In this document: positions 1 to 64,000 of the stretch, piece after piece | How the letters are laid out: every line of letters begins with the position of its first letter | Numbering within the stretch: position 1 is the first letter of the stretch | Source of the DNA: Bdellovibrionales bacterium | GTDB lineage: Bacteria; Bdellovibrionota; Bdellovibrionia; Bdellovibrionales; UBA1609 | DNA length: 64,000 bases | Assembly: GCA_019637855.1 (NCBI GenBank) | Contig: JAHBUX010000005.1 | Coordinates: 62,001 to 126,000 of the forward strand | Direction of reading: 5' to 3' | The notes under the pieces: generated by a model | The model's database searches: none | Seen by the model: the letters and a program-made list of their open reading frames with translations, nothing else | What the model was told of the DNA's origin: nothing | Made by a program: the position numbers and the translations under genes

Positions 1-271
1 CCTCAAACAGGCTGATTTTTTCGCCTTTGTTCAAGCGCACCATGGCTTTTTTCCAGCTGCCGGCTTGGCCGACGCCGAATTTCGTGCGCTTAGCGCGACC
101 GCGACAGGTGGCCGTGTTCACAGAAGCCACTTTCACGCGGAAGTATTTTTCGATCGCCTTTTTGATGTCGTCTTTAGTTGCCGTCTTATTCACTTCGAAA
201 ACGTAAACACCCTTTTCAGCCAGGATGCTGTTCTTTTCAGTAATTAGAGGACGTTTAATCACGTAATACAT
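1..271 (-). CDS. rplW: 50S ribosomal protein L23 (partial, 3' end outside window)
   Basis: Ribosomal protein L23 of the large subunit, which binds 23S rRNA near the peptide exit tunnel and docks trigger factor and SRP. About 90 codons are visible; the gene runs off the left edge, so its C terminus is missing. The N terminus (MYYVIKRPLITEKN) carries the typical L23 'I..P..TEK' start, followed by 'VNKTATKDDIKKAIEKYF' and 'NTATCRGRAKR'. The start ATG lies 2 nt beyond the rplD stop, and its ribosome binding site (GAGGAAG) is made of the last rplD codons, so the two are probably translationally coupled. It follows rpsJ-rplC-rplD, the standard S10 operon order. Confidence 0.95.
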   Translation of the reverse strand, partial: MYYVIKRPLITEKNSILAEKGVYVFEVNKTATKDDIKKAIEKYFRVKVASVNTATCRGRAKRTKFGVGQAGSWKKAMVRLNKGEKISLFE

Positions 272-273
272 GG

Positions 274-903
274 TTACTTCCTCTCTCCGCAACGCTCGAT
301 CAGCTTAGCGACAGAGTCCTTAGTGATCACAGCGTTGTCATATTTAAGGAGATCGTAAACGTTAACGCCTTCCACTCCGTAATAACGGAACTTGGCGAGA
401 TTGCGAGCAGCGCGCGTGAAACCATCGGTAGCTGCAGCATCCACCAGAACGGCCTTTTCGAGACCGAACTTTTTCAACTTACCAGCCAATTCTTTGGTCT
501 TACCGTCAGCCGAAGTCATGGAGTCCACAACAAACAGGCGACCTTCTTTTTGCAACTTAGAAAGAGCCGTGCGCAAGCCAAGGCGGCGCACTTTCTTCGG
601 CAACACATAGCTGTAGTCGCGCGGAACCGGACCGAAGGTGATACCACCACCGGGCATCAAAGGCGAACGGGTCGAACCCTGACGAGCATTACCAGTGCCT
701 TTTTGTTTGAACGGCTTCTTACCACCGCCGCTAACTTCAGCGCGGGTTTTCGCTTTGTGCGTACCTTGACGACGGCAAGCCAACTGCCAACGTACAACCG
801 TCTGAAGAATTTCTTCTTTGACGTCGATACCGAATACAGAAGCGTCGAGGTCAACGCTTCCGACTTTCTTTTTATCCCAACCTAATACATCTACAGTAGC
901 CAT
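274..903 (-). CDS. rplD: 50S ribosomal protein L4
   Basis: Large-subunit protein L4, which binds 23S rRNA domain I and reaches the exit tunnel with an extended loop. At 209 residues it has the usual bacterial length (E. coli 201). The loop motif GTGNARQGSTRSPLMPGGG and the following FGPVPRDYSYVLPKKVRR are diagnostic. It lies between rplC (3 nt upstream) and rplW (2 nt downstream) in the S10 operon. In E. coli L4 represses this operon through the S10 leader; whether that happens here cannot be told from the sequence. Confidence 0.97.
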   Translation of the reverse strand: MATVDVLGWDKKKVGSVDLDASVFGIDVKEEILQTVVRWQLACRRQGTHKAKTRAEVSGGGKKPFKQKGTGNARQGSTRSPLMPGGGITFGPVPRDYSYVLPKKVRRLGLRTALSKLQKEGRLFVVDSMTSADGKTKELAGKLKKFGLEKAVLVDAAATDGFTRAARNLAKFRYYGVEGVNVYDLLKYDNAVITKDSVAKLIERCGERK

Positions 904-906
904 CGA

Positions 907-1578
907 TTAAACCTTCGTTAAGCAGATCAAAGTGTTGCGGGCGCCGGGCACAGAACCTCTTACGAGCACCACATTTTCTTCGGGAATCACATCAACGATT
1001 TGCAGATTGCGGATCGTGGAGGTTTCGTTACCCCATTGACCGGCCATGCGCTTGCCGGGCATTACGCGACCAGGCCAAGTTCTGTTACCAACAGAGCCTG
1101 GCTTTCTATGAAAACCTGAGCCGTGAGACGCAGGACCACCGTTGAAGTTCCAACGGCGTACCGGACCTTGAAAACCGCGACCGCGGCTCAAGCCCGACAC
1201 CTTCACAACGTCACCCTTTTTTAAGGAGTCGATGCCGATCTTGGTACCAACAGTCAGCTCAGAAGCTTTGTCCAAACGCATTTCGCGCACAAATTTGGCG
1301 CCGTTTTCGAAGCCAGCTTTGCTGAATCCGGTTTTAGCCGCTTTGTTAGTTTGCGAAGCGCGATCGGGAACAAAAGCCACTTGCACAGCTTCGTAACCGT
1401 CATTGTCTTTATTTTTAATTTGCGACACGACCATGGGTTCGTACTTCAGAACGGTGACCGGGATACGCTCACCCTCTTGGAACACGGCCGACATGCCTAC
1501 CTTAAACGCATATAGGCCATTCAACGTGGCCGCACCCGTGGTCGCTTCAGTTTGTTTAGTCTCGTTAGCTTCACTCAT
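907..1578 (-). CDS. rplC: 50S ribosomal protein L3
   Basis: Large-subunit assembly-initiator protein L3, reaching the peptidyl transferase centre. Recognised by the tryptophan-rich central loop with GRGFQGPVRRWNFNGGPASHG and PGRVMPGKRMAGQWG. The 223-residue reading frame carries about 20 polar residues (MSEANETKQTEATTGAATLN) before the usual start region (GLYAFKVGMSAVF), compared with E. coli L3 (209 aa). A GGGAG sequence upstream of the ATG at 1578 supports the long start, so the tail is probably real. It sits 14 nt after rpsJ. Confidence 0.96.
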   Translation of the reverse strand: MSEANETKQTEATTGAATLNGLYAFKVGMSAVFQEGERIPVTVLKYEPMVVSQIKNKDNDGYEAVQVAFVPDRASQTNKAAKTGFSKAGFENGAKFVREMRLDKASELTVGTKIGIDSLKKGDVVKVSGLSRGRGFQGPVRRWNFNGGPASHGSGFHRKPGSVGNRTWPGRVMPGKRMAGQWGNETSTIRNLQIVDVIPEENVVLVRGSVPGARNTLICLTKV

Positions 1579-1592
1579 TGGCTCGGGCTCCC

Positions 1593-1910
1593 TTAAACGA
1601 CGGACAATTTAATTTCGACATCCACACCAGCAGACAGGTCGAGCTTCATCAGCTGATCAATAGTCTGTTGAGTGGGCTCGAGAATATCGAGCAGGCGTTT
1701 GTGTGTGCGCACTTCGAATTGCTCACGCGATTTTTTATCGACGTGAGGCGAACGCAAAACAGTGTAACGGTTGATGCGAGTGGGAAGCGGAATCGGTCCG
1801 GCCACGCGCGCGCCCGTACGGCGAGCGGTTTCAACAATCTCCTTAGTCGATTGATCGAGGAGTTTGTGATCGAATGCTCTTAAACGAATACGAATTTTCT
1901 GACTCTGCAT
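1593..1910 (-). CDS. rpsJ: 30S ribosomal protein S10
   Basis: Small-subunit protein S10 (NusE), also part of the transcription antitermination complex with NusB. Its 105 residues match the family length (E. coli 103). The sequence shows [20 protein letters not shown], then [29 protein letters not shown], both hallmarks of S10. It is the first gene of the S10 operon seen here (rpsJ-rplC-rplD-rplW) and lies 204 nt after fusA, where a good promoter can be seen, so it can be transcribed separately from fusA. Confidence 0.97.
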
Positions 1911-2045
1911 TTTGACCTTCTCTTATCGTTTAGACAAAAGCGAACCGTTTTCTAACCGACCGTCAGCGCCCAGTCTCAACAAAACCACTAGGGATTTCAT
2001 CAACTTGGGAACATATAGGCCGAAGAATAGTGCCGCAAGTCGGCG

Positions 2046-2075
2046 ATAATGCTCTAGCGGCTTCAAACTTGTCAA
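2046..2075 (-). promoter_or_regulatory. Putative sigma-70 promoter of the S10 operon
   Basis: On the minus strand a perfect -35 box TTGACA (2075-2070) is followed after 18 nt by CATTAT (2051-2046), a 4/6 match to TATAAT. Transcription would start near 2039, leaving a leader of about 130 nt before rpsJ. The position in the fusA-rpsJ gap fits an S10 operon promoter. I did not recognise the E. coli-type L4-binding leader structure in the spacer. Confidence 0.6.
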
Positions 2076-2114
2076 AGAAAAATACCGAGAAATCTGAGTG
2101 TTATTTGCCGCGGC

Positions 2115-4205
2115 TTAGCGGCCCATCTTGCTAAGGATCTCCGCTTCGACCTTCGGAGGGACAGGAGCGTACTGCAGAAACTCCATACTAAATGAAGCGC
2201 GCCCCTGAGTCAGCGAACGCAAATCCGTAGCATAACCGAATAAAGAGGCTAAAGGAGCCTCGGCATGAATAGTCTGCCCACCCGGTTTAGGCGTCATAGA
2301 GTGCACTTTGCCACGACGAGCGTTCAAGTCCCCAATCACCGTGCCCATAAAGTCTTCGGGCGTGAAGATCTCCAGTTTAAAAAACGGCTCAAGCAGCTGC
2401 GATTTCACGGACTTAAGTGCTTCCCGCAAAGCCTGACTGGTAGCCACTTTGAAGGCCATCTCGGTTGACTCTTTGTCGCGCGTTCCGAACTTCACCACCG
2501 AAATTCCCATACCCACCAACGGATAGCCGGCCAAAACGCCAACCTCAGCGGCCTCCAACGCCCCGCTCTTGACCGCTTTTAGGAGGTCCGGGTCCAAGCC
2601 CATAGCGGTTTTGGCGTCGAAGGTAATTCCGTTCTCAATGGGCTTGGCTTCGATCTTCAGGATGACTTCGCCGTACTGCTTCTCACCCGCGACCTCACGG
2701 TCAAAAATACCATGACCTTGTGCGCTGCCGGTGATGGCTTCGCGGTAAGATACTTGCGGCTTACCGATATTCGCTTTCACTTTGTATTCGCGCAGCAGGC
2801 GATCGACCAAAATCTCCACATGCAGCTCGCCCATACCCGAAAGCAACATCTGTCCAGTCTCGCTATCAATGCGCACGCGACTGGAGGGATCCTCTTGCTG
2901 TAAGCGCTCAAGTCCCGCCACCATCTTGTCCTGATCGGCCGCGGATTTGGCTTCGATGGCCACCGAAATCACTGGTTCTGGGAAAGTGATCGACTCCAGA
3001 ACGACCGGATGCTTTTGGTCGCACAGAGTGTCGCCAGTTCCGGAAAACTTCAGGCCGATCGAAGCGCCGATATCACCGGCGCGCAGCTGTTGAATCTCTT
3101 GGCGAGAGTTCGCGTGCATGCGCACCAAACGCTGAATACGCTCGCGCTTGTTGGTGCGCGGATTGAGCAGAGTTTCGCCCGCCGTCACCACACCTGAATA
3201 CACACGGATAAAAGTTAGACTGCCGGCAAACGGATCGGAAGCGACTTTGAAGGCTAAAGCCACTGTCGGTTCGTCAAAATCAGTTTTCACCAAAATCGTT
3301 TTATCTTCATTGCGCGGGTCTTTGCCTTCAACCGGCGGCACGTCGAGGGGACTTGGCAGAAACTCGATCACCCCATCAAGAAGCGGCTGCACACCCTTGT
3401 TCTTGAAGGCGCTGCCACAGAAAACAGGATTGATTTGCAAAGCCAAAGTGGCTTTACGCAAACCCATGCGAATCTCCGCAGGAGTCAGCTCTTCGCCGTT
3501 CAAATACTTGTCCATCAAAGCTTCGTCGAGCTCGCAAGCCGCGCCAATCATTTCGTCGCGCAGTTTGGCCACAGTGGCAGTCATGTCCTCTGGTATGTCG
3601 AGCACCTGGAAGCTTTCGCCCGAATCGCCCTTCCACAGCAAAGCTTTTTGCTCGATAAGATCGATCACACCCTGGAAGTTATCTTCGCTACCGATCGGGT
3701 ACTGCACGGGAATGGGGCGCGCGCCAAGCTTTTCGCGGATGGTGTTTACACTCATCTCGAAATCTGCACCCACCCGATCCATCTTGTTGATAAAGCAAAT
3801 GCGCGGAACTTTATATTTGGTGGCCTGCCGCCATACGGTTTCCGACTGCGGCTCAACACCGTTCACACCGTCAAATACGGCCACCGCACCATCCAAAACG
3901 CGCAAGCTGCGTTCGACTTCGATGGTGAAGTCCACGTGCCCCGGAGTATCAATGATGTTGACCCGATGGTCTTTCCAAAAGCATGTGGTGGCGGCGGCGG
4001 TAATCGTGATACCGCGCTCTTGCTCTTGTTCCATCCAATCCATAACCGTATTGCCGTCATGCACCTCGCCCATGCGATGGGATTTTCCGGTGTAGAAAAG
4101 AATGCGCTCGGTGGTGGTGGTTTTACCGGCGTCAATATGGGCCATAATGCCGATATTACGGGTGAACTTCAGTTCCTCGAGCTTGACGGGATCAGCGATA
4201 CTCAT
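2115..4205 (-). CDS. fusA: Elongation factor G
   Basis: GTPase that drives ribosomal translocation and, with RRF, ribosome recycling. The G domain shows [19 protein letters not shown] (P loop), the [10 protein letters not shown] switch I region, DTPGH and NKMD; domains II-V follow to a normal C terminus (696 residues from this start; E. coli 704). A GTG at 4241 would add 12 residues, but the ATG at 4205 ([14 protein letters not shown]) fits the family better, with only a few residues before the conserved [10 protein letters not shown]. Neither start has a convincing ribosome binding site. It is separated from rpsL-rpsG by two plus-strand genes, so the classical str operon is broken here. Confidence 0.97.
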
Positions 4206-4327
4206 GGCTTTGTTATGAGGGAATTTGCCTAGGGTGTCCACAGCAAATCAGCTGTCCTCATTCTGACAAATTAGTCTGCACTTGGAAAAAAACGCTGGGT
4301 CGAACGGAGAGCGGCAACCGGAGAACG

Positions 4328-4354
4328 ATTTTACCGTGCCTTCGCCCTTGCCAA
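4328..4354 (-). promoter_or_regulatory. Possible fusA promoter
   Basis: Minus-strand TTGGCA (4354-4349) and TAAAAT (4333-4328) resemble -35 and -10 boxes, but the spacer is only 15 nt, which is short. fusA must have its own promoter in this 4206-4450 gap because its upstream neighbours face the other way. This is the best candidate I see, and it is weak. Confidence 0.25.
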
Positions 4355-4450
4355 TATGGCACTTTGCTTGCTCTATAGAGCCTCTGTTGCCGTATTCAGC
4401 TGGGTCGTGGGAACAGGTCTCACGCCGCTCGAAAGGCCAAAGGTAAGGAA

Positions 4451-4879
4451 ATGTTCAAAATTGTAAAACCGTTCGTATTAGCCGGTATTTTCCAGGCCGC
4501 ATTTGCTGCCTCAGCCAGCGTCCACCCAGTGGATGTCGCAGCTGCCTGTAAGCCTCCGGGCTGCTTGAACAAAGAGTCCACCCTGATCGTCTCGATTTCC
4601 AAAGACGACTACGACCGCCTGGAGCGTCTGCGCAAAGGCTCGCTACGCAAATCCGGTCTGAACCGTGAGCAATTCTATGCCGAGCTCAACACCTTCATCA
4701 CTGAAGAGCGCGTGAAAAATGAACGCCTGTTTCAATCCATTTTGAAGCTGTCGGAAGCCAGCGAAGCAGCCGATGTGATCGAGCGCCTACGCCTGGCTGT
4801 TGAAACCCAAGAGCAATTGGATCAAAAGTTCGGTATCATTCAGCTTTCTGTACTGCCTCAGCAAGATAACCAACTATAG
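4451..4879 (+). CDS. Hypothetical exported protein (142 aa)
   Basis: I do not recognise a family. The N terminus (MFKIVKPFVLAGIFQAAFA) is a plausible Sec signal peptide with cleavage near residues 19-22, so the mature protein is likely periplasmic. The rest is mainly helical and charged (DDYDRLERLRKGSLRK, ERLRLAVETQEQLDQK), with two cysteines in CKPPGC just after the signal peptide. An AGG motif about 7 nt before the ATG supports the start. It stands opposite to the ribosomal genes, between fusA and rpsG, and is followed after 91 nt by another exported-protein gene, probably in one transcript. A GC-rich hairpin (4905-4928) lies between the two. Confidence 0.7.
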   Translation: MFKIVKPFVLAGIFQAAFAASASVHPVDVAAACKPPGCLNKESTLIVSISKDDYDRLERLRKGSLRKSGLNREQFYAELNTFITEERVKNERLFQSILKLSEASEAADVIERLRLAVETQEQLDQKFGIIQLSVLPQQDNQL

Positions 4880-4970
4880 ATTTGAAGATTCGCCAATCGA
4901 ACCACCCCCGTTGACTTGGTCACGGGGGCCTCGATACAAACCCGCAAAACGGAAAATAAAAGGGGACGCA

Positions 4971-5480
4971 ATGAAAAGGCTGATGCTTCCGATCTTGCTG
5001 AGTCTGGGCCTTGTGGCGCCGCTGGCGCAAGCTAAGTTTGGCCGCATGAATACCCCCCTTTTGAACGAGGACATCCCTGCCGACCTGACTTTCTCAGGCG
5101 TCCGTGTCACGGTTCTGCAATCCACTTGGTTCGCCAATATGTTCGCTATGCTAGGTGAAAACTGCGCATTCGAATTGAGCTCCGGCAAATCCTTTTCCGC
5201 CTTTTTAGAGGTCGATTCCAGTGGTCCCCACGCCATCAACTTTTACTTTAACGGCGATCGCTCACGCTTCTTCCGCGGCGCAACCGCGACTTACGTTCCC
5301 GTACATTATGAAAAGGGCGAAGCCATTCACCCCTACTTTTTGATCGAGTTACCGGGTGGCTGGAAGTATCGCCTGCAAATCCACAGATCGGGTACACACA
5401 AAACTCTTACGCTCTCTATGATTAAAGGCCACCCTGGCCAACAAACGCTGCTTCCTATCTTTACGGCCGAAGGCTACTAA
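4971..5480 (+). CDS. Hypothetical exported protein (169 aa)
   Basis: No family recognised. The start ATG at 4971 follows AGGGGACGCA and opens a clear signal peptide (MKRLMLPILLSLGLVAPLAQA, cleavage after AQA). The reading frame is open further upstream, but that would bury the signal peptide. The mature part looks beta-rich (TFSGVRVTVLQSTWF, HAINFYFNGDRSRFF, YRLQIHRSGTHKTLTLSM). It follows the 142-aa exported protein on the same strand and ends before a symmetrical terminator shared with rpsG. Codon usage looks like the neighbours, so recent transfer is not obvious. Confidence 0.7.
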   Translation: MKRLMLPILLSLGLVAPLAQAKFGRMNTPLLNEDIPADLTFSGVRVTVLQSTWFANMFAMLGENCAFELSSGKSFSAFLEVDSSGPHAINFYFNGDRSRFFRGATATYVPVHYEKGEAIHPYFLIELPGGWKYRLQIHRSGTHKTLTLSMIKGHPGQQTLLPIFTAEGY

Positions 5481-5594
5481 GGCCGCTTAAACTTGGGTGT
5501 GTCGCGTAGTAGCGGCAACGCTTCGGCTATTCGTGGGAAAGGTGGTGGTTTTTTGTTCCGCGCCACTCTTCTTTAGAGAGCGATGTTGAAATAC

Positions 5595-5624
5595 AAAAAA
5601 GCCCTCTTACGAGGGCTTTTTTAT
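5595..5624. terminator. Bidirectional intrinsic terminator
   Basis: AAAAAAGCCCTC and its complement GAGGGCTTTTTT flank a 4-nt loop (TTAC), with A-runs and T-runs on both sides. It sits between the 3' ends of the plus-strand exported-protein gene and minus-strand rpsG, and can stop both transcripts. Confidence 0.85.
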
Positions 5625-5644
5625 TTAGGCTTTTAGGCTTTCGA

Positions 5645-6118
5645 CTACCAGTTGTAGTGCGAGAAAGCTTTGTTGGCTTCGGCCATACGGTGAACGTCTT
5701 CTTTTTTCTTGATGGCGTTTCCGCGGTTGGCGTAGGCGTCGGCCAATTCAGCAGACAGACGCGACGACATCGATTTCTCACCGCGTTCGCGGGAGTAGTC
5801 GATCAACCATTTCATAGCCAAAGCCAGACGGCGCGACGGACGAACATCCACCGGAACTTGGTAGGTGGCACCACCGACACGGCGGGAGCGAACTTCCAGA
5901 TTCGGCTTGCAGTTCTCAATGGCTTTTTTGAAAACAGTCAGCGGCTCTTCGCCGGAGACTTTAGCGCGCAAATCGTCGAGAGCGGTGTACAAAGCTTTGT
6001 AAGCCAACGACTTCTTACCTTGCCACATCATCTTGTTCACGAACTTGGCCACGACCACATCGTTGTAGACGGGATCGGGCAGGATTTCTCTTTTGGCTGT
6101 GGATTTACGACGAGACAT
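5645..6118 (-). CDS. rpsG: 30S ribosomal protein S7
   Basis: Primary-binding small-subunit protein S7, which organises the 3' domain of 16S rRNA. Its 157 residues match the family (E. coli 156-179). The N terminus [20 protein letters not shown] and the motifs [16 protein letters not shown] and [20 protein letters not shown] are diagnostic. It lies 17 nt after rpsL and is the last gene of that transcript, because a terminator follows. The short rpsL-rpsG spacer leaves little room for the E. coli-type S7 autoregulatory site. Confidence 0.97.
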
Positions 6119-6135
6119 TTAAATCAACCTCTTCT

Positions 6136-6510
6136 TTATTTCTTCGGCTTTTTAGCGCCGTACTTCGAACGGCTGCTGAAACGGTTGGCCACGCCTTGGG
6201 TATCCAAAACGCCGCGCACAATGTGATAGCGAACACCGGGAAGATCTTTAACCCGGCCACCGCGAATCAGAACCACACTGTGCTCTTGCAGGTTATGGCC
6301 AATGCCCGGAATGTACGAAATGACTTCAAAACCATTGCTCAAACGGACTTTAGCGACTTTGCGCAGAGCTGAGTTCGGCTTCTTCGGAGTTGTGGTGTAA
6401 ACGCGGGTGCAAACACCACGGCGTTGCGGGCAAGAAGTGAGCGCGGGAGATTTAGTCTTGTCTTTCGAAGCCTGCCGCCGCTTGCGAATCAGCTGGTTAA
6501 TGGTTGGCAT
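6136..6510 (-). CDS. rpsL: 30S ribosomal protein S12
   Basis: Decoding-centre protein S12 of the small subunit. Its 124 residues match the family. Conserved blocks are [11 protein letters not shown] at the N terminus, [22 protein letters not shown] around the lysine where streptomycin resistance changes occur (wild type here), and [12 protein letters not shown] with the aspartate that is often methylthiolated. It starts the rpsL-rpsG unit and has its own promoter in the gap to rpoC. Confidence 0.98.
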
Positions 6511-6552
6511 AAGTCCTTTCCAATGCTTGAACCCTGGTTTTTTGAACGGCTG

Positions 6553-6582
6553 AAATTACCGGCACTTGCACGGGAAGGTCAA
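6553..6582 (-). promoter_or_regulatory. Putative sigma-70 promoter of rpsL-rpsG
   Basis: Minus strand TTGACC (6582-6577), an 18-nt spacer and TAATTT (6558-6553). It lies about 45-70 nt before the rpsL start codon and downstream of a hairpin that may end rpoC transcription. Confidence 0.5.
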
Positions 6583-6614
6583 CCGAAAGTTCCCTAAAAT
6601 CCCAGCCAGGCTTG

Positions 6615-6636
6615 GCTCCCCGCGGGGGGAGCTTTT
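6615..6636 (+). terminator. Terminator-like hairpin facing the plus strand
   Basis: GCTCCCC (6615-6621), a GCGG loop and GGGGAGC (6626-6632), then TTTT on the plus strand. No plus-strand gene ends here, so it could stop antisense transcription entering rpoC, or act as a plain hairpin in the rpoC-rpsL spacer of the minus transcript. Confidence 0.45.
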
Positions 6637-6657
6637 ACGCCTGACCGGCTTAAATCG

Positions 6658-6681
6658 CTAATAAGGGCCTAAAACGGCCCT
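6658..6681 (-). terminator. Weak terminator after rpoC
   Basis: On the minus strand GGGCC and GGCCC pair around a 6-nt loop (GTTTTA) and are followed by TTATTAG. It lies just beyond the rpoC stop. The short stem and broken U-run make it a partial terminator at best. Confidence 0.45.
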
Positions 6682-6692
6682 GAGAGCTATCC

Positions 6693-9600
6693 TTAGATGG
6701 GATAGCCACTGGTGGAAGCTTGGCCGGGCAAGAATGAGGAGGTACCGACCTCTTCATCTTCCACAACAACCTTCCACTTTTTGTAGGCGCTGAGGCCCGT
6801 ACCGGCCGGAACCAGACGACCCATGATGATGTTCTCTTTCAAGCCGCGCAGACCATCGGTCTTGGCGTTGAGAGCCGCTTCAGTAAGAACCTTGGTGGTC
6901 TCTTGGAAAGAGGCCGCCGAGATCCAGCTGTCCGTCGAGAGCGACACTTTAGTGATACCAAGGAGCAGAGGCTCATACGTTGCCGGACGGCCACCCTCTT
7001 TGGACACTTTGTCGTTCTCGTCGAGAACTTCAACTTTCTCGACGTTCTCGCCAGCCAGGAAGCGGGTGTCACCCGGATCGCTAACTTCGACTTTGCGGAG
7101 CATGTTGCGCACGATCACTTCAATGTGCTTGTCGTTAATCGGCACACCTTGCAGACGGTACACTTCCTGAATCTCGTTCACCAGGTAAGCGCTGAGCGCG
7201 TGATCGCCAAGAACGCGCAAGATATCGTGCGGGTTCGACGGACCATCCATCAGAGCTTCACCTTTGCGTACGAATTCGCCTTCGCGAACCGCCACGTGCT
7301 TCCCTTTCGGGATCAGGTATTCACGTTGATCGCCCACTTCAGGAGTGACGATCACGCGCTGTTTACCCTTCACGTCTTTACCGAAGGTCACATAACCATC
7401 GATCTCAGAGATGATGGCGGCTTCTTTCGGTTTACGAGCTTCGAACAATTCGGCCACGCGCGGGAGACCGCCTGTGATATCGCGGGTCTTAGAAGACTCG
7501 CGGTGGATCTTGGCGATGATTTCACCGGCATGAACCTCTTGTCCATCAGACACCAACAACTGAGCGCCCACCGGAATAACGTAACGGCAGGGCACATTGC
7601 GGTTCGGCAGATCCAAAGTTTTGCCTTTGCCATCCGTGATCAACACAGTCGGTTTATTGTCGGCGCCTTTGGACTCGGTAATGACCTTAGTAGCGAAGCC
7701 AGTCACGGCATCCACTTGCTCGGTCATAGTCACACCTTCTTCGATGTCCTGGAACTGAATCACACCGGTCAAGTCGGTGACGATCGGGCTTGAGTAGGGG
7801 TCCCACTCGGCCAAAACATCGCCTTTCTTCACTTCGGCGCCTTCTTTGAAGTTCAGGATCGAGCCGTACACCAGCTTCATGCGGTCGCGTTCGCGGCCCG
7901 AAGCATCGATGATCATCATATCGCCGTTACGATTCATAACCGTCGATTTACCAGCTTTGTTCTCCACTAGCTGCACGCCAGAGAACTTCACAGTTCCATC
8001 GTAGCGAGCTGTGTGAACGCTTTGTTCAACCGCACGCGAAGCCATACCACCCAAGTGGAATGTACGCATGGTCAGCTGAGTACCAGGCTCACCGATCGAC
8101 TGAGCGGCGATAATTCCAACCGCTTCGCCCATGTTGACCGTGTTACCGCGAGCCAGATCGCGACCATAGCACTTCACGCAAACACCGCGACGGGTTTTGC
8201 AAGTCAGGGTCGAGCGGATCTTGACCATGTCCACACCGAGTTCATCGATCTTTTTGATCACGCGCTCATTGATCTCGTCATTGGCGCGACAGATGACTTC
8301 GTTGGTCTGCGGGTCCAGCACGTCTTCCAAAGCGGTACGACCAAGAACACGTTCGCCCAAAGGCTGAATGATCTCGCCGCCTTCAAGCAACGGGCGCACT
8401 TCCATACCGACGCTGGTACCGCAATCGATTTCAGTGATCACGATATCCTGAGCCACGTCGACCAAGCGGCGGGTCAGGTAACCGGAGTTCGCTGTCTTCA
8501 GAGCGGTATCGGCCAAACCTTTACGGGCACCGTGAGTGGAAATGAAGTATTCCAACACAGAGAGGCCTTCGCGGAAGTTGGCCGTGATCGGCGTTTCAAT
8601 GATCTCACCCGACGGTTTCGCCATCAGACCGCGCATACCGGCCAGCTGACGAATCTGAGCCGCAGAACCCCGCGCTCCAGAGTCGGCCATGATAAAGATC
8701 GGGTTGAAGCTGGCGGATTCGACGGGTTTACCATCGACAACAAACGTCTGCTTCTCGAGCTGCTGCATCATCTCTTTAGCGATCTTATCTGCAGCCTGCG
8801 CCCAGATATCGACCACTTTGTTGTAGCGCTCACCGTCTGTGATCAAACCTTCATCGTACTGATTGCGGATCTCTTGCACTTGCTTTTCTGCTTGCACCAG
8901 CAAGGTTTCCTTTTGCTTCGGAATATGCAGATCGTCCACGCAAATCGAGATACCGGCTTGAGTCGAGTACTTGAATCCATGCTCCATCAAACGGTCGGCC
9001 AAAAGCACAGTGGCTTTAGCGCCGGCGATACGGAAGGTGCGGTCGATCAGATCGGCCAGACCCTTCTTATTCATCACCTTGTTGACCGTTTCGAAAGCCA
9101 CTTCATCCGGAACGATATCGCTCAAGATAGCGCGACCGACGGTGGTGCTTTCGAGTTTGCCGTTAATGCGGCAACGGATGTTGGCTTGAATGTCCACATG
9201 GCCCATGTCGTAAGCATAAAGAACTTCTTGTACGCTACCGAACACGCGGTTGGTGCCTTTGGCACCGGGGCGAATACGGGTCATCCAGTACAGACCCAAC
9301 ACGATATCCTGTGTGGGGTTGATCACCGGTTTACCGTTGGCCGGGCTCAAGATGTTGTTGGACGACATCATCAGAACGCGGGCTTCGACCTGAGCTTCGA
9401 TGGACAGCGGCACGTGCACGGCCATCTGATCCCCGTCGAAGTCGGCGTTGAACGCGGTACACACGAGCGGGTGCAGCTGGATCGCTTTACCTTCGTGCAA
9501 GACGGGTTCGAAAGCCTGAATACCGAGTCTGTGTAGAGTGGGCGCGCGGTTCAACAGAACCGGGTGCTCTTTCACTACGTCTGAGAGGATATCCCAAACC

Positions 9601-10820
9601 TCGACAGTTTCGGTCTCAACCAATTTCTTGGCTTGCTTGATGGTAGTGGCAAAACCCTTTTCTTCCAGCTTGTTGTATACAAACGGTTTGAAGAGCTCGA
9701 GAGCCATTTTCTTCGGCAGACCGCACTGATGCAGACGCAGGTTCGGACCCACGACGATCACGGAACGGCCAGAGTAATCCACCCGTTTACCGAGCAAGTT
9801 CTGACGGAAGCGACCCTGCTTACCTTTCAGCATATCGGACAAAGAACGTAGCGGGCGTTTATTCGGACCAGTGAAGGTCTTGCCGCGACGGCCGTTATCC
9901 AAGAGAGCGTCGACCGCTTCTTGCAACATGCGTTTTTCGTTACGGATAATGATATCAGGAGCGTTCAACTCCTGTAGGCGCTTCAAACGATTGTTACGGT
10001 TGATCACGCGGCGATACAGATCGTTCAGATCCGAGGTCGCAAAGCGGCCGCCGTCGAGCGGAACGAGAGGACGCAAGTCCGGCGGAATGACAGGAACCAC
10101 TTCCAGCATCATCCACTCGGGCTTGTTGATCGAATTCTTCAGTGCCTCGACCACTTTCAAACGCTTGGTGAGTTTCTTAGTGGCGGCCTCCGACTTGGTC
10201 TCTTTCAATTCCAAGCGCAGTTTGCGCGACAAGAACTCAACGTCCACCTTGCGGAGGATGTCGCGGATGGCATCGCCACCCATAGCGGCTTTGAAGTTGG
10301 GGCCGAATTCCGAAAGCGCGTTTTGGTAAGCTTCTTCCGGCAGAATCTGACCTTCGGTCAACGTCGTGTCCATGGGGTCAGTCACGATATAGGCTTCGCA
10401 GTACAGTACGCGCTCAACGTCCTTCAAGGACATATCGAGCAAGTTACCGATACGGCTCGGCAATGAGCGCAAGAACCAGATGTGAGCGACGGGAGTCGCC
10501 AACTCGATATGGCCCAAGCGTTCACGACGCACTTTGGTCTGAGTGACTTCAACGCCGCACTTCTCGCAGATCACTCCGCGATACTTCATGCGCTTATATT
10601 TACCGCAAAGACATTCGTAATCCTTAATCGGACCGAAGATCTTAGCGCAGAACAAACCGTCACGCTCAGGCTTGAACGTACGGTAGTTGATGGTTTCGGG
10701 CTTCTTCACTTCGCCAAAGGACCACTCGCGGATCATCTCCGGCGAGGCCAAGCTGATGCGAACGGCATCAAATGACAGCGGATCTTTTGGCTTATCGAAA
10801 AAATTTAATAGGTCTTTCAA
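6693..10820 (-). CDS. rpoC: DNA-directed RNA polymerase subunit beta'
   Basis: Largest RNA polymerase subunit, carrying the catalytic magnesium site. Its 1375 residues are close to E. coli (1407). The N-terminal zinc ribbon shows [20 protein letters not shown]. The absolutely conserved [14 protein letters not shown], with three magnesium-binding aspartates, lies near residue 460. The bridge-helix and trigger-loop region shows [15 protein letters not shown], and the second zinc site shows [19 protein letters not shown]. It starts 21 nt after rpoB in the usual rplKAJL-rpoBC order. Long open frames on the opposite strand here are codon-bias shadows. Confidence 0.99.
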
Positions 10821-10841
10821 AGTATCACCTCTTCAACAAAA

Positions 10842-15038
<4,197 letters not shown>

Positions 15039-15289
15039 CCTTGCTCCTTAAATTTTCTATCCGCGGGCCGGAGGATTGCGTCCTCAATCAGCGCACGTTG
15101 TATCTAAATATTTAGAGGGTTTCCCCTCACGTGGGTTTGGCAGAGGTTAAAAGAGCTCCACCCTCAACGTTTGGCTCTGCAGATTGCCAAGCCAGACTAT
15201 ATACACGGTTAAAACAGCTGGACCCCACAATTTGAGGCCCAGCGTTCAAAAGCGCAAGGTGTACAAAACACCGCGCGCTTTCAAGAAAC
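15039..15289 (-). other. rplL-rpoB spacer with imperfect direct repeats and small hairpins
   Basis: A transcribed 251-nt gap without a convincing gene. Two 18-bp stretches (15145-15162 and 15207-15224, each beginning GGTTAAAA on the plus strand) agree at 15 of 18 positions. Closer to rpoB there is a GAGGG-GAAA-CCCTC tetraloop hairpin and the palindrome CTAAATATTTAG. In E. coli this spacer holds a partial attenuator and an RNase III site. No clean terminator is visible here. Confidence 0.4.
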
Positions 15290-15667
15290 TTACTTAACGT
15301 CGACTTTCGCACCGGCTTTGGTGAGAACGTCTTTGATTTTGGCAGCTTCGTCTTTCGAAACGCCTTCTTTAACCGGCTTCGGAGCGCCTTCAACCAAGTC
15401 TTTGGCTTCTTTCAAGCCCAAACCGGTAACAGCGCGAACCTCTTTAATGACGTTAATTTTGTTAGCGCCACCGTCAGTCAGGATCACGTCGAAAGTGGTT
15501 TTTTCTTCAGCGGGAGCGCCACCTGCAGCGGCGGGACCAGCAGCCACTGCTACGGGAGCAGCAGCCGAAACACCCCACTCTTCTTCGAGTTCCTTGATCA
15601 ATTTAGCCAAATCCATAACGGGCATAGCGGACAAAGTCTGTTTAATCTGTGTGAAATCAGTAGCCAT
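15290..15667 (-). CDS. rplL: 50S ribosomal protein L7/L12
   Basis: Stalk protein that recruits translation GTPases, present in several copies bound to L10. Its 125 residues show the three usual parts: an N-terminal dimer domain ([20 protein letters not shown]), an Ala/Gly-rich hinge ([21 protein letters not shown]) and the C-terminal domain, which includes [19 protein letters not shown]-like sequence (here [19 protein letters not shown]) and [15 protein letters not shown]. It follows rplJ by 26 nt. Confidence 0.98.
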
Positions 15668-15693
15668 TTTTAATTCCTCTTTCTTAGTAAGCT

Positions 15694-16230
15694 TTAAGCT
15701 TTTTCAAGTTTTTCTTTTTGACCGTTCAATACGCGCACGAAACCTTCGGGTACAGCGTTCAAAGTTCTTACGAACTTCGACATCGGAGCAGCCAGAGTAC
15801 CGAGCAACATAGCCCGGAGCTCATTTTTACCAGGCAGAGTCGCCAAGTATTTGATGCCTGCTTCGTCAAGACCTGCACCGTCCATCACACCCGACTTCAG
15901 CTGGAATGCTTCAACATCTTTTCCAAAAGTGCTGAGAGCTTTCGCCGAAGCGCTGGGATCTTCGTAAACGAAGACGATGGCGTTTGTTCCAACCAACTTG
16001 TCCTCAAGCACAGGCTTGATCGCAGGATGGTCGGAGAGTGCCCGGATTGCGAGAGTGTTGCGGACCACTTTCATTTCCGAATTCACGGGTTTGAGCGTTT
16101 TCCGAAGCTTTGTCACACTCTCAACGTCCATTCCTTTGAAATCGACGAGGAACGCAGCTTTCGAACGGCCAAACTTTTCGGACAACGAAGTGATTTCTGC
16201 CGCTTTATCTTCGCGAGTAATCAGGGGCAA
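15694..16230 (-). CDS. rplJ: 50S ribosomal protein L10
   Basis: Base of the ribosomal stalk; it binds 23S rRNA and L7/L12 dimers. At 178 residues it has the family length. The N-terminal [20 protein letters not shown], the [16 protein letters not shown] region and the C-terminal helix ending [10 protein letters not shown] are typical. The start codon is TTG at 16230, preceded by a strong GAAGGAGG ribosome binding site. The spacer to rplA carries an L10 leader RNA structure, so translation is probably feedback-controlled by the L10-L12 complex. Confidence 0.96.
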
Positions 16231-16259
16231 GATATCCTCCTTCTTCCTATTGTTTTGAC

Positions 16260-16315
16260 CGCGATTGATCTAGTCAGGAAATTAAGCCCGAAGGCACCTG
16301 ACGTCTCTGATCGCG
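16260..16315 (-). ncRNA. Ribosomal L10 leader (autoregulatory mRNA element)
   Basis: On the minus strand three nested stems can be read: CGCGAU with AUCGCG (16315-16310 and 16265-16260), GUCAGG with CCUGAC (16302-16297 and 16278-16273), and GCC-UUCG-GGC (16295-16286). Asymmetric purine-rich internal loops separate them. This three-tier stem 30-85 nt before rplJ matches the position and general form of the L10 leader bound by the L10-L12 complex. Assignment to the family rests on position and fold, not on a covariance model. Confidence 0.65.
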
Positions 16316-16357
16316 ATACTGGTTACATGGGAACCGGCCAATCGGCTCCCGCCTTAC

Positions 16358-17071
16358 TTACACTTCTTTTGAAGATTGGCCTTCAAGATCTGCTAAATCC
16401 ATTTTCACGCCAGGACCCATGGTCGACGACACGGTCACACCGCGCAGGTAGATACCTTTGCTGGTGGACGGCTTCGCTTTGATCAGAGCCGACATAAAGG
16501 CGTTGAAGTTGTCGCGCAACTTGTCAGGCCCCATGCTCTTACGTCCAATCACGGCATGCACGATGGCGGCTTTGTCCACGCGGAAGTCAAGTTTCCCCTT
16601 CTTCTCGGCAGTCACAGCTGCGCCCACGTTCATAGTTACCGTTCCGACTTTCGGGTTCGGCATCAATCCACGAGGACCGAGAACCTTAGCAACCTTCGAA
16701 ACCGTGGCCATCATATCCGGAGTGGCGATGGCTTTGTCGAAATCCAGCCAGCCTCCGGTGATCTTGGCGACGAGATCGTCTGCACCGACATAGTCAGCGC
16801 CGGCAGCCTTCGCCTCTTCTTCTTTGGGACCTTTGGCAAATACAACCACGCGCACGGTCTTACCCGCGCCATGAGGAAGATCCACAGCACCGCGAACCTG
16901 TTGGTCCGACTGCTTGGGGTCAACACCCAGAACAACGGCTACGTCGATGGCCTCATCGAACTTAGCTGTTGCAGTGTCCACCACTAGCTTAATGCCCTGA
17001 TCCACTTTGTAGCGCGAGTTACGGTCGACTTTTTTTACTGCGGCATCAAACCGCTTTCCAATTTTGCTCAT
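16358..17071 (-). CDS. rplA: 50S ribosomal protein L1
   Basis: Large-subunit L1, which forms the mobile stalk near the E site. Its 237 residues agree with E. coli (234). Family blocks are GTGKTVRV-like GAGKTVRVVVFAKG, DFDKAIATPDMMATVSKVAKVLGPRGLMPNPK, and the KTGKVDFRVDK-like region (KKGKLDFRVDKAAIVHAVIG). It follows rplK by 12 nt. In E. coli L1 represses the rplK-rplA mRNA by binding near the rplK start, and the rplK leader here has strong hairpins. Confidence 0.97.
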   Translation of the reverse strand: MSKIGKRFDAAVKKVDRNSRYKVDQGIKLVVDTATAKFDEAIDVAVVLGVDPKQSDQQVRGAVDLPHGAGKTVRVVVFAKGPKEEEAKAAGADYVGADDLVAKITGGWLDFDKAIATPDMMATVSKVAKVLGPRGLMPNPKVGTVTMNVGAAVTAEKKGKLDFRVDKAAIVHAVIGRKSMGPDKLRDNFNAFMSALIKAKPSTSKGIYLRGVTVSSTMGPGVKMDLADLEGQSSKEV

Positions 17072-17083
17072 TTGATCGACCTC

Positions 17084-17506
17084 CTACTTAATCTCTAAGC
17101 CCATGCTCTTCGATGTACCGATAACTTGCTGAACGGCGCTTTCGACTTCCGTGCAGTTCAAGTCAGGCATCTTGAGCTTAGCGATGTCTGTGATTTGAGC
17201 CATGGTCACTTTGCCGACTTTCTCTTTTTGCGGCGTCTTTGACCCACTCTCGATCTTTGCGGCCTTCTTCAGCAAAATCGACACAGGAGGCGTTTTGGTG
17301 ATGAAGGTAAACGAACGGTCTGAAAAAACAGTAATGATCACCGGAATGATCATGTCGCCCTCTTTCTGAGTGCGAGCATTAAACTGCTTACAGAATTCCA
17401 TAATGTTTACCCCATGCTGACCAAGCGCCGGTCCCACGGGAGGAGCCGGATTGGCTTTCCCTGCCGGTATCTGAAGCTTAATCTGGCCTGATACTTTACG
17501 AGCCAT
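17084..17506 (-). CDS. rplK: 50S ribosomal protein L11
   Basis: Binds the GTPase-associated centre of 23S rRNA. From the ATG at 17506 ([16 protein letters not shown]) the protein has 140 residues, the normal length. The open frame continues 16 codons upstream, but a run of GGAAGGAAG just before this ATG and the family N terminus decide the start. Conserved [20 protein letters not shown] and the C-terminal domain with [10 protein letters not shown] are clear. It lies 113 nt after nusG, in a leader with two hairpins. Confidence 0.97.
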
Positions 17507-17539
17507 TTTTTCTTCCTTCCCACTATTCAGTTTGGGGTT

Positions 17540-17597
17540 AAATTCCGGCCCCATGCCGGAATTTCGAAAATCGAGATTCGAAAGTCGAAACTCGATT
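17540..17597 (-). promoter_or_regulatory. Double hairpin in the rplK leader
   Basis: Two adjacent inverted repeats lie between nusG and rplK. The first has 10-bp arms (17540-17549 and 17555-17564, AAATTCCGGC type) around a 5-nt loop. The second (17569-17597) has AATCGAG and CTCGATT outside TTCGA and TCGAA, with one A/A mismatch and an AAG loop. Neither is followed by a real U-run in the transcribed direction. The place corresponds to the translational operator where L1 acts in E. coli; a regulatory role is inferred. Confidence 0.5.
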
Positions 17598-17619
17598 CAA
17601 TTCCAATTCAAAATCCTGC

Positions 17620-18198
17620 TCAGGTTTTCTCAACCTGAACGAAATCCAACTCGACCGGAGTGGGGCGACCGAAAATGCTGACCAGCACTTTCACTTTGCC
17701 TTTTTCCGGATTGATCTCTTCGACGGTGCCGTTGAAGTTGGAGAACGGGCCATCGATCACCATCACCGCTTCGCCGACGGAGAACTTCACTTTGGGAGCC
17801 ACTTTTTCAGCGCCCACTTCCATCTGGCGGGTGACACGCATAACTTCTTCTTCAGGAACCTCCGGCGGCTTCACTTTACCACCGACAAAGCCCGTCACTT
17901 TGGAGGCATTCTTCACGATATGCCACATCTGATCGTCCATCTGCATTTGCACGAAGATGTAACCCGGGAAGAACTTGCGAGAGCGAGTGGCTTTCTTGCC
18001 TTTAACCAGCTCCACAACACTTTCCGAAGGAATCAGAATCTGGCCGAACTTATCCTCGAGATGTAGCGAGCGCACACGCTCTTCGATGGACGCCTTGGCC
18101 ATCTGTTCACAGCTCGTCTGGGTATTGACGATGTACCACTTCATATTTGCAGAAGCAGGCTTAGTCGTTTCATTGCCGTTGGCCGTATCGTTTGCCAC
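17620..18198 (-). CDS. nusG: Transcription termination/antitermination factor NusG
   Basis: Universal elongation factor that binds the RNA polymerase clamp and couples to ribosome (S10) or Rho. The 192 residues contain the NGN domain ([23 protein letters not shown], then [16 protein letters not shown]) and the C-terminal KOW domain ([44 protein letters not shown]). A polar tail of about 18 residues precedes the NGN fold. It follows secE by 14 nt. Confidence 0.97.
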
Positions 18199-18212
18199 GA
18201 ATCACACCTTTC

Positions 18213-18599
18213 CTAAGAGCCGATAAAGAGCTTAATCACTTGGCTCGACAGAAAATCAAAAACGCCGAAGCCGATACCGGCCACGACCACCATCACACAA
18301 CACACAATGGTCATCACCATCGTGTCCCGCTGCGAAGGCCATACGACCTTGCGCAGTTCCGCCACGCATTCGTCGGCGAAAATGTGCACTTTTTTGTTCA
18401 AAAACAAACTCAAAAACAGGATCAGACCGGCTGCCACCGGCAATCCGTGCTTGGCCGCTTCAATATTGCGGAAGCGCGCCACCGGACCGAATGTATCGGC
18501 CAGGAGTTCAAACAGGACGGCGACCACGAAGTAAGCCAAGAAACCGGCCACGACGAAGGCGAAGTTGACGATACTCTGGTTGTTCTTTTCGTTTTCCAT
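18213..18599 (-). CDS. secE: Preprotein translocase subunit SecE
   Basis: Essential small subunit of the SecYEG channel. The 128 residues from the ATG at 18599 hold three hydrophobic segments, about residues 11-32, 52-68 and 95-118, like the three-helix E. coli type and unlike the single-helix form of many bacteria. The conserved cytoplasmic stretch before the last helix, ECVAELRKVVWPSQRDT, is the SecE signature. A TTG four codons upstream is possible. It lies between tRNA-Trp and nusG, the standard setting. Confidence 0.93.
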   Translation of the reverse strand: MENEKNNQSIVNFAFVVAGFLAYFVVAVLFELLADTFGPVARFRNIEAAKHGLPVAAGLILFLSLFLNKKVHIFADECVAELRKVVWPSQRDTMVMTIVCCVMVVVAGIGFGVFDFLSSQVIKLFIGS

Positions 18600-18618
18600 C
18601 AATCCATCCAATTTAAAG

Positions 18619-18694
18619 TGGCAGGGCAGGAGGGATTCGAACCCACAACCTAACGATTTGGAGTCGTTCGCTCTACCATTAGAGCTACTGCCCT
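18619..18694 (-). tRNA. tRNA-Trp (CCA anticodon)
   Basis: A 76-nt cloverleaf on the minus strand. The AGGGCAG acceptor pairs with CTGCCCT, the anticodon loop reads CTCCAAA (anticodon CCA), the T arm has GGTTCGAATCC, and the CCA end is encoded. It lies between tufA and secE. rpmG, often found here in other bacteria, is absent. Confidence 0.96.
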
Positions 18695-18701
18695 AAAACG
18701 T

Positions 18702-18729
18702 GGAAAGGGACCCCTCTAAATAGGGTCCC
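18702..18729 (-). terminator. Probable terminator or processing hairpin after tufA
   Basis: On the minus strand GGGACCC (18729-18723) and GGGTCCC (18713-18707) pair around a 9-nt loop and are followed by TTTCC. The short U-run suggests partial termination, reducing readthrough from tufA into tRNA-Trp and secE. Confidence 0.5.
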
Positions 18730-18762
18730 TGTCCGGGTCATTTACGAATACAAAAAGTCGTC

Positions 18763-19953
18763 TTACTCAATGATGGCCGTCACAACGCCGGCGCCAACGG
18801 TACGACCACCTTCGCGAACGGCGAAGCGCAGCTCTTTTTCCATGGCGATGGGCGAGATCAGCTCAACTTCCATCTCCACACGGTCACCGGGCATAACCAT
18901 CTCTGTGCCCGCTTTCAGGGTCACAACGCCGGTTACGTCAGTGGTACGGAAATAGAACTGAGGACGATAGCCGTTGAAGAACGGAGTGTGACGTCCGCCT
19001 TCTTCTTTAGTCAGGATGTACGCTTCGCACTTGAACTTCTTGTGCGGAGTGATCGAGCCTTTAGCGGCAATAACCTGACCGCGTTCAACGTCTTCTTTCT
19101 TGGTACCGCGGAGCAAGCAGCCAGCGTTATCGCCAGCGCGGCCTTCGTCCAAGAGCTTACGGAACATTTCGATACCAGTGATCGTCGTTTGTTGCGTCGG
19201 ACGCAGACCCACGATTTCGATCTCCTGACCGATTTTCACGATACCGCGCTCAATACGGCCGGTAACAACAGTTCCACGACCCGAGATCGAGAACACGTCT
19301 TCAACGGGCATCAAGAAGGGCTTGTCAATCGCGCGAGCGGGCTCCGGAATGTAGGTGTCGCAAGCTTCCATCAGCTTCATGATGGCGGCTTCACCGATTT
19401 CCGACTGATCGCCCTCGAGAGCTTTCAAGGCCGAACCTTTTACGATCGGAATCGCATCGCCGGGGAATTCGTATTTGGAGAGCAATTCACGGATTTCGAG
19501 TTCCACGAGCTCGAGAAGTTCTTTGTCGTCAACCATGTCCACTTTGTTCATGAATACGACGATTGCGGGCACACCCACCTGACGGGCCAAAAGAATGTGT
19601 TCGCGAGTTTGCGGCATCGGACCATCAGCGGCCGAAACCACCAAGATCGCGCCATCCATTTGAGCGGCGCCAGTGATCATGTTCTTCACATAATCGGCGT
19701 GTCCGGGGCAATCCACGTGAGCGTAGTGGCGATTAGCCGTTTCGTACTCAACGTGCGAAGTGGAGATCGTAATCCCACGTTCTTTTTCTTCCGGAGCTTT
19801 ATCGATTTGATCGTAGGCCATGGCCTGAGCTCCGCCCTTTTTCGCCAGCGTCGTAGTGATGGCTGCAGTCAGAGTTGTTTTGCCATGATCGACGTGACCG
19901 ATGGTGCCGATGTTGACGTGGGGCTTATCCCGCTTAAAGGTTTCTTTTGACAT
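18763..19953 (-). CDS. tufA: Elongation factor Tu
   Basis: GTPase that brings aminoacyl-tRNA to the ribosome. Its 396 residues match the family. [16 protein letters not shown] (P loop), the [15 protein letters not shown] switch region, [12 protein letters not shown] and NKVDMVDD are all present, as is the C-terminal domain ending [19 protein letters not shown] strong AGGAGGAGAT ribosome binding site precedes the ATG. It lies directly after four tRNA genes, the tufB arrangement of E. coli. A second tuf copy next to fusA is absent in this window. Confidence 0.99.
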
Positions 19954-20019
19954 TGTGAGATCTCCTCCTAAAAACCGTTTTCGTTTACTAAACTTTATTA
20001 AATCACTAAACCAAAATCT

Positions 20020-20094
20020 TGGAGCCCATGGTGAGACTCGAACTCACGACCTCACCCTTACCAAGGGTGTGCTCTACCCCTGAGCCACATGGGC
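20020..20094 (-). tRNA. tRNA-Thr (GGT anticodon)
   Basis: A 75-nt cloverleaf. The acceptor GCCCATG pairs with CATGGGC, the anticodon loop is TTGGTAA, GTTCGAG marks the T loop, and CCA is encoded. It is the last of four tRNAs before tufA. Confidence 0.95.
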
Positions 20095-20107
20095 GACACT
20101 AACAAAC

Positions 20108-20184
20108 TGGAGCGGGAGACGGGTCTCGAACCCGCAACCCTCAGCTTGGAAGGCTGATACTCTAGCCAATTGAGCTACTCCCGC
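20108..20184 (-). tRNA. tRNA-Gly (TCC anticodon)
   Basis: A 77-nt cloverleaf. The acceptor GCGGGAG pairs with CTCCCGC, the anticodon loop is CTTCCAA, and CCA is encoded. It is 13 nt upstream of tRNA-Thr(GGT) in the same transcript. Confidence 0.95.
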
Positions 20185-20219
20185 TCACGAACTCAATCTT
20201 TTGCATACCTAAACCGTTT

Positions 20220-20305
20220 TGGTGGACAGGGTAGGATTCGAACCTACGTAGGCGTGAGCCAACGGATTTACAGTCCGTCCCCTTTAGCCACTCGGGCACC
20301 TGTCC
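20220..20305 (-). tRNA. tRNA-Tyr (GTA anticodon)
   Basis: An 86-nt class II tRNA with a long variable arm. The acceptor GGACAGG pairs with CCTGTCC, the discriminator is A, the anticodon loop is CTGTAAA, and CCA is encoded. Confidence 0.95.
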
Positions 20306-20317
20306 CCTATTAAGTTT

Positions 20318-20393
20318 TGGAGCTGGTTATGGGACTCGAACCCGCAACCTGCTGATTACAAATCAGCTGCTCTACCAATTGAGCTAAACCAGC
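20318..20393 (-). tRNA. tRNA-Thr (TGT anticodon)
   Basis: A 76-nt cloverleaf. The acceptor GCTGGTT pairs with AACCAGC, the anticodon loop is TTTGTAA, and CCA is encoded. It is the first gene of the tRNA-tufA transcript. Confidence 0.95.
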
Positions 20394-20461
20394 CTACACG
20401 CACAAAATAACCCGGCTGCGTATAAGCGCAAAAAGGCTGCTTTGGCGAGATGCAAATCACT

Positions 20462-20490
20462 CTTCTACTGAGCAGGGGTGGTCCAGTCAA
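20462..20490 (-). promoter_or_regulatory. Putative promoter of the tRNA-tufA transcript
   Basis: Minus strand TTGACT (20490-20485), a 17-nt spacer and TAGAAG (20467-20462). The -35 box is good, but the -10 box lacks the final T, so the exact site is uncertain. It lies about 70 nt before the first tRNA. Confidence 0.35.
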
Positions 20491-20854
20491 AAGTTATTTC
20501 CAACGAAACCGAGTATTTATGCCCATGTTTCGGGCACATAGTTTAACCATTGATGCACGATATCATTTTTCATTTTTGCCCAAAAATTGGGCTTAAGGGA
20601 AAGCTAGGATGCTTTTAAATCACGCTCTATCTTCCCTCGGGATCGAACCTAATCAGTACTAGTTTTACCTCAGAAATCGCAGACATACGGGACTTGCGAG
20701 TGCCGACGGCAAGAGATTTTTTATCATTACAAGGCCCCACCTGGGCAAACCGTCACCCCAGGGCCAAAATAGAAAAGCTCTTTCACTCAAACGCCATCTC
20801 TCTTAGTGACCCGAGATCATGGCCTTAACAGACGCGACTGAGGCCGAGGCGGGA

Positions 20855-20884
20855 TTGTAAGGAAATCGTTTGGTCTCCTACAAT
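20855..20884 (+). promoter_or_regulatory. Putative promoter for the nucleotidyltransferase gene
   Basis: TTGTAA (20855-20860), an 18-nt spacer and TACAAT (20879-20884). A start 7 nt beyond the -10 box would fall on the A of an ATG at 20891, predicting a leaderless transcript that begins with the mini-ORF. Confidence 0.5.
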
Positions 20885-20890
20885 AGAACT

Positions 20891-20935
20891 ATGACGATCT
20901 TAGAAAAATTAAATATTCCTGGGTTGCGTCATTGA
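20891..20935 (+). CDS. Possible 14-codon leader peptide
   Basis: The ATG at 20891 opens a mini-ORF encoding MTILEKLNIPGLRH, which ends in a TGA overlapping the TTG start of the next gene (TTGA junction at 20932-20935). It has no ribosome binding site nearby and would start at the 5' end of the mRNA if the proposed promoter is right. The next gene also lacks a Shine-Dalgarno motif, so the mini-ORF could deliver ribosomes to it. This is an inference from arrangement only. Confidence 0.35.
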   Translation: MTILEKLNIPGLRH

Positions 20936-21879
20936 AAGCACTCCTCTTAATCGCGGGACAAGACCGCCGAGCGCAACCATTTTTCGACGGAGTACCACCG
21001 TGTTTGATGCCTGTTTTGGGTGTCCCCATCCTCGAGATCTGGCTAGAAGCTCTCTATCGCCTAGGCCTTCGCGACATTCTCATTGCCTCTAGTCAACTGA
21101 GCGAGACGGTCGACAAGTTTATCCAATTGAACGAACGGCCGCTACGTTTGCACATCGCGCGCGGAGCCGAAGCTCTTGGCAGTGGCGCTCAACTGTTTGC
21201 TCATCGCTCATTTATTGGCGATGACGACGTTATGGTGGTGCAAGCGGACCATCTTAGCCTGTTCCCCGGCCGACTCTTGATTGAAAGCTTTGAGCGTCGT
21301 CCCACTCGTGCGGTGGCCACGATGATGACTTGTGATTCGCAAACAGGTGCGGCCGTGAAAACAGATTCACGCGGGCTGGTGTATGAGATTGGTGAAGCCT
21401 CTGGTTTACGCCAAACTCCGACCGGCGTTTACATTTTCTCACGTCGTTTTTTGAGTGAGCTGTTTTCAACTGCGCCCGTCAACGACATCACCACTGAGGT
21501 TCTGCCGAGGCTAATGGGGCGGATCAATGAGTTTCACAATTCCGAATACCATCGTGAGCTGAATACGCTCGACCTATATATGAGTGCTTGCCGCGATATC
21601 TGCCAACGCCGTGGACTTGCTCGCCAGATCGACCCGCAAATGTGGCCACGTTTCGAAGCCACAGACCTGCACGGCCGCTGGTTGCAAATGTGGGAAGGCA
21701 GCGGGGTGCGCAGCGCTCGTATTTCCACGCTCTCAGCCTTGAATGGAGAGCTACATGGCCCCCAACCGCCTCCACAAGCGCTATTGATCGACCGTTTGAC
21801 GGTGGGCGAGATTCCCGCTTTGCAAAAGCTGGCCGTCCTACACAATAAGACCGCTTTTATTCCCTGGTGCGTGGAGTGA
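20932..21879 (+). CDS. Sugar-phosphate nucleotidyltransferase-like protein
   Basis: A GT-A-like nucleotidyltransferase related to GlmU/RfbA/HddC-type enzymes, which join an NTP and a sugar phosphate. The start MKALLLIAG and the segment AGQDRRAQPFFDGVPPCLMPV align with the signature AGxGxRxxPxTxxxPKxLxPV: Arg and both prolines are kept, but the catalytic-site Lys is Pro. Later pieces fit the fold: VMVVQADH (metal Asp region), TPTGVYIFS and NDITTEVLPRL. The last 80 residues are unassigned. It uses a TTG start. It converges with the GmhA-like gene with no spacing, which hints at a sugar-nucleotide (perhaps heptose) role. Activity is uncertain. Confidence 0.75.
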   Translation: MKALLLIAGQDRRAQPFFDGVPPCLMPVLGVPILEIWLEALYRLGLRDILIASSQLSETVDKFIQLNERPLRLHIARGAEALGSGAQLFAHRSFIGDDDVMVVQADHLSLFPGRLLIESFERRPTRAVATMMTCDSQTGAAVKTDSRGLVYEIGEASGLRQTPTGVYIFSRRFLSELFSTAPVNDITTEVLPRLMGRINEFHNSEYHRELNTLDLYMSACRDICQRRGLARQIDPQMWPRFEATDLHGRWLQMWEGSGVRSARISTLSALNGELHGPQPPPQALLIDRLTVGEIPALQKLAVLHNKTAFIPWCVE

Positions 21880-22527
21880 TTAAGCTCGCTTGCGCTTGGG
21901 CGTCTCGAGCGGGACTACGTTCTTCTGTTTGTTAAACTGCACGAGATAGCCGCTGGTCAAATGATCGATCACCATATGTAAGTCCTCGACCGGACCGTAT
22001 TCGCCCTTAGCTGTGGGCACATGAATGTTGATCTGCGAGATCTTAGCCAACTCTCCGCCATCAAATCCGGTCAACCCTACCGTCACCGCCCCATTGGCAG
22101 CCGCATAGCGCATGGCCGCGAGGACATTGGGCGAATTGCCACTGGCGGAAATTCCTACCACGACATCACCTTCACGCATAAGAGCGCGCAACTGCAGTTC
22201 AAAAATTTTATCGTAGCCGTGATCGTTACCGATCGCCGTGACCAAAGCGCTGTTGTCGGTCAGCGAAAGAGCGCGATAGGCATTGTCCCAGCAGCGCGGC
22301 CCGCCGACGAAATCGTTGGCGAAATGACTGGCGGTGGCCGCACTGCCACCATTACCGAGAAAGAAGATCTGATTTTTTGTCGCGCGCGCCTGTTCAACAG
22401 CTTCGATGAACTGACCGACAGGCTTAGGGTCCATTTTGCCCATCAACTCGGCCAAATATTGAAAGTACTTTTGCGCAAATTCCATGGGCGAGGACGATTC
22501 CGCAAACATCTGCTCTACTCGGTTCAC
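21880..22527 (-). CDS. gmhA: SIS-domain phosphosugar isomerase, GmhA-like
   Basis: Likely sedoheptulose-7-phosphate isomerase, the first step of ADP- or GDP-heptose synthesis for LPS or surface sugars. The 215 residues form one SIS domain, with FLGNGGSAATASHFAND at 57-72 and GISASGNSPNVL at 125-136. A conserved His (EDLHMVIDHL) lies near the end. Where E. coli GmhA has a catalytic Glu (HFAEE), this protein has HFAND, as in many GmhA-like paralogues, so the exact substrate is not certain. It starts with GTG after a strong AAGGAGGACC site. A GmhB-like phosphatase is encoded at 43 kb. Confidence 0.75.
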   Translation of the reverse strand: MNRVEQMFAESSSPMEFAQKYFQYLAELMGKMDPKPVGQFIEAVEQARATKNQIFFLGNGGSAATASHFANDFVGGPRCWDNAYRALSLTDNSALVTAIGNDHGYDKIFELQLRALMREGDVVVGISASGNSPNVLAAMRYAAANGAVTVGLTGFDGGELAKISQINIHVPTAKGEYGPVEDLHMVIDHLTSGYLVQFNKQKNVVPLETPKRKRA

Positions 22528-22660
22528 TTGGGTCCTCCTTGACTCTCTTTATTATCGGAATGAGGCGACGAAATGTAAAATCGTCCTGGCCTTTGCTCCG
22601 ACGGCCTTTGGTCGAGCGTTGCCGTGCAGATCGGCACCTGCATTGCAGTCCCAAGAATGG

Positions 22661-23848
22661 ATGATGTGGCTACTCATTTTTAGTCTTATTGCTGGGGCGA
22701 GCGCGGAAATATGCGACGTAGGGAAAGACGCACATGAGAATATCTTTGGACGAAACCTCACTTTGGAACTGCCTGGTAAAAACAATACTCTTACTCTCGT
22801 AGGCTCAAAAGACATGGGCAATGAACAGCGGGCCGCCATGGCGAAACTGTTCTACGATGAGAGCGCGGCTGGTGATGCCTTGGTTCTCAAAGACGTCGAT
22901 CGCTACGTTGAATCGGCGATGGATATCATTCGCCAATCCGCGGCCAATATTGAGTTCCTGAAAAGCCGCATTCAAACCAATCCGCCCACCTTTGTCGCTA
23001 TCGAAGCCGATCCGGCTACCTTTAAACAATGGCAGCAAACTGCAACGGACCTTTATCTCAGCGAATTCACGAAAACGCTTCGTCAGCCTAGAGAGGTTTT
23101 GATCAGCTGGCGTAAACTTTTGTTGGCGCTAGTGCCCGCACCGCTTTTTCTCAATCTGTACGAGCCCCACCTGTTTCAGTCCACGCGTGTGATTGGCATC
23201 GATTTAAGTCCACCGGCCGCGCGCGGTAAGCTCGATCCCCCCAATGCTCAGGAGGAGGCCACAGCCATACCTCCCGAACGACCGACGGCCGAAAACGCCC
23301 AGCAAGAGGAAGAGCAGGAGACCAAAGAGAGCGAGACTCAGGTCGATCGTTTGCGCGAACAGGCCGACGCAGCCACCGCGCGGATGGAGAGAAGCCTTGC
23401 TGACAATCCGCGAACACGTTCTGCGTTCCGTCGTTTCAAACAGCAGATTCAACCGGGGAGCTCCTATTTGCGCCGCAACAGCGATGCCGAAATTCGCCGC
23501 CAGGTGATGGACCGCACCTGGAGACAGGGCCGCGGTGAGATGGGCGTATGGTTAAGAGCTCAACTGGCCTGGGCACGAGCCGCCGGCGGCAAAAGTGAAG
23601 GCACAGCGAAATCGCATCGAACACGACAGCGTGAACAGCAAGCCCGGACTGAGCAGACCCGTCGTAAGGCTCAAGCACAAGCCTCCAACAACAATCCAAC
23701 CGTGCCCGACCCGATCTATCGCCAGATATTAGAGCAAAAAGGCAGCGGGATTTTCTTTGTGGTAGATGATCACCTGCAACCTCTTATGCAGCACCTCGCG
23801 CAGGCCTGCCGCAAAGAAGCCGGATTGCCGACTCCTAAACAGCCTTAG
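22661..23848 (+). CDS. Hypothetical exported, charged helical protein (395 aa)
   Basis: No family recognised. The start at 22661 (MMWLLIFSLIAGASAEICDVG) gives a typical signal peptide; the frame is open upstream, but that part overlaps gmhA antisense and buries the signal. Residues about 150-170 are hydrophobic (LLLALVPAPLFLNLY). A disordered, Glu/Gln-rich stretch follows (AQQEEEQETKESETQ), then Arg/Gln/Ala-rich helices (RTRQREQQARTEQTRRKAQ) and a conserved-looking C-terminal segment (GIFFVVDDHLQPLMQHLAQ). No good ribosome binding site is visible. It converges with rlmB, 9 nt apart. It is probably anchored or periplasmic. Confidence 0.6.
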   Translation: MMWLLIFSLIAGASAEICDVGKDAHENIFGRNLTLELPGKNNTLTLVGSKDMGNEQRAAMAKLFYDESAAGDALVLKDVDRYVESAMDIIRQSAANIEFLKSRIQTNPPTFVAIEADPATFKQWQQTATDLYLSEFTKTLRQPREVLISWRKLLLALVPAPLFLNLYEPHLFQSTRVIGIDLSPPAARGKLDPPNAQEEATAIPPERPTAENAQQEEEQETKESETQVDRLREQADAATARMERSLADNPRTRSAFRRFKQQIQPGSSYLRRNSDAEIRRQVMDRTWRQGRGEMGVWLRAQLAWARAAGGKSEGTAKSHRTRQREQQARTEQTRRKAQAQASNNNPTVPDPIYRQILEQKGSGIFFVVDDHLQPLMQHLAQACRKEAGLPTPKQP

Positions 23849-23857
23849 TTCATCTTA

Positions 23858-24676
23858 TCAAATCTGACGTTGGCGGAAAGTCTCCGCCAACGCGATTGCC
23901 GCAGCTACAGAGACATTAAAGCTAGCTTCCGGGTCCGCTTGCGGAATGGCGACCAGTTGATCGCACTCACGCTCGATGGGTTTACGAATGCCCGCCGATT
24001 CCGAGCCCAAAACCCAAATCACTTTATCCGGGATATCCGTTTTAAAGATGGCGCTATCGCCTTTGTGTGAAAGTCCGAACATCCAAAAACCTTCGCTCTT
24101 TAGATGCTTGAGCGTTTCTAAGAGCCCACTCTCTTGCATTACCGGCACATGCTCAACCGCACCCTGCGCGACCTTGGAGACCGTGGCCGTAAGCGAAGCG
24201 GCGCGCGTCTCTGGAGTAAGCACGCCTTCAGCGCCAAACAGCCACGCGGTTCGCAAAACGGCGCCAAGATTATGAGGATCTTCGACCTCATCTAGAACGA
24301 TCAGCGTGGCTTTATCGAGCTTCTTGAGGGCAGCCAGACTGAGCTCCGGAGTTTCACTGGAAAACGCCACCACGCCTTGATGGGAGGGCGTGATGCGATC
24401 GAGTACCCCGGGTGACTGAATCATCGGGCGAATACGCAGACGCTCGCACTGATCGGCAATGTTCGTCAGTTCAGGATTGCCCTCAGGGCTTTTGAGCCAT
24501 AGTTGCAAGACGGAGCGCGGACGCACCTTGAGCAGTTCGCAAACGGCATGAATGCCCACCACGACACGCCCTTGTGGCAGAGTATCGCGACCACGCGGGT
24601 TTGGTTGGGAGCTGCGCGAAGGTCCCCCGCGCTGAGGGGCGCTGCGGCCACCGCTAGGCTTTTTGAACTTCCTCAT
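23858..24676 (-). CDS. rlmB: TrmH/SpoU-family rRNA 2'-O-methyltransferase (RlmB type)
   Basis: SAM-dependent knotted methyltransferase, probably forming Gm2251 in 23S rRNA. The 272 residues begin with a basic tail (about 35 residues), then the substrate-binding domain (VVVGIHAVCELLKVRPRSVLQLWL). The SPOUT motifs are DEVEDPHNLGAVLRTA (motif 1), VIWVLGSESAGIRKPI (motif 2) and ASFNVSVAAAIAL (motif 3). It is the last gene of the clpB-rib-ntr-proS-pyrF run, and its start lies 23 nt inside pyrF, so it is translationally coupled. Confidence 0.9.
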   Translation of the reverse strand: MRKFKKPSGGRSAPQRGGPSRSSQPNPRGRDTLPQGRVVVGIHAVCELLKVRPRSVLQLWLKSPEGNPELTNIADQCERLRIRPMIQSPGVLDRITPSHQGVVAFSSETPELSLAALKKLDKATLIVLDEVEDPHNLGAVLRTAWLFGAEGVLTPETRAASLTATVSKVAQGAVEHVPVMQESGLLETLKHLKSEGFWMFGLSHKGDSAIFKTDIPDKVIWVLGSESAGIRKPIERECDQLVAIPQADPEASFNVSVAAAIALAETFRQRQI

Positions 24677-25364
24677 AGTATGTCTTCGCCGCTAAAGCGG
24701 GCTCCTGTGAATCGTAAATAGGCCGTCCCACCACCAGCGCCGAAGCGCCGCGCTGAAGAGCCGTAACTGGGTCAGATACGCGGGCTTGATCGCCGTGCTT
24801 CTCTCCGCTCAGACGCACTCCCGGCGTCACTAAATAGGCGTTGGGAAAACGCTGTCGTAAAGCTTCGACTTCTTCCGGCGAGCACACCAACCCCGTCAAA
24901 CCCGAATCGAGCACTAGCTTGGCCAAAACTTCGGCTTGTTCGGCGATCGGCATGGCCTGCGAGACCGGGGCGAGAGTGTGTTGCTTAAAACTGGTCAGGA
25001 TCGTCACCGCAAGGATTCGAAAAGGGCGAATCTTGCACAGCTCCTCTTCGAGCTCAGCCAGTTGCGAGAGGGCCTCACGGCCCGCTTGCGCGTGCACCGT
25101 ACAGAAGGCGGCTCCTACATCGAACGAGGCGCGCACCGCCGAGAGCATAGTATTTGGGATGTCGAAATATTTGTTGTCGACAAACATATTGCCGTGACGA
25201 GCGATCTCTTTCAGCAAAGGTTCGCCGTAGCGCAATGCTAAGCGCGGACCCACTTTAAAGCCCCCTACGAAAGCACGCGTCTGGCGCACCAATTCGATGG
25301 CGCGGTCAGCGCTATCCACGTCGACGGCCAAGAAAATGGGATTGGTCAGCTGCGCACGGCTCAA
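24654..25364 (-). CDS. pyrF: Orotidine 5'-phosphate decarboxylase
   Basis: Last step of UMP synthesis, decarboxylation of OMP. The TIM-barrel signature VDNKYFDIPNT keeps the catalytic D-x-K-x-x-D array. FLAVDVDSADRA, TVHAQAGREAL, GVRLSGEKHGDQARV and GASALVVGRPI are the other conserved blocks. The best start is TTG at 25364: AAGGAG lies 7 nt upstream inside proS, and the TTG overlaps the proS stop as TTGA. This gives 236 residues, the usual class I length. An ATG at 25385 would add 7 residues without a good site. Confidence 0.92.
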   Translation of the reverse strand: MSRAQLTNPIFLAVDVDSADRAIELVRQTRAFVGGFKVGPRLALRYGEPLLKEIARHGNMFVDNKYFDIPNTMLSAVRASFDVGAAFCTVHAQAGREALSQLAELEEELCKIRPFRILAVTILTSFKQHTLAPVSQAMPIAEQAEVLAKLVLDSGLTGLVCSPEEVEALRQRFPNAYLVTPGVRLSGEKHGDQARVSDPVTALQRGASALVVGRPIYDSQEPALAAKTYYEEVQKA

Positions 25365-27097
25365 ATCGATTGCTCCTTCACCCATGTCACGATTTTCTCG
25401 AACAGAGCGCCCGGCTGAACCTTCTCTGTTTTTTTGGTTTTACGCTCGATGAGTTCAAGCTCGCCGGCGGCGAGCCCGCGCGCGCCGATGTTCACGCGCA
25501 AAGGCATACCGAGTAGATCAGCGTCTTTGAATTTCACGCCTGGCCGCTCAACGCGATCATCCATCAGCACGTCAATACCCTTGGCCATAAGATCGTCATA
25601 GAGCTTGTCGGCAAGTTGGCGAGCCTCCGGCGCATCCGGATCGAGTAAAGCGATGTGCACCACGTAGGGCGCCACACTGACCGGCCAAATGATTCCGTCT
25701 TTATCGTGATTCTGCTCGATCACAGCCTGCACAGTACGCGTGATGCCGATACCATAGCATCCCATCTCGATGGGTTTTTGCGTTTGATCTTGAGCCAAAT
25801 AGTTGGCTTCCATTTTCTTGGAGTACTTGGTTCCTAAATAAAAGATATGGCCCACTTCAATGCCACGAAAAGCCTTTAAATGACCTTTGCCATCCGGGCT
25901 AAGATCACCCTCACGCGCCATACGGAAATCCCCCACGACAGTCGCCTTATAATCGCGGCCATGGTTCACGTTGCGCAAATGGAAGTCGTCTTTGTTGGCA
26001 CCTACCATGTAATTGCGCAGGTTCTCGACACCTTTATCCATCAAAATAGGAATGTTCAAACCCACCGGGCCACAGCTACCGGGCGAGGCGCTGGTGAGTT
26101 TACGCACCTCTTCGTCAGTCAGCAGCAAGGGAGGATTGGACAAACCAAAGTGGTTTTTTACTTTCACCGGGTTCACTTCATCGGAACCGCGCAGGAGCAC
26201 AGCCACCGGATTGAGTTTCTTAGCTGGTTCATCGCTGGCCGAGAAGTACATCGTCTTCACTAGCTGATGGGCGGGAGTGCCAGTAGCCTTGGCAAGCGCT
26301 TCAATGGTGCGCAGCCCGGGAGTGGCAAACTCCTCCATGGTCTTTAGCTCTGAGCTCGGAGCTGCGGCCGGTTGCGCATCGATGGCCGGGCACACTTCGA
26401 TGTTGGCCGCGAAGTCGGAGGATTCACTGACCAAGAGCTGATCCTCACCACTATCGGCCAGGATGTGGAATTCTTGCGACTGATTGCCGCCGATATTGCC
26501 GCTATCGGCTTGCACCACGCGAAACCGAGCCCCTAAGCGTTTGAAGATGTCCGTGTAGGCCTCAAACATTTGCTGATAGGACTTTTGCGCTCCGGCCACG
26601 TCAGGGTCAAAGCTATAGGCGTCCTTCATAATAAATTCGCGGCCGCGCATCAAACCAAAGCGCGGGCGAATTTCATCGCGGAATTTAGTTTGCACTTGAT
26701 AAAGATTGAACGGTAGATCGCGATAGCTCTTCACATCGCGACGGACATAATCGGTAACCACCTCTTCGTGCGTGGCGCCCAGACAGAAATCATGGTCGTT
26801 GCGATTCTTCAGCTTTTGCAAGCCCTCGCCCATCTCTTTCCAACGGCCGGTCTCTTCCCAAAGTTCACGCGGTTGTACCATCGGCATAAGGATTTCGACG
26901 CAGCCGCGACGATTGAGCTCTTCGCGCACAATGGCTTCGAATTTGCGGATCGAACGCCACATCAAATGACCGTAGGTAAAAATACCCGGGGCTACTTTGC
27001 GGATATAACCACCACGCACAAGCAGAATATGGCTGGGAATTTCCGCATCGGCGGGAGCTTCTTTCAAAGTGAACAAATAACCTTTAGACCATTTCAT
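25361..27097 (-). CDS. proS: Prolyl-tRNA synthetase (bacterial type)
   Basis: Charges tRNA-Pro in the cytoplasm. The 578 residues match the long bacterial form (E. coli 572). Class II motifs are visible: motif 2 around FRDEIRPRFGLMRGREFIMKDAYSF and motif 3 around GCYGIGITRTVQAVIEQ. Between them lies the editing (INS) domain with TPAHQLVKTMYF. The C-terminal anticodon-binding domain (APYVVHIALL to LIERKTKK) ends in KEQSI. It follows ntrX by 5 nt. Confidence 0.97.
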   Translation of the reverse strand: MKWSKGYLFTLKEAPADAEIPSHILLVRGGYIRKVAPGIFTYGHLMWRSIRKFEAIVREELNRRGCVEILMPMVQPRELWEETGRWKEMGEGLQKLKNRNDHDFCLGATHEEVVTDYVRRDVKSYRDLPFNLYQVQTKFRDEIRPRFGLMRGREFIMKDAYSFDPDVAGAQKSYQQMFEAYTDIFKRLGARFRVVQADSGNIGGNQSQEFHILADSGEDQLLVSESSDFAANIEVCPAIDAQPAAAPSSELKTMEEFATPGLRTIEALAKATGTPAHQLVKTMYFSASDEPAKKLNPVAVLLRGSDEVNPVKVKNHFGLSNPPLLLTDEEVRKLTSASPGSCGPVGLNIPILMDKGVENLRNYMVGANKDDFHLRNVNHGRDYKATVVGDFRMAREGDLSPDGKGHLKAFRGIEVGHIFYLGTKYSKKMEANYLAQDQTQKPIEMGCYGIGITRTVQAVIEQNHDKDGIIWPVSVAPYVVHIALLDPDAPEARQLADKLYDDLMAKGIDVLMDDRVERPGVKFKDADLLGMPLRVNIGARGLAAGELELIERKTKKTEKVQPGALFEKIVTWVKEQSI

Positions 27098-27102
27098 GAG
27101 CG

Positions 27103-28464
27103 TTAGACCTCGATGCCGTAAGATTTAATCTTGCGATGTAAATAGCTACGCTCCAAGCCGATGGTTTCCGCCGTCTTGGAGATATTGCCGTTGTTCTCTT
27201 CAATCTTCTGAATCAAAAACTCGCGCTCAAAACGCGAACGCGCCTCGCGAAAAGTCGTAAAACCGTCAGGGTCACCGACCTCCGGCGCTTCGGTCAGACC
27301 GGCGAACTTCAGGTCATGCACATCCACCTCATCGCCCGGCGTGAGAATATAAACGCGTTCAACGAAGTTACGAAGCTCACGCACATTGCCCGGCCAGCCA
27401 TAGGCTTGCATTTTGGCCAAGGCCGCCTGCGAGAAAGTTTTGCGTTTATAACCATTGTTACGTAGAAACTGATCGCCAAAATACTCCACCAACACAGTGA
27501 TGTCCTCACGCCGTTGACGCAAAGGAGCCACGCGCAGAGGAACCACATTCAAACGATAATACAGATCCTCACGGAAGCGACCGGCTTTGATTTCTTCTTC
27601 CAGGTTTTTGTTGGTGGCCGCGATCACGCGCACATCGACTTCGATCGGCTGCTCACCGCCGACGCGGTAGAAAGAGCGCTCTTGCAAGATGCGCAGGATC
27701 TTCGCCTGCGCCTCCAGGCTCATGTCACCGATCTCATCGAGGAAAAGAGTTCCGCCATTGGCAAAATCAAACTTACCGCGTTTGGCTCGATCCGCGCCAG
27801 TGAAAGCCCCTTTCTCGTAGCCAAAAAGTTCGCTCTCGATCAAGTCTTTGGGGATCGCCGCGCAATTGACTTCAACGAGGGGACGACCTGCACGATGACT
27901 AAGGTAGTGGATATTCTGCGCCACCAGTTCTTTACCTGTGCCGTTTTCACCGGTGATCAAGATCCAGGCATTGGAAGTGGCCACGCGAGCGATCATCTGC
28001 TTCAGGCTCTGCATCACCGGGCTTTCACCCACCAAAGCGATGTTACGGCGCAGGCGATGTAAAAGCGCATTCTTTTCACTCTGCTCGCGTTTGAAATTGA
28101 GGATGTTGGCGATCAGGATATTGATCTTGTCCATCGACAAAGGTTTTTCGACGAAATCCCAGGCGCCATTTTTCACCGCGCGCACGGCGGTTTCAATCGT
28201 TCCATGCCCAGACATGATGATGAACTGACAATCGGGATAACCGCCCTTTTTGACCTCTTCCAACACTTGCAGGCCGTCAAGTTCCCCAGGCATCCAAATG
28301 TCTTGCAACACGATGTCGGGAGAGAAATCACGGATCTTCTCCAGACCTTGTCGACCGCTATAAGCATTCTCGACGGTGAAACCATCGTCTTTGAGAGACG
28401 CGGCCAAAACCTCACCGATCGGTTTCTCGTCGTCGATAATTAAAATTTTGGTTCCGTTTTTCAT
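27103..28464 (-). CDS. ntrX: Sigma-54-dependent response regulator, NtrX type
   Basis: Cytoplasmic transcription activator. The 453 residues comprise a receiver (residues 6-125, acidic pocket DDE, phosphoacceptor D55 in VLQDIWMPG, KPLS lysine), the AAA+ sigma-54 activator domain (Walker A GENGTGKE, the sigma-54 contact loop GAFTGA, FLDEIGDM Walker B) and a C-terminal Fis-type helix-turn-helix (ISKTAETIGLERSYLHRKIKSYG). Its ATG overlaps the ntrY stop (ATGA). Together with NtrY it resembles the NtrYX system, which responds to nitrogen or redox and envelope cues in other Proteobacteria. Confidence 0.92.
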   Translation of the reverse strand: MKNGTKILIIDDEKPIGEVLAASLKDDGFTVENAYSGRQGLEKIRDFSPDIVLQDIWMPGELDGLQVLEEVKKGGYPDCQFIIMSGHGTIETAVRAVKNGAWDFVEKPLSMDKINILIANILNFKREQSEKNALLHRLRRNIALVGESPVMQSLKQMIARVATSNAWILITGENGTGKELVAQNIHYLSHRAGRPLVEVNCAAIPKDLIESELFGYEKGAFTGADRAKRGKFDFANGGTLFLDEIGDMSLEAQAKILRILQERSFYRVGGEQPIEVDVRVIAATNKNLEEEIKAGRFREDLYYRLNVVPLRVAPLRQRREDITVLVEYFGDQFLRNNGYKRKTFSQAALAKMQAYGWPGNVRELRNFVERVYILTPGDEVDVHDLKFAGLTEAPEVGDPDGFTTFREARSRFEREFLIQKIEENNGNISKTAETIGLERSYLHRKIKSYGIEV

Positions 28465-30713
28465 ACGTAGTTATCTCCCCCGCTATCGCGTGTACGGACG
28501 ATTTTTGGAGTCTGCATCGACTCAACCACCGGTAACTCGATCACAATGCGCGTCTGAGTGCGGCCATCGGAAAACGCGCGAATAAAGCCATGATGATCTT
28601 CCACCATACGCTTAACGAGTGCCAAGCCAAGCCCGGTACCGTGCTCTTTGGTGGTGACGTAAGGTTCAAAGATGCGCTCACGTAAAGTGGCCGGAATGCC
28701 CGGTCCGTTGTCTTCAATTTCAATGCGGGCAATGCGCAAAACGCCATCATAGGTCGAGCGGACCTTGATCAACCCATCCGCTCGTCCCGCAATCGCAGAG
28801 AGTGCGTTGTCCACTAGATTGTTAATGATCCGCCTCATCTGATCCGGATCAAAAGTGAAGTTCGGCATGGCTTCATCGGGCTGGAACTGCACCTGTGAAC
28901 CACGCTCATCGTTTTGAAACAGGACCAATCCTTCGCTGATCACCTTATTGAGGTTACCAGAAACCGGATTGGACTTCGGCAGACGCGCAAACTGATTGAA
29001 CTCATTGACCAGATTCTTGAGGCTATCGACTTGATCAATAATGCGTTGGATGCATTCACGAAAAGCTTCGTCTTGAATCTGGGCGCCAAATTTTTTCTCT
29101 AACCGTTCAGCCGAGAGTTTGATCGGAGTCAGGGGATTCTTGATCTCGTGGGCAATCCGGCGGGCCACTTCGGTCCACGCCGCCGCCCGCTGGGCACCCA
29201 AGACCGGCGTCAGATCGTCGAAGACCACCACTTTGCCAATTTCCGTCTGATTTTCATCGGTGAGGAATGACAAAGTCATCTGCAAAGGGATGGAGCGACC
29301 GCGAATAGCCAGGCGAACCTCACGCTGAATGCTTTCGGCTTGGTGCGCGCGCATCTGCTGAATCATATTCTCCAAAATCTCGTAGTACTCAGGCTCAAGC
29401 ACCTTGGCGATGTGCTTACCCACCAAACGCTCTGGACGCGTTTGTAACAACTTGGCCGCATGGCGGTTAACCATGGTGATATGGCCTTCAGGATCCACAG
29501 ACACCACACCAGTGCTGACCGTGGACAACACCACCTCGATGTAGCGCGAGTGCTCATTCAACCGCGCCAACGTTTGTCGTAAGTTGGTGTTGGCTTCGCT
29601 CACCTCGCGTTCGGAGGTTTCTAAAACCTGCGCCATTTTGTTAAAGTGGCTTACCAGCTCATTGATCTCACGCGAGCCGGAGGTCAACACTACGGGGCTA
29701 TAATCCCGGCCCGCCACACGTTGGGCCGCTTCTCCCAGCTCTTCAAGCGGCACAGATAGCTGGCGCGCCAAATAAAAGCCAAACCAAGTGGCGCCAAGCA
29801 TGATCGTGAGAGTCATCAATACCAGAATGATCAGGTAGATCGACTTGATCGGATACTCGAGCGGATTGACGTCACGGAAGTCCTCATAGGCCGACGCGAT
29901 ATCATCCATCTTCGCAATCAAAGACAGTGGAATAAAAGTGGAGACCACCACGGCGCCTTCTTGTTTGGTTTTCCCCACAGGGAAAATCACCCGCACCAAA
30001 TTGCCGTTTTCAAACTGGTGAATGGTCGACGCCTCGTTACGATCCTCGATCCCGCGCTCAAGCAGCTCGAGAGATAGAGGCGGCACTTCCGGTAAGGACT
30101 CATCCGGACTCACGCTCACCACACGCTGGCCGAAAAGTGAGGGATAGTACTCAACCGCATCCAGACTGTAGCGCTTGCGTAAATCCACCAGACGCCGCCC
30201 CCAGTCGTTGCTGGGAGTTTGCTTCAACTCCGTCGCCACCCGTTCCGCGAAATGATAGTTTTTGCGTTTAGCCGAGAGATAATAAGCGTTGGTAACTTCG
30301 AGCGAGCTCTTCAATACGCCCGCCATTTTTTCCGAGAACCATTTGTCAAAGCTGTTGTTGATGTAGAACACCGACACCAGGAACATAAGGGCCGTTGGAA
30401 TGATGCTAAAGGAAACAAAGGCAGCGATCAGCTTGGCTTTCAGCGTGCCGCCCGCCAAACCAGTTTGCCGTTCAGCAAAAATTTTGACCACGTTGCGGAA
30501 GATCAAAAAGAACATCAGCAGAAAGAGGATGATGTTGAAGTTGACCAGGCCTAAGAAAAAAATCGAAGTTTTAAAGCCGAGCTGCTGGCTCATGCCGAAC
30601 AGCTTGTATTCGATGGCCGTCAGCACCAGAAAGACAACGGCCAGCAACAGAACCGTACTCAGTTCTCGCCGGCGCTTCTGTCTTTCGATCTGCTGATCGG
30701 TCACATCCATCAA
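28461..30713 (-). CDS. ntrY: Sensor histidine kinase, NtrY type
   Basis: Inner-membrane kinase of 750 residues. Hydrophobic helices at about 20-38, 45-70 and 90-115 precede a periplasmic domain, with another helix near 290-315. A HAMP linker (LSVPLEELGEAAQRVAGRDY), a PAS domain (STVSTGVVSVDPEGHITMVN), the H box near residue 522 (RIAHEIKNPLTPIKLS), an N box (RRIINNLVDNALSA) and G boxes (IEDNGPGIP, GTGLGLALVKRM) follow. This layout is the NtrY class. The first codon is either TTG overlapping the ribH stop (TTGA) or the ATG next to it. Its partner NtrX follows with a 4-nt overlap. Confidence 0.92.
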   Translation of the reverse strand: MMDVTDQQIERQKRRRELSTVLLLAVVFLVLTAIEYKLFGMSQQLGFKTSIFFLGLVNFNIILFLLMFFLIFRNVVKIFAERQTGLAGGTLKAKLIAAFVSFSIIPTALMFLVSVFYINNSFDKWFSEKMAGVLKSSLEVTNAYYLSAKRKNYHFAERVATELKQTPSNDWGRRLVDLRKRYSLDAVEYYPSLFGQRVVSVSPDESLPEVPPLSLELLERGIEDRNEASTIHQFENGNLVRVIFPVGKTKQEGAVVVSTFIPLSLIAKMDDIASAYEDFRDVNPLEYPIKSIYLIILVLMTLTIMLGATWFGFYLARQLSVPLEELGEAAQRVAGRDYSPVVLTSGSREINELVSHFNKMAQVLETSEREVSEANTNLRQTLARLNEHSRYIEVVLSTVSTGVVSVDPEGHITMVNRHAAKLLQTRPERLVGKHIAKVLEPEYYEILENMIQQMRAHQAESIQREVRLAIRGRSIPLQMTLSFLTDENQTEIGKVVVFDDLTPVLGAQRAAAWTEVARRIAHEIKNPLTPIKLSAERLEKKFGAQIQDEAFRECIQRIIDQVDSLKNLVNEFNQFARLPKSNPVSGNLNKVISEGLVLFQNDERGSQVQFQPDEAMPNFTFDPDQMRRIINNLVDNALSAIAGRADGLIKVRSTYDGVLRIARIEIEDNGPGIPATLRERIFEPYVTTKEHGTGLGLALVKRMVEDHHGFIRAFSDGRTQTRIVIELPVVESMQTPKIVRTRDSGGDNYV

Positions 30714-31168
30714 ATCATTTCCATCAGATTAATCATCTCGATGCACGTGTCGGCGGCGTCACGTCCCTTATGACCATGCGAACCACCCACGCGCGCTTCC
30801 GCCTGCTGTTCATTATCCGTAGTGAGAACGCCAAAAATCACGGGTTTTTTGGTTTGCAGCATCACTTGTGTGCAGCCGCGTTCCACGGAGTTGCATACAT
30901 AGTCGAAATGCTTGGTATCCCCCTGAATAACGGCGCCCAGCGCAATCACTGCATCACATTCGCGTTCAATCAGCTTTAAAGCGGCAATGGGGATTTCAAC
31001 CGCGCCAGGAACCCGCACGCGAATGATTTGATCGGCGCTTAAACCCAGTTCGATCAAACGCTCGTAAGCGCCCGTCTCAAGACGTTCGGTGATTTCGTGA
31101 TTAAAGCGCGCGGTCACAATTCCGATCTTCCAGCGCTTCTGTGGCGTTAAACTGCCTTGCATGAACAT
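30710..31168 (-). CDS. ribH: 6,7-dimethyl-8-ribityllumazine synthase
   Basis: Penultimate step of riboflavin synthesis, condensing the pyrimidine intermediate with dihydroxybutanone phosphate. The 152 residues match the family. IGIVTARFNHEITERLETGA, the VPGAVEIPIAALKL loop, ALGAVIQGDTKHFDYVC and PVIFGVLTTDNEQQAEARVGG are diagnostic, including the catalytic His in the TKHFDYV stretch. The ATG directly follows the ribBA stop, and its own stop overlaps the ntrY start. Confidence 0.96.
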   Translation of the reverse strand: MFMQGSLTPQKRWKIGIVTARFNHEITERLETGAYERLIELGLSADQIIRVRVPGAVEIPIAALKLIERECDAVIALGAVIQGDTKHFDYVCNSVERGCTQVMLQTKKPVIFGVLTTDNEQQAEARVGGSHGHKGRDAADTCIEMINLMEMI

Positions 31169-32335
31169 TTAGTCCTCCAGTTGCAGCAGAGGTTCAGTTT
31201 CAATCGGGAGCGAAACTTCTTCGACGATTTCAAGGCCATAACCCTTAAGACCCACGCGTTTGGCATGGCTGTTGGTGATCAAACGCAGTTTGCGCACACC
31301 GAGCGCCCGCAGAATCTGCGCCCCGATGCCGTAGTCGCGGTCGTCCGAGCGAAACACCTTTTTGCTCTCTTCCGTAACCGCTTCCCCTTGATCCATCTGA
31401 TGATAGCTCAACACGCGATTGCGCAGACGCTGTCCCATGTCTTCCAAGCGCAGGTAAATGAACACGCCGGTGCCTTCGTCTTGGATACGATTGAGCGACT
31501 CTTCGAGATAGTCTCCGGAACGCGTGCGCAAAGAGCGAAAAACATCGCCCATGATGCATTCCGAATGCACGCGCACCAGCACCGGCTGATCGGGATCAAT
31601 CGAGCCCTTCACCACGGCCACGTGCTCGCGACCATCCAGCGTATTCTCAAAAACATGAATGCGGAAATCCTTGCCGAAGCGTGAGGGCAGTTGCGCCTGC
31701 GCGCGCTCAACAAGGAAGGACTCATTTTGAATGCGATAGCGAATCAGAGACTCAATAGTTCCGATTTTGATCGAGTGCTTCTTCGCGAACTCGAGCAATT
31801 CGGGCATACGGGCCATAGTGCCATCAGGATTCATAATCTCACAGATCACAGCAGCAGGGTTCAAACCCGCCATACGCGCCAGATCCACACTGGCCTCGGT
31901 ATGACCGGCGCGTTTCAAAACGCCACCATCCTGTGCCCGAATCGGAAACACATGCCCCGGGACGATGATGTCTTCAGGACGAGCGGAAGGATTGGCCGCC
32001 ACTTTGATGGTCAGCGCGCGATCTGCGGCTGAAATGCCGGTCGATACGCCTTTGGCCGCTTCGATGCTGACCGTAAAGGCGGTGCGATTGGGCGAGCGAT
32101 TGTTTTCATCCTTGGTCATCAAGGGTAAATCCAAACGCGTGATCTGTTCCGAGGTCAGCGACAGGCAAATCAACCCACGCGCTTCGAGCGCCATGAAGTT
32201 CACCATCTGCGGAGTGATGTAGTCGGCGGCAATAATGAGATCGCCCTCGTTTTCACGGTCCTCATCATCCACCAGAATCACGGCTTTACCGCTTTTGATG
32301 TCCTCGATGATTTCAGGAATGGAATTTAAACTCAT
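31169..32335 (-). CDS. ribB: DHBP synthase with degenerate GTP cyclohydrolase II domain (RibBA/RibBX type)
   Basis: The N-terminal half (about residues 1-205) is 3,4-dihydroxy-2-butanone-4-phosphate synthase, with LVDDEDRENEGDLIIAADY and KRAGHTEASVDLARMAGL intact. The C-terminal half is GTP cyclohydrolase II-like (VRVHSECIMGDVF, RDYGIGAQILRALGVRKLRL) but lacks key residues. The zinc-binding CDCG stretch reads TRSG, and the REGRGIGL stretch reads LEDMGQRL. It resembles RibBX proteins, whose second domain has lost cyclohydrolase activity. The ATG at 32335 (MSLNSIPEI) overlaps the ribE stop (ATGA); the longer open frame lies over ribE and is not used. Confidence 0.9.
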   Translation of the reverse strand: MSLNSIPEIIEDIKSGKAVILVDDEDRENEGDLIIAADYITPQMVNFMALEARGLICLSLTSEQITRLDLPLMTKDENNRSPNRTAFTVSIEAAKGVSTGISAADRALTIKVAANPSARPEDIIVPGHVFPIRAQDGGVLKRAGHTEASVDLARMAGLNPAAVICEIMNPDGTMARMPELLEFAKKHSIKIGTIESLIRYRIQNESFLVERAQAQLPSRFGKDFRIHVFENTLDGREHVAVVKGSIDPDQPVLVRVHSECIMGDVFRSLRTRSGDYLEESLNRIQDEGTGVFIYLRLEDMGQRLRNRVLSYHQMDQGEAVTEESKKVFRSDDRDYGIGAQILRALGVRKLRLITNSHAKRVGLKGYGLEIVEEVSLPIETEPLLQLED

Positions 32336-32940
32336 GTCCGCATCTCCCCACGCAATTCGGCCAAACGCACCAAGCCGCGAGCCATATTGTCGGCCTCCAG
32401 ATTGACCATCGCTCCTACGTTCAGAGCTCCTAGGTTGGTGCGTTTCAAAGTTTCCGGAATCAGCCCCACCTGAAAGATGTCCGCAGTGACTGCGTTGATC
32501 GTCAGACTCACGCCGTTGATAGCGATGGAACCTTTGGGCCAAATCAGAGTTTTTAGCGCCGCAGGAAGGGCGATGGTCAGAGTTAAAGTTTCACCCTGGC
32601 GCTCGCTGCCCACCACCTGAGCGGTGACATCCACGTGACCGGTCACCAAGTGACCGTGCAGGCGATCGCCTAAACGTAGGGAGCGTTCGAGATTCACCAC
32701 CCTTCCCTTGACCCCAGAAGGGGTCAAACCGGTTACCCTGAGGGTCTCAGGTCCGAGGGCAAAAGTAAGGGCAGTGGGCGAGAAGGTTTCGACCGTCAAG
32801 CATACGCCATCGACCGCGATGCTATCGCCGGTCGCTATATCAGTGAAATTATTGGGTCTTTCCAGAGTGATCTGGAGGACCCCGGCGCGCTCTTGGCTGC
32901 TTTGAATCACAGCCGTCGTTTCGACGATTCCTGAAAACAC
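32332..32940 (-). CDS. ribE: Riboflavin synthase (alpha subunit)
   Basis: Final step, dismutation of two lumazine molecules to riboflavin. The start is GTG at 32940, giving the canonical (V/M)FSGIVETTAVI, with GAGGG 8 nt upstream; an upstream ATG would add 17 non-family residues. The 202 residues show two lumazine-binding repeats, the first ending near DRLHGHLVTGHVD and the second with SIAINGVSLTINAV and LIPETLKRTNLG. It is the first rib gene after clpB (81-nt gap) and overlaps ribBA by 4 nt. No FMN riboswitch fits in the short leader. Confidence 0.95.
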   Translation of the reverse strand: MFSGIVETTAVIQSSQERAGVLQITLERPNNFTDIATGDSIAVDGVCLTVETFSPTALTFALGPETLRVTGLTPSGVKGRVVNLERSLRLGDRLHGHLVTGHVDVTAQVVGSERQGETLTLTIALPAALKTLIWPKGSIAINGVSLTINAVTADIFQVGLIPETLKRTNLGALNVGAMVNLEADNMARGLVRLAELRGEMRT

Positions 32941-33021
32941 AAAATGCCCTCGATTTGGGGGCAAGCTACCCCCGCCTGAGAGTCGCGTCAAGTACCGGAA
33001 AACCCTTTAGATCTGGCTGCC

Positions 33022-35601
33022 TTAGCTGACCTTAAACTCGAGCTGTTTGCCGCTCAGTTTGACGTTCACTTTGTCGCCTGAACTGACCTTGCGCTCAAGG
33101 ATCAGTTTCGCCAAGGGATTTAGCACTTCCTTTTGCACCACACGCTTCAGCGGGCGGGCCCCGTAAACCGGGTCAAATCCTTGCTCACCTAACCAGCGCA
33201 TGGCGGCTGCATCGAAGTTCAAAGTGATGCGCTTTTCGCTCAAACGCTTTTCAACCTGAGCCAATTGCACTTTCACGATCTCTTGCAACTGCTCCGCACC
33301 AAGCGGATTGAAGATCACCGTTTCATCGATACGATTCAAAAACTCGGGCCGGAAATGGGCGCGCAAAGCTTCCATCACCAAGGCCTCGCGCTTTTCGGGC
33401 CTCAAGCTGTCATCGATGAGAGCTTGCGAACCCACGTTCGAGGTCATGATCATAACCGTGTTCTTAAAATCCACCGTGCGGCCCTGTCCGTCGGTTAGGC
33501 GACCGTCGTCCAATACCTGTAAGAGAACGTTAAAAACTTCGGGATGAGCTTTTTCGATCTCGTCGAGCAAGATCACGCTATACGGACGGCGACGAATCCG
33601 CTCGGTCAGTTGACCGCCCTCTTCGTAACCCACGTATCCCGGGGGCGCGCCGATCAGACGCGAAACCGCGTGTTTCTCCATATACTCGGACATATCGATG
33701 CGCACGACCGCCTCTTCGGTATCGAAGAGAAATTCAGCCAAGGCTTTGGCAGTTTCGGTTTTACCCACACCGGTCGGACCAAGGAAAATAAAGCTGCCAA
33801 TCGGACGATTGGGATCAGAAATTTCAGCCCGGGCACGACGAATGGCATCCGCCACCACTTGCAAAGCATGATCTTGCCCCTTCACGCGCTGGCGCAAATG
33901 ATCTTCGAGATGAAGGAGCTTCTCACTCTCGGATTCGAGCATTTTGCTGACTGGAATGCCAGTCCACTTGGCCACCACTTCGGCGATCTCTTCAGGGCCG
34001 ACCTCTTCTTTGAGCATGCGGTTCTGGCGTTTTTGCACGCGCGAGTTCATTTCACCCAGCTGTTTTTCCAAGTCGGGCAAACGTCCGTACTTCAACTCGG
34101 CCGCGCGGCCCAAATTGCCTTCGCGTTCCGCGCGTTCAATATCGACGCGGGCTGCCTCAATCTCCTGCTTGGTCTTCTTGAGGTCTTGAATCTCGCGTTT
34201 TTCGTCTTCCCACTGCGCTTTGAGCAGATTGACGCTCTTGTTGAGCTCTTCAATCTCGCGCTCAACCGCCTGCAGACGCTCGCGCGCCGGAGTGTCTTTT
34301 TCCTTGAGCAAGGCTTCGCGCTCGATTTGCAGCTGCATCACTTTGCGCTGAATCTCATCGATACTGTGCGGGACGCTGTTGATCTCAATACCTAAGCGCG
34401 ACGCCGCCTCATCCATCAAGTCGATGGCTTTATCCGGCAGGAAGCGATTGGTGATGTAGCGTTGTGAGAGTTTGACCGCCGCTACAATGGCCGCATCGGT
34501 AATGCGTACTCCATGGTGCACTTCGTATTTCTCTTTTAAGCCGCGCAAGATGGTGATGGCGTCAGGCACGGTGGGCTCATCGACCAGCACGGTTTGAAAA
34601 CGGCGCTCCAACGCTTTGTCCTTTTCGATGTACTCGCGATACTCGTCCAGGGTGGTGGCGCCGATACAGCGCAGCTCACCACGGGCCAAGGCCGGCTTTA
34701 AAATCTGCGACGCATCCATCGCACCTTCCGACTTACCGGCACCCACCAAAGTGTGGATTTCATCGATAAACAAGACGATGCGGCCTTCGGAAGACGTCAC
34801 TTCTTTAACCACCGCCTTCAGACGATCTTCGAACTCACCCCGATATTTAGCACCGGCCACCAACGACCCCATATCCAAGGCCATCAGTCGTTTATTCAGC
34901 AAGACCTCAGGCACATCGCGATTGGTGATCCGCAAAGCTAAGCCTTCGGCAATCGCAGTTTTCCCCACACCGGGTTCACCGATCAAAACCGGGTTGTTTT
35001 TTGTTCGTCGAGCCAGCACCTGGATCACGCGGCGAATCTCTTCTTCGCGCCCAACCACGGGATCAAGCTTGCCTGATTCGGCAAGTTCAGTAAGGTCACG
35101 CGCGTACTTGTTTAACACGTCAAATTTGTTTTCCGGAGTGTCGTCCGTCACTTTTGAATTTCCTCTCAATTCAGTCAAAGCCTCTTGAAATCCAGAGGCG
35201 TTCACACGGTTGCGTTCAAAGATCTTTTGCACTTCAGGGGCCGAGCCGCGCAATGCAGCCAGCATAAAATGCTCGGTGGAGATAAACTGATCACCCATGT
35301 TCCGCGAGATCTTTTCGGCCTCGCTAAAAAGGCGTTGCAAAGATGAGCTTGCCACCACCCGCACACCGGAGCCGGTGACGGTGGGCAGAGTGTCGAGCCG
35401 ACGCTCAACATCCTGAACGAGGGCCTGAACAGAGGCCTGCATGCGCTCCAGCACGCGCGGTACGATCCCATCTTGTTGACGAAGGATCTCCAAAACCAAA
35501 TGCTCGGGCTCCACAGCCGCATTGTGCCGCCCTTCAGCCGCACGGGCGGCGGCTTGCATGGCTTCCTGGCTTTTCTGTGTCATTTTCTCAATATCACTCA
35601 T
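33022..35601 (-). CDS. clpB: ATP-dependent chaperone ClpB
   Basis: Hexameric AAA+ disaggregase acting with DnaK on aggregated proteins. The 859 residues match the family (E. coli 857). Clp-N repeats come first, then NBD1 (Walker [28 protein letters not shown]), the coiled-coil M domain (about residues 410-530), NBD2 ([33 protein letters not shown]) and the ClpB-type C terminus. AAGGA lies 6 nt before the ATG. No obvious sigma-32 box was seen in the 60 nt to the divergent 4-Cys gene. Confidence 0.98.
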
Positions 35602-35661
35602 GCTTTGTCCTTGACCTCTCTTAGGCCTCCAATCAATTTGGGGCCCAACCAGGGATTGTCA

Positions 35662-35913
35662 ATGCCGACGCCTCACAAGAATACCCATAGGAACACTCCG
35701 GCTCGCCGCAGCCTTATCCTCGATCCTATTCATCCTAAAGACTATCAGCAGCTGACCATCATTCACGCCTGCGAGCAGTGCAGCCACTTTGCGCCTGGCG
35801 ATAGAAGCTGCACCCTTGGGTATGTGGCCGAAAATCATTTGGCGGAAACCCAAAAACACAACTACGAACTCTATGGCAAAGTGGCCTTTTGCCGCTTCTC
35901 CGAAATCGATTAG
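35662..35913 (+). CDS. Small hypothetical protein with four cysteines (83 aa)
   Basis: No family recognised. From the ATG at 35662 (AGGGA 7 nt upstream) it has 83 residues with four cysteines, C37 and C40 in HACEQC, C50 in RSCTLGY and C77 in AFCRF. They could bind a zinc ion or an iron-sulfur cluster. There is no signal peptide or membrane segment; the N terminus is basic (HKNTHRNTPARRS). It is divergent from clpB and 72 nt before a hydrolase gene. Confidence 0.65.
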   Translation: MPTPHKNTHRNTPARRSLILDPIHPKDYQQLTIIHACEQCSHFAPGDRSCTLGYVAENHLAETQKHNYELYGKVAFCRFSEID

Positions 35914-35985
35914 TCGCGAGAACGCCCGCAGGCCAACTCTTTCTAGCTCTTGACCAATCGCATTCCGTTGCCCACGCTGGAGGCG

Positions 35986-36897
35986 ATGTCTGAGTTATGG
36001 TTGGTCATCGCGGCAGGCGCGGTGGTTTTCATTGGGCTTGTTCTGCTTTTTCGGCGGCGCCGCCCAGCCTTCGTACCTTTCGCTGATACCGAAGTCCGCT
36101 CCGCAGATGTCGACGGCTGGAAAATCCGTTACTTGATCAGCGGCCGAGGGCCTTACTTGCTTCTAGTGCATGGCATCGGCGCCAATCTATTCTGCTGGCG
36201 GTTTATCGCCCCGCTTTTAGCCCAGCACTTCACAGTGGTGGCATTTGATCTTCCAGGCTTTGGCCAAAGCAGCGCTCTACCAGGCGCCGCCTATGGACTA
36301 GATGATCAGGTTCCGCGGGTGAAGTCCTTTATGGACAAGCTGGGTATTCGACAGGCTTACGTCGTGGGCAACTCGATGGGCGGCAATATCGCCCTGTGGC
36401 TTTCATTACTGCATCCCGAACGCGTCTTAGGTTGTGCTGTGATCGCGCCCGCGACTAGTCGTCGGTTGGTACCTATGTCTGTACGCCATTTGGCGTGGAT
36501 GGCGCCGCCGCTGTCTTTGTTGCTCACCCGCCAGGCGATGGGCTGGGCCCATCGGCGCACCGTCAGCAAGAGAGAGTTGGTCGACGCCGATCGCATCGAA
36601 GAGACGTTTAGGACCTATGGTCGCTCACCGCAAGCCGTGCGCAGCTTCTTGCTAGCAACGGAAGCAATTCGCGATCCACGCTTACCGAGCGCGCTGGCGG
36701 CGTTAAAAATTCCGCTGCTTATACTGTGGGGCTCACGCGATCGCTTGGTTATGCGACAGGTGATCGACGAGCTGGAATCCGCTGTGGAAGCCTCGGAGAG
36801 CCATGTGCACATGGGTGGCGGGCATCACCTGCAGGAAGATGAACCGGAGTGGGTGACAGAAAAACTCCTGGCCTTTTTTACCGTCCTGCACGACTAA
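35986..36897 (+). CDS. Membrane-anchored alpha/beta hydrolase
   Basis: An alpha/beta-hydrolase fold enzyme, probably an esterase- or lipase-like hydrolase of unknown substrate. The ATG at 35986 opens an N-terminal anchor (LWLVIAAGAVVFIGLVLLF). The fold shows the oxyanion HGIGANLF motif, FDLPGFGQSS, the nucleophile elbow VVGNSMGGN, the acid in LWGSRDRLV and the base in MGGGHHLQEDEP, so the Ser-Asp-His triad appears complete. GGAGG lies very close to the ATG; a TTG at 35950 is the alternative start (315 aa). It appears transcribed with the 4-Cys gene or alone. Confidence 0.82.
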   Translation: MSELWLVIAAGAVVFIGLVLLFRRRRPAFVPFADTEVRSADVDGWKIRYLISGRGPYLLLVHGIGANLFCWRFIAPLLAQHFTVVAFDLPGFGQSSALPGAAYGLDDQVPRVKSFMDKLGIRQAYVVGNSMGGNIALWLSLLHPERVLGCAVIAPATSRRLVPMSVRHLAWMAPPLSLLLTRQAMGWAHRRTVSKRELVDADRIEETFRTYGRSPQAVRSFLLATEAIRDPRLPSALAALKIPLLILWGSRDRLVMRQVIDELESAVEASESHVHMGGGHHLQEDEPEWVTEKLLAFFTVLHD

Positions 36898-37284
36898 ACT
36901 CCCCACGACATACATCCTTTTCCCGACGATCGTCACTCGATCGAAAGGCCAAGTTTTCCGTCACAAAGTCCAATTTAGACTCTCGCCCTGTCAAGAATCC
37001 GATGGCGACGACGAAATGTTATGCGTGAGCGAGGTGAGGTGAATGCACATGCACCACACACCATCGCGAAGAGAACAACAACTCTAACCGGACTGTTGGA
37101 AGCGAAACCGCCCCAGTCGAATGAAGGAGGATCAAGGACGACCGGAGTCGTACAAGGAAAACTTAGTGAGAGGTAAAGTTTTAAACGTACCCTTTTAATT
37201 CAACGGCAATGGATGCCGCCCCTCAAGAGAGGGATTCGACAAGGAGGAATATTAAAGATTATTTTTTAACGGAGGATTTTTACA
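36898..37284 (+). other. 387-nt leader/promoter region of flagellin
   Basis: No gene seen. The last 100 nt are purine-rich with two GGAGG sites; the nearest one (GGAGGA, 8 nt before the flagellin ATG) is the ribosome binding site. TAAAGTTT at 37174-37181 equals the sigma-28 -35 consensus, but the sequence 11 nt downstream (TTTTAATT) does not resemble GCCGATAA. A GACGATCGTC palindrome lies near 36925. The flagellin mRNA probably has a long untranslated leader. Confidence 0.35.
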
Positions 37285-38121
37285 ATGGGAATGCGAGTTT
37301 CAACAAATATCGCTGCTATCAATGCTCAACGTAACTTGAGCGGCAGCCAGTTCAACATTCAAAGCAGCTTGGAAAAGCTGTCTTCTGGTTCCAGAATCAA
37401 CAAAGCCGCTGACGACGCCGCAGGTTTGGCCATCAGCGAAAACTTAAAAGCACAAATCCGCTCGACTCGCCAGGCGAACCGTAACGCCAACGATGGTATC
37501 TCGATGGTGCAAACCGCTGAAGGTGGTTTGAACGAAATCGGTAACATCATCGTTCGTATGCGCGAACTGGGTATCCAAGCCGCTTCTGACACTGTCAGCA
37601 ACGTAGAGCGCGGATTCGTGGACAAAGAGATTCAACAATTGAAGTCTGAATTGCAACGTATCGCTTCGGTAACCACTTGGGGAAAAACCAAGTTGCTGGA
37701 CGGCACGACTCCGACTTTCGACTTTCAAGTTGGTATCTTTAACAACGACATCGAAGATCGCATCTCGTTTGACGCCGCTACTAACGTAGCCACTCTGGAC
37801 GCTCTGGGCCTTTCGGGCTTGGACTACACCCAGAAGGAAGGCGCTCAGACCGCTTTGCAGGCCCTCGATGCTGCTCAAGAAAACGTGAACGGTATGCGCT
37901 CGAACCTCGGTGCGTTGCAAAACCGTTTGCTCTCGACCGTGAACAACCTCGGTGTGTTCGAAGAGAACATGTCGGCTGCCAACAGCCGTATCCGCGACAC
38001 CGACATGGCCAACGCTTCTGCCGAACTCACTCGCAACAACATCATGTTGCAAGCTTCGACTTCTGCACTAGCTCAAGCCAACACGTCGAACCAAGCCGCT
38101 CTGACTTTGATTCGTAGTTAA
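37285..38121 (+). CDS. fliC: Flagellin
   Basis: Subunit of the flagellar filament, exported by the flagellar type III system. The 278 residues consist almost only of the conserved D0/D1 ends: RVSTNIAAINAQRNL, LSSGSRINKAADDAAGLAIS and GGLNEIGNIIVRMRELGIQAA at the N side, and GALQNRLLSTVNNLGVFEEN, RIRDTDMANASAELTRNN and LAQANTSNQAALTLIR at the C side. A short middle of about 50 residues replaces the D2/D3 domains, giving a smooth, small filament protein. Strong ribosome binding site. Monocistronic; a terminator follows. Confidence 0.98.
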   Translation: MGMRVSTNIAAINAQRNLSGSQFNIQSSLEKLSSGSRINKAADDAAGLAISENLKAQIRSTRQANRNANDGISMVQTAEGGLNEIGNIIVRMRELGIQAASDTVSNVERGFVDKEIQQLKSELQRIASVTTWGKTKLLDGTTPTFDFQVGIFNNDIEDRISFDAATNVATLDALGLSGLDYTQKEGAQTALQALDAAQENVNGMRSNLGALQNRLLSTVNNLGVFEENMSAANSRIRDTDMANASAELTRNNIMLQASTSALAQANTSNQAALTLIRS

Positions 38122-38156
38122 TTGAGATCAGATCTAATCTAGGTCTTGATAACTCG

Positions 38157-38191
38157 GAAACCCGGCTCCTCTCAGCCGGGTTTCTTTTTTT
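38157..38191 (+). terminator. Flagellin terminator
   Basis: GAAACCCGGCT and AGCCGGGTTTC (11-bp stem, 6-nt loop), followed by TTTTTTT. Confidence 0.92.
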
Positions 38192-38324
38192 GACACGCCG
38201 CATATGCGACCCACTTCCCCCTCGACTCGAGAAAATCTCCTACGATAAAAAATCTAGGCAGCGGTTTTTTTTGCCGCTACCATCGGTCTTGTTCATCAAA
38301 CGGAATTTTCAGACGGGAGTCTCT

Positions 38325-38792
38325 ATGGCGAAGAAGAAAAAAAGCACGAAGAAAGCTGGCAAAAAAGCCACCAAGAAGGCCGCGAAAACGACGAAGAAGG
38401 CCAGCAAGAAAGCTGCTCCGAAAAAGGCAGCTAAAAAGGCGACTAAGAAAGCCACCAAAAAAGCAGCTCCGAAAAAAGCGACTAAAAAAGCCGCTCCCAA
38501 AGCGAAGGCCAAAGCAAAAGCTAAACCCGCTAAGAAGAAAGACACTTTGAAAACCGCTGGCGCCATGGGCGCAGGTGCAGTTGCCGGTGCGATGACCAAC
38601 CCCTACTCGGCTCCGTCGCAAATGGATGACGAGGAAGGAACGGACTTCGAAGCTATGAGCGAGTCGATGGAAAGCGACGATGGTTCGGAAGAAGACACCT
38701 TCACCGAGACCGAAGTTGAAAACTATGACGACGATGGCGATGTTGATGACGACGTTGCAGAAGAGAGCGACGACGACGAAGGTTACTTCTAG
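38325..38792 (+). CDS. Histone H1-like basic protein with acidic C-terminal tail (155 aa)
   Basis: Three sections by composition. Residues 1-80 are Lys/Ala/Pro repeats (KKATKKA, KKAAPKKA types) like the C-terminal domain of eukaryotic histone H1 and bacterial H1-like or AlgP-like proteins. A short Gly/Ala/Met patch (TAGAMGAGAVAGAMTNPYSAP) follows. The last 60 residues are strongly acidic (Glu/Asp/Ser; DDDGDVDDDVAEESDDDEGYF). A DNA- or RNA-compacting role is inferred. The ATG at 38325 follows GACGGGAG; upstream in-frame codons overlap the flagellin terminator. It stands alone between two terminators. Confidence 0.75.
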   Translation: MAKKKKSTKKAGKKATKKAAKTTKKASKKAAPKKAAKKATKKATKKAAPKKATKKAAPKAKAKAKAKPAKKKDTLKTAGAMGAGAVAGAMTNPYSAPSQMDDEEGTDFEAMSESMESDDGSEEDTFTETEVENYDDDGDVDDDVAEESDDDEGYF

Positions 38793-38822
38793 TCAAAGCA
38801 TGAAGTCATAAGCTGACTTAAC

Positions 38823-38852
38823 AAAGGCTCCGGGGACCGGAGCCTTTTGTTT
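38823..38852 (+). terminator. Terminator of the H1-like gene
   Basis: AAGGCTCCGG and CCGGAGCCTT flank a short loop and are followed by TTGTTTTT. Confidence 0.88.
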
Positions 38853-38988
38853 TTGAAACTCGACAACTTTGCTATGAGCACCGTCACGCTCCGCATTTCC
38901 ATTGCCCTTCAATTGGTTTGGATCAAAAATCTCTCGAACTGACGCTTATAGGCCATCGGAATGGCCGCCAACCTTTGAAGGGGTATTT

Positions 38989-40248
38989 ATGAGAAACAAT
39001 TCGTTCGTCAAAACTCTCGGCCTGTGTGCCGCATTCGTCATGGGTGCCCAAGCTGGTGCCGCAGGTTTCGAAAAATCCATTATGTTCGGCGGTAAGACGT
39101 CCGGTATTGCTGGTATTGGAACGCCACAAATGCAGGGTGCAGATGCTCTTTACTTTAACCCTGCGGGTCTTGCGACGGATAAGGTGGGACACGAAGTCAC
39201 TCTCAACGTCTCCCCCACTTGGCCGAAGTTTAAGGCGCCTGTCGCCTCTAATGACACGCAGATGACCTCAGAGACAGTCACTGTTTTACCGGCGTCTCTG
39301 ATGTATCAGCATTCGCTCAACGAAGATTGGGGACTTGGAATCGGCCTATACTCTTCTGGCGGCACTGAAGCTAAGTACGACAACATCAGTCTTTCACCCC
39401 TAGTCGGAACGCCCGTAGCCAAGGCTGAACTTCAGGTGATCGAACTTGCTCTCGGCGCTGGCTACAAAATTAGCGATGCTTGGAAGGTCGGCGTTTCTTA
39501 CCGTATTATCAACGCTACCGGTGAATTTGGTTTTCTATCGCCCTACCCTCCTCCGTCTTATGCCGGAGTCGCCAATACCATTCTCAAAGATGTTAACGGC
39601 ACAAACTACGCCGCATTCAAAGTCGGCGCCCAATACAAAATGAGCGAAAGCACGACTTTGGGCTTCACTTACCGCTCTGATGCACAGTTCAAAGCGAAAG
39701 CTAAGGCTGATCTCAACGTTCATGCCGGCAGTCTTACGCCTGCCGCAAAAGACGCCGACGTTAAACTTCTGGCAACCCTGCCCGATGCATACACCATTGG
39801 CGTTAAGCATGTGTTGAGCGAGAACTGGAATCTCTACGGAGAATATGTTTATACCGTCTACAGCCGCATGCAAACCGCTCAGATCGAGGGTAAAATCGCT
39901 GCACTAAACAATCCAGCCATTGAATTTGGATGGAAAGATCAAACTAACGTTCGCCTTGCTGGAGAATACTTAGGATTAAGTGCACCGATTCGCTTCGGCT
40001 ACATCTACACTTCGGCTGTAACAGACAAACAATTTGCCAAAGCGTACTTCGCTCCTCCTGGTCCCGCCCATACGCTGACCTTGGGATCAGGAATGAACTT
40101 CGGAGAGACGATGTCACTCAATGGAGGTCTTGAGTACACGTGGGCCTCCGCGGACGCAGGCACTTCGCCAAAGAGTGTCGGCACTAAAACAGGAACATAT
40201 GCTGTCACTGAGTACGCATTGCATGTGGGCCTTAGCTACGGTTTCTAA
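38989..40248 (+). CDS. FadL/OmpP1/TodX-family outer-membrane transport protein
   Basis: A long-chain fatty acid or hydrophobic-compound porin of the outer membrane. From the ATG at 38989 (GAAGGGG upstream) a signal peptide (MRNNSFVKTLGLCAAFVMGAQAGA) precedes a 14-strand-type barrel. The family N-terminal hatch signature is seen in IAGIGTPQMQGADALYFNPAGLA. Alternating aromatic strands continue (LMYQHSLNEDWGLGIGLYS, SYRIINATGEFGF, TLGFTYRSDAQFKA), ending in LHVGLSYGF with the terminal Phe. 419 residues, close to the family average. A small exported-protein gene follows 56 nt later, probably cotranscribed. Confidence 0.88.
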   Translation: MRNNSFVKTLGLCAAFVMGAQAGAAGFEKSIMFGGKTSGIAGIGTPQMQGADALYFNPAGLATDKVGHEVTLNVSPTWPKFKAPVASNDTQMTSETVTVLPASLMYQHSLNEDWGLGIGLYSSGGTEAKYDNISLSPLVGTPVAKAELQVIELALGAGYKISDAWKVGVSYRIINATGEFGFLSPYPPPSYAGVANTILKDVNGTNYAAFKVGAQYKMSESTTLGFTYRSDAQFKAKAKADLNVHAGSLTPAAKDADVKLLATLPDAYTIGVKHVLSENWNLYGEYVYTVYSRMQTAQIEGKIAALNNPAIEFGWKDQTNVRLAGEYLGLSAPIRFGYIYTSAVTDKQFAKAYFAPPGPAHTLTLGSGMNFGETMSLNGGLEYTWASADAGTSPKSVGTKTGTYAVTEYALHVGLSYGF

Positions 40249-40304
40249 AATCTATGTTAAGGAAGGTGCGAGGCCTTCCTACTTTATCTCGGGAGGGGGA
40301 ATGC

Positions 40305-40766
40305 ATGAGAAAGATCATCCTTGCGCTGGCGCTCACTGCCAGCGCATTTGCACAAGCGGCGGGTACACCTGAACGAGTTTTGACTGTAAGTGGTGAGCGG
40401 GCTCGTTTGTTGGTTGAGGCTGGATTTCAGTTCGGCGTGAGTGACGCAGGGATGGGGCATGTCCATATGTCTGCGAAAGACATTAGCTGCACCAAGGTCG
40501 TCAACGCCTCGAAACAAGTGATCGCCTGCACGATGGTCAATGATCTTGGAGCCACCGTCACCCTAACATCTGCGGACCCCGACACGCCTACGACAGCACC
40601 TCTGGTGCGACGGCTCCTGCAAGAGATCACAGGAGCTGATCTTAAGATCAATGACACTACCCGTGTGCTGCTTTTAAAACAGATTTCGTGCAAGGTGACG
40701 TCGTTGGCTTTTGAACTGGATGACCTGGATTACGAGCCGCCGGCCGAGTGCACACTCACCCTATAG
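40305..40766 (+). CDS. Hypothetical exported protein (153 aa)
   Basis: No family recognised. The ATG at 40305 follows GGGAGGGGGA and begins a signal peptide (MRKIILALALTASAFAQA). The mature protein has four cysteines in similar contexts (ISCTK, IACTM, ISCKV, AECTL), which may form disulfides in the periplasm. It seems to be cotranscribed with the FadL-like porin and ends at a strong terminator, so a link to that porin is possible but unproven. Confidence 0.7.
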   Translation: MRKIILALALTASAFAQAAGTPERVLTVSGERARLLVEAGFQFGVSDAGMGHVHMSAKDISCTKVVNASKQVIACTMVNDLGATVTLTSADPDTPTTAPLVRRLLQEITGADLKINDTTRVLLLKQISCKVTSLAFELDDLDYEPPAECTLTL

Positions 40767-40774
40767 CTCAAAAT

Positions 40775-40806
40775 AAAAAAGGCTCCCTGCGGAGCCTTTT
40801 TTATTT
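40775..40806. terminator. Bidirectional intrinsic terminator
   Basis: AAAAAAGGCTCC, a CTGC loop and GGAGCCTTTTTT, with A/T runs on both sides. It lies between the convergent exported-protein gene and the sigma-54 activator gene. Confidence 0.9.
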
Positions 40807-40829
40807 CAGCTTGTGAAACCAGGTTCCCG

Positions 40830-41909
40830 TTAGGGAGTGCCTGATTTAACCGGCTTAGAGTGAACGGCGTATTTTTCAAATTCGCCGTACTCATGCAGTT
40901 TATTATAAAGCGTCTTGATCGTGATACCCAGAGCGTTGGCGGCTTGTGTTTTGTTGCCGTCAAAGTAGTTCAGGGCTTTCAAGATGTAGCGCTTCTCCAG
41001 TTCATGCAAAGTCATTGTGGGATCATAATCGTCAATCACGACTTTGTGGTCGGGATTGCGGATATGGTCGGGCAAATCGCCCGGCATGATCACATGGCCT
41101 TCCGACAGAATCTGCAGGCGTTCGCAAACGTTCTGCAATTCGCGGATGTTACCCGGCCAATCGTATTTCATCATGATCTTCATAGCGTCTTCGCTCATCT
41201 GGCGACCACGGTTCAAGAAACCGTTGGTGTTGGTCGTCAAGAAATGCTCGATCAACGAAGGAATGTCTTCCTTACGACGACGCAGCGGCGGCGAGTGCAC
41301 CATGATGGTGTTGATGCGGTAGAAAAGATCTTCGCGGAAGTTACCGCGCAAAACTTCTTTATCCAGTTCTTTATTGGTGGCGCTGATCAGGCGGATGTCC
41401 ACGCGGATCGGGTCTTTACCACCCACGCGATAGATTTCGCCCTCTTGCAGGAAGCGCAACAGCTTAGCTTGAATGCCCGGGCTCAATTCGCCGATTTCGT
41501 CGAGGAAGAGAGTTCCGCCGGTGGCCACTTCGGCCAAACCGATCTTACGGGAATAAGCGCCAGTAAAGGCACCCTTTTCATGTCCAAAGAGCTCGCTTTC
41601 CAACAGCGTCTCGCGCAAAGCGCCGCAGTTGATCGCGATAAAGGGCTTGTGACGGCGGTTAGAACGCTCGTGGATCGCATTGGCGATGAGCTCCTTACCG
41701 GTACCGCTTTCGCCCAAGATCAACACAGTGGCGTTCGACGGAGCTACACGGTCCACCATACGCATCAGCTGGCGCATGACTTCGGACTTGTAGACGATCC
41801 GCTTTTCTGTGGTGATAATATTTGTGTTCACACCGGCCTGATTGGCAGCGGTGGGGAGACTGGTGCTTTCGCCCACAGGGAAGTGAGACGACTTATCCAT
41901 ACCCGACAT
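40830..41909 (-). CDS. Sigma-54-dependent transcription activator without receiver domain
   Basis: A bacterial enhancer-binding protein of 359 residues. About 40 unassigned residues are followed directly by the AAA+ domain: Walker A GESGTGKE (66-73), the sigma-54 contact loop GAFTGA (113-118), FLDEIGEL Walker B and the sensor II DWPGNIRELQNV. The end is a Fis-type helix-turn-helix (NKTQAANALGITIKTLYNKL). There is no phosphorylation domain, unlike NtrX at 27 kb, so it would be controlled by a partner protein or by expression level. No kinase gene is adjacent. It is related to NtrC/FlgR-type regulators, and target genes are unknown. Confidence 0.9.
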   Translation of the reverse strand: MSGMDKSSHFPVGESTSLPTAANQAGVNTNIITTEKRIVYKSEVMRQLMRMVDRVAPSNATVLILGESGTGKELIANAIHERSNRRHKPFIAINCGALRETLLESELFGHEKGAFTGAYSRKIGLAEVATGGTLFLDEIGELSPGIQAKLLRFLQEGEIYRVGGKDPIRVDIRLISATNKELDKEVLRGNFREDLFYRINTIMVHSPPLRRRKEDIPSLIEHFLTTNTNGFLNRGRQMSEDAMKIMMKYDWPGNIRELQNVCERLQILSEGHVIMPGDLPDHIRNPDHKVVIDDYDPTMTLHELEKRYILKALNYFDGNKTQAANALGITIKTLYNKLHEYGEFEKYAVHSKPVKSGTP

Positions 41910-42094
41910 ACGTACAACCCCTTCTTTCGGTTTCTTGTGGTCGAATCCACTGTTCCTTCCCCCAAAACAGTGTTCCCGACTTTTAACTCATCGCGTCTTA
42001 GTCGACACGGTGTTCTAACAAATGCCAAAAATTTCCGCAAGTCTTTTTTGCAGGGCGACGTGTAGGAACTATACCTCGAAAGGAGAGCTCCCAA

Positions 42095-43039
42095 TTGTCA
42101 CTCACAGAACGCCAAAAATCGGCAGATCTGGCGTGTAAGTACTTGAAATACCTAACGCAACAACGGACCGCAAGTGAGTATACAATCAAGTCTTATGCCA
42201 ATGATTTAGGTCAGTTTCTGGGTCCAATTGGCGTTCAGAAGATTTTGTATACCTCTTCAACCTCAGGCGCTTCTTTTCAAATTATTTGGAAAGAAACTCA
42301 AGCACAAACTGCTGATCTCACTGAACAAACCCTCACCTTGCTGCGCTTGGTTTTAGACACGTGGACGGGATTGGCCCCTGCCTCCCGCAATCGAAAACTC
42401 GCCGCTGTCCGCGGATGGCTCAAATGGTTGTTCCGCGGAAGGATGATTTCTGAAGATGTGAGCCTGCGAGTTCCATCAGTGAAAGTACCGCAGAAACTCC
42501 CGCACTTTATCTCTGTAGATGAGGCCTTGGCTGTGATCCAAAGCCTGGATCAACCGGTACCGCGCGCCCTGGTTCTGCTCTTATATGGAGGCGGTTTGCG
42601 CATCAGTGAGGCCAGTGGGCTACGCTGGCGCGACTTGATTGGTGAAAGTCGCACTCTACGTGTGGTCGGTAAAGGGGGACGCGAGCGGTTGGTGGTTTTG
42701 CCACAGCTGGCGTGGTCCGCGGTGGAGGCTCTGGAGCGCAAAGGCGACTTGGTGTTTGATGGTTTGAGCACGCGGCAAGCCTACGAACTGGTGCGCCAGG
42801 CGGGCGCGCGCGCCGGATTGTTGAAGCCTCTCCACCCGCACGCCTTACGGCATAGTTATGCCACTCACCTGCTCACCTCCGGAGCCGATCTGCGGGTGTT
42901 GCAAGAGCTGTTAGGGCATCGTTCGCTGGCCGCCACTCAGAAATACACACACTTGAGTTTGGATCATCTGGCGCGCTCTTTGGAAAAACATCACCCGCTC
43001 TCGGCGTCAAAGCTCAAAAAAACGAATGATCTCGAATAG
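42095..43039 (+). CDS. xerC: Tyrosine recombinase XerC/XerD
   Basis: Site-specific recombinase that resolves chromosome dimers at dif. The catalytic set is complete: R169, K193, H249, R252, H275 and nucleophile Y284 (GGGLRISE, VVGKGGRE, HPHALRHS, LGHRSLAATQKYTH). The N-terminal core-binding domain (residues 1-115) is somewhat longer than in E. coli XerC, with a polar stretch at 43-75. The start is TTG at 42095, with AAAGGAG 9 nt upstream. 314 residues. No phage or integron genes are next to it, so a housekeeping Xer role is more likely than an integrase. No dif site was recognised. Confidence 0.88.
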   Translation: MSLTERQKSADLACKYLKYLTQQRTASEYTIKSYANDLGQFLGPIGVQKILYTSSTSGASFQIIWKETQAQTADLTEQTLTLLRLVLDTWTGLAPASRNRKLAAVRGWLKWLFRGRMISEDVSLRVPSVKVPQKLPHFISVDEALAVIQSLDQPVPRALVLLLYGGGLRISEASGLRWRDLIGESRTLRVVGKGGRERLVVLPQLAWSAVEALERKGDLVFDGLSTRQAYELVRQAGARAGLLKPLHPHALRHSYATHLLTSGADLRVLQELLGHRSLAATQKYTHLSLDHLARSLEKHHPLSASKLKKTNDLE

Positions 43040-43048
43040 AGTTTGCGC

Positions 43049-43585
43049 ATGCCCTTGAAGCCCGCCGTTATTTTGGATCGTGATGGCACTCTTATTGTTG
43101 ATCTCGTCTACTTAAACGAGCCCGACCGCATTGAGTATTTGCCGGGAGTGTTTCAAGCTCTGCGCCTGTTACGCGATGCAGGTTATGTCCTATGTGTTGC
43201 CACCAATCAATCGGGCGTGCCGCGAGGGCGTGTAGACGTACGCAATTTGGATGAGATCCATCGCCGTATTCAAGCTAAATTCGCCTCGGAAGGCGTGGAT
43301 ATTTTGTCGTTTCATAGTGCGCCCTACATGACTGACAACGATCACATCTTGCGCAAGCCTAATCCCGGAATGCTGCTTGAGGCGGCCCGCTGGCACGGAT
43401 TGGATCTCAAGCGCAGTTGGATGGTAGGCGATCGCATGACCGATGTGGAAGCCGGTCACCGGGCCGGAAGTCGTTCGGTTTTACTCGGCACTTGGGACTC
43501 TCCAAAGAACTCGCCCTTTGATCCGCCCGAAATTCATGCCCCCAATTTATTGACCGCAGCTATGGAAATTATCGCTCGCGGCTAA
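43049..43585 (+). CDS. gmhB: HAD-family phosphatase, GmhB/HisB-N-like
   Basis: Probably heptose-1,7-bisphosphate 7-phosphatase or a related sugar phosphatase. HAD motif I is ILDRDGTLI, followed by the GmhB-like YLNEPDRIEYLPG, motif II CVATNQSGVPRG, motif III with RKPNPGML, and motif IV SWMVGDRMTDVEAG. The cysteines that form the zinc loop of E. coli GmhB are absent (SFHSAPYMTDNDH in place of the Cys-His loop). The ATG at 43049 or a TTG 6 nt earlier may start it. It lies just after xerC, far from the GmhA-like gene. Confidence 0.75.
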   Translation: MPLKPAVILDRDGTLIVDLVYLNEPDRIEYLPGVFQALRLLRDAGYVLCVATNQSGVPRGRVDVRNLDEIHRRIQAKFASEGVDILSFHSAPYMTDNDHILRKPNPGMLLEAARWHGLDLKRSWMVGDRMTDVEAGHRAGSRSVLLGTWDSPKNSPFDPPEIHAPNLLTAAMEIIARG

Positions 43586-43701
43586 CGTTCGTTTTCGAGA
43601 CATTCTCATTGTGAATCTGGACTCCGACTCAAGGTGAGAGCGTCTTCACATTTGGCCACAAGTTTCCGAAAAGAATAAGACTCCTATATATGAGGTTGCG
43701 T

Positions 43702-44751
43702 ATGAACGTTTTTGTGAAGTGCTTTATAGCGAGTGCCTTTTTGTTGGCCGGCGGCCTGGCGCGCGCTCAGAACGTGCACGGTGTTTTGCGCGTCGTAAAA
43801 GGCGACGTACAAATCAAATCGGCGAAGACGGGTCAAACGGGCAAAGCACGTTTGGGAAGTCAGGTTTATCCCAAAGACACAATCATCACTGGCAAAGACG
43901 CACGCGCCAAGATCGTGATGGTCGACAATAACGAAATCAACGTTTCACCTGAGTCTCAAATTGAGATTCAAAATTACGAATACGATCCGAATGCCGGCAA
44001 AAAAGACGTTTTGCTGAATGTGATCTACGGCAAAGTGCGCTCGAAGGTTGAGCAAAAGTACGATGGCAAAACGACCAAATTCCAAATCAAAACTCCTTCG
44101 GCTGTCGCAGGTGTACGCGGCACAGATTTCTTAACGTCGTTCAATCGCAGCAATGGCGCCTCACAGATCGTGACCTTTGAAGGTAAGGTGGAATTCGGTG
44201 TTCCTGGCCCCAATGGTTCTATTGCCAACGCTGTAATGGTGAGCCCTGGAAACCAAGCAACGAGTGTGGCGGGTGCAGCACCTGCGGCCCCGGCTCCAGT
44301 CCCCAAAGAGGAACTGGCTAAAATGGAGACCGACACCAAAGCGGACACTGCCCCGGCTAAAGCCGAGAGTGATTCACGTCAGCCAGCCGAGGATAAGAAA
44401 GAGAAGAAAGACGACGCCAAGAAAGATGATGGAGCTAAGAAATCAGAGGCCGGCGGAGCAAAGGGCGCAGCTGCGAGTGGTAGTGCCAAATCTGAAAGCT
44501 CTTCTTCCTCAGACGGAAGTCGAGCTCCAGCCAGTGCTTCAGCTGGACCTTCCGATAGCAAGTCGAGCGGCGGTTGCACGATGTGCGGACCTCCCGCGGC
44601 TCCTCCGCCCCCTCCACCCGTTATCGGTGGCGGCGTGCAGATGCCTAGCATTCCACAGTTCGTGGACCCGACACAGAAGTGCGATCACTGCCGTGAAGCT
44701 ATCGAAAGCGGCAAGAGCACAAATCTCAAGATCAACGTCCGTACGAATTAA
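43702..44751 (+). CDS. Exported FecR-domain protein with Pro-rich, twin-CxxC C terminus
   Basis: The ATG at 43702, preceded by GAGG, starts a signal peptide (MNVFVKCFIASAFLLAGGLARA). A FecR domain follows (GVLRVVKGDVQIKSAKTG, GKDARAKIVMVDNNEINVSPES, TPSAVAGVRGTDFLTSF), a fold found in iron-sensing FecR and in many exported proteins of unknown role. Residues about 190-290 are Ala/Lys/Glu- and Ser-rich and probably disordered. The end has CTMC (292-295), PPAAPPPPPPVIGGG and CDHC (327-330). It is followed by a TPR/beta-barrel protein gene 75 nt downstream, probably as an operon. It lacks the membrane helix and regulator partner of true FecR. Confidence 0.8.
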   Translation: MNVFVKCFIASAFLLAGGLARAQNVHGVLRVVKGDVQIKSAKTGQTGKARLGSQVYPKDTIITGKDARAKIVMVDNNEINVSPESQIEIQNYEYDPNAGKKDVLLNVIYGKVRSKVEQKYDGKTTKFQIKTPSAVAGVRGTDFLTSFNRSNGASQIVTFEGKVEFGVPGPNGSIANAVMVSPGNQATSVAGAAPAAPAPVPKEELAKMETDTKADTAPAKAESDSRQPAEDKKEKKDDAKKDDGAKKSEAGGAKGAAASGSAKSESSSSSDGSRAPASASAGPSDSKSSGGCTMCGPPAAPPPPPPVIGGGVQMPSIPQFVDPTQKCDHCREAIESGKSTNLKINVRTN

Positions 44752-44826
44752 TTGAGTTCTCTCGGCTCGCGAATCTTGGCTACTATATAGATTCAAATAG
44801 CCAAAATCGCCTCCGGGAGGACCTCT

Positions 44827-46911
44827 GTGCGCGCTCCGCTGTTGATCACGCTCGTCTTATTGTTGCCCATACCTTCTCACGCTCAGAAGAAAACCGTCGT
44901 TGATTCGAAGCGTCCCATGTCCATTAGCTACGGTTCACCGTCATGGAATACCGACAGCACTAAAATCGATTCCGCTTTTCTCGTAATGCGCGACAAGGCC
45001 ACTGGCAAGATCGTGCAAATCCAACTCGAAGAAACTGAACCTGACTCGTCTGAGTTTCGGGGGCGCTTCAGCGTTAGCCTCGGTGACACTGAGAAAGTCG
45101 AGCCCGAGATCTATGTTCCTCCAGCCAACATGCGCGGTGGCGAGAAAGACTACCGCAAGCTTTATGATTCAATTCAAAAAGGCACGCTCATACGAAAGCC
45201 CGTGATCTGGAAGAAAAATGATAAGGGTCAGGCGGTCATCGACGTCTACGATACACGTGAGCAAGCCGCGGCGGCACTTCAGGCCTACCAGGAACAGCAG
45301 AAGATCGCTTCTGAGATGAAAAAAAATCAGCTACTCAAACCCATTCCGAGTGAGCAGAGCATGGAGGCCGCCAAGCAGCTTGAGCGCAAAAAAGCCCTCG
45401 ACAAACTAGCTATGGAAGCGGCCCAACGTGAGTCTGATCGCGTACGCTTAGAGCAAATTGAAAAGCAAAAAGCCGAGGAACGAGAGCGGCAGGCCAAAGC
45501 TCTGAGCGAAAAAGAGCGAACGGCGCGCCGGGCTCAAGCAGCAAGTTTGGCGGAAGAAGGACTGGCGCTTTTTAACCAGGGCGATTTTGTCGGTGCCGAA
45601 GGCAAATTCAAAGAGGCGACCGATATCGATCCCGAAAACAAAGAGCACTATTTCAAGTACGGTGTCGCTCTCTATCGCAACGGCAAGTTTAACGAGGCCT
45701 TGGTTATTTTGAATCTTGCGAAAGTGGAACCTGCCCGCGAGATGGAGCGCCGTTACTTTATGGGGCTTTGCCACTATCGTTTGAATGAGTTCGATAAATC
45801 GCTAGCCTTACTGGAAAAAGTGGCGGCATCGAACGACAAAGATATGGCTCCCTCGTCACAGTTTTATATCGGTTTGATCCAGTTTGCCCAAGAGAACTAC
45901 GCGGCCTCAAAGAAAGCATTTGAAACAGTGATCGATACATCTGGCGATCCGCGCATGGATGAGCAAGCTGAAGACTACTTGGATCGCATCGCCTCCGCGC
46001 TAATCTACCAAAAGCTGCGCGAGAAAAAATGGACGCTAACTGGAATTGTCGGCGCGATGTATGATTCGAATGTTTTATTGTCTGCAGACAATTCTCCAGA
46101 TCAGGGTACAGCGACGAATGTCTCCGACTTTCGCCTTTTAACAATTGGACAAGCGGACTACCGGCCCATATTTAGTGAGCATCATGAGTTCGCGCCGGGA
46201 GTAAATCTGTCGATGACCAACTCGGCAAAGACAGCATCTGCTCCCGCAGATCCCTACTTAGTGAATGTCTACGCTCCCTATAGCTATAAAGGCATCTTGT
46301 TCAACAAAGGCTACAAGGGCTCCATCAAGCCCGCCTATGAAAATCTGGTGATGGATTCTGATGCCGACGGCAAGAAGAGCTCGATCCTCAACTCCTACAT
46401 TATTACATTCGACAACACGTTCGTGATGGATAAAAACTGGTTTTCCACCTACACACTCGAATATCGTGCCGACGATACCACTACGGCAGATTCAAAAGAC
46501 GACGAAGACTCTGACGCCAATAAAATCTCGCTGCGTACAGTTCAAATGTCGTTCCTAGACAAAGCTAAGAAAGAAGTGATCATGGGTAACCTTGGTTACG
46601 TCATCAACGGCGCCAAAGGCAAAAACAAGAGATATAACCGCATCGAGTTCGGTTCTACCTATGTGCGTCCTACGAATTGGGGCGCTTCGTGGAGCTTGGG
46701 GCTTTCGGCTTATAAACTCAATTACAACGTGGCCAATCCTAGTCGTGAAGACTTGAACGTGACCTTTACCACCGGGATATCAAAACCTGTGCGCGAATGG
46801 GTTACCTGGGGCGTGATCGGTAGCTACACGAAGAACAACTCAAACAGCTCCGAATACACGTACTCCAAGTACATGATTCTCACCACCGCCACCTTCACCA
46901 CCAACTTCTAG
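44827..46911 (+). CDS. TPR-repeat outer-membrane beta-barrel protein
   Basis: A 694-residue exported protein starting at GTG 44827 (GGGAGGACC upstream), with signal peptide MRAPLLITLVLLLPIPSHA. Residues 20-160 form an N-terminal domain with SEFRGRFSVSL-type sequence. About 165-240 is a charged coiled coil (ERKKALDKLAMEAAQRESDR). About 240-390 holds TPR-like repeats (ALFNQGDFVGAEGKFKEATD, YRNGKFNEALVILNLAKVE, FAQENYAASKKAFETVID). From about 410 to the end, alternating aromatic strands (WSLGLSAYKLNYNVAN, WVTWGVIGSYTKNN) end in TTATFTTNF, typical of an outer-membrane barrel. Its stop overlaps the convergent recO stop. Function unknown; perhaps a surface assembly or secretion channel working with the FecR protein. 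Confidence 0.8.
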   Translation: MRAPLLITLVLLLPIPSHAQKKTVVDSKRPMSISYGSPSWNTDSTKIDSAFLVMRDKATGKIVQIQLEETEPDSSEFRGRFSVSLGDTEKVEPEIYVPPANMRGGEKDYRKLYDSIQKGTLIRKPVIWKKNDKGQAVIDVYDTREQAAAALQAYQEQQKIASEMKKNQLLKPIPSEQSMEAAKQLERKKALDKLAMEAAQRESDRVRLEQIEKQKAEERERQAKALSEKERTARRAQAASLAEEGLALFNQGDFVGAEGKFKEATDIDPENKEHYFKYGVALYRNGKFNEALVILNLAKVEPAREMERRYFMGLCHYRLNEFDKSLALLEKVAASNDKDMAPSSQFYIGLIQFAQENYAASKKAFETVIDTSGDPRMDEQAEDYLDRIASALIYQKLREKKWTLTGIVGAMYDSNVLLSADNSPDQGTATNVSDFRLLTIGQADYRPIFSEHHEFAPGVNLSMTNSAKTASAPADPYLVNVYAPYSYKGILFNKGYKGSIKPAYENLVMDSDADGKKSSILNSYIITFDNTFVMDKNWFSTYTLEYRADDTTTADSKDDEDSDANKISLRTVQMSFLDKAKKEVIMGNLGYVINGAKGKNKRYNRIEFGSTYVRPTNWGASWSLGLSAYKLNYNVANPSREDLNVTFTTGISKPVREWVTWGVIGSYTKNNSNSSEYTYSKYMILTTATFTTNF

Positions 46912-47504
46912 ATAGGCCCCAAATAATGCCTCAGGTGCTCGTGCACCTGAGCGTGCACCAGCATGTACTGAGTGTGCGGGGCTGGGATTTGCTCATGTTT
47001 GGCCAAGCTGGTGTTGAGCCAGTTGTGAAAACCTTCTTCGTGCGGCAGAACCCCTTGCGCCGCCATGACCTTTAACTCGAAATGCAGCTTAAGCTTGTCT
47101 AAATTGCCGCTGGTCTCGGCCGCTTGCAAAGCATTGCCGAGCAGATTGAAAAGCTCAGGCGAATCAACCACACCCTGCTGACCGAGCTTGTGCACTAGCT
47201 TCAGCATGTAAAGCGCCGCCTCGAGCCGGTTATAGTCGGTGCGCAGTTTGGCGAATTCGCGCAACATCTGTGCCTCAAGCAAAGTATGCAGAGGATCGGC
47301 CTCATTGGAGCGACTGACTTTATAGGTCACCTCGATATAGTGCAAAGGCTCAAGAATTCCGCCCGCAAAGCGTTTGCGGCTCTTCATGCCACCACGCGCG
47401 AAGAAGTTCATGCGTGCCCCTAAAGAGTTCAAGCCATGCACGATGATATCGCTCTCACCATGCTTGAACGTCTTTAGTACGATGATTTTTTCTTTGAGGG
47501 TCAT
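46908..47504 (-). CDS. recO: DNA repair protein RecO
   Basis: Recombination mediator that loads RecA with RecR and anneals ssDNA. The N-terminal OB fold begins KEKIIVLKTFKHGESDIIVHGLNSLGARM, followed by FARGGMKSRKRFAGGILEPLHYIEV, both typical of RecO. The helical C-terminal part is short and lacks all cysteines, so the zinc finger of some RecO proteins is absent. 198 residues against about 240 in E. coli. Its ATG overlaps the upstream flippase-like gene by 4 nt (ATGA). Confidence 0.85.
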   Translation of the reverse strand: MTLKEKIIVLKTFKHGESDIIVHGLNSLGARMNFFARGGMKSRKRFAGGILEPLHYIEVTYKVSRSNEADPLHTLLEAQMLREFAKLRTDYNRLEAALYMLKLVHKLGQQGVVDSPELFNLLGNALQAAETSGNLDKLKLHFELKVMAAQGVLPHEEGFHNWLNTSLAKHEQIPAPHTQYMLVHAQVHEHLRHYLGPI

Positions 47505-48499
47505 TCCGCCGCTTCCGCCATGGCTTCCATGTTTGCCACATCGTGAGGCTTACGCCGACGGAGATAAAACACCGCGCCGACCAAAGCCCAACACGCAGTG
47601 GCTAGTTGGAAAGCGGTAATGGCCGTAGCGCCAAATTGAGTGGGTCGCTGCAGATAGGCTTGGAATAGATAAAGGAACGCGACCTGCCCCACACCAATGC
47701 CCGCAGGTGCGATCGGAACAGCCGTGACCAAAAAGCCCATGGGTACAGCGAACATGATCGCGTTCCAAGTGACACCGGCCTCGCCTGACATCTGGGCCAT
47801 GGCGTAGAAGAACAACATGCCAATCATTTGCGCCACCAGGCTAATACCGACGGAGTACACGATGACCATGCGATTGGCGCCGAAGTACTGCAGGCTCACC
47901 ACCATTTTGTGCACAATCGGAATGCGCTTTTCAAAGAACTTCAGCCCGAACATCTCTGACAGCCGATGCGAAAAGACGATCAAGAAAAAGAGCGTCATGC
48001 CGGTGAAAACCATGAAGCACATCAAAGCCACCCAGCGGATCTGTTCATGCCCCATGACGAAGTCAAAGTCGAAGGCCACCGCCACCAAGGTCAAGATAAA
48101 GAAGCTGTAGAGACCGAGCACGCGATCGATCAGCACTGACATTACCGCGTCCATTCGGCGCTCGGGGTGGTCGTTGACTAAGTAATAGCCGCGTACCAAG
48201 TCTCCGCCTACGGCGCCCGGTAGCGCGTGGTTGAAAAAGATGCCGATCATGTACAGCGACCAACCGTAAAACAACGGTACGGTAAAACCTCGCGCTCGCA
48301 GCAACACGATCCAGCGCCATGCGGCCATAAAAATATTGGCTCCGATAATCAGCAGCGCGATCACGATGTTGGGCAAAGTCATCAACTCCCATAAATCCTT
48401 GGGATCCAGATGCCCGGATTTGACCAGATAACCGATCAGCAGAACGGCTATGGTGACCTTTAGAATGAGGGAGAGCTTATTGCTGACTTTTGACGCCAT
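47501..48499 (-). CDS. Lysylphosphatidylglycerol synthetase TM-region family membrane protein
   Basis: Polytopic inner-membrane protein (332 residues, about eight hydrophobic helices) of the UPF0104/AglD/MprF-flippase family. Characteristic parts are the IVLLRARGFTVPLFYGWSLYMIG stretch, FFNHALPGAVGGDLVRGYYL, VLIDRVLGLYSFFIL and the Gly/Pro-rich loop VPIAPAGIGVGQVAF. Family members move or present lipid-linked substrates; no synthase domain is attached, so the cargo is unknown. It is cotranscribed with recO and divergent from ugd. Confidence 0.82.
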   Translation of the reverse strand: MASKVSNKLSLILKVTIAVLLIGYLVKSGHLDPKDLWELMTLPNIVIALLIIGANIFMAAWRWIVLLRARGFTVPLFYGWSLYMIGIFFNHALPGAVGGDLVRGYYLVNDHPERRMDAVMSVLIDRVLGLYSFFILTLVAVAFDFDFVMGHEQIRWVALMCFMVFTGMTLFFLIVFSHRLSEMFGLKFFEKRIPIVHKMVVSLQYFGANRMVIVYSVGISLVAQMIGMLFFYAMAQMSGEAGVTWNAIMFAVPMGFLVTAVPIAPAGIGVGQVAFLYLFQAYLQRPTQFGATAITAFQLATACWALVGAVFYLRRRKPHDVANMEAMAEAAE

Positions 48500-48558
48500 A
48501 TTTCATTGAATTTGAGTCCAAATTACCGTTATTTTGGGGCCATGTACAGGAGACCGTT

Positions 48559-49893
48559 ATGAATATCGCAGTGCTAGGCACGGGCTATGTGGGATTGGTC
48601 GCAGGCGTGTGCTTCGCCGATGCCGGTCACGATGTGATTTGCGTCGACTCCAACGAAAACAAGATCGCGACTCTTAAGGCGGGCCAAGTTCCGTTTTATG
48701 AACCTAGCCTGGATGACCTGTACAACTTGAATAGCAAACGCATGCAATTCACCACCAGCATTCCTGAGTCTATCAAGACAGCCCAGGTGATCTTTATCGC
48801 CGTGGGCACGCCCGAGCAAGCTGATGGCTCGGCCGATATGGATCCCACCTTTCGCGTGTTGGGTGAGATTTGCAAGGCCGCCACCGAACCCAAGATCGTC
48901 GTGCTGAAAAGCACGGTGCCGATCGGAACCTCGCGCAAAGTGGTGGCATTTTGTCGCGAAAATTGCGCGCATGAAATTGACGTCGTCAACAATCCTGAGT
49001 TTTTGCGACAGGGTGCCGCGATCGAGGATTTTTTGAAGCCCGACCGCGTGGTGATCGGTTGCGCCTCCGAGCGCGCTAAATCCATGATGCAGGAATTGTA
49101 TGAGCCGTTTTTGAATAAAGCCGGAAATAAACCAATTTTATTTATGGACAACACGTCGGCTGAGATGTGTAAGTATGCGGCGAATTCGTTTTTGGCTCTT
49201 AAGATTTCGTTTATTAATGAACTGGCTCTGTTGGCCGACAAACTGGGTGCCGACATCGACAGCGTGCGGGCCGGTTTTACTTCCGATGCACGTATCAATC
49301 CGGCATTTTTTAATCCTGGGATCGGCTACGGCGGCTCTTGCTTTCCTAAAGATGTGCGCGCGCTAATGCACACAGGAAAACAGTTTGACCTTGAATTGAA
49401 ACTCTTGCGCGCCGCCGACGATGTGAACGAACGGCAAAAGACGATTTTGCCTCAGCGTTTGGTTGAGCGCATGGGCTCACTGAAGGGCAAAACTATAGCT
49501 CTTTGGGGATTGGCTTTTAAAGCTCGCACCGATGATGTGCGCCGGGCCCCCTCTTTGAAGATTATGGAAGACTTGTTTTTGAATGGCGCCACTGTGCGCG
49601 CCTTCGATCCGGTGGCCGCCAAGAATGCGGTAGATGCTTCGCGCGTGCCTTTTGAGGTATGTGAATCTGCGATAGATGCGGTCGCGGGGGCAGACGCGCT
49701 ATTGATCATTACCGAGTGGCCCGAATTCCGCGCAGTCAATTGGCGCACGATCAAAGGCAAAATGAAGCAACCGTTGGTCTTTGACGGTCGAAATCTCTAT
49801 GATCCCGCCAAGATGAAAGCGGCCGGTATTGAGTATTACGGCATTGGTCGCCAAGTACGGCAGAATGTGGACACGCCCACGGCGGACCTTTGA
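48559..49893 (+). CDS. ugd: UDP-glucose 6-dehydrogenase
   Basis: Oxidises UDP-glucose to UDP-glucuronate with two NAD+, a precursor of surface polysaccharides. From the ATG at 48559 (CAGGAG upstream) it has 444 residues. The N-terminal Rossmann motif is VLGTGYVGLVAGVCFADAG. The catalytic Cys is C261 in GYGGSCFPKD, the conserved Lys is K205 in AEMCKYAANSFLA, and KSTVPIGTS and NPEFLRQGAAIEDF are the other family blocks. The C-terminal UDP-binding domain includes LWGLAFKARTDDVRRAPS. A Nudix gene follows with a TTGA overlap. Confidence 0.95.
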   Translation: MNIAVLGTGYVGLVAGVCFADAGHDVICVDSNENKIATLKAGQVPFYEPSLDDLYNLNSKRMQFTTSIPESIKTAQVIFIAVGTPEQADGSADMDPTFRVLGEICKAATEPKIVVLKSTVPIGTSRKVVAFCRENCAHEIDVVNNPEFLRQGAAIEDFLKPDRVVIGCASERAKSMMQELYEPFLNKAGNKPILFMDNTSAEMCKYAANSFLALKISFINELALLADKLGADIDSVRAGFTSDARINPAFFNPGIGYGGSCFPKDVRALMHTGKQFDLELKLLRAADDVNERQKTILPQRLVERMGSLKGKTIALWGLAFKARTDDVRRAPSLKIMEDLFLNGATVRAFDPVAAKNAVDASRVPFEVCESAIDAVAGADALLIITEWPEFRAVNWRTIKGKMKQPLVFDGRNLYDPAKMKAAGIEYYGIGRQVRQNVDTPTADL

Positions 49894-50321
49894 GTTCCAT
49901 TCGTGAGTTCGGAAACCGGGTGGCCGGCATCACCTATGTCGAACGCCCCGGCTCCTATGCGTTTTTATTTAACTCCGATAAAAATCTCGCCGTGATCTCA
50001 ACCGGCTTCGGATTGTTCTTACCCGGTGGCGGCAACGAACCCGGCGAAGACGCGTTGACCGCATTGAAACGCGAGATTTTTGAGGAGATCGCCTATACTG
50101 TGACGTCAGCACACGTACTAGGACAAGCCGCTCAATTTCACTGGTCGTCTTTTTATCAGCAGCATTTCCGCAAAGTCGGCACCTTCTTTTTGGCGGAAGC
50201 CACAGCACCCGCGACACCCCGACTGCAAAAAGACCACACTCTCCAATGGCTGACTCAGCCCGAAGCCGCACGCCTACTCACGCAGGAGTTTCAACGCTGG
50301 GCTACTTCAGAGTTTCTCTAA
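49890..50321 (+). CDS. Nudix hydrolase
   Basis: A 143-residue Nudix enzyme that cleaves a nucleoside diphosphate linked to another moiety; substrate unknown. The Nudix box GGNEPGEDALTALKREIFEEIAY fits Gx5Ex7REUxEExGU except that the last Gly is Ala. The start is TTG at 49890 overlapping the ugd stop (TTGA), indicating translational coupling with UDP-glucose dehydrogenase. A role in sugar-nucleotide housekeeping is a reasonable guess. Confidence 0.85.
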   Translation: MSSIREFGNRVAGITYVERPGSYAFLFNSDKNLAVISTGFGLFLPGGGNEPGEDALTALKREIFEEIAYTVTSAHVLGQAAQFHWSSFYQQHFRKVGTFFLAEATAPATPRLQKDHTLQWLTQPEAARLLTQEFQRWATSEFL

Positions 50322-50445
50322 TATCCGTAGACGAACTGCCTACACAGTTTTGGATGCGTCCCGGCTGGTCGCCATGGACCACTGTCCGAAAATCCGAGAG
50401 ACGGATGCCATCTCTCGTATATTTCCGGAAATGTTAGCCCCTACC

Positions 50446-50973
50446 CTAAATGCCGGCTTTGTGGCGTTCTTGGTCGTCTAGGACGCTGACTACGCCGCCT
50501 TTGAGTTGGGCGCGGTAGGCGAGCTGTTGGATGTCGTAGGTGAATTTGCTGCCATTGAGAGCGGCGGTTTGCCACTCAGGACCCATACGAATCGCGTCCA
50601 CCGGGCAAGCCTCTTCGCAGAAGCCGCAGTACACGCAGCGAAGCACGTCAATCTCGTAAGAAATCGGGTACTTTTCAACGCTGGGATCTTCACTCTCGGC
50701 GGCAGTGATCTTGATGCATTGAGCGGGACAGTTGGTCGCGCACAACATACACGCCGTGCAACGAATGCTGCCGTCTTTTTTCACCGTCAGGACGTGGTTG
50801 CCTTTGAAGCGCGGACCGTATTCGTATTTCTGCTCGGGATAGTTGAGCGTCGGCATCTGCTTCTGATTAAAAAGATTGGTCAGCATCTTCTTCATCGTGA
50901 AGACCAGGCCGCCCAAAATACCGGGCAAGTACCAGGAGGCGACGCCACTCGGGCGCTTTACCAAACTGCTCAT
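50446..50973 (-). CDS. nuoI: NADH-quinone oxidoreductase subunit I
   Basis: Peripheral-arm subunit with clusters N6a and N6b. Two [4Fe-4S] motifs are complete: CTACMLCATNCPAQC and CVYCGFCEEACP. From the ATG at 50973, which overlaps the nuoG stop (ATGA), it has 175 residues, with an N-terminal stretch of about 35 residues (LPGILGGLVFTMKKMLTNLF) that may touch the membrane. It is the last gene of the cluster; no nuoH or nuoJ follows. Confidence 0.94.
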   Translation of the reverse strand: MSSLVKRPSGVASWYLPGILGGLVFTMKKMLTNLFNQKQMPTLNYPEQKYEYGPRFKGNHVLTVKKDGSIRCTACMLCATNCPAQCIKITAAESEDPSVEKYPISYEIDVLRCVYCGFCEEACPVDAIRMGPEWQTAALNGSKFTYDIQQLAYRAQLKGGVVSVLDDQERHKAGI

Positions 50974-52526
50974 AAAGTACCTCTTTGCGTGACGGCGTAG
51001 TTGGTCTTCGGACCACCCAAGCCTTTCGGGCGCAGAGCCCAATTCAGATCGCGACCGGCCAAGAGCTCCACCGCTTCCGACAGCGTAAGCGCTTGTGGAA
51101 CGATCGTCGTGCCAGCCTTGAAGGGCTGCACGCGCCCTTCGAAGTTGGTGAAGCTACCCGCCTTTTCGACGTAGGCTTTCAACGGAACCTGCCAGGTTTC
51201 GCTGCCGACTTGATTGAGGTCGGCATTCAACCCCGCAGTCAGCCAAATCAGCCCGTCAGCTTGCGACAGCATTTGGATTTTTTCTTTCATATCGGGGAAA
51301 GTAGCTTGGTTTTCGGGCCCAGCCACGACCACCATCTTCAACTTGCGACCGCTCAATTGCGACTGCAGGGTCTCCCATTTGGAAGATACGCCATGCGCGG
51401 CCAGAGCGGCGGAGAGCCCCATGGTGTTCGGATTACGATCGCCACGGAAAAGCAGGCCGTCAAAGTCCTTCATTTTCTCCGGATTGTTCAGCCAATGATA
51501 GACGTTCTTCGACTTCAATTCGCCTGTGAAGAACTTCAGCAGATCTTTGTACTCCTCGTTGGTGTACTGCCCTGTCACCACCAGAGCCACGCTATCAGGG
51601 CCATGTTTCTGCACGGTCTCGCGCAGCTTTAGGCCCGCCGAACGAGTGGCGTCCTCTGCCGAAATCTCTTGCCACTGATCACGTTTACCGATGCGACCCG
51701 ATAAAAGACGCGCCTTCAAGTTAACGAATTTGTAGGTGTCGCGACCGGTATCACACATCCAGTAGCCATTGACCTCTTTGTTCTCGCGTGGCTTCACGCG
51801 CCACAGGCCCTCTTCGTTGTAATGCACCTTTACACTACAGCCAGTCGAGCAACCCGGGCATACCGAGTCCGCCTCTTTGAGATACCACACGCGCTGACGG
51901 AAACGAAAATCACGCGAGGTCAAAGCGCCCACCGGGCAAATGTCCACGGTGTTAAGCGAGTAATTGTTATCGAGCGGTTTGCCTTCGACCGTGCCGATCT
52001 CACTGCGATCGCCGCGGTTAAAGATACCGAGTTCGTTGGTTTTCGAAACCTCTTCAGTGAAGCGTACGCAGCGCGAACACAGAATGCAGCGCTCAGCATC
52101 GAGCACAACCGTCGGACCGAGGTCGACCACTTTGTGCTTCTTCACTTTAGCTTCGGCCATTTCAGGGTCGTATTTGCCGAACTGCATGTATTGATCCTGC
52201 AGCCCACACTCACCGGCCTGATCGCAGATCGGGCAATCGAGGGGGTGATTGATCAAATGGAAATCAAGTCCCCATTTGACCGTGTCTTTCACCACTTCGG
52301 AGGTGTTGTTGATGACCATGCCTTCTTTGACTTCCGTGTTACAGGCGATCTGTAACTTGGGCATGCCTTCGATCTGCACCATACACAGACGGCAAACGCC
52401 GGCGACTGACAGACCCGGATGCCAGCAATAATGACAAATATCAATGCCCGCAGCTTTGTAGGCTTGAATGATAGTCGAGCCAGCGGCGACTTCGACCTCT
52501 TGCCCGTTGATCTTACACTTAGGCAT
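50970..52526 (-). CDS. nuoG: NADH-quinone oxidoreductase subunit G
   Basis: Carries the N1b, N4, N5 and N7 iron-sulfur centres. The N-terminal [2Fe-2S] site is CHYCWHPGLSVAGVCRLC, the His/Cys N5 site is in HPLDCPICDQAGECGLQDQY, N4 is CILCSRC, and a full N7 motif CPGCSTGC plus a Cys 27 residues later is present. At 518 residues it is much shorter than E. coli NuoG (908), with a reduced molybdopterin-like domain. The start MPKCKINGQEVEVAAG at 52526 overlaps the nuoF stop by 8 nt; the longer open frame is nuoF antisense context. Confidence 0.93.
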   Translation of the reverse strand: MPKCKINGQEVEVAAGSTIIQAYKAAGIDICHYCWHPGLSVAGVCRLCMVQIEGMPKLQIACNTEVKEGMVINNTSEVVKDTVKWGLDFHLINHPLDCPICDQAGECGLQDQYMQFGKYDPEMAEAKVKKHKVVDLGPTVVLDAERCILCSRCVRFTEEVSKTNELGIFNRGDRSEIGTVEGKPLDNNYSLNTVDICPVGALTSRDFRFRQRVWYLKEADSVCPGCSTGCSVKVHYNEEGLWRVKPRENKEVNGYWMCDTGRDTYKFVNLKARLLSGRIGKRDQWQEISAEDATRSAGLKLRETVQKHGPDSVALVVTGQYTNEEYKDLLKFFTGELKSKNVYHWLNNPEKMKDFDGLLFRGDRNPNTMGLSAALAAHGVSSKWETLQSQLSGRKLKMVVVAGPENQATFPDMKEKIQMLSQADGLIWLTAGLNADLNQVGSETWQVPLKAYVEKAGSFTNFEGRVQPFKAGTTIVPQALTLSEAVELLAGRDLNWALRPKGLGGPKTNYAVTQRGTL

Positions 52527-53793
52527 GGAGCGCTCCTCCCACTTGATTGCCTTTCTTGACGTAATCTTCAAACTCGCCACGGAATTTGGTAACAAAAGAA
52601 ATGGCCGGCATCGCGGCCGCATCCGAGAGCGCACAGATGGTTTTACCCATCATACGTTCGGAAACTGTCTTCACAAGATTGATGTCGTTAACCGTGCCTT
52701 CACCGTGACGGATGCGGTGGACGATCTTGCTCAACCAACCCGTGCCTTCACGACAAGGCGTGCACTGACCGCAAGACTCGTGATGATAAAAATGCATGAT
52801 CACGTCGAGCATATCCACCATATCATTTGAATCATCCATCACGATCACCGCACCAGAACCAAGCATCGAGCCCATCTGCGCCAGAGCTTCGTAGTCCATG
52901 GTGACCTTCATCGCCTCATCGGCCGTCAACACCGGGGCCGACGAGCCTCCGGGAATCACAGCTTTGAGTTTGCGGCCGGGTTTCAACCCACCACACAGGT
53001 TGAAGATCACATCTTTGAGCGGAGTGCCGAGCGGGATTTCATAGTTGCCAGGCTTCAGCACATTGCCGCTGACCGAGAATAGCTTGGTGCCCGGAGATTT
53101 TTCTGTGCCGTATTTGCGATAAGCGGCAGCGCCATCGCGAATGATGTACTTCACGGCGGCCAGGGTTTCCACGTTGTTCACGATGGTGGGCTTGCGCAAA
53201 TAACCTTGCACCGCCGGAAACGGTGGCTTCAACTTCGGCTGACCTTTTAAACCTTCGATCGAAGAGATCATTCCCGTCTCTTCGCCGCAGATGTAAGCGC
53301 CAGCACCGGCATACACATCCATATCGTGATCAAAACCCGAACCCAGAATGTTTTTCCCCAACATTCCGGCTTTGTAAGCCTCAGCGATAGCTTCACGCAC
53401 CACGCGGATCGGATGATCGTACTCGCCGCGAATGTAGATGTAAGATTTCTTGGAGCCGATGGCGAAAGCAGAAATGATCATGCCTTCGATCAGTTGATGA
53501 GGCGCACGTTCCATCATCAAACGGTCTTTGAAAGTTCCAGGCTCGCCTTCATCGGCGTTGCATAGCAAATAGCGCGGCTCACCGTTGGCGGGCAGGAAAC
53601 TCCACTTCATTCCGGTGGGGAAGCCGGCACCACCGCGACCGCGCAGTCCGGAAGCCTTCACTTCTTCGATAATGGCTTTAGGATCCATCTTCAAAGCCTT
53701 AGCCAAAACCGCATAGCCACCATGTTTTTTGTAGCCATCGATCTTGATGTATTCGTCTTTACCGTAATGTTCCGTCAGCAGTTTGGTTTCCAT
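52519..53793 (-). CDS. nuoF: NADH-quinone oxidoreductase subunit F
   Basis: NADH- and FMN-binding subunit with cluster N3. The 424 residues show the FMN/NADH glycine loop GLRGRGGAGFPTGMKWSF, GAGAYICGEETGMISSIEG, and the N3 motif CGQCTPCREGTGW with the fourth Cys in TICALSDAAAMP. It follows nuoE by one nucleotide and has normal family length (E. coli 445). Confidence 0.96.
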   Translation of the reverse strand: METKLLTEHYGKDEYIKIDGYKKHGGYAVLAKALKMDPKAIIEEVKASGLRGRGGAGFPTGMKWSFLPANGEPRYLLCNADEGEPGTFKDRLMMERAPHQLIEGMIISAFAIGSKKSYIYIRGEYDHPIRVVREAIAEAYKAGMLGKNILGSGFDHDMDVYAGAGAYICGEETGMISSIEGLKGQPKLKPPFPAVQGYLRKPTIVNNVETLAAVKYIIRDGAAAYRKYGTEKSPGTKLFSVSGNVLKPGNYEIPLGTPLKDVIFNLCGGLKPGRKLKAVIPGGSSAPVLTADEAMKVTMDYEALAQMGSMLGSGAVIVMDDSNDMVDMLDVIMHFYHHESCGQCTPCREGTGWLSKIVHRIRHGEGTVNDINLVKTVSERMMGKTICALSDAAAMPAISFVTKFRGEFEDYVKKGNQVGGALHA

Positions 53794-54267
53794 TTAAACA
53801 CCCATCTCTTTAAGCTTGCGCAGGGCCAACTCGGGCGTGAGGTTTTCGATAAACTGGTCGTTGACCTGCATCATTGGCGCCGTTCCACAGGAACCTAGGC
53901 ACTCCACTTTGGACACCGTGATCTTGCCATCTTTGCTGATTTCGCCGTCTTTGACGCCGAAATGCTTGCACAGATGCTCTGCCAGCTCGCGACCGCCGTT
54001 CATGGCGCAGGAAATATTAGCGCACACTTGAACGTGCAGTTTGCCTACGGGTTTCTTATTAAACATCGTGTAGAACGACAAAACTTCGTTGATGTGAGAC
54101 TCCGGCAAACCGGTCAACTCACTGAGGTACGGAACCGCTTCGGGCGGCACCCAGCCTTTTTCTTTTTGCACGCGGTAGAGCGAAGGAATGATCGCCGAAT
54201 GCTTTGTTTCATAGCGACTGCACTCTTTCTTAACGAACTCAACACCTTCGGGTGACAAACTAAACAT
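53794..54267 (-). CDS. nuoE: NADH-quinone oxidoreductase subunit E
   Basis: [2Fe-2S] (N1a) thioredoxin-like subunit. The ligand pattern CANISC plus CLGSC is complete. The helical N-terminal part (IIPSLYRVQKEKGWVPPEAV) and VLSFYTMFNKKPVGK match the family. 157 residues (E. coli 166). It lies 2 nt after nuoCD in the operon. Confidence 0.96.
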   Translation of the reverse strand: MFSLSPEGVEFVKKECSRYETKHSAIIPSLYRVQKEKGWVPPEAVPYLSELTGLPESHINEVLSFYTMFNKKPVGKLHVQVCANISCAMNGGRELAEHLCKHFGVKDGEISKDGKITVSKVECLGSCGTAPMMQVNDQFIENLTPELALRKLKEMGV

Positions 54268-54269
54268 GA

Positions 54270-55955
54270 TTAGCGCTCCAATTCGCCAGCGATGATGTTC
54301 TGACTGCCCAAGATGGAAATCACATCAGCCACCAATCCGCCCGTAATTTGGCGCGGCAGGGATTGATAGATCGAAAAACTCGGGGCCCGGCATTTCAAAC
54401 GGTATGGTTTAGCGCTGTTGTCCGACACCAAATAGAAACCGAGTTCGCCGTTGGCGGCCTCAGTGGCGTCGTAAATCTCGCCGGCCGGCGGACGCAAGCC
54501 CTTGATGATCAGCATGAAGTGATTCATCAACCCTTCAATGTTGCCGTAGACCTCTTTCTTGTCTGGCAACACGATGTTCTTGTCGCGGATGGTGTAGTCA
54601 CCTTCAGGAATGTTTTTACATAGCTGAGTGATGATCTTGAGCGACTGGCGCATCTCCGCCAACCGCACCAAATAGCGATCGTAAACGTCGCCGCTGGTAC
54701 CTACCGGAACTTCGAAATCCATTTGGTTGTAGAAGTAATAGGGCTGCGCCTTACGTAAATCCAGGCCCAGACCGGTGGCGCGCAAACACGGACCGGTGTA
54801 GCCCCACTCAATGGCCTCAGCAGCGGACATCTTGCCCACATCGCGCGTGCGCTTTAGCCAGATTTTGTTTTCGGTGAGCAAAATATCGAGCTCGTCCACA
54901 CCGACAGTCATCTCTTTTACGAATTCCATCACGTGCTTGTACCAATCCTCAGGCGGATTGTTGGCCATGCCTCCCACGCGGGTCATGGACACGGTCAAAC
55001 GCGCACCACATAGCTTTTCGAAGAGGGTATAAACTTTTTCGCGATAGGTGAAGAGGTGGAAGAAGGGGGTTAGCGCTCCCAAATCCAAAGCATTCGCCGC
55101 CACACAAATAATGTGATCGATGATGCGCGACAGTTCGCACAAGATCATACGAATGGCTTGCGCTTTGGGCGGAACTTCCACGCCCAGCAGTCTTTCCACC
55201 GCTTTGCAGTAACCCACGTTGTTCATGGGTGCCGAGCAGTAGTTCAAACGATCGGTGTACGGGATCACCTGATTGTAGGGATGGGTCTCAGCCATCTTTT
55301 CGAAACAACGATGCAGATAACCCATCTCCACGCCGGCACGATGAACTTTCTCGCCATCGAGTTGCACCATCACGCGCAAAGTTCCGTGCGTGGCCGGGTG
55401 TGAAGGCCCAATATTGAGCGGCACTAAATCCTTGCTGGGATCGGGTACGTAATTGGGATCGTTGTCGAAATGGACCGGCAAACTTTCCGTGCAGTGCTGC
55501 TGCAGATCCGCCGGATAATCTTTGCGCAGAGGGAAACCTACGAACTGATGGTGCACCAGCAAACGGCGCATGTTCGGATGACCGGCGAATTTAATGCCGT
55601 ACATATCGAAGGTCTCGCGCTCAAGCCAGTCCGCGCCCCGCCACAAATGAATGATGGTGGGAACGTCTTCGCCCTCGGCCACTTGCGCTTTGATACGCGC
55701 GCGCGATGCCTCGCGGGTGGAGAACAGCTCATACACCACATCAAAACGCTTTTCGCGATTAGGCCAATCAACGGCGGTTACGCACATCAGGAAGTCGAAG
55801 CGACCGCTGTCCTTAAAGTGTTTCATCACCGAAACGATGTACTCTTTGGGAATAGTGATCACGTTGGCGCCGTTGGTGTATTCGAAACCGAATTGCACCG
55901 TGGGGAATTTAGCGCTCAAATCCGTGCGCAGGATCTCAATCGTATTGGTGGTCAT
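54270..55955 (-). CDS. nuoCD: NADH-quinone oxidoreductase subunit C/D fusion
   Basis: Fused NuoC and NuoD (561 residues), a form also known in E. coli. The NuoC part (residues 1-175) contains [19 protein letters not shown] and [10 protein letters not shown]. The NuoD part shows [22 protein letters not shown], the quinone-site histidines in [10 protein letters not shown] and [20 protein letters not shown], and ends [10 protein letters not shown]-like ([17 protein letters not shown]). The ATG at 55955 overlaps the nuoB stop (ATGA); upstream ATGs at 55988 and 55976 are less likely. Confidence 0.95.
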
Positions 55956-56497
55956 CTGTACACGCCCGGTTGCCATTGTTCTTTCCACGGCCGCGGAGCT
56001 AGGTCCGCGATCATCTTTTGAATACGCATCACACCGTCAAGCACGGCCTCGGGAGTCGGAGGACAACCCGGTACATACACATCGACGGGAATGACTTTAT
56101 CCACGCCCTGAAGAACGTGATAAGAGCGGTAGAAACCGCCCGAGCTGGCGCAAGCGCCCATAGACAAAACATATTTAGGCTCAAGCATCTGCTGATAAAT
56201 GCGCAAGATGACGGGCGCCATCTTCTCCGTGATCGTGCCGGCCACAATCATCAGATCCGCTTGGCGCGGCGAAAAGCGCACCACTTCAGCTCCGAAACGC
56301 GCTAGATCGTAGCGCGGTCCCATCACGGACATCATTTCGATTCCACAACAGGCGGTTCCATAGGGCATCGGCCACAAAGAGTTCTTACGTCCCCAGGCCA
56401 CAATTTGTTCAAGTTTGGTCGTGAAGGCGAACGTGCGAGTTTCTTCTACGAGAGCTCGGTCCGCCTGCCGCTGTACCAAAGTCTGTGCTTCAGCCAA
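55952..56497 (-). CDS. nuoB: NADH-quinone oxidoreductase subunit B
   Basis: Carries the terminal cluster N2 that reduces quinone. Ligands are in [19 protein letters not shown] and [14 protein letters not shown]. 181 residues. The start is TTG at 56497 with AAGGAG 6 nt upstream. It is the first gene of the cluster; the expected upstream neighbour nuoA is absent, and the region upstream holds a long palindrome and the divergent protease gene. Confidence 0.95.
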
Positions 56498-56570
56498 AGC
56501 AGGCTCCTTATATTTATGTTCAATTGGCTTTCAAACACTCACAAACTAGCAGACTTAAAGCAGCGCGAGA

Positions 56571-56644
56571 AGGTACCAGTTTCCTTTTTGGAATGCGTCG
56601 CGACAGAGGTGGCGCAGCGCATTCCAAAAAGGAAGCTGGTACCT
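56571..56644. repeat. Long palindrome, 27-bp arms with 20-nt centre
   Basis: The arms 56571-56597 and 56618-56644 are inverted copies. They start at GGTACC and run through TTCCTTTTTGGAATGCG, with a single difference that is a G-U pair in RNA. The 20-nt centre is GC-rich (TCGCGACAGAGGTGGCGCAG). The arms are too long for a plain terminator, and no U-run follows the 3' arm. It lies in the nuoB-protease divergent spacer. It could be an interspersed palindromic element or a regulatory RNA hairpin. No second copy was seen in this window. Confidence 0.85.
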
Positions 56645-56766
56645 CTCCCGTCCTTGGTCCAGTTTTTACGCCTTTGGTCTAGTTTCAATGTGAAACCCCC
56701 GGCTTCAGCACTACGCTTTTTTATCGAGTTTCAAAGGAATGTCGAGCCACCAAGGAGGGGGTACAC

Positions 56767-58248
56767 ATGAAAGTCCTAGGAATTATTCTCGCGGCTGTTT
56801 TCTCAGGCAGCCTATGGGCAGCGCCGAATGGCGATATACTCGTGAAACTGGCTTCCAACGCCAAAACTAACGCAGTTACTTTGCAATCGCGTCTACCGAT
56901 GGGCACCGTGGTGGAAGATCTCGGCGTAGCCGGTTGGGTGCGCGTGAAAGTGCCGGCGGGCCAATTCACCGCTTTCCACAACAACTCAATCATGAGTTTG
57001 CCGGGCGTATTGAAAGTAACTCCCAATCACACCATTTCTCTGATGGCCAATTGGAAAGTGACCGACCCCGCCATGCGCACCAAGCTGATGGCCAAAATCA
57101 AGGCCGGCGGCTTGCCTGGCTTGGGCGACGAGCCGGCTCCTGACAATCCGGCCATCCCCGGCTCAGGCTCCGGCGGTTCGGGCTCTGATCCCATGTACAA
57201 TAAGCAATGGGGCATGAACCAAATGATGGTGAAAGAGTCCTGGGTCAACACCAAGGGCAATCCCGAAATGGTGGTAGCGGTGATCGACACCGGCGTGGAC
57301 TACACGCATGAAGATCTCGTCGACAATATGTGGCGCAATCCGGGCGAAACCGGACTCGATGCTCAAGGTCGCGATCGCGCTTCGAACGGCATTGATGACG
57401 ATGGCAACGGCTACATCGATGACGTCGTCGGATGGGACTTCTCCTCCAACGACAACAAGCCCTATGACCTAACTGCCTCTTTGATGGATATGCTGATGGG
57501 CGGCGGTAACCCCGGTCACGGCACTCACTGCGCAGGTAACGTTGCCGCCCGTTCCGACAACGGCAAAGGTATCGCCGGCGTGGCTCCGAACGTACGCATT
57601 ATGGCCCTACGCTTTATCAGCGAAAAAGGCCAAGGCACCACCGCCGATGCCATCAAAGCGATCAAATACGCGGTGGATAACGGCGCTAAGGTGATGTCGA
57701 ACTCCTGGGGCTCTGAAGGCGACGACCCGAGAGATCCCGACACCGGCGCTTTGAAAGACACCATCCAAATGGCGCAAGACCGTGGCGTGTTGTTCATCGC
57801 GGCTGCCGGCAACGGCCACCAAGGCAAAGGCTATGACAATGACAGCGATCCTAAACCCGCTGTTCCCGCCAGCTACAACCACGACATCATCGTGTCGGTC
57901 GCCGCTTTGGATGAGTCCGGTAAACTGGGCTCGTTCTCGAACTGGGGCGCCCGCTCGGTGGATCTCGGCGCTCCTGGCGTAAAAGTCTTTTCAACTGTCA
58001 CTCAGAAAGAAAAATACTCGGATACGGTTATCGACATCCCCGGCATGATCACCGCCACTTGGGATGGAACTTCGATGGCCACTCCGCACGTCGCTGGAGC
58101 TGCAGCTCTCTACTGGAGCCTGCACCCCGAGAAAAATTGGAGAGAAGTTAAAAATGCCGTGCTGAGCAGTGTGAAACGCAACCCCGTCATGAACGGCAAG
58201 AGCACTTCCGGCGGACAGTTGGACGTCGGCGCCTTGATGAAGTTCTAA
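56767..58248 (+). CDS. Secreted subtilisin-like serine protease (S8)
   Basis: Exported protease of 493 residues after a strong AAGGAGG site. It has a signal peptide (1-18, MKVLGIILAAVFSGSLWA), a propeptide-like N-terminal domain (about 20-100, ILVKLASN...VLKVTPNH), a Gly/Ser/Pro linker (residues 118-140), then the S8 domain. The triad is D174 (VVAVIDTGVDYTHEDL), H251 (NPGHGTHCAG) and S436 (WDGTSMATPHVAG); the oxyanion Asn is N349 (AAAGNG). An acidic DDDGNGYIDD loop (210-219) probably binds calcium. Such proteases serve nutrition or prey digestion; the target is unknown. It ends before a terminator and is monocistronic. Confidence 0.95.
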   Translation: MKVLGIILAAVFSGSLWAAPNGDILVKLASNAKTNAVTLQSRLPMGTVVEDLGVAGWVRVKVPAGQFTAFHNNSIMSLPGVLKVTPNHTISLMANWKVTDPAMRTKLMAKIKAGGLPGLGDEPAPDNPAIPGSGSGGSGSDPMYNKQWGMNQMMVKESWVNTKGNPEMVVAVIDTGVDYTHEDLVDNMWRNPGETGLDAQGRDRASNGIDDDGNGYIDDVVGWDFSSNDNKPYDLTASLMDMLMGGGNPGHGTHCAGNVAARSDNGKGIAGVAPNVRIMALRFISEKGQGTTADAIKAIKYAVDNGAKVMSNSWGSEGDDPRDPDTGALKDTIQMAQDRGVLFIAAAGNGHQGKGYDNDSDPKPAVPASYNHDIIVSVAALDESGKLGSFSNWGARSVDLGAPGVKVFSTVTQKEKYSDTVIDIPGMITATWDGTSMATPHVAGAAALYWSLHPEKNWREVKNAVLSSVKRNPVMNGKSTSGGQLDVGALMKF

Positions 58249-58271
58249 GTCTCCTCAATCCCTGTTCCTCT

Positions 58272-58308
58272 AAAGCCAACCTCCTCCCGGGGTTGGCTTT
58301 TTTATTTT
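58272..58308 (+). terminator. Protease-gene terminator
   Basis: AAAGCCAACC (58272-58281) pairs with GGTTGGCTTT (58291-58300), followed by TTTATTTT. Confidence 0.9.
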
Positions 58309-58327
58309 CATCCGGTAGCTTGAGAGA

Positions 58328-60073
58328 ATGACGAATGAGCAATCCGACCTGCTCAAGCGGCCCATTTGGCACTACATCAAAAAACACAAACGTTTGGTGG
58401 CTCTCGGGCTGACTTGGCTATTTATTACCAACGCCCTCGAGACGTTGGTGCCTTGGCTGGTGGGGCAAACGCTCGACAAAATCACAGCCGATGCGCCTTT
58501 GCGCGAAGTGTTTGCCATCATCGCTTATATTTTTGTCGTCATCGTTTTCCTTTCTCTGTTTCGCTTTCTCTGGCGTGTGTTCTGGTCCACCTTTCATCAC
58601 ACGAGCGCCGAGGACTTGCGCAACCGTTCTTTCGCCGGCATGTCCCTTTTAGGGCCTTCGTTTTTTCGTACCCGTAAAATCGGTCAGATGATTTCGCTAA
58701 TCTCGAACGATGTGAACTCATTTCGCATGGGTATCGGACCGGGACTGCTCGTAATTTTTGACGGCGTGTTCCTGATCGCCTTAATTGTGCCCGTGATGGG
58801 TTCAATCTCGTGGACGTGGACTTGGCAGACGCTCTTGCTCATGCCGTTTGTGCCGTTCATGGTGAAGTGGATCTTGAGTCGCATGCATGTGCAGTATCAC
58901 GAACGGCAAGAGCGCTTTGCGGATCTCTCCGGTTCAGCGCAAGAGATCGTATCTGGCATTCGCACCATCAAAGGCTTTGCGCAAGAGACCCATCAGACCG
59001 CGCAGTTCAATGTGCACTCCGCCGCCTTTCGTCACTCTTGTGACCGCGTCGCCGCCTGGGACGCTTTGTTTGGACCTTCGCTGGAGCTGCCGGTCGCTCT
59101 GGGGAGCGTGTTGCTCTTGCTACTCGGCACGCCCGCGGTGATGGCCGGAGAAGTTTCTCTTGGACAGTTTTTTGCCTTCTATCAATACATCCAGCGGATG
59201 GTGTGGCCCATGTCGGCCATCGGCATCGGCTTGGGACAAGTGCAAGAGGCACGCGCGTCCTTTAGCCGCATCGAAGAGGTTTTGCGTTTTCAACCCGACG
59301 TTCCCGATACCGGCGACGTGGATGTAGCCGAGCTGATCACGTTAGAAGTGCGTGACCTCTCGTTCTCTTATCCGGGCGCAACTCTAAAAGCGCTAGACGG
59401 CGTGTCGTTTCGGCTAGCGCGCGGCGAGTGCATGGGCATCGTAGGTATGACCGGTTCAGGCAAGTCGACGCTGGTGGAACTATTGACTCGGCAGTATCCT
59501 GTGCCGCCGGGAACTATTTTGATCAATGGGATCTCAGTCGAACGCATTCGGTTGGAAAGTCTGCGGCGGCTGATCGGCGTTGTTCCGCAAGATGCGTTTT
59601 TATTCTCGCGCCGAGTGAGCGAAAACATGGCCTTAGGCTTGGACGATTGGGATATGGACGACGTCGAATCCGCCGCCCGCACCGTGCGCCTGGATCAAGA
59701 GATCGCCACTTGGCCAGATGGCTTTGAAGCATTGGTGGGCGAGCGAGGCGTGAATCTATCCGGCGGGCAGAAACAGCGCATGACTTTGGCGCGCGCCATG
59801 GTACGCGAAGCTCCGCTTGTGATCCTGGACGACTCTTTGAGTGCGGTCGATGCCAAAACCGAAGAGGTTATTCTTAAGCAGTTACGCGACGATCTGGCAC
59901 GCACCACTTCTATCGTAGTTTCCCATCGCCTGGCGAGCGTCCGCCATGCCGATATGATCCTGGTTTTACGGGCGGGGCGCGTGGAGTCCCTAGGTCGCCA
60001 TGAGGAATTGATTCGTGTTTCTGAGACCTATCAGATCTTGCATGAAATGCAGATGCAGGGGCGCTCCGGATGA
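58328..60073 (+). CDS. ABC exporter half-transporter, subunit 1 (MdlA-like, degenerate ATP site)
   Basis: Half-transporter of 581 residues. The N-terminal six-helix domain (about 20-320) begins with hydrophobic LGLTWLFITNALETLVPWLVG. The nucleotide-binding domain shows Walker A MTGSGKST (about 374-382), Q loop VVPQDAFLF, a canonical signature LSGGQKQR (about 477), Walker B VILDDSLS and H loop VVSHRL. The catalytic Glu after Walker B is Asp (LDDS), as in the degenerate half of heterodimeric exporters such as TM287. The next gene overlaps by 4 nt and supplies the partner. Substrate unknown (lipid, drug or peptide). Confidence 0.9.
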   Translation: MTNEQSDLLKRPIWHYIKKHKRLVALGLTWLFITNALETLVPWLVGQTLDKITADAPLREVFAIIAYIFVVIVFLSLFRFLWRVFWSTFHHTSAEDLRNRSFAGMSLLGPSFFRTRKIGQMISLISNDVNSFRMGIGPGLLVIFDGVFLIALIVPVMGSISWTWTWQTLLLMPFVPFMVKWILSRMHVQYHERQERFADLSGSAQEIVSGIRTIKGFAQETHQTAQFNVHSAAFRHSCDRVAAWDALFGPSLELPVALGSVLLLLLGTPAVMAGEVSLGQFFAFYQYIQRMVWPMSAIGIGLGQVQEARASFSRIEEVLRFQPDVPDTGDVDVAELITLEVRDLSFSYPGATLKALDGVSFRLARGECMGIVGMTGSGKSTLVELLTRQYPVPPGTILINGISVERIRLESLRRLIGVVPQDAFLFSRRVSENMALGLDDWDMDDVESAARTVRLDQEIATWPDGFEALVGERGVNLSGGQKQRMTLARAMVREAPLVILDDSLSAVDAKTEEVILKQLRDDLARTTSIVVSHRLASVRHADMILVLRAGRVESLGRHEELIRVSETYQILHEMQMQGRSG

Positions 60074-61896
60074 AGAAAACGAACGCGCACCACTTCTTCA
60101 CCGAAGACAACGTGGCTTTGGAGCTGACGTTCAAAAAGCTGTTTATGAAGCTCTGGCCCTACCTTTGGCGGCACAAAGCCAAGGTGATCGTGTCTTTGCT
60201 TTTGGTCGGTGCCTACGTCACCGTCGGGCGCGCCCTGCCCTTTTTGTTTGGCTATGCGATCGACGACGGAATCAAGGAGCATAACCGCCACATCATCGTG
60301 ACCGTGGCGATCGCCTACGGAGTGCTGGAAACCACGCGCGCTGTTCTGGCCTTCTTGCAAAATCGGCATATACAACAGTTCGGCAATCAAGTGCTGTTCG
60401 AAATCCGCGAACGCCTGATGAATCACGTGCAGAATTTGCCGGTCACCTATTTCGAAAAAAATCCCTCGGGCCGCACGGTCACCCGCGTGACCAACGATAT
60501 CTATGCGCTGGGCGAGTTGTTCAGCCAGGGATTTGCCGCCATCTTTATCAATTTGATCGAAATGCTTTCGATCTTCGTGTCGCTGTTTTTGATCTCGCCC
60601 AGCATGACAGGAACAACGCTTTTGATTCTGCCCGTACTGCTGTGGGTGTGCGCCCTGCTCAGCCACAAGATTCGTCTTCAGTTCGGCGCCACCAAACGCA
60701 AGCTGGCCATGATCAATGCCTTTAGCGCCGAGGCCTTTAGCGGCATCAAAGTGCTGCAACTGTTCGGTCGCACCGGTGAATCGAGGGACTTTTTCAATCA
60801 GCTGTCGCACGAATACAAAACTCTGCAGCTCTCCACCGTTCGTTTGTTCGCCACTCTGTGGCCGCTGATTGAAGGCTTCAACGTTTTCACTCTTGCCGTG
60901 GCCTTGGCGGTGGGCGCGTACTTCCATCAATATCACGGTCTGTCGGTAGGCCATTTAAGTGCTTACATCTTGCTGTTACAAAGTTTCTTCAAGCCGCTCA
61001 AAAATATTTTGGAACGTTACAATCAGCTGCAAAACAGCTTGGCCAGCGCGGACCGTGTCTTTCACCTCTTGGATGAGGAAGAAGAAAGTCGTGAAGGGCG
61101 TGACTTTGCCAAGGCGCGCTTAGAAGGTCGTATTGAATTCGACAAGGTCAGCTTTCGCTACGCCGAGCATATGCCTTATGTGCTGAAAGACATTCAGCTG
61201 GCGATTGAACCTGGAATGTCTGTAGCCTTGGTTGGTCGGACCGGCAGCGGTAAGACCACAACCATCTCTCTGCTGCAGAAGTTTTACGATGTGCTGGAAG
61301 GCGAGATCCGCATCGACGGCGTGCCGTTGAGTCAGCTGGCGCCACAGGCTCTGCGCCCGCGGGTGGGAGTTGTTCAGCAAGACGGCTTTGTATTCAGCGG
61401 CAGTCTGTTCAGCAATATTTCGCTCTTTGATCCCAAAATCTCGCGCGAAACCGCCATGTGGGCGGCAGAGCAAGCGCAATGCCAGGATATTTTGCGCAAG
61501 CACGGCGGCTTGGACGGCAAGGTGCAAGAGCGGGGCTCCAACTTGAGCGCCGGAGAACGTCAACTACTGGCATTTGCGCGCGTGTTGGCGTTCAATCCAG
61601 ATATCCTGATTTTGGATGAAGCCACGGCCAATATCGATTCGGTCAGCGAAAAAGCCATTCAAAAAGCCACGGAGGTCGCAACCCGCGGGCGGACTTCGGT
61701 GATCATCGCTCACCGCCTTTCGACCATTTTGCATTGCGATCTTATCGTCGTTTTGGATAAGGGACAGATCGTTGAGATGGGCCGCCACGCCGAGCTTCTG
61801 CAACAACGCGGGCGCTACTACGAGCTCTACACTCTGCAGTTCTGGGGCAGCTCCACGGAGAGTGAAAACGCAAGCCGTGGAGAGCCACCCCGCTAA
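60070..61896 (+). CDS. ABC exporter half-transporter, subunit 2 (MdlB-like)
   Basis: Partner half-transporter, 608 residues, start ATG overlapping the previous stop (ATGA). It has six hydrophobic helices up to about residue 340, then Walker A GRTGSGKTT (about 388), Q loop VVQQDGFVFS, signature LSAGERQ (non-canonical), Walker B ILILDEATANID with catalytic Glu, and H loop IAHRLS. Combined with subunit 1, the composite site with its own Walker boxes and the partner LSGGQ is active. The other site has both the Asp change and LSAGE, so it is degenerate. Confidence 0.9.
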   Translation: MKKTNAHHFFTEDNVALELTFKKLFMKLWPYLWRHKAKVIVSLLLVGAYVTVGRALPFLFGYAIDDGIKEHNRHIIVTVAIAYGVLETTRAVLAFLQNRHIQQFGNQVLFEIRERLMNHVQNLPVTYFEKNPSGRTVTRVTNDIYALGELFSQGFAAIFINLIEMLSIFVSLFLISPSMTGTTLLILPVLLWVCALLSHKIRLQFGATKRKLAMINAFSAEAFSGIKVLQLFGRTGESRDFFNQLSHEYKTLQLSTVRLFATLWPLIEGFNVFTLAVALAVGAYFHQYHGLSVGHLSAYILLLQSFFKPLKNILERYNQLQNSLASADRVFHLLDEEEESREGRDFAKARLEGRIEFDKVSFRYAEHMPYVLKDIQLAIEPGMSVALVGRTGSGKTTTISLLQKFYDVLEGEIRIDGVPLSQLAPQALRPRVGVVQQDGFVFSGSLFSNISLFDPKISRETAMWAAEQAQCQDILRKHGGLDGKVQERGSNLSAGERQLLAFARVLAFNPDILILDEATANIDSVSEKAIQKATEVATRGRTSVIIAHRLSTILHCDLIVVLDKGQIVEMGRHAELLQQRGRYYELYTLQFWGSSTESENASRGEPPR

Positions 61897-61976
61897 TCTG
61901 GCCCAAAGGCCGGTTCCTGGGCGGAAGTCTACCTGTGAAGCCAGTGGCTAAGGATAATGAAACGCGGAGGTCTGCT

Positions 61977-62714
61977 ATGCGCGTTCTTTGTCTTGTGGCT
62001 GTTTTGCTCGCGACTCCGCGCTTATGGGCTCAACATCAGATGGCTAACTGGCTGCACATCTCCTCCACCTACTCTGAGTTCAACTACAAAGAACCGAATG
62101 TGATGAGTGAGAAAGGCCGTTTGGCGGGGGTACGCGGCGAGTTGGGATTGTCCTTCGGCCAGAGCCTCGCATTGAGCGTCGGCGGCGAATACCAAGATGG
62201 CAATTTGAACTACGACGGATCCACTTTTGACGGTGATCCGGTCAAGCAGGTCACCAAGGACTATGTCCGCGATCTACGTTTAATGGCGCATGTGATCTAC
62301 GCCCCATTGGTTCTGTCGGCTGGGGTGGCCGAACGCTACTGGTACAATGATCTGGTCGTGTCCTATCGCCGTCGCACGCAGTACAACTACAATCCGGTGC
62401 AGATCTCCTACTTCATGGACAATGTTTACCTTACCGTCGAGCACGATGTGTGGCTCAAGGGCACCAACAAGAGTCATATGAGCGACGTGACGTCGACGGC
62501 TCGTGATGTGGAGTTTACTTTGGGGAAAGGTTCGGGGTTTGGTGTGGAGATCGGGTACATGATTCCCAGTCCCACAATCTATACCCGACTGTTTCTGCGC
62601 TACCATAAATGGAGCGTGAAACAGTCAGATACTCAGAGTGACGGGATTCATACTCTGGTCGAGCCCGACAACAACACCACTCTGTTGCAAGCGGGTATCG
62701 GGCTCGGCTTTTAG
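61977..62714 (+). CDS. Outer-membrane beta-barrel-like exported protein (245 aa)
   Basis: No named family recognised. The ATG at 61977 follows GGAGG and starts a signal peptide (MRVLCLVAVLLATPRLWA). The mature protein has repeating amphipathic strands (LGLSFGQSLALSVGGEYQDG, DLRLMAHVIYAPLVLSAGV, IYTRLFLRYHKWSV) and ends LLQAGIGLGF with a terminal Phe, typical of an outer-membrane barrel of about ten strands. It follows the ABC exporter by 80 nt on the same strand, but its own ribosome binding site and this gap leave operon membership open. Its stop overlaps the stop of the convergent coiled-coil gene. Confidence 0.75.
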   Translation: MRVLCLVAVLLATPRLWAQHQMANWLHISSTYSEFNYKEPNVMSEKGRLAGVRGELGLSFGQSLALSVGGEYQDGNLNYDGSTFDGDPVKQVTKDYVRDLRLMAHVIYAPLVLSAGVAERYWYNDLVVSYRRRTQYNYNPVQISYFMDNVYLTVEHDVWLKGTNKSHMSDVTSTARDVEFTLGKGSGFGVEIGYMIPSPTIYTRLFLRYHKWSVKQSDTQSDGIHTLVEPDNNTTLLQAGIGLGF

Positions 62715-63349
62715 TCTTTCAGTCTATCGTACTTAACGCGCGTTTGTTCGGCCACCTGAGCTTCTTTGTCCCACTTGCCCGACTCGGTCTTGTAACCTTT
62801 GCGCTTTTCAATCCACTTTTCACGCTCGGCCATCGCCTTCGTCTCTTTGTTTGCGAGTTCATTGGCAATGGCGGTGAAAGCCTGCTTCTGCTGATCCCAA
62901 TCGGCCTTTTCTTGCTCGACTTCCGAAATCTTCTGAGTGTAAGTGGCGATGTTCTGTTCGCGCGTGGCCTTATTGGTCTCGAGCTTTTCCAAAGTCGCTC
63001 TCAACTGAGCGATCTGCGACTCTTCTTTTTTCAACTGAGCGCTCTCGTCTTTCTTGAAGCCCTCCAGTTTTTCTTTCATCTTATCCAGAACTGCGCGGTT
63101 TTTTTCCAGATTCTGACCGTTGGAAGTCAGCTGAGTCTTCTGCTCGCGCAACTGTTTGATGGCCGCCGTCACTTCGACAATGTTTTTGGAAGCGATTTCG
63201 GCGTTGTCTTCATACTGCTTGCGATTGGCCTTGGCGTTCTCCTCGTTGGTCTTCAACTGCTGGAGCGCGCCTTTAACATCAGTCTTCGCGGTTGCGCTGA
63301 GAGCGAAACCGGCCAGACTCGCGAGAACTAAGAGTTTTGTCGTTTTCAT
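62711..63349 (-). CDS. Exported coiled-coil protein (212 aa)
   Basis: Signal peptide MKTTKLLVLASLAGFALSATA, then almost continuous heptad-rich helix to residue 212, rich in Lys, Glu and Gln (LREQKTQLTSNGQNLEKN, LRATLEKLETNKATREQN, ISEVEQEKADWDQQK). No enzyme motif. It probably forms a long periplasmic coiled coil. It starts 12 nt after another coiled-coil gene, so the two may form one unit or complex. No family was recognised. Confidence 0.75.
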   Translation of the reverse strand: MKTTKLLVLASLAGFALSATAKTDVKGALQQLKTNEENAKANRKQYEDNAEIASKNIVEVTAAIKQLREQKTQLTSNGQNLEKNRAVLDKMKEKLEGFKKDESAQLKKEESQIAQLRATLEKLETNKATREQNIATYTQKISEVEQEKADWDQQKQAFTAIANELANKETKAMAEREKWIEKRKGYKTESGKWDKEAQVAEQTRVKYDRLKD

Positions 63350-63361
63350 ACCATACCCCTT

Positions 63362-64000
63362 TTAATCTTCATTCACAGTGGTGGCCGTGCGGCTGCTCGC
63401 CGATGGACACACGTTTTGCAGCGACGAGCGATAGCTGCCGATCTCGTCTTCCCAGAATTCGCCGTCGAAGTTCCAATTCATCATCTTGGTCGGCTTGATG
63501 CTGGCCGGAATGCGGTTCTCTTTCCCCACGACTCCGCCCGAAACTTGATAACGGATGTTTTCACCTGAGCCGGAAAATACTTCGTAGCGCAGGAATTCGT
63601 TATTATCTAAAACCCGACCCATCTCTTCGGTCATGCTCTTAGCATGCTTGCTGAGAGATTGGCCCGCACGCAAAGAAATAGAAGCGGTTTCCGTATCGAG
63701 CTTCTTTTGAGCCTTACCTTGAAAGTCCAAGAATCCCTGGCGGCTGAGTTCAAGAATCTGCAGTTTGAAGCGGTGACCGATGGTCAGATCGCGCTCGCGG
63801 CGTAGGTTATTCTCCCACTCCGTGCGGTTCTTGGCCAAACTGCGATCCGAATTGATTTTAGCCAGCTGGGCCTTCCACTGATCAAAACGCTTCTTGGCTT
63901 GTTCGGCGTAGAAGCGAATATTGGCTTTCTCTTGCTTGATCTTTTCGTTCACGCCGTCATAGCGGCGGGCTTCATCCTGCTTTTCGTTCAACGCGGTTTG
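63362..64000 (-). CDS. Coiled-coil protein, 5' end outside window
   Basis: The frame is open to the right edge, so the true start is not visible; a TTG at 63991 is only an internal codon of the open frame. The visible 213 codons begin with charged helix (DEARRYDGVNEKIKQEKAN, RFDQWKAQLAKINSDRSLAKN). A more globular end follows (YEVFSGSGENIRYQVSGGVV, MNWNFDGEFWEDEIGSYRSS). The last 40 residues contain a single Cys (NVCPSASSRTATT). It probably works with the downstream 212-aa exported coiled coil. Family unknown. Confidence 0.7.
   Translation of the reverse strand, partial: QTALNEKQDEARRYDGVNEKIKQEKANIRFYAEQAKKRFDQWKAQLAKINSDRSLAKNRTEWENNLRRERDLTIGHRFKLQILELSRQGFLDFQGKAQKKLDTETASISLRAGQSLSKHAKSMTEEMGRVLDNNEFLRYEVFSGSGENIRYQVSGGVVGKENRIPASIKPTKMMNWNFDGEFWEDEIGSYRSSLQNVCPSASSRTATTVNED

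Follow-up and report, generated by a model that had tools for sequence, protein, structure and literature searches.

The closest published relatives of the repeat examined here are the TIR repeats of TIRtrons (TIRYT), in which a Y1 gene is flanked by TIRs without GTAG and the repeats are dispersed as singles and dimers in species without GTAG REPs (Di Nocera et al. 2013, PMC3733652). The majority of published TIRs carry a GGGGWSAS motif, which is common among them and not universal (PMC3733652). In REPINs, a conserved word of about 16-20 nt forms inverted doublets around a variable, pairing spacer in which compensatory changes occur, single words are remnants, and one cognate RAYT is flanked by the word (Bertels and Rainey 2011, PMC3116915). 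Classical GTAG REPs and REPtrons likewise have the RAYT gene between two inverted repeats, with repeats near gene ends (Nunvar et al. 2010, PMC2817692), and the classes of TnpA-REP proteins include atypical, tag-free subclasses (Quentin et al. 2018, PMC6006769). Other bacteria have been reported to carry REPs near stop codons, GTAG REPs providing a TAG stop, and a REP-tagged dnaE2 (PMC3733652).

We analyzed a palindrome between nuoB and an S8 protease gene in a 64,000-nucleotide stretch of a Bdellovibrionales genome (the window). We conclude that it is very likely a non-autonomous, RAYT-linked miniature mobile element, a REPIN/TIR doublet that inserted into this gap in this lineage. Its family is new, but elements of this kind are known, and it is not a regulatory RNA of its neighbors.

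The two genes are divergent, and the 269-bp gap between them contains the palindrome (Table 1). No other short-spaced inverted repeat in the window is as long as the one formed by its arms, at 56571-56605 and 56610-56644, which is also the sole strong one of the nuoB/protease region. The features that an earlier note had read from the letters were all present: a near-perfect palindrome, whose stem is closed by 27 nested pairs; a single T/C difference between the arms (GTTTCC versus GGAAGC), which leaves a G-U-compatible pair; GGTACC, 1 base inside each end; and no T-run after the stem, and so no terminator U-run, on either strand. Comparison with the rest of the family extended the element by 1 base per side relative to 56571-56644, to 56570 and 56645. 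Measured against dinucleotide shuffles, the palindrome with its surroundings (101 nt) folded as RNA at -63.8 kcal/mol (z -11.4), and the 74-nt palindrome folded as DNA at -35.1 kcal/mol (z -13.0); no shuffle folded as well in either case.

Table 1. Features of the nuoB/protease gap and its flanking genes (window positions)
Feature	Position	Strand	Remarks
Probable RAYT-linked palindromic miniature element (REPIN/TIR doublet), long-core type, 76 nt	56570..56645		Based on folds and copy family
Left tip, AAGGTACCAGTTTCCTTTT	56570..56588	+	2 mismatches to family consensus AAGGTACCAGCTTCCTTTC
Right tip, minus-strand reading GAGGTACCAGCTTCCTTTT	56627..56645	-	2 mismatches
Variable core of hairpin	56589..56626		Outer GGAATGC/GCATTCC common to 7 other long copies; inner loop unique
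nuoB (Oxidored_q6)	55952..56497	-	Host gene outside element; start 72 nt from element
S8 (subtilase) protease gene	56767..58248	+	Host gene outside element; start 121 nt past element

Given that this copy lies 72 and 121 nt from the gene starts, leaves the dyad at 56682-56696 intact and has no U-run, it is probably a nearly neutral bystander. The dyad itself, GTTTCAATGTGAAAC on the plus strand upstream of the protease gene, resembles an operator and is undisturbed by the palindrome. GTTTCAAWTTGAAAC recurs without mismatch at the corresponding position in five other genomes (G001, G002, G003, G014, and G013) and was absent from all other fetched loci, and the dyad may be a conserved regulator site. 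Beside nuoB, NuoC and NuoD appear by eye to be fused in one 572-aa open frame (window 54270-55988, minus strand).

The genome (G000) comprises 3,368,834 bases in 26 contigs. A first search with an 86-nt stretch gave 57 matches, with each orientation of the palindrome counted. A 19-nt consensus tip, AAGGTACCAGCTTCCTTTC, matched 48 times at up to 3 mismatches, compared to once for the reversed control pattern, and the wrongly spaced pattern GGTACCNNNNNCCTTTTTNGNAATG had 0 matches. When 47 of the 48 tips were sorted (C21:77366 being left out), 38 fell into 19 head-to-head doublets, 7 were single, and 2 bracketed a transposase gene; about 26 palindrome or tip sites are scattered over the genome. 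The earlier note had proposed that many dispersed copies in such a search would indicate a REP/MITE-like family, and that is the outcome we obtained.

The tips are conserved across copies, while the cores vary. Eight long copies have TGG[AC]ATGC...GCAT[GT]CCA in common, and the remaining copies have either short cores such as CGATAATCG or unique cores, which are perfectly palindromic. The arms of the 8 long copies compensate for one another: 97.3% of cells were paired, and 6 pairs had changed on both sides. Covariation was 0.176, versus 0.070 when shuffled (0/500) and at most 0.067 in slid versions, the latter a lenient control since the structure was derived from the same 8 sequences. Single tips were not more diverged than doublets in this genome, unlike in published REPINs (PMC3116915), with a mean pairwise identity of 0.920 among 9 single tips and 0.895 among 38 doublet tips, although these are few data. 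Taken one at a time, the tips of this genome folded at a z of about -0.7, no better than shuffles; the only type of tip that folded well was the GGTACG type of a relative (L073; z -2.6).

A short conserved word that occurs both singly and in inverted pairs could also be a DNA-uptake signal, or another protein-binding signal, whose copies pair by chance. Genomes with uptake signals carry hundreds to thousands of them, whereas this genome has only 48 tips, nearly all of them in doublets, and the type of tip tracks the linked transposase across genomes, as described below. Of the explanations we weighed, this one seems to us the least probable.

The transposase gene that is bracketed by the tips is also the best Y1_Tnp gene of the genome. 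It lies at C22:158434-159108, outside the window, on the contig that also holds the palindrome and at a distance of 40 kb from it, and its two inverted tips stand 78 nt before the start used and about 30 nt past the stop. The protein matches Pfam Y1_Tnp above cut-off and the solved E. coli TnpA-REP structure 4er8 (PDB; E 7e-5), and it matches the NCBIfam model NF047646, "REP-associated tyrosine transposase," at E 4e-16 and 59 bits, under the curated cut-off of 80. Residues H75/H77 (HUH) and Y132/Y134/Y136 are kept in its protein family. Three features by which a REPIN/RAYT system is recognized occur here: inverted doublets with a pairing spacer, a cognate RAYT gene bracketed by inverted copies of the word, and a transposase of the HUH/Y1 family.

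Small size, terminal inverted repeats and dispersed copies would equally be expected of a MITE, that is, of a classical TIR element with target duplication that belongs to an insertion sequence with a DDE transposase. However, the only transposase found with the tips belongs to the Y1/HUH type, a pairing that recurs across the order, and inspection of the flanks revealed no evident target duplication, the flanks being inverted-complementary and not direct repeats. We therefore regard a DDE-driven MITE as exceedingly unlikely.

The same genome encodes a second RAYT, at C22:171074-171691. On its flanks stands another inverted repeat, GGTAGGGGCTAACATTTCCGG, which agrees with each RAYT having a repeat family of its own. 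Four further Y1_Tnp genes (L039, L040, L041, and L042, on contigs C2, C11, C8, and C21) have CATGGATGG/CATGGACGG-type sequences nearby, and 3 of the 4 adjoin short tandem repeats: (GGAGA)n, (CT)n, and (GGCTCATC)n.

We compared three sites with their counterparts in relatives. The divergent nuoB/protease order occurs without the palindrome in three genomes of the same genus (G001, G002, and G003) and in G014. G001 aligns loosely on either side of the palindrome, with GCGAGAAG in common at the left edge; the relatives' proteases are 69-71% identical, which is too diverged for a base-exact empty site. The copy at C12:72717-72775 lies in frame within a gene for a DnaE2-type error-prone DNA polymerase (NF004225), which reads TLE-KVPASFPKGGPPFGKEAGTF-SVR where G001 has TLEDN-EVR and G002 has TLESG-EVR, a net gain of 18 residues that is missing from G001, G002, and others. 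The element is stop-free in most frames. The copy at C24:127616 stands exactly between the stops of mutS2 and a converging neighbor; in G001, mutS2 and the same neighbor converge with stops 3 nt apart. Truncation of mutS2 by the element was ruled out, since its C-terminus (..TW[VA]ELRD and stop) is the same in G001, and this copy therefore lies between the stop codons. At the copy C6:28797, the last residues of the adjacent peptidase differ, and its neighbor is not conserved. Insertion is the simplest account of the three empty sites together, the comparisons being with other species.

These comparisons also bear on whether the hairpin is a conserved cis-regulatory RNA, either a leader or a small RNA, that serves nuoB or the protease gene and whose pairing is under selection. 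The earlier note had left the choice between selection for RNA pairing and a recent origin as a palindromic mobile repeat. A very stable intergenic hairpin 72 nt upstream of nuoB would suit the former. However, the hairpin is missing at this locus in the same-genus relatives and in G014, it has no U-run, the same element is found at unrelated genes, and a search of Rfam returned no family at cut-off, with weak matches to eukaryotic microRNA hairpins only. Moreover, the copies whose arms compensate for one another lie at unrelated sites, which is what one would predict of a hairpin that matters to the mobile element itself. A local regulatory RNA is thus very unlikely, and it is the mobile repeat that the dispersed copies, the transposase gene bracketed by the same tips, and the empty sites bear out.

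Many copies adjoin the ends of genes. Counting open frames of at least 100 codons that end within 60 nt of a tip (frames were assigned automatically, and a small number may be spurious), we found that gene ends fell within 3 nt of the tip in 21 of 27 cases in this genome, 7 of 14 in G061, and 14 of 17 in G053. The stop codon is often completed by the A-run of the tip itself (T + AA). Given the reports from other bacteria (PMC3733652), this placement is a shared habit and not a novelty, and the in-frame dnaE2 copy adds a further independent case of a REP target known elsewhere. At C23:11125, a 148-aa open frame gains a new C-terminal tail (KGTSFLSGMRRDIE) from a single tip that is read in frame.

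Such placement raises the potential that the copies terminate transcription in both directions where genes converge, being alike in sequence through descent or convergence, and several of them do have the form AAAAGG...CCTTTT, which gives a hairpin and a short U-run whichever strand is read. The copy in the window is unlikely to be such a terminator, given that it sits between two gene starts and lacks a U-run on either strand. In addition, one copy lies within dnaE2, two tips bracket a transposase gene, and terminators would not need a common 19-nt sequence. As an account of the family, termination has a very low probability in our judgment, although some copies of what we take to be a mobile element may serve secondarily as terminators.

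Outside the tips, the flanks of many doublets in this genome are themselves inverted-complementary. Over the 19 doublets there were 64 contiguous matching bases, compared to 19.3 in re-dealt flanks (0/5000). The symmetry extends up to 10 nt, as at C14:12284 (GGAGTGAGG / CCTCACTCC), C20:41526, C2:80818, and C12:52897; none was present at the window copy, and none was seen by eye in the doublets of G061 and G053. Converging stop codons explain part of it, and the rest could reflect either insertion at dyads that were already there or template switching that copied one arm outward. We suggest, as a speculation that is more doubtful than likely, that an order-wide RAYT clade uses GTAG-free AAGGT[A/G][C/G][C/G] tips and prefers dyads, notably junctions of converging stops, where the inserted palindrome would keep both stops and become a two-way terminator.

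Homologs of the RAYT (E 1e-30 or better) were found in 85 of 141 genomes of the order. By hand count, 23 of the 30 inspected RAYT genes were flanked by related inverted tips of the AAGGT[A/G/T][C/G][C/G] kind. Tip type co-segregates with RAYT phylogeny, changing 5 times on the tree versus a mean of 12.0 and a minimum of 8 in 300 label shuffles, on a quick tree with many weakly supported forks. A degenerate tip pattern occurred in 17-79 copies per genome across 14 genomes, compared to 0-3 for controls. Since G002, of the same genus, had 31 matches to the pattern, tips of this kind are not restricted to the species, while the insertion beside nuoB is. The literature we searched yielded no description of these repeats in this order or in Bdellovibrio.

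How, then, does the family relate to the described systems? As in TIRtrons, a Y1 tyrosine transposase is flanked by non-GTAG TIRs (in the 23 of 30 homologs noted above) and the repeats are dispersed as singles and dimers. Unlike in TIRtrons, the tips begin AAGGT[A/G/T][C/G][C/G] in place of the published GGGGWSAS, and they are spread over a whole order with many tip types; the protein here has 225-261 aa and showed no additional domain. The inverted doublet of a conserved word, the variable pairing spacer with its compensatory changes, the singles as remnants, and the one cognate RAYT flanked by the word are shared with REPINs (PMC3116915), and in anatomy and presumed working we would call this element a REPIN. 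It departs from REPINs in its low number of about 26 sites, the lack of a GTAG/GTGG tag, a stem that is almost perfect over its full length, and singles that are not more diverged. Classical GTAG REPs share the RAYT gene between two inverted repeats and the proximity to gene ends (PMC2817692), whereas here GT[AG]G is absent from the tip consensus and its edges, at the foot of the hairpin, and a lone tip is a weak hairpin where each classical unit forms a stable imperfect palindrome by itself. With regard to membership, the family thus falls outside the classical REPs and fits the looser TIRtron/TIRYT definition (PMC3733652) or the atypical tag-free TnpA-REP subclasses (PMC6006769). The dnaE2 copy, a palindrome that entered a protein gene without shifting its frame and is tolerated as extra peptide, also recalls the Rickettsia palindromic elements by their description, although only one clear internal in-frame copy occurs here.

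The likely mover is the tip-bracketed RAYT, which very probably spread the hairpin. We propose that the element, two inverted tips of about 19 nt closing a variable palindromic core, would extrude as a hairpin in single-stranded DNA of the lagging-strand template; that the RAYT would recognize the tips and cut and rejoin beside them; and that the element would be pasted at another place. It is the empty sites in other species that suggest the doublet moves. Since there is no GTAG tag and single tips fold like shuffles, classical REP recognition should not be assumed.

Our analysis explains the palindrome beside nuoB and ties it to a transposase, and it reveals a set of tip/transposase pairs, diverse in type, throughout the order. 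This set would permit a direct test of how RAYTs recognize their ends without a GTAG tag and whether they choose the ends of genes.
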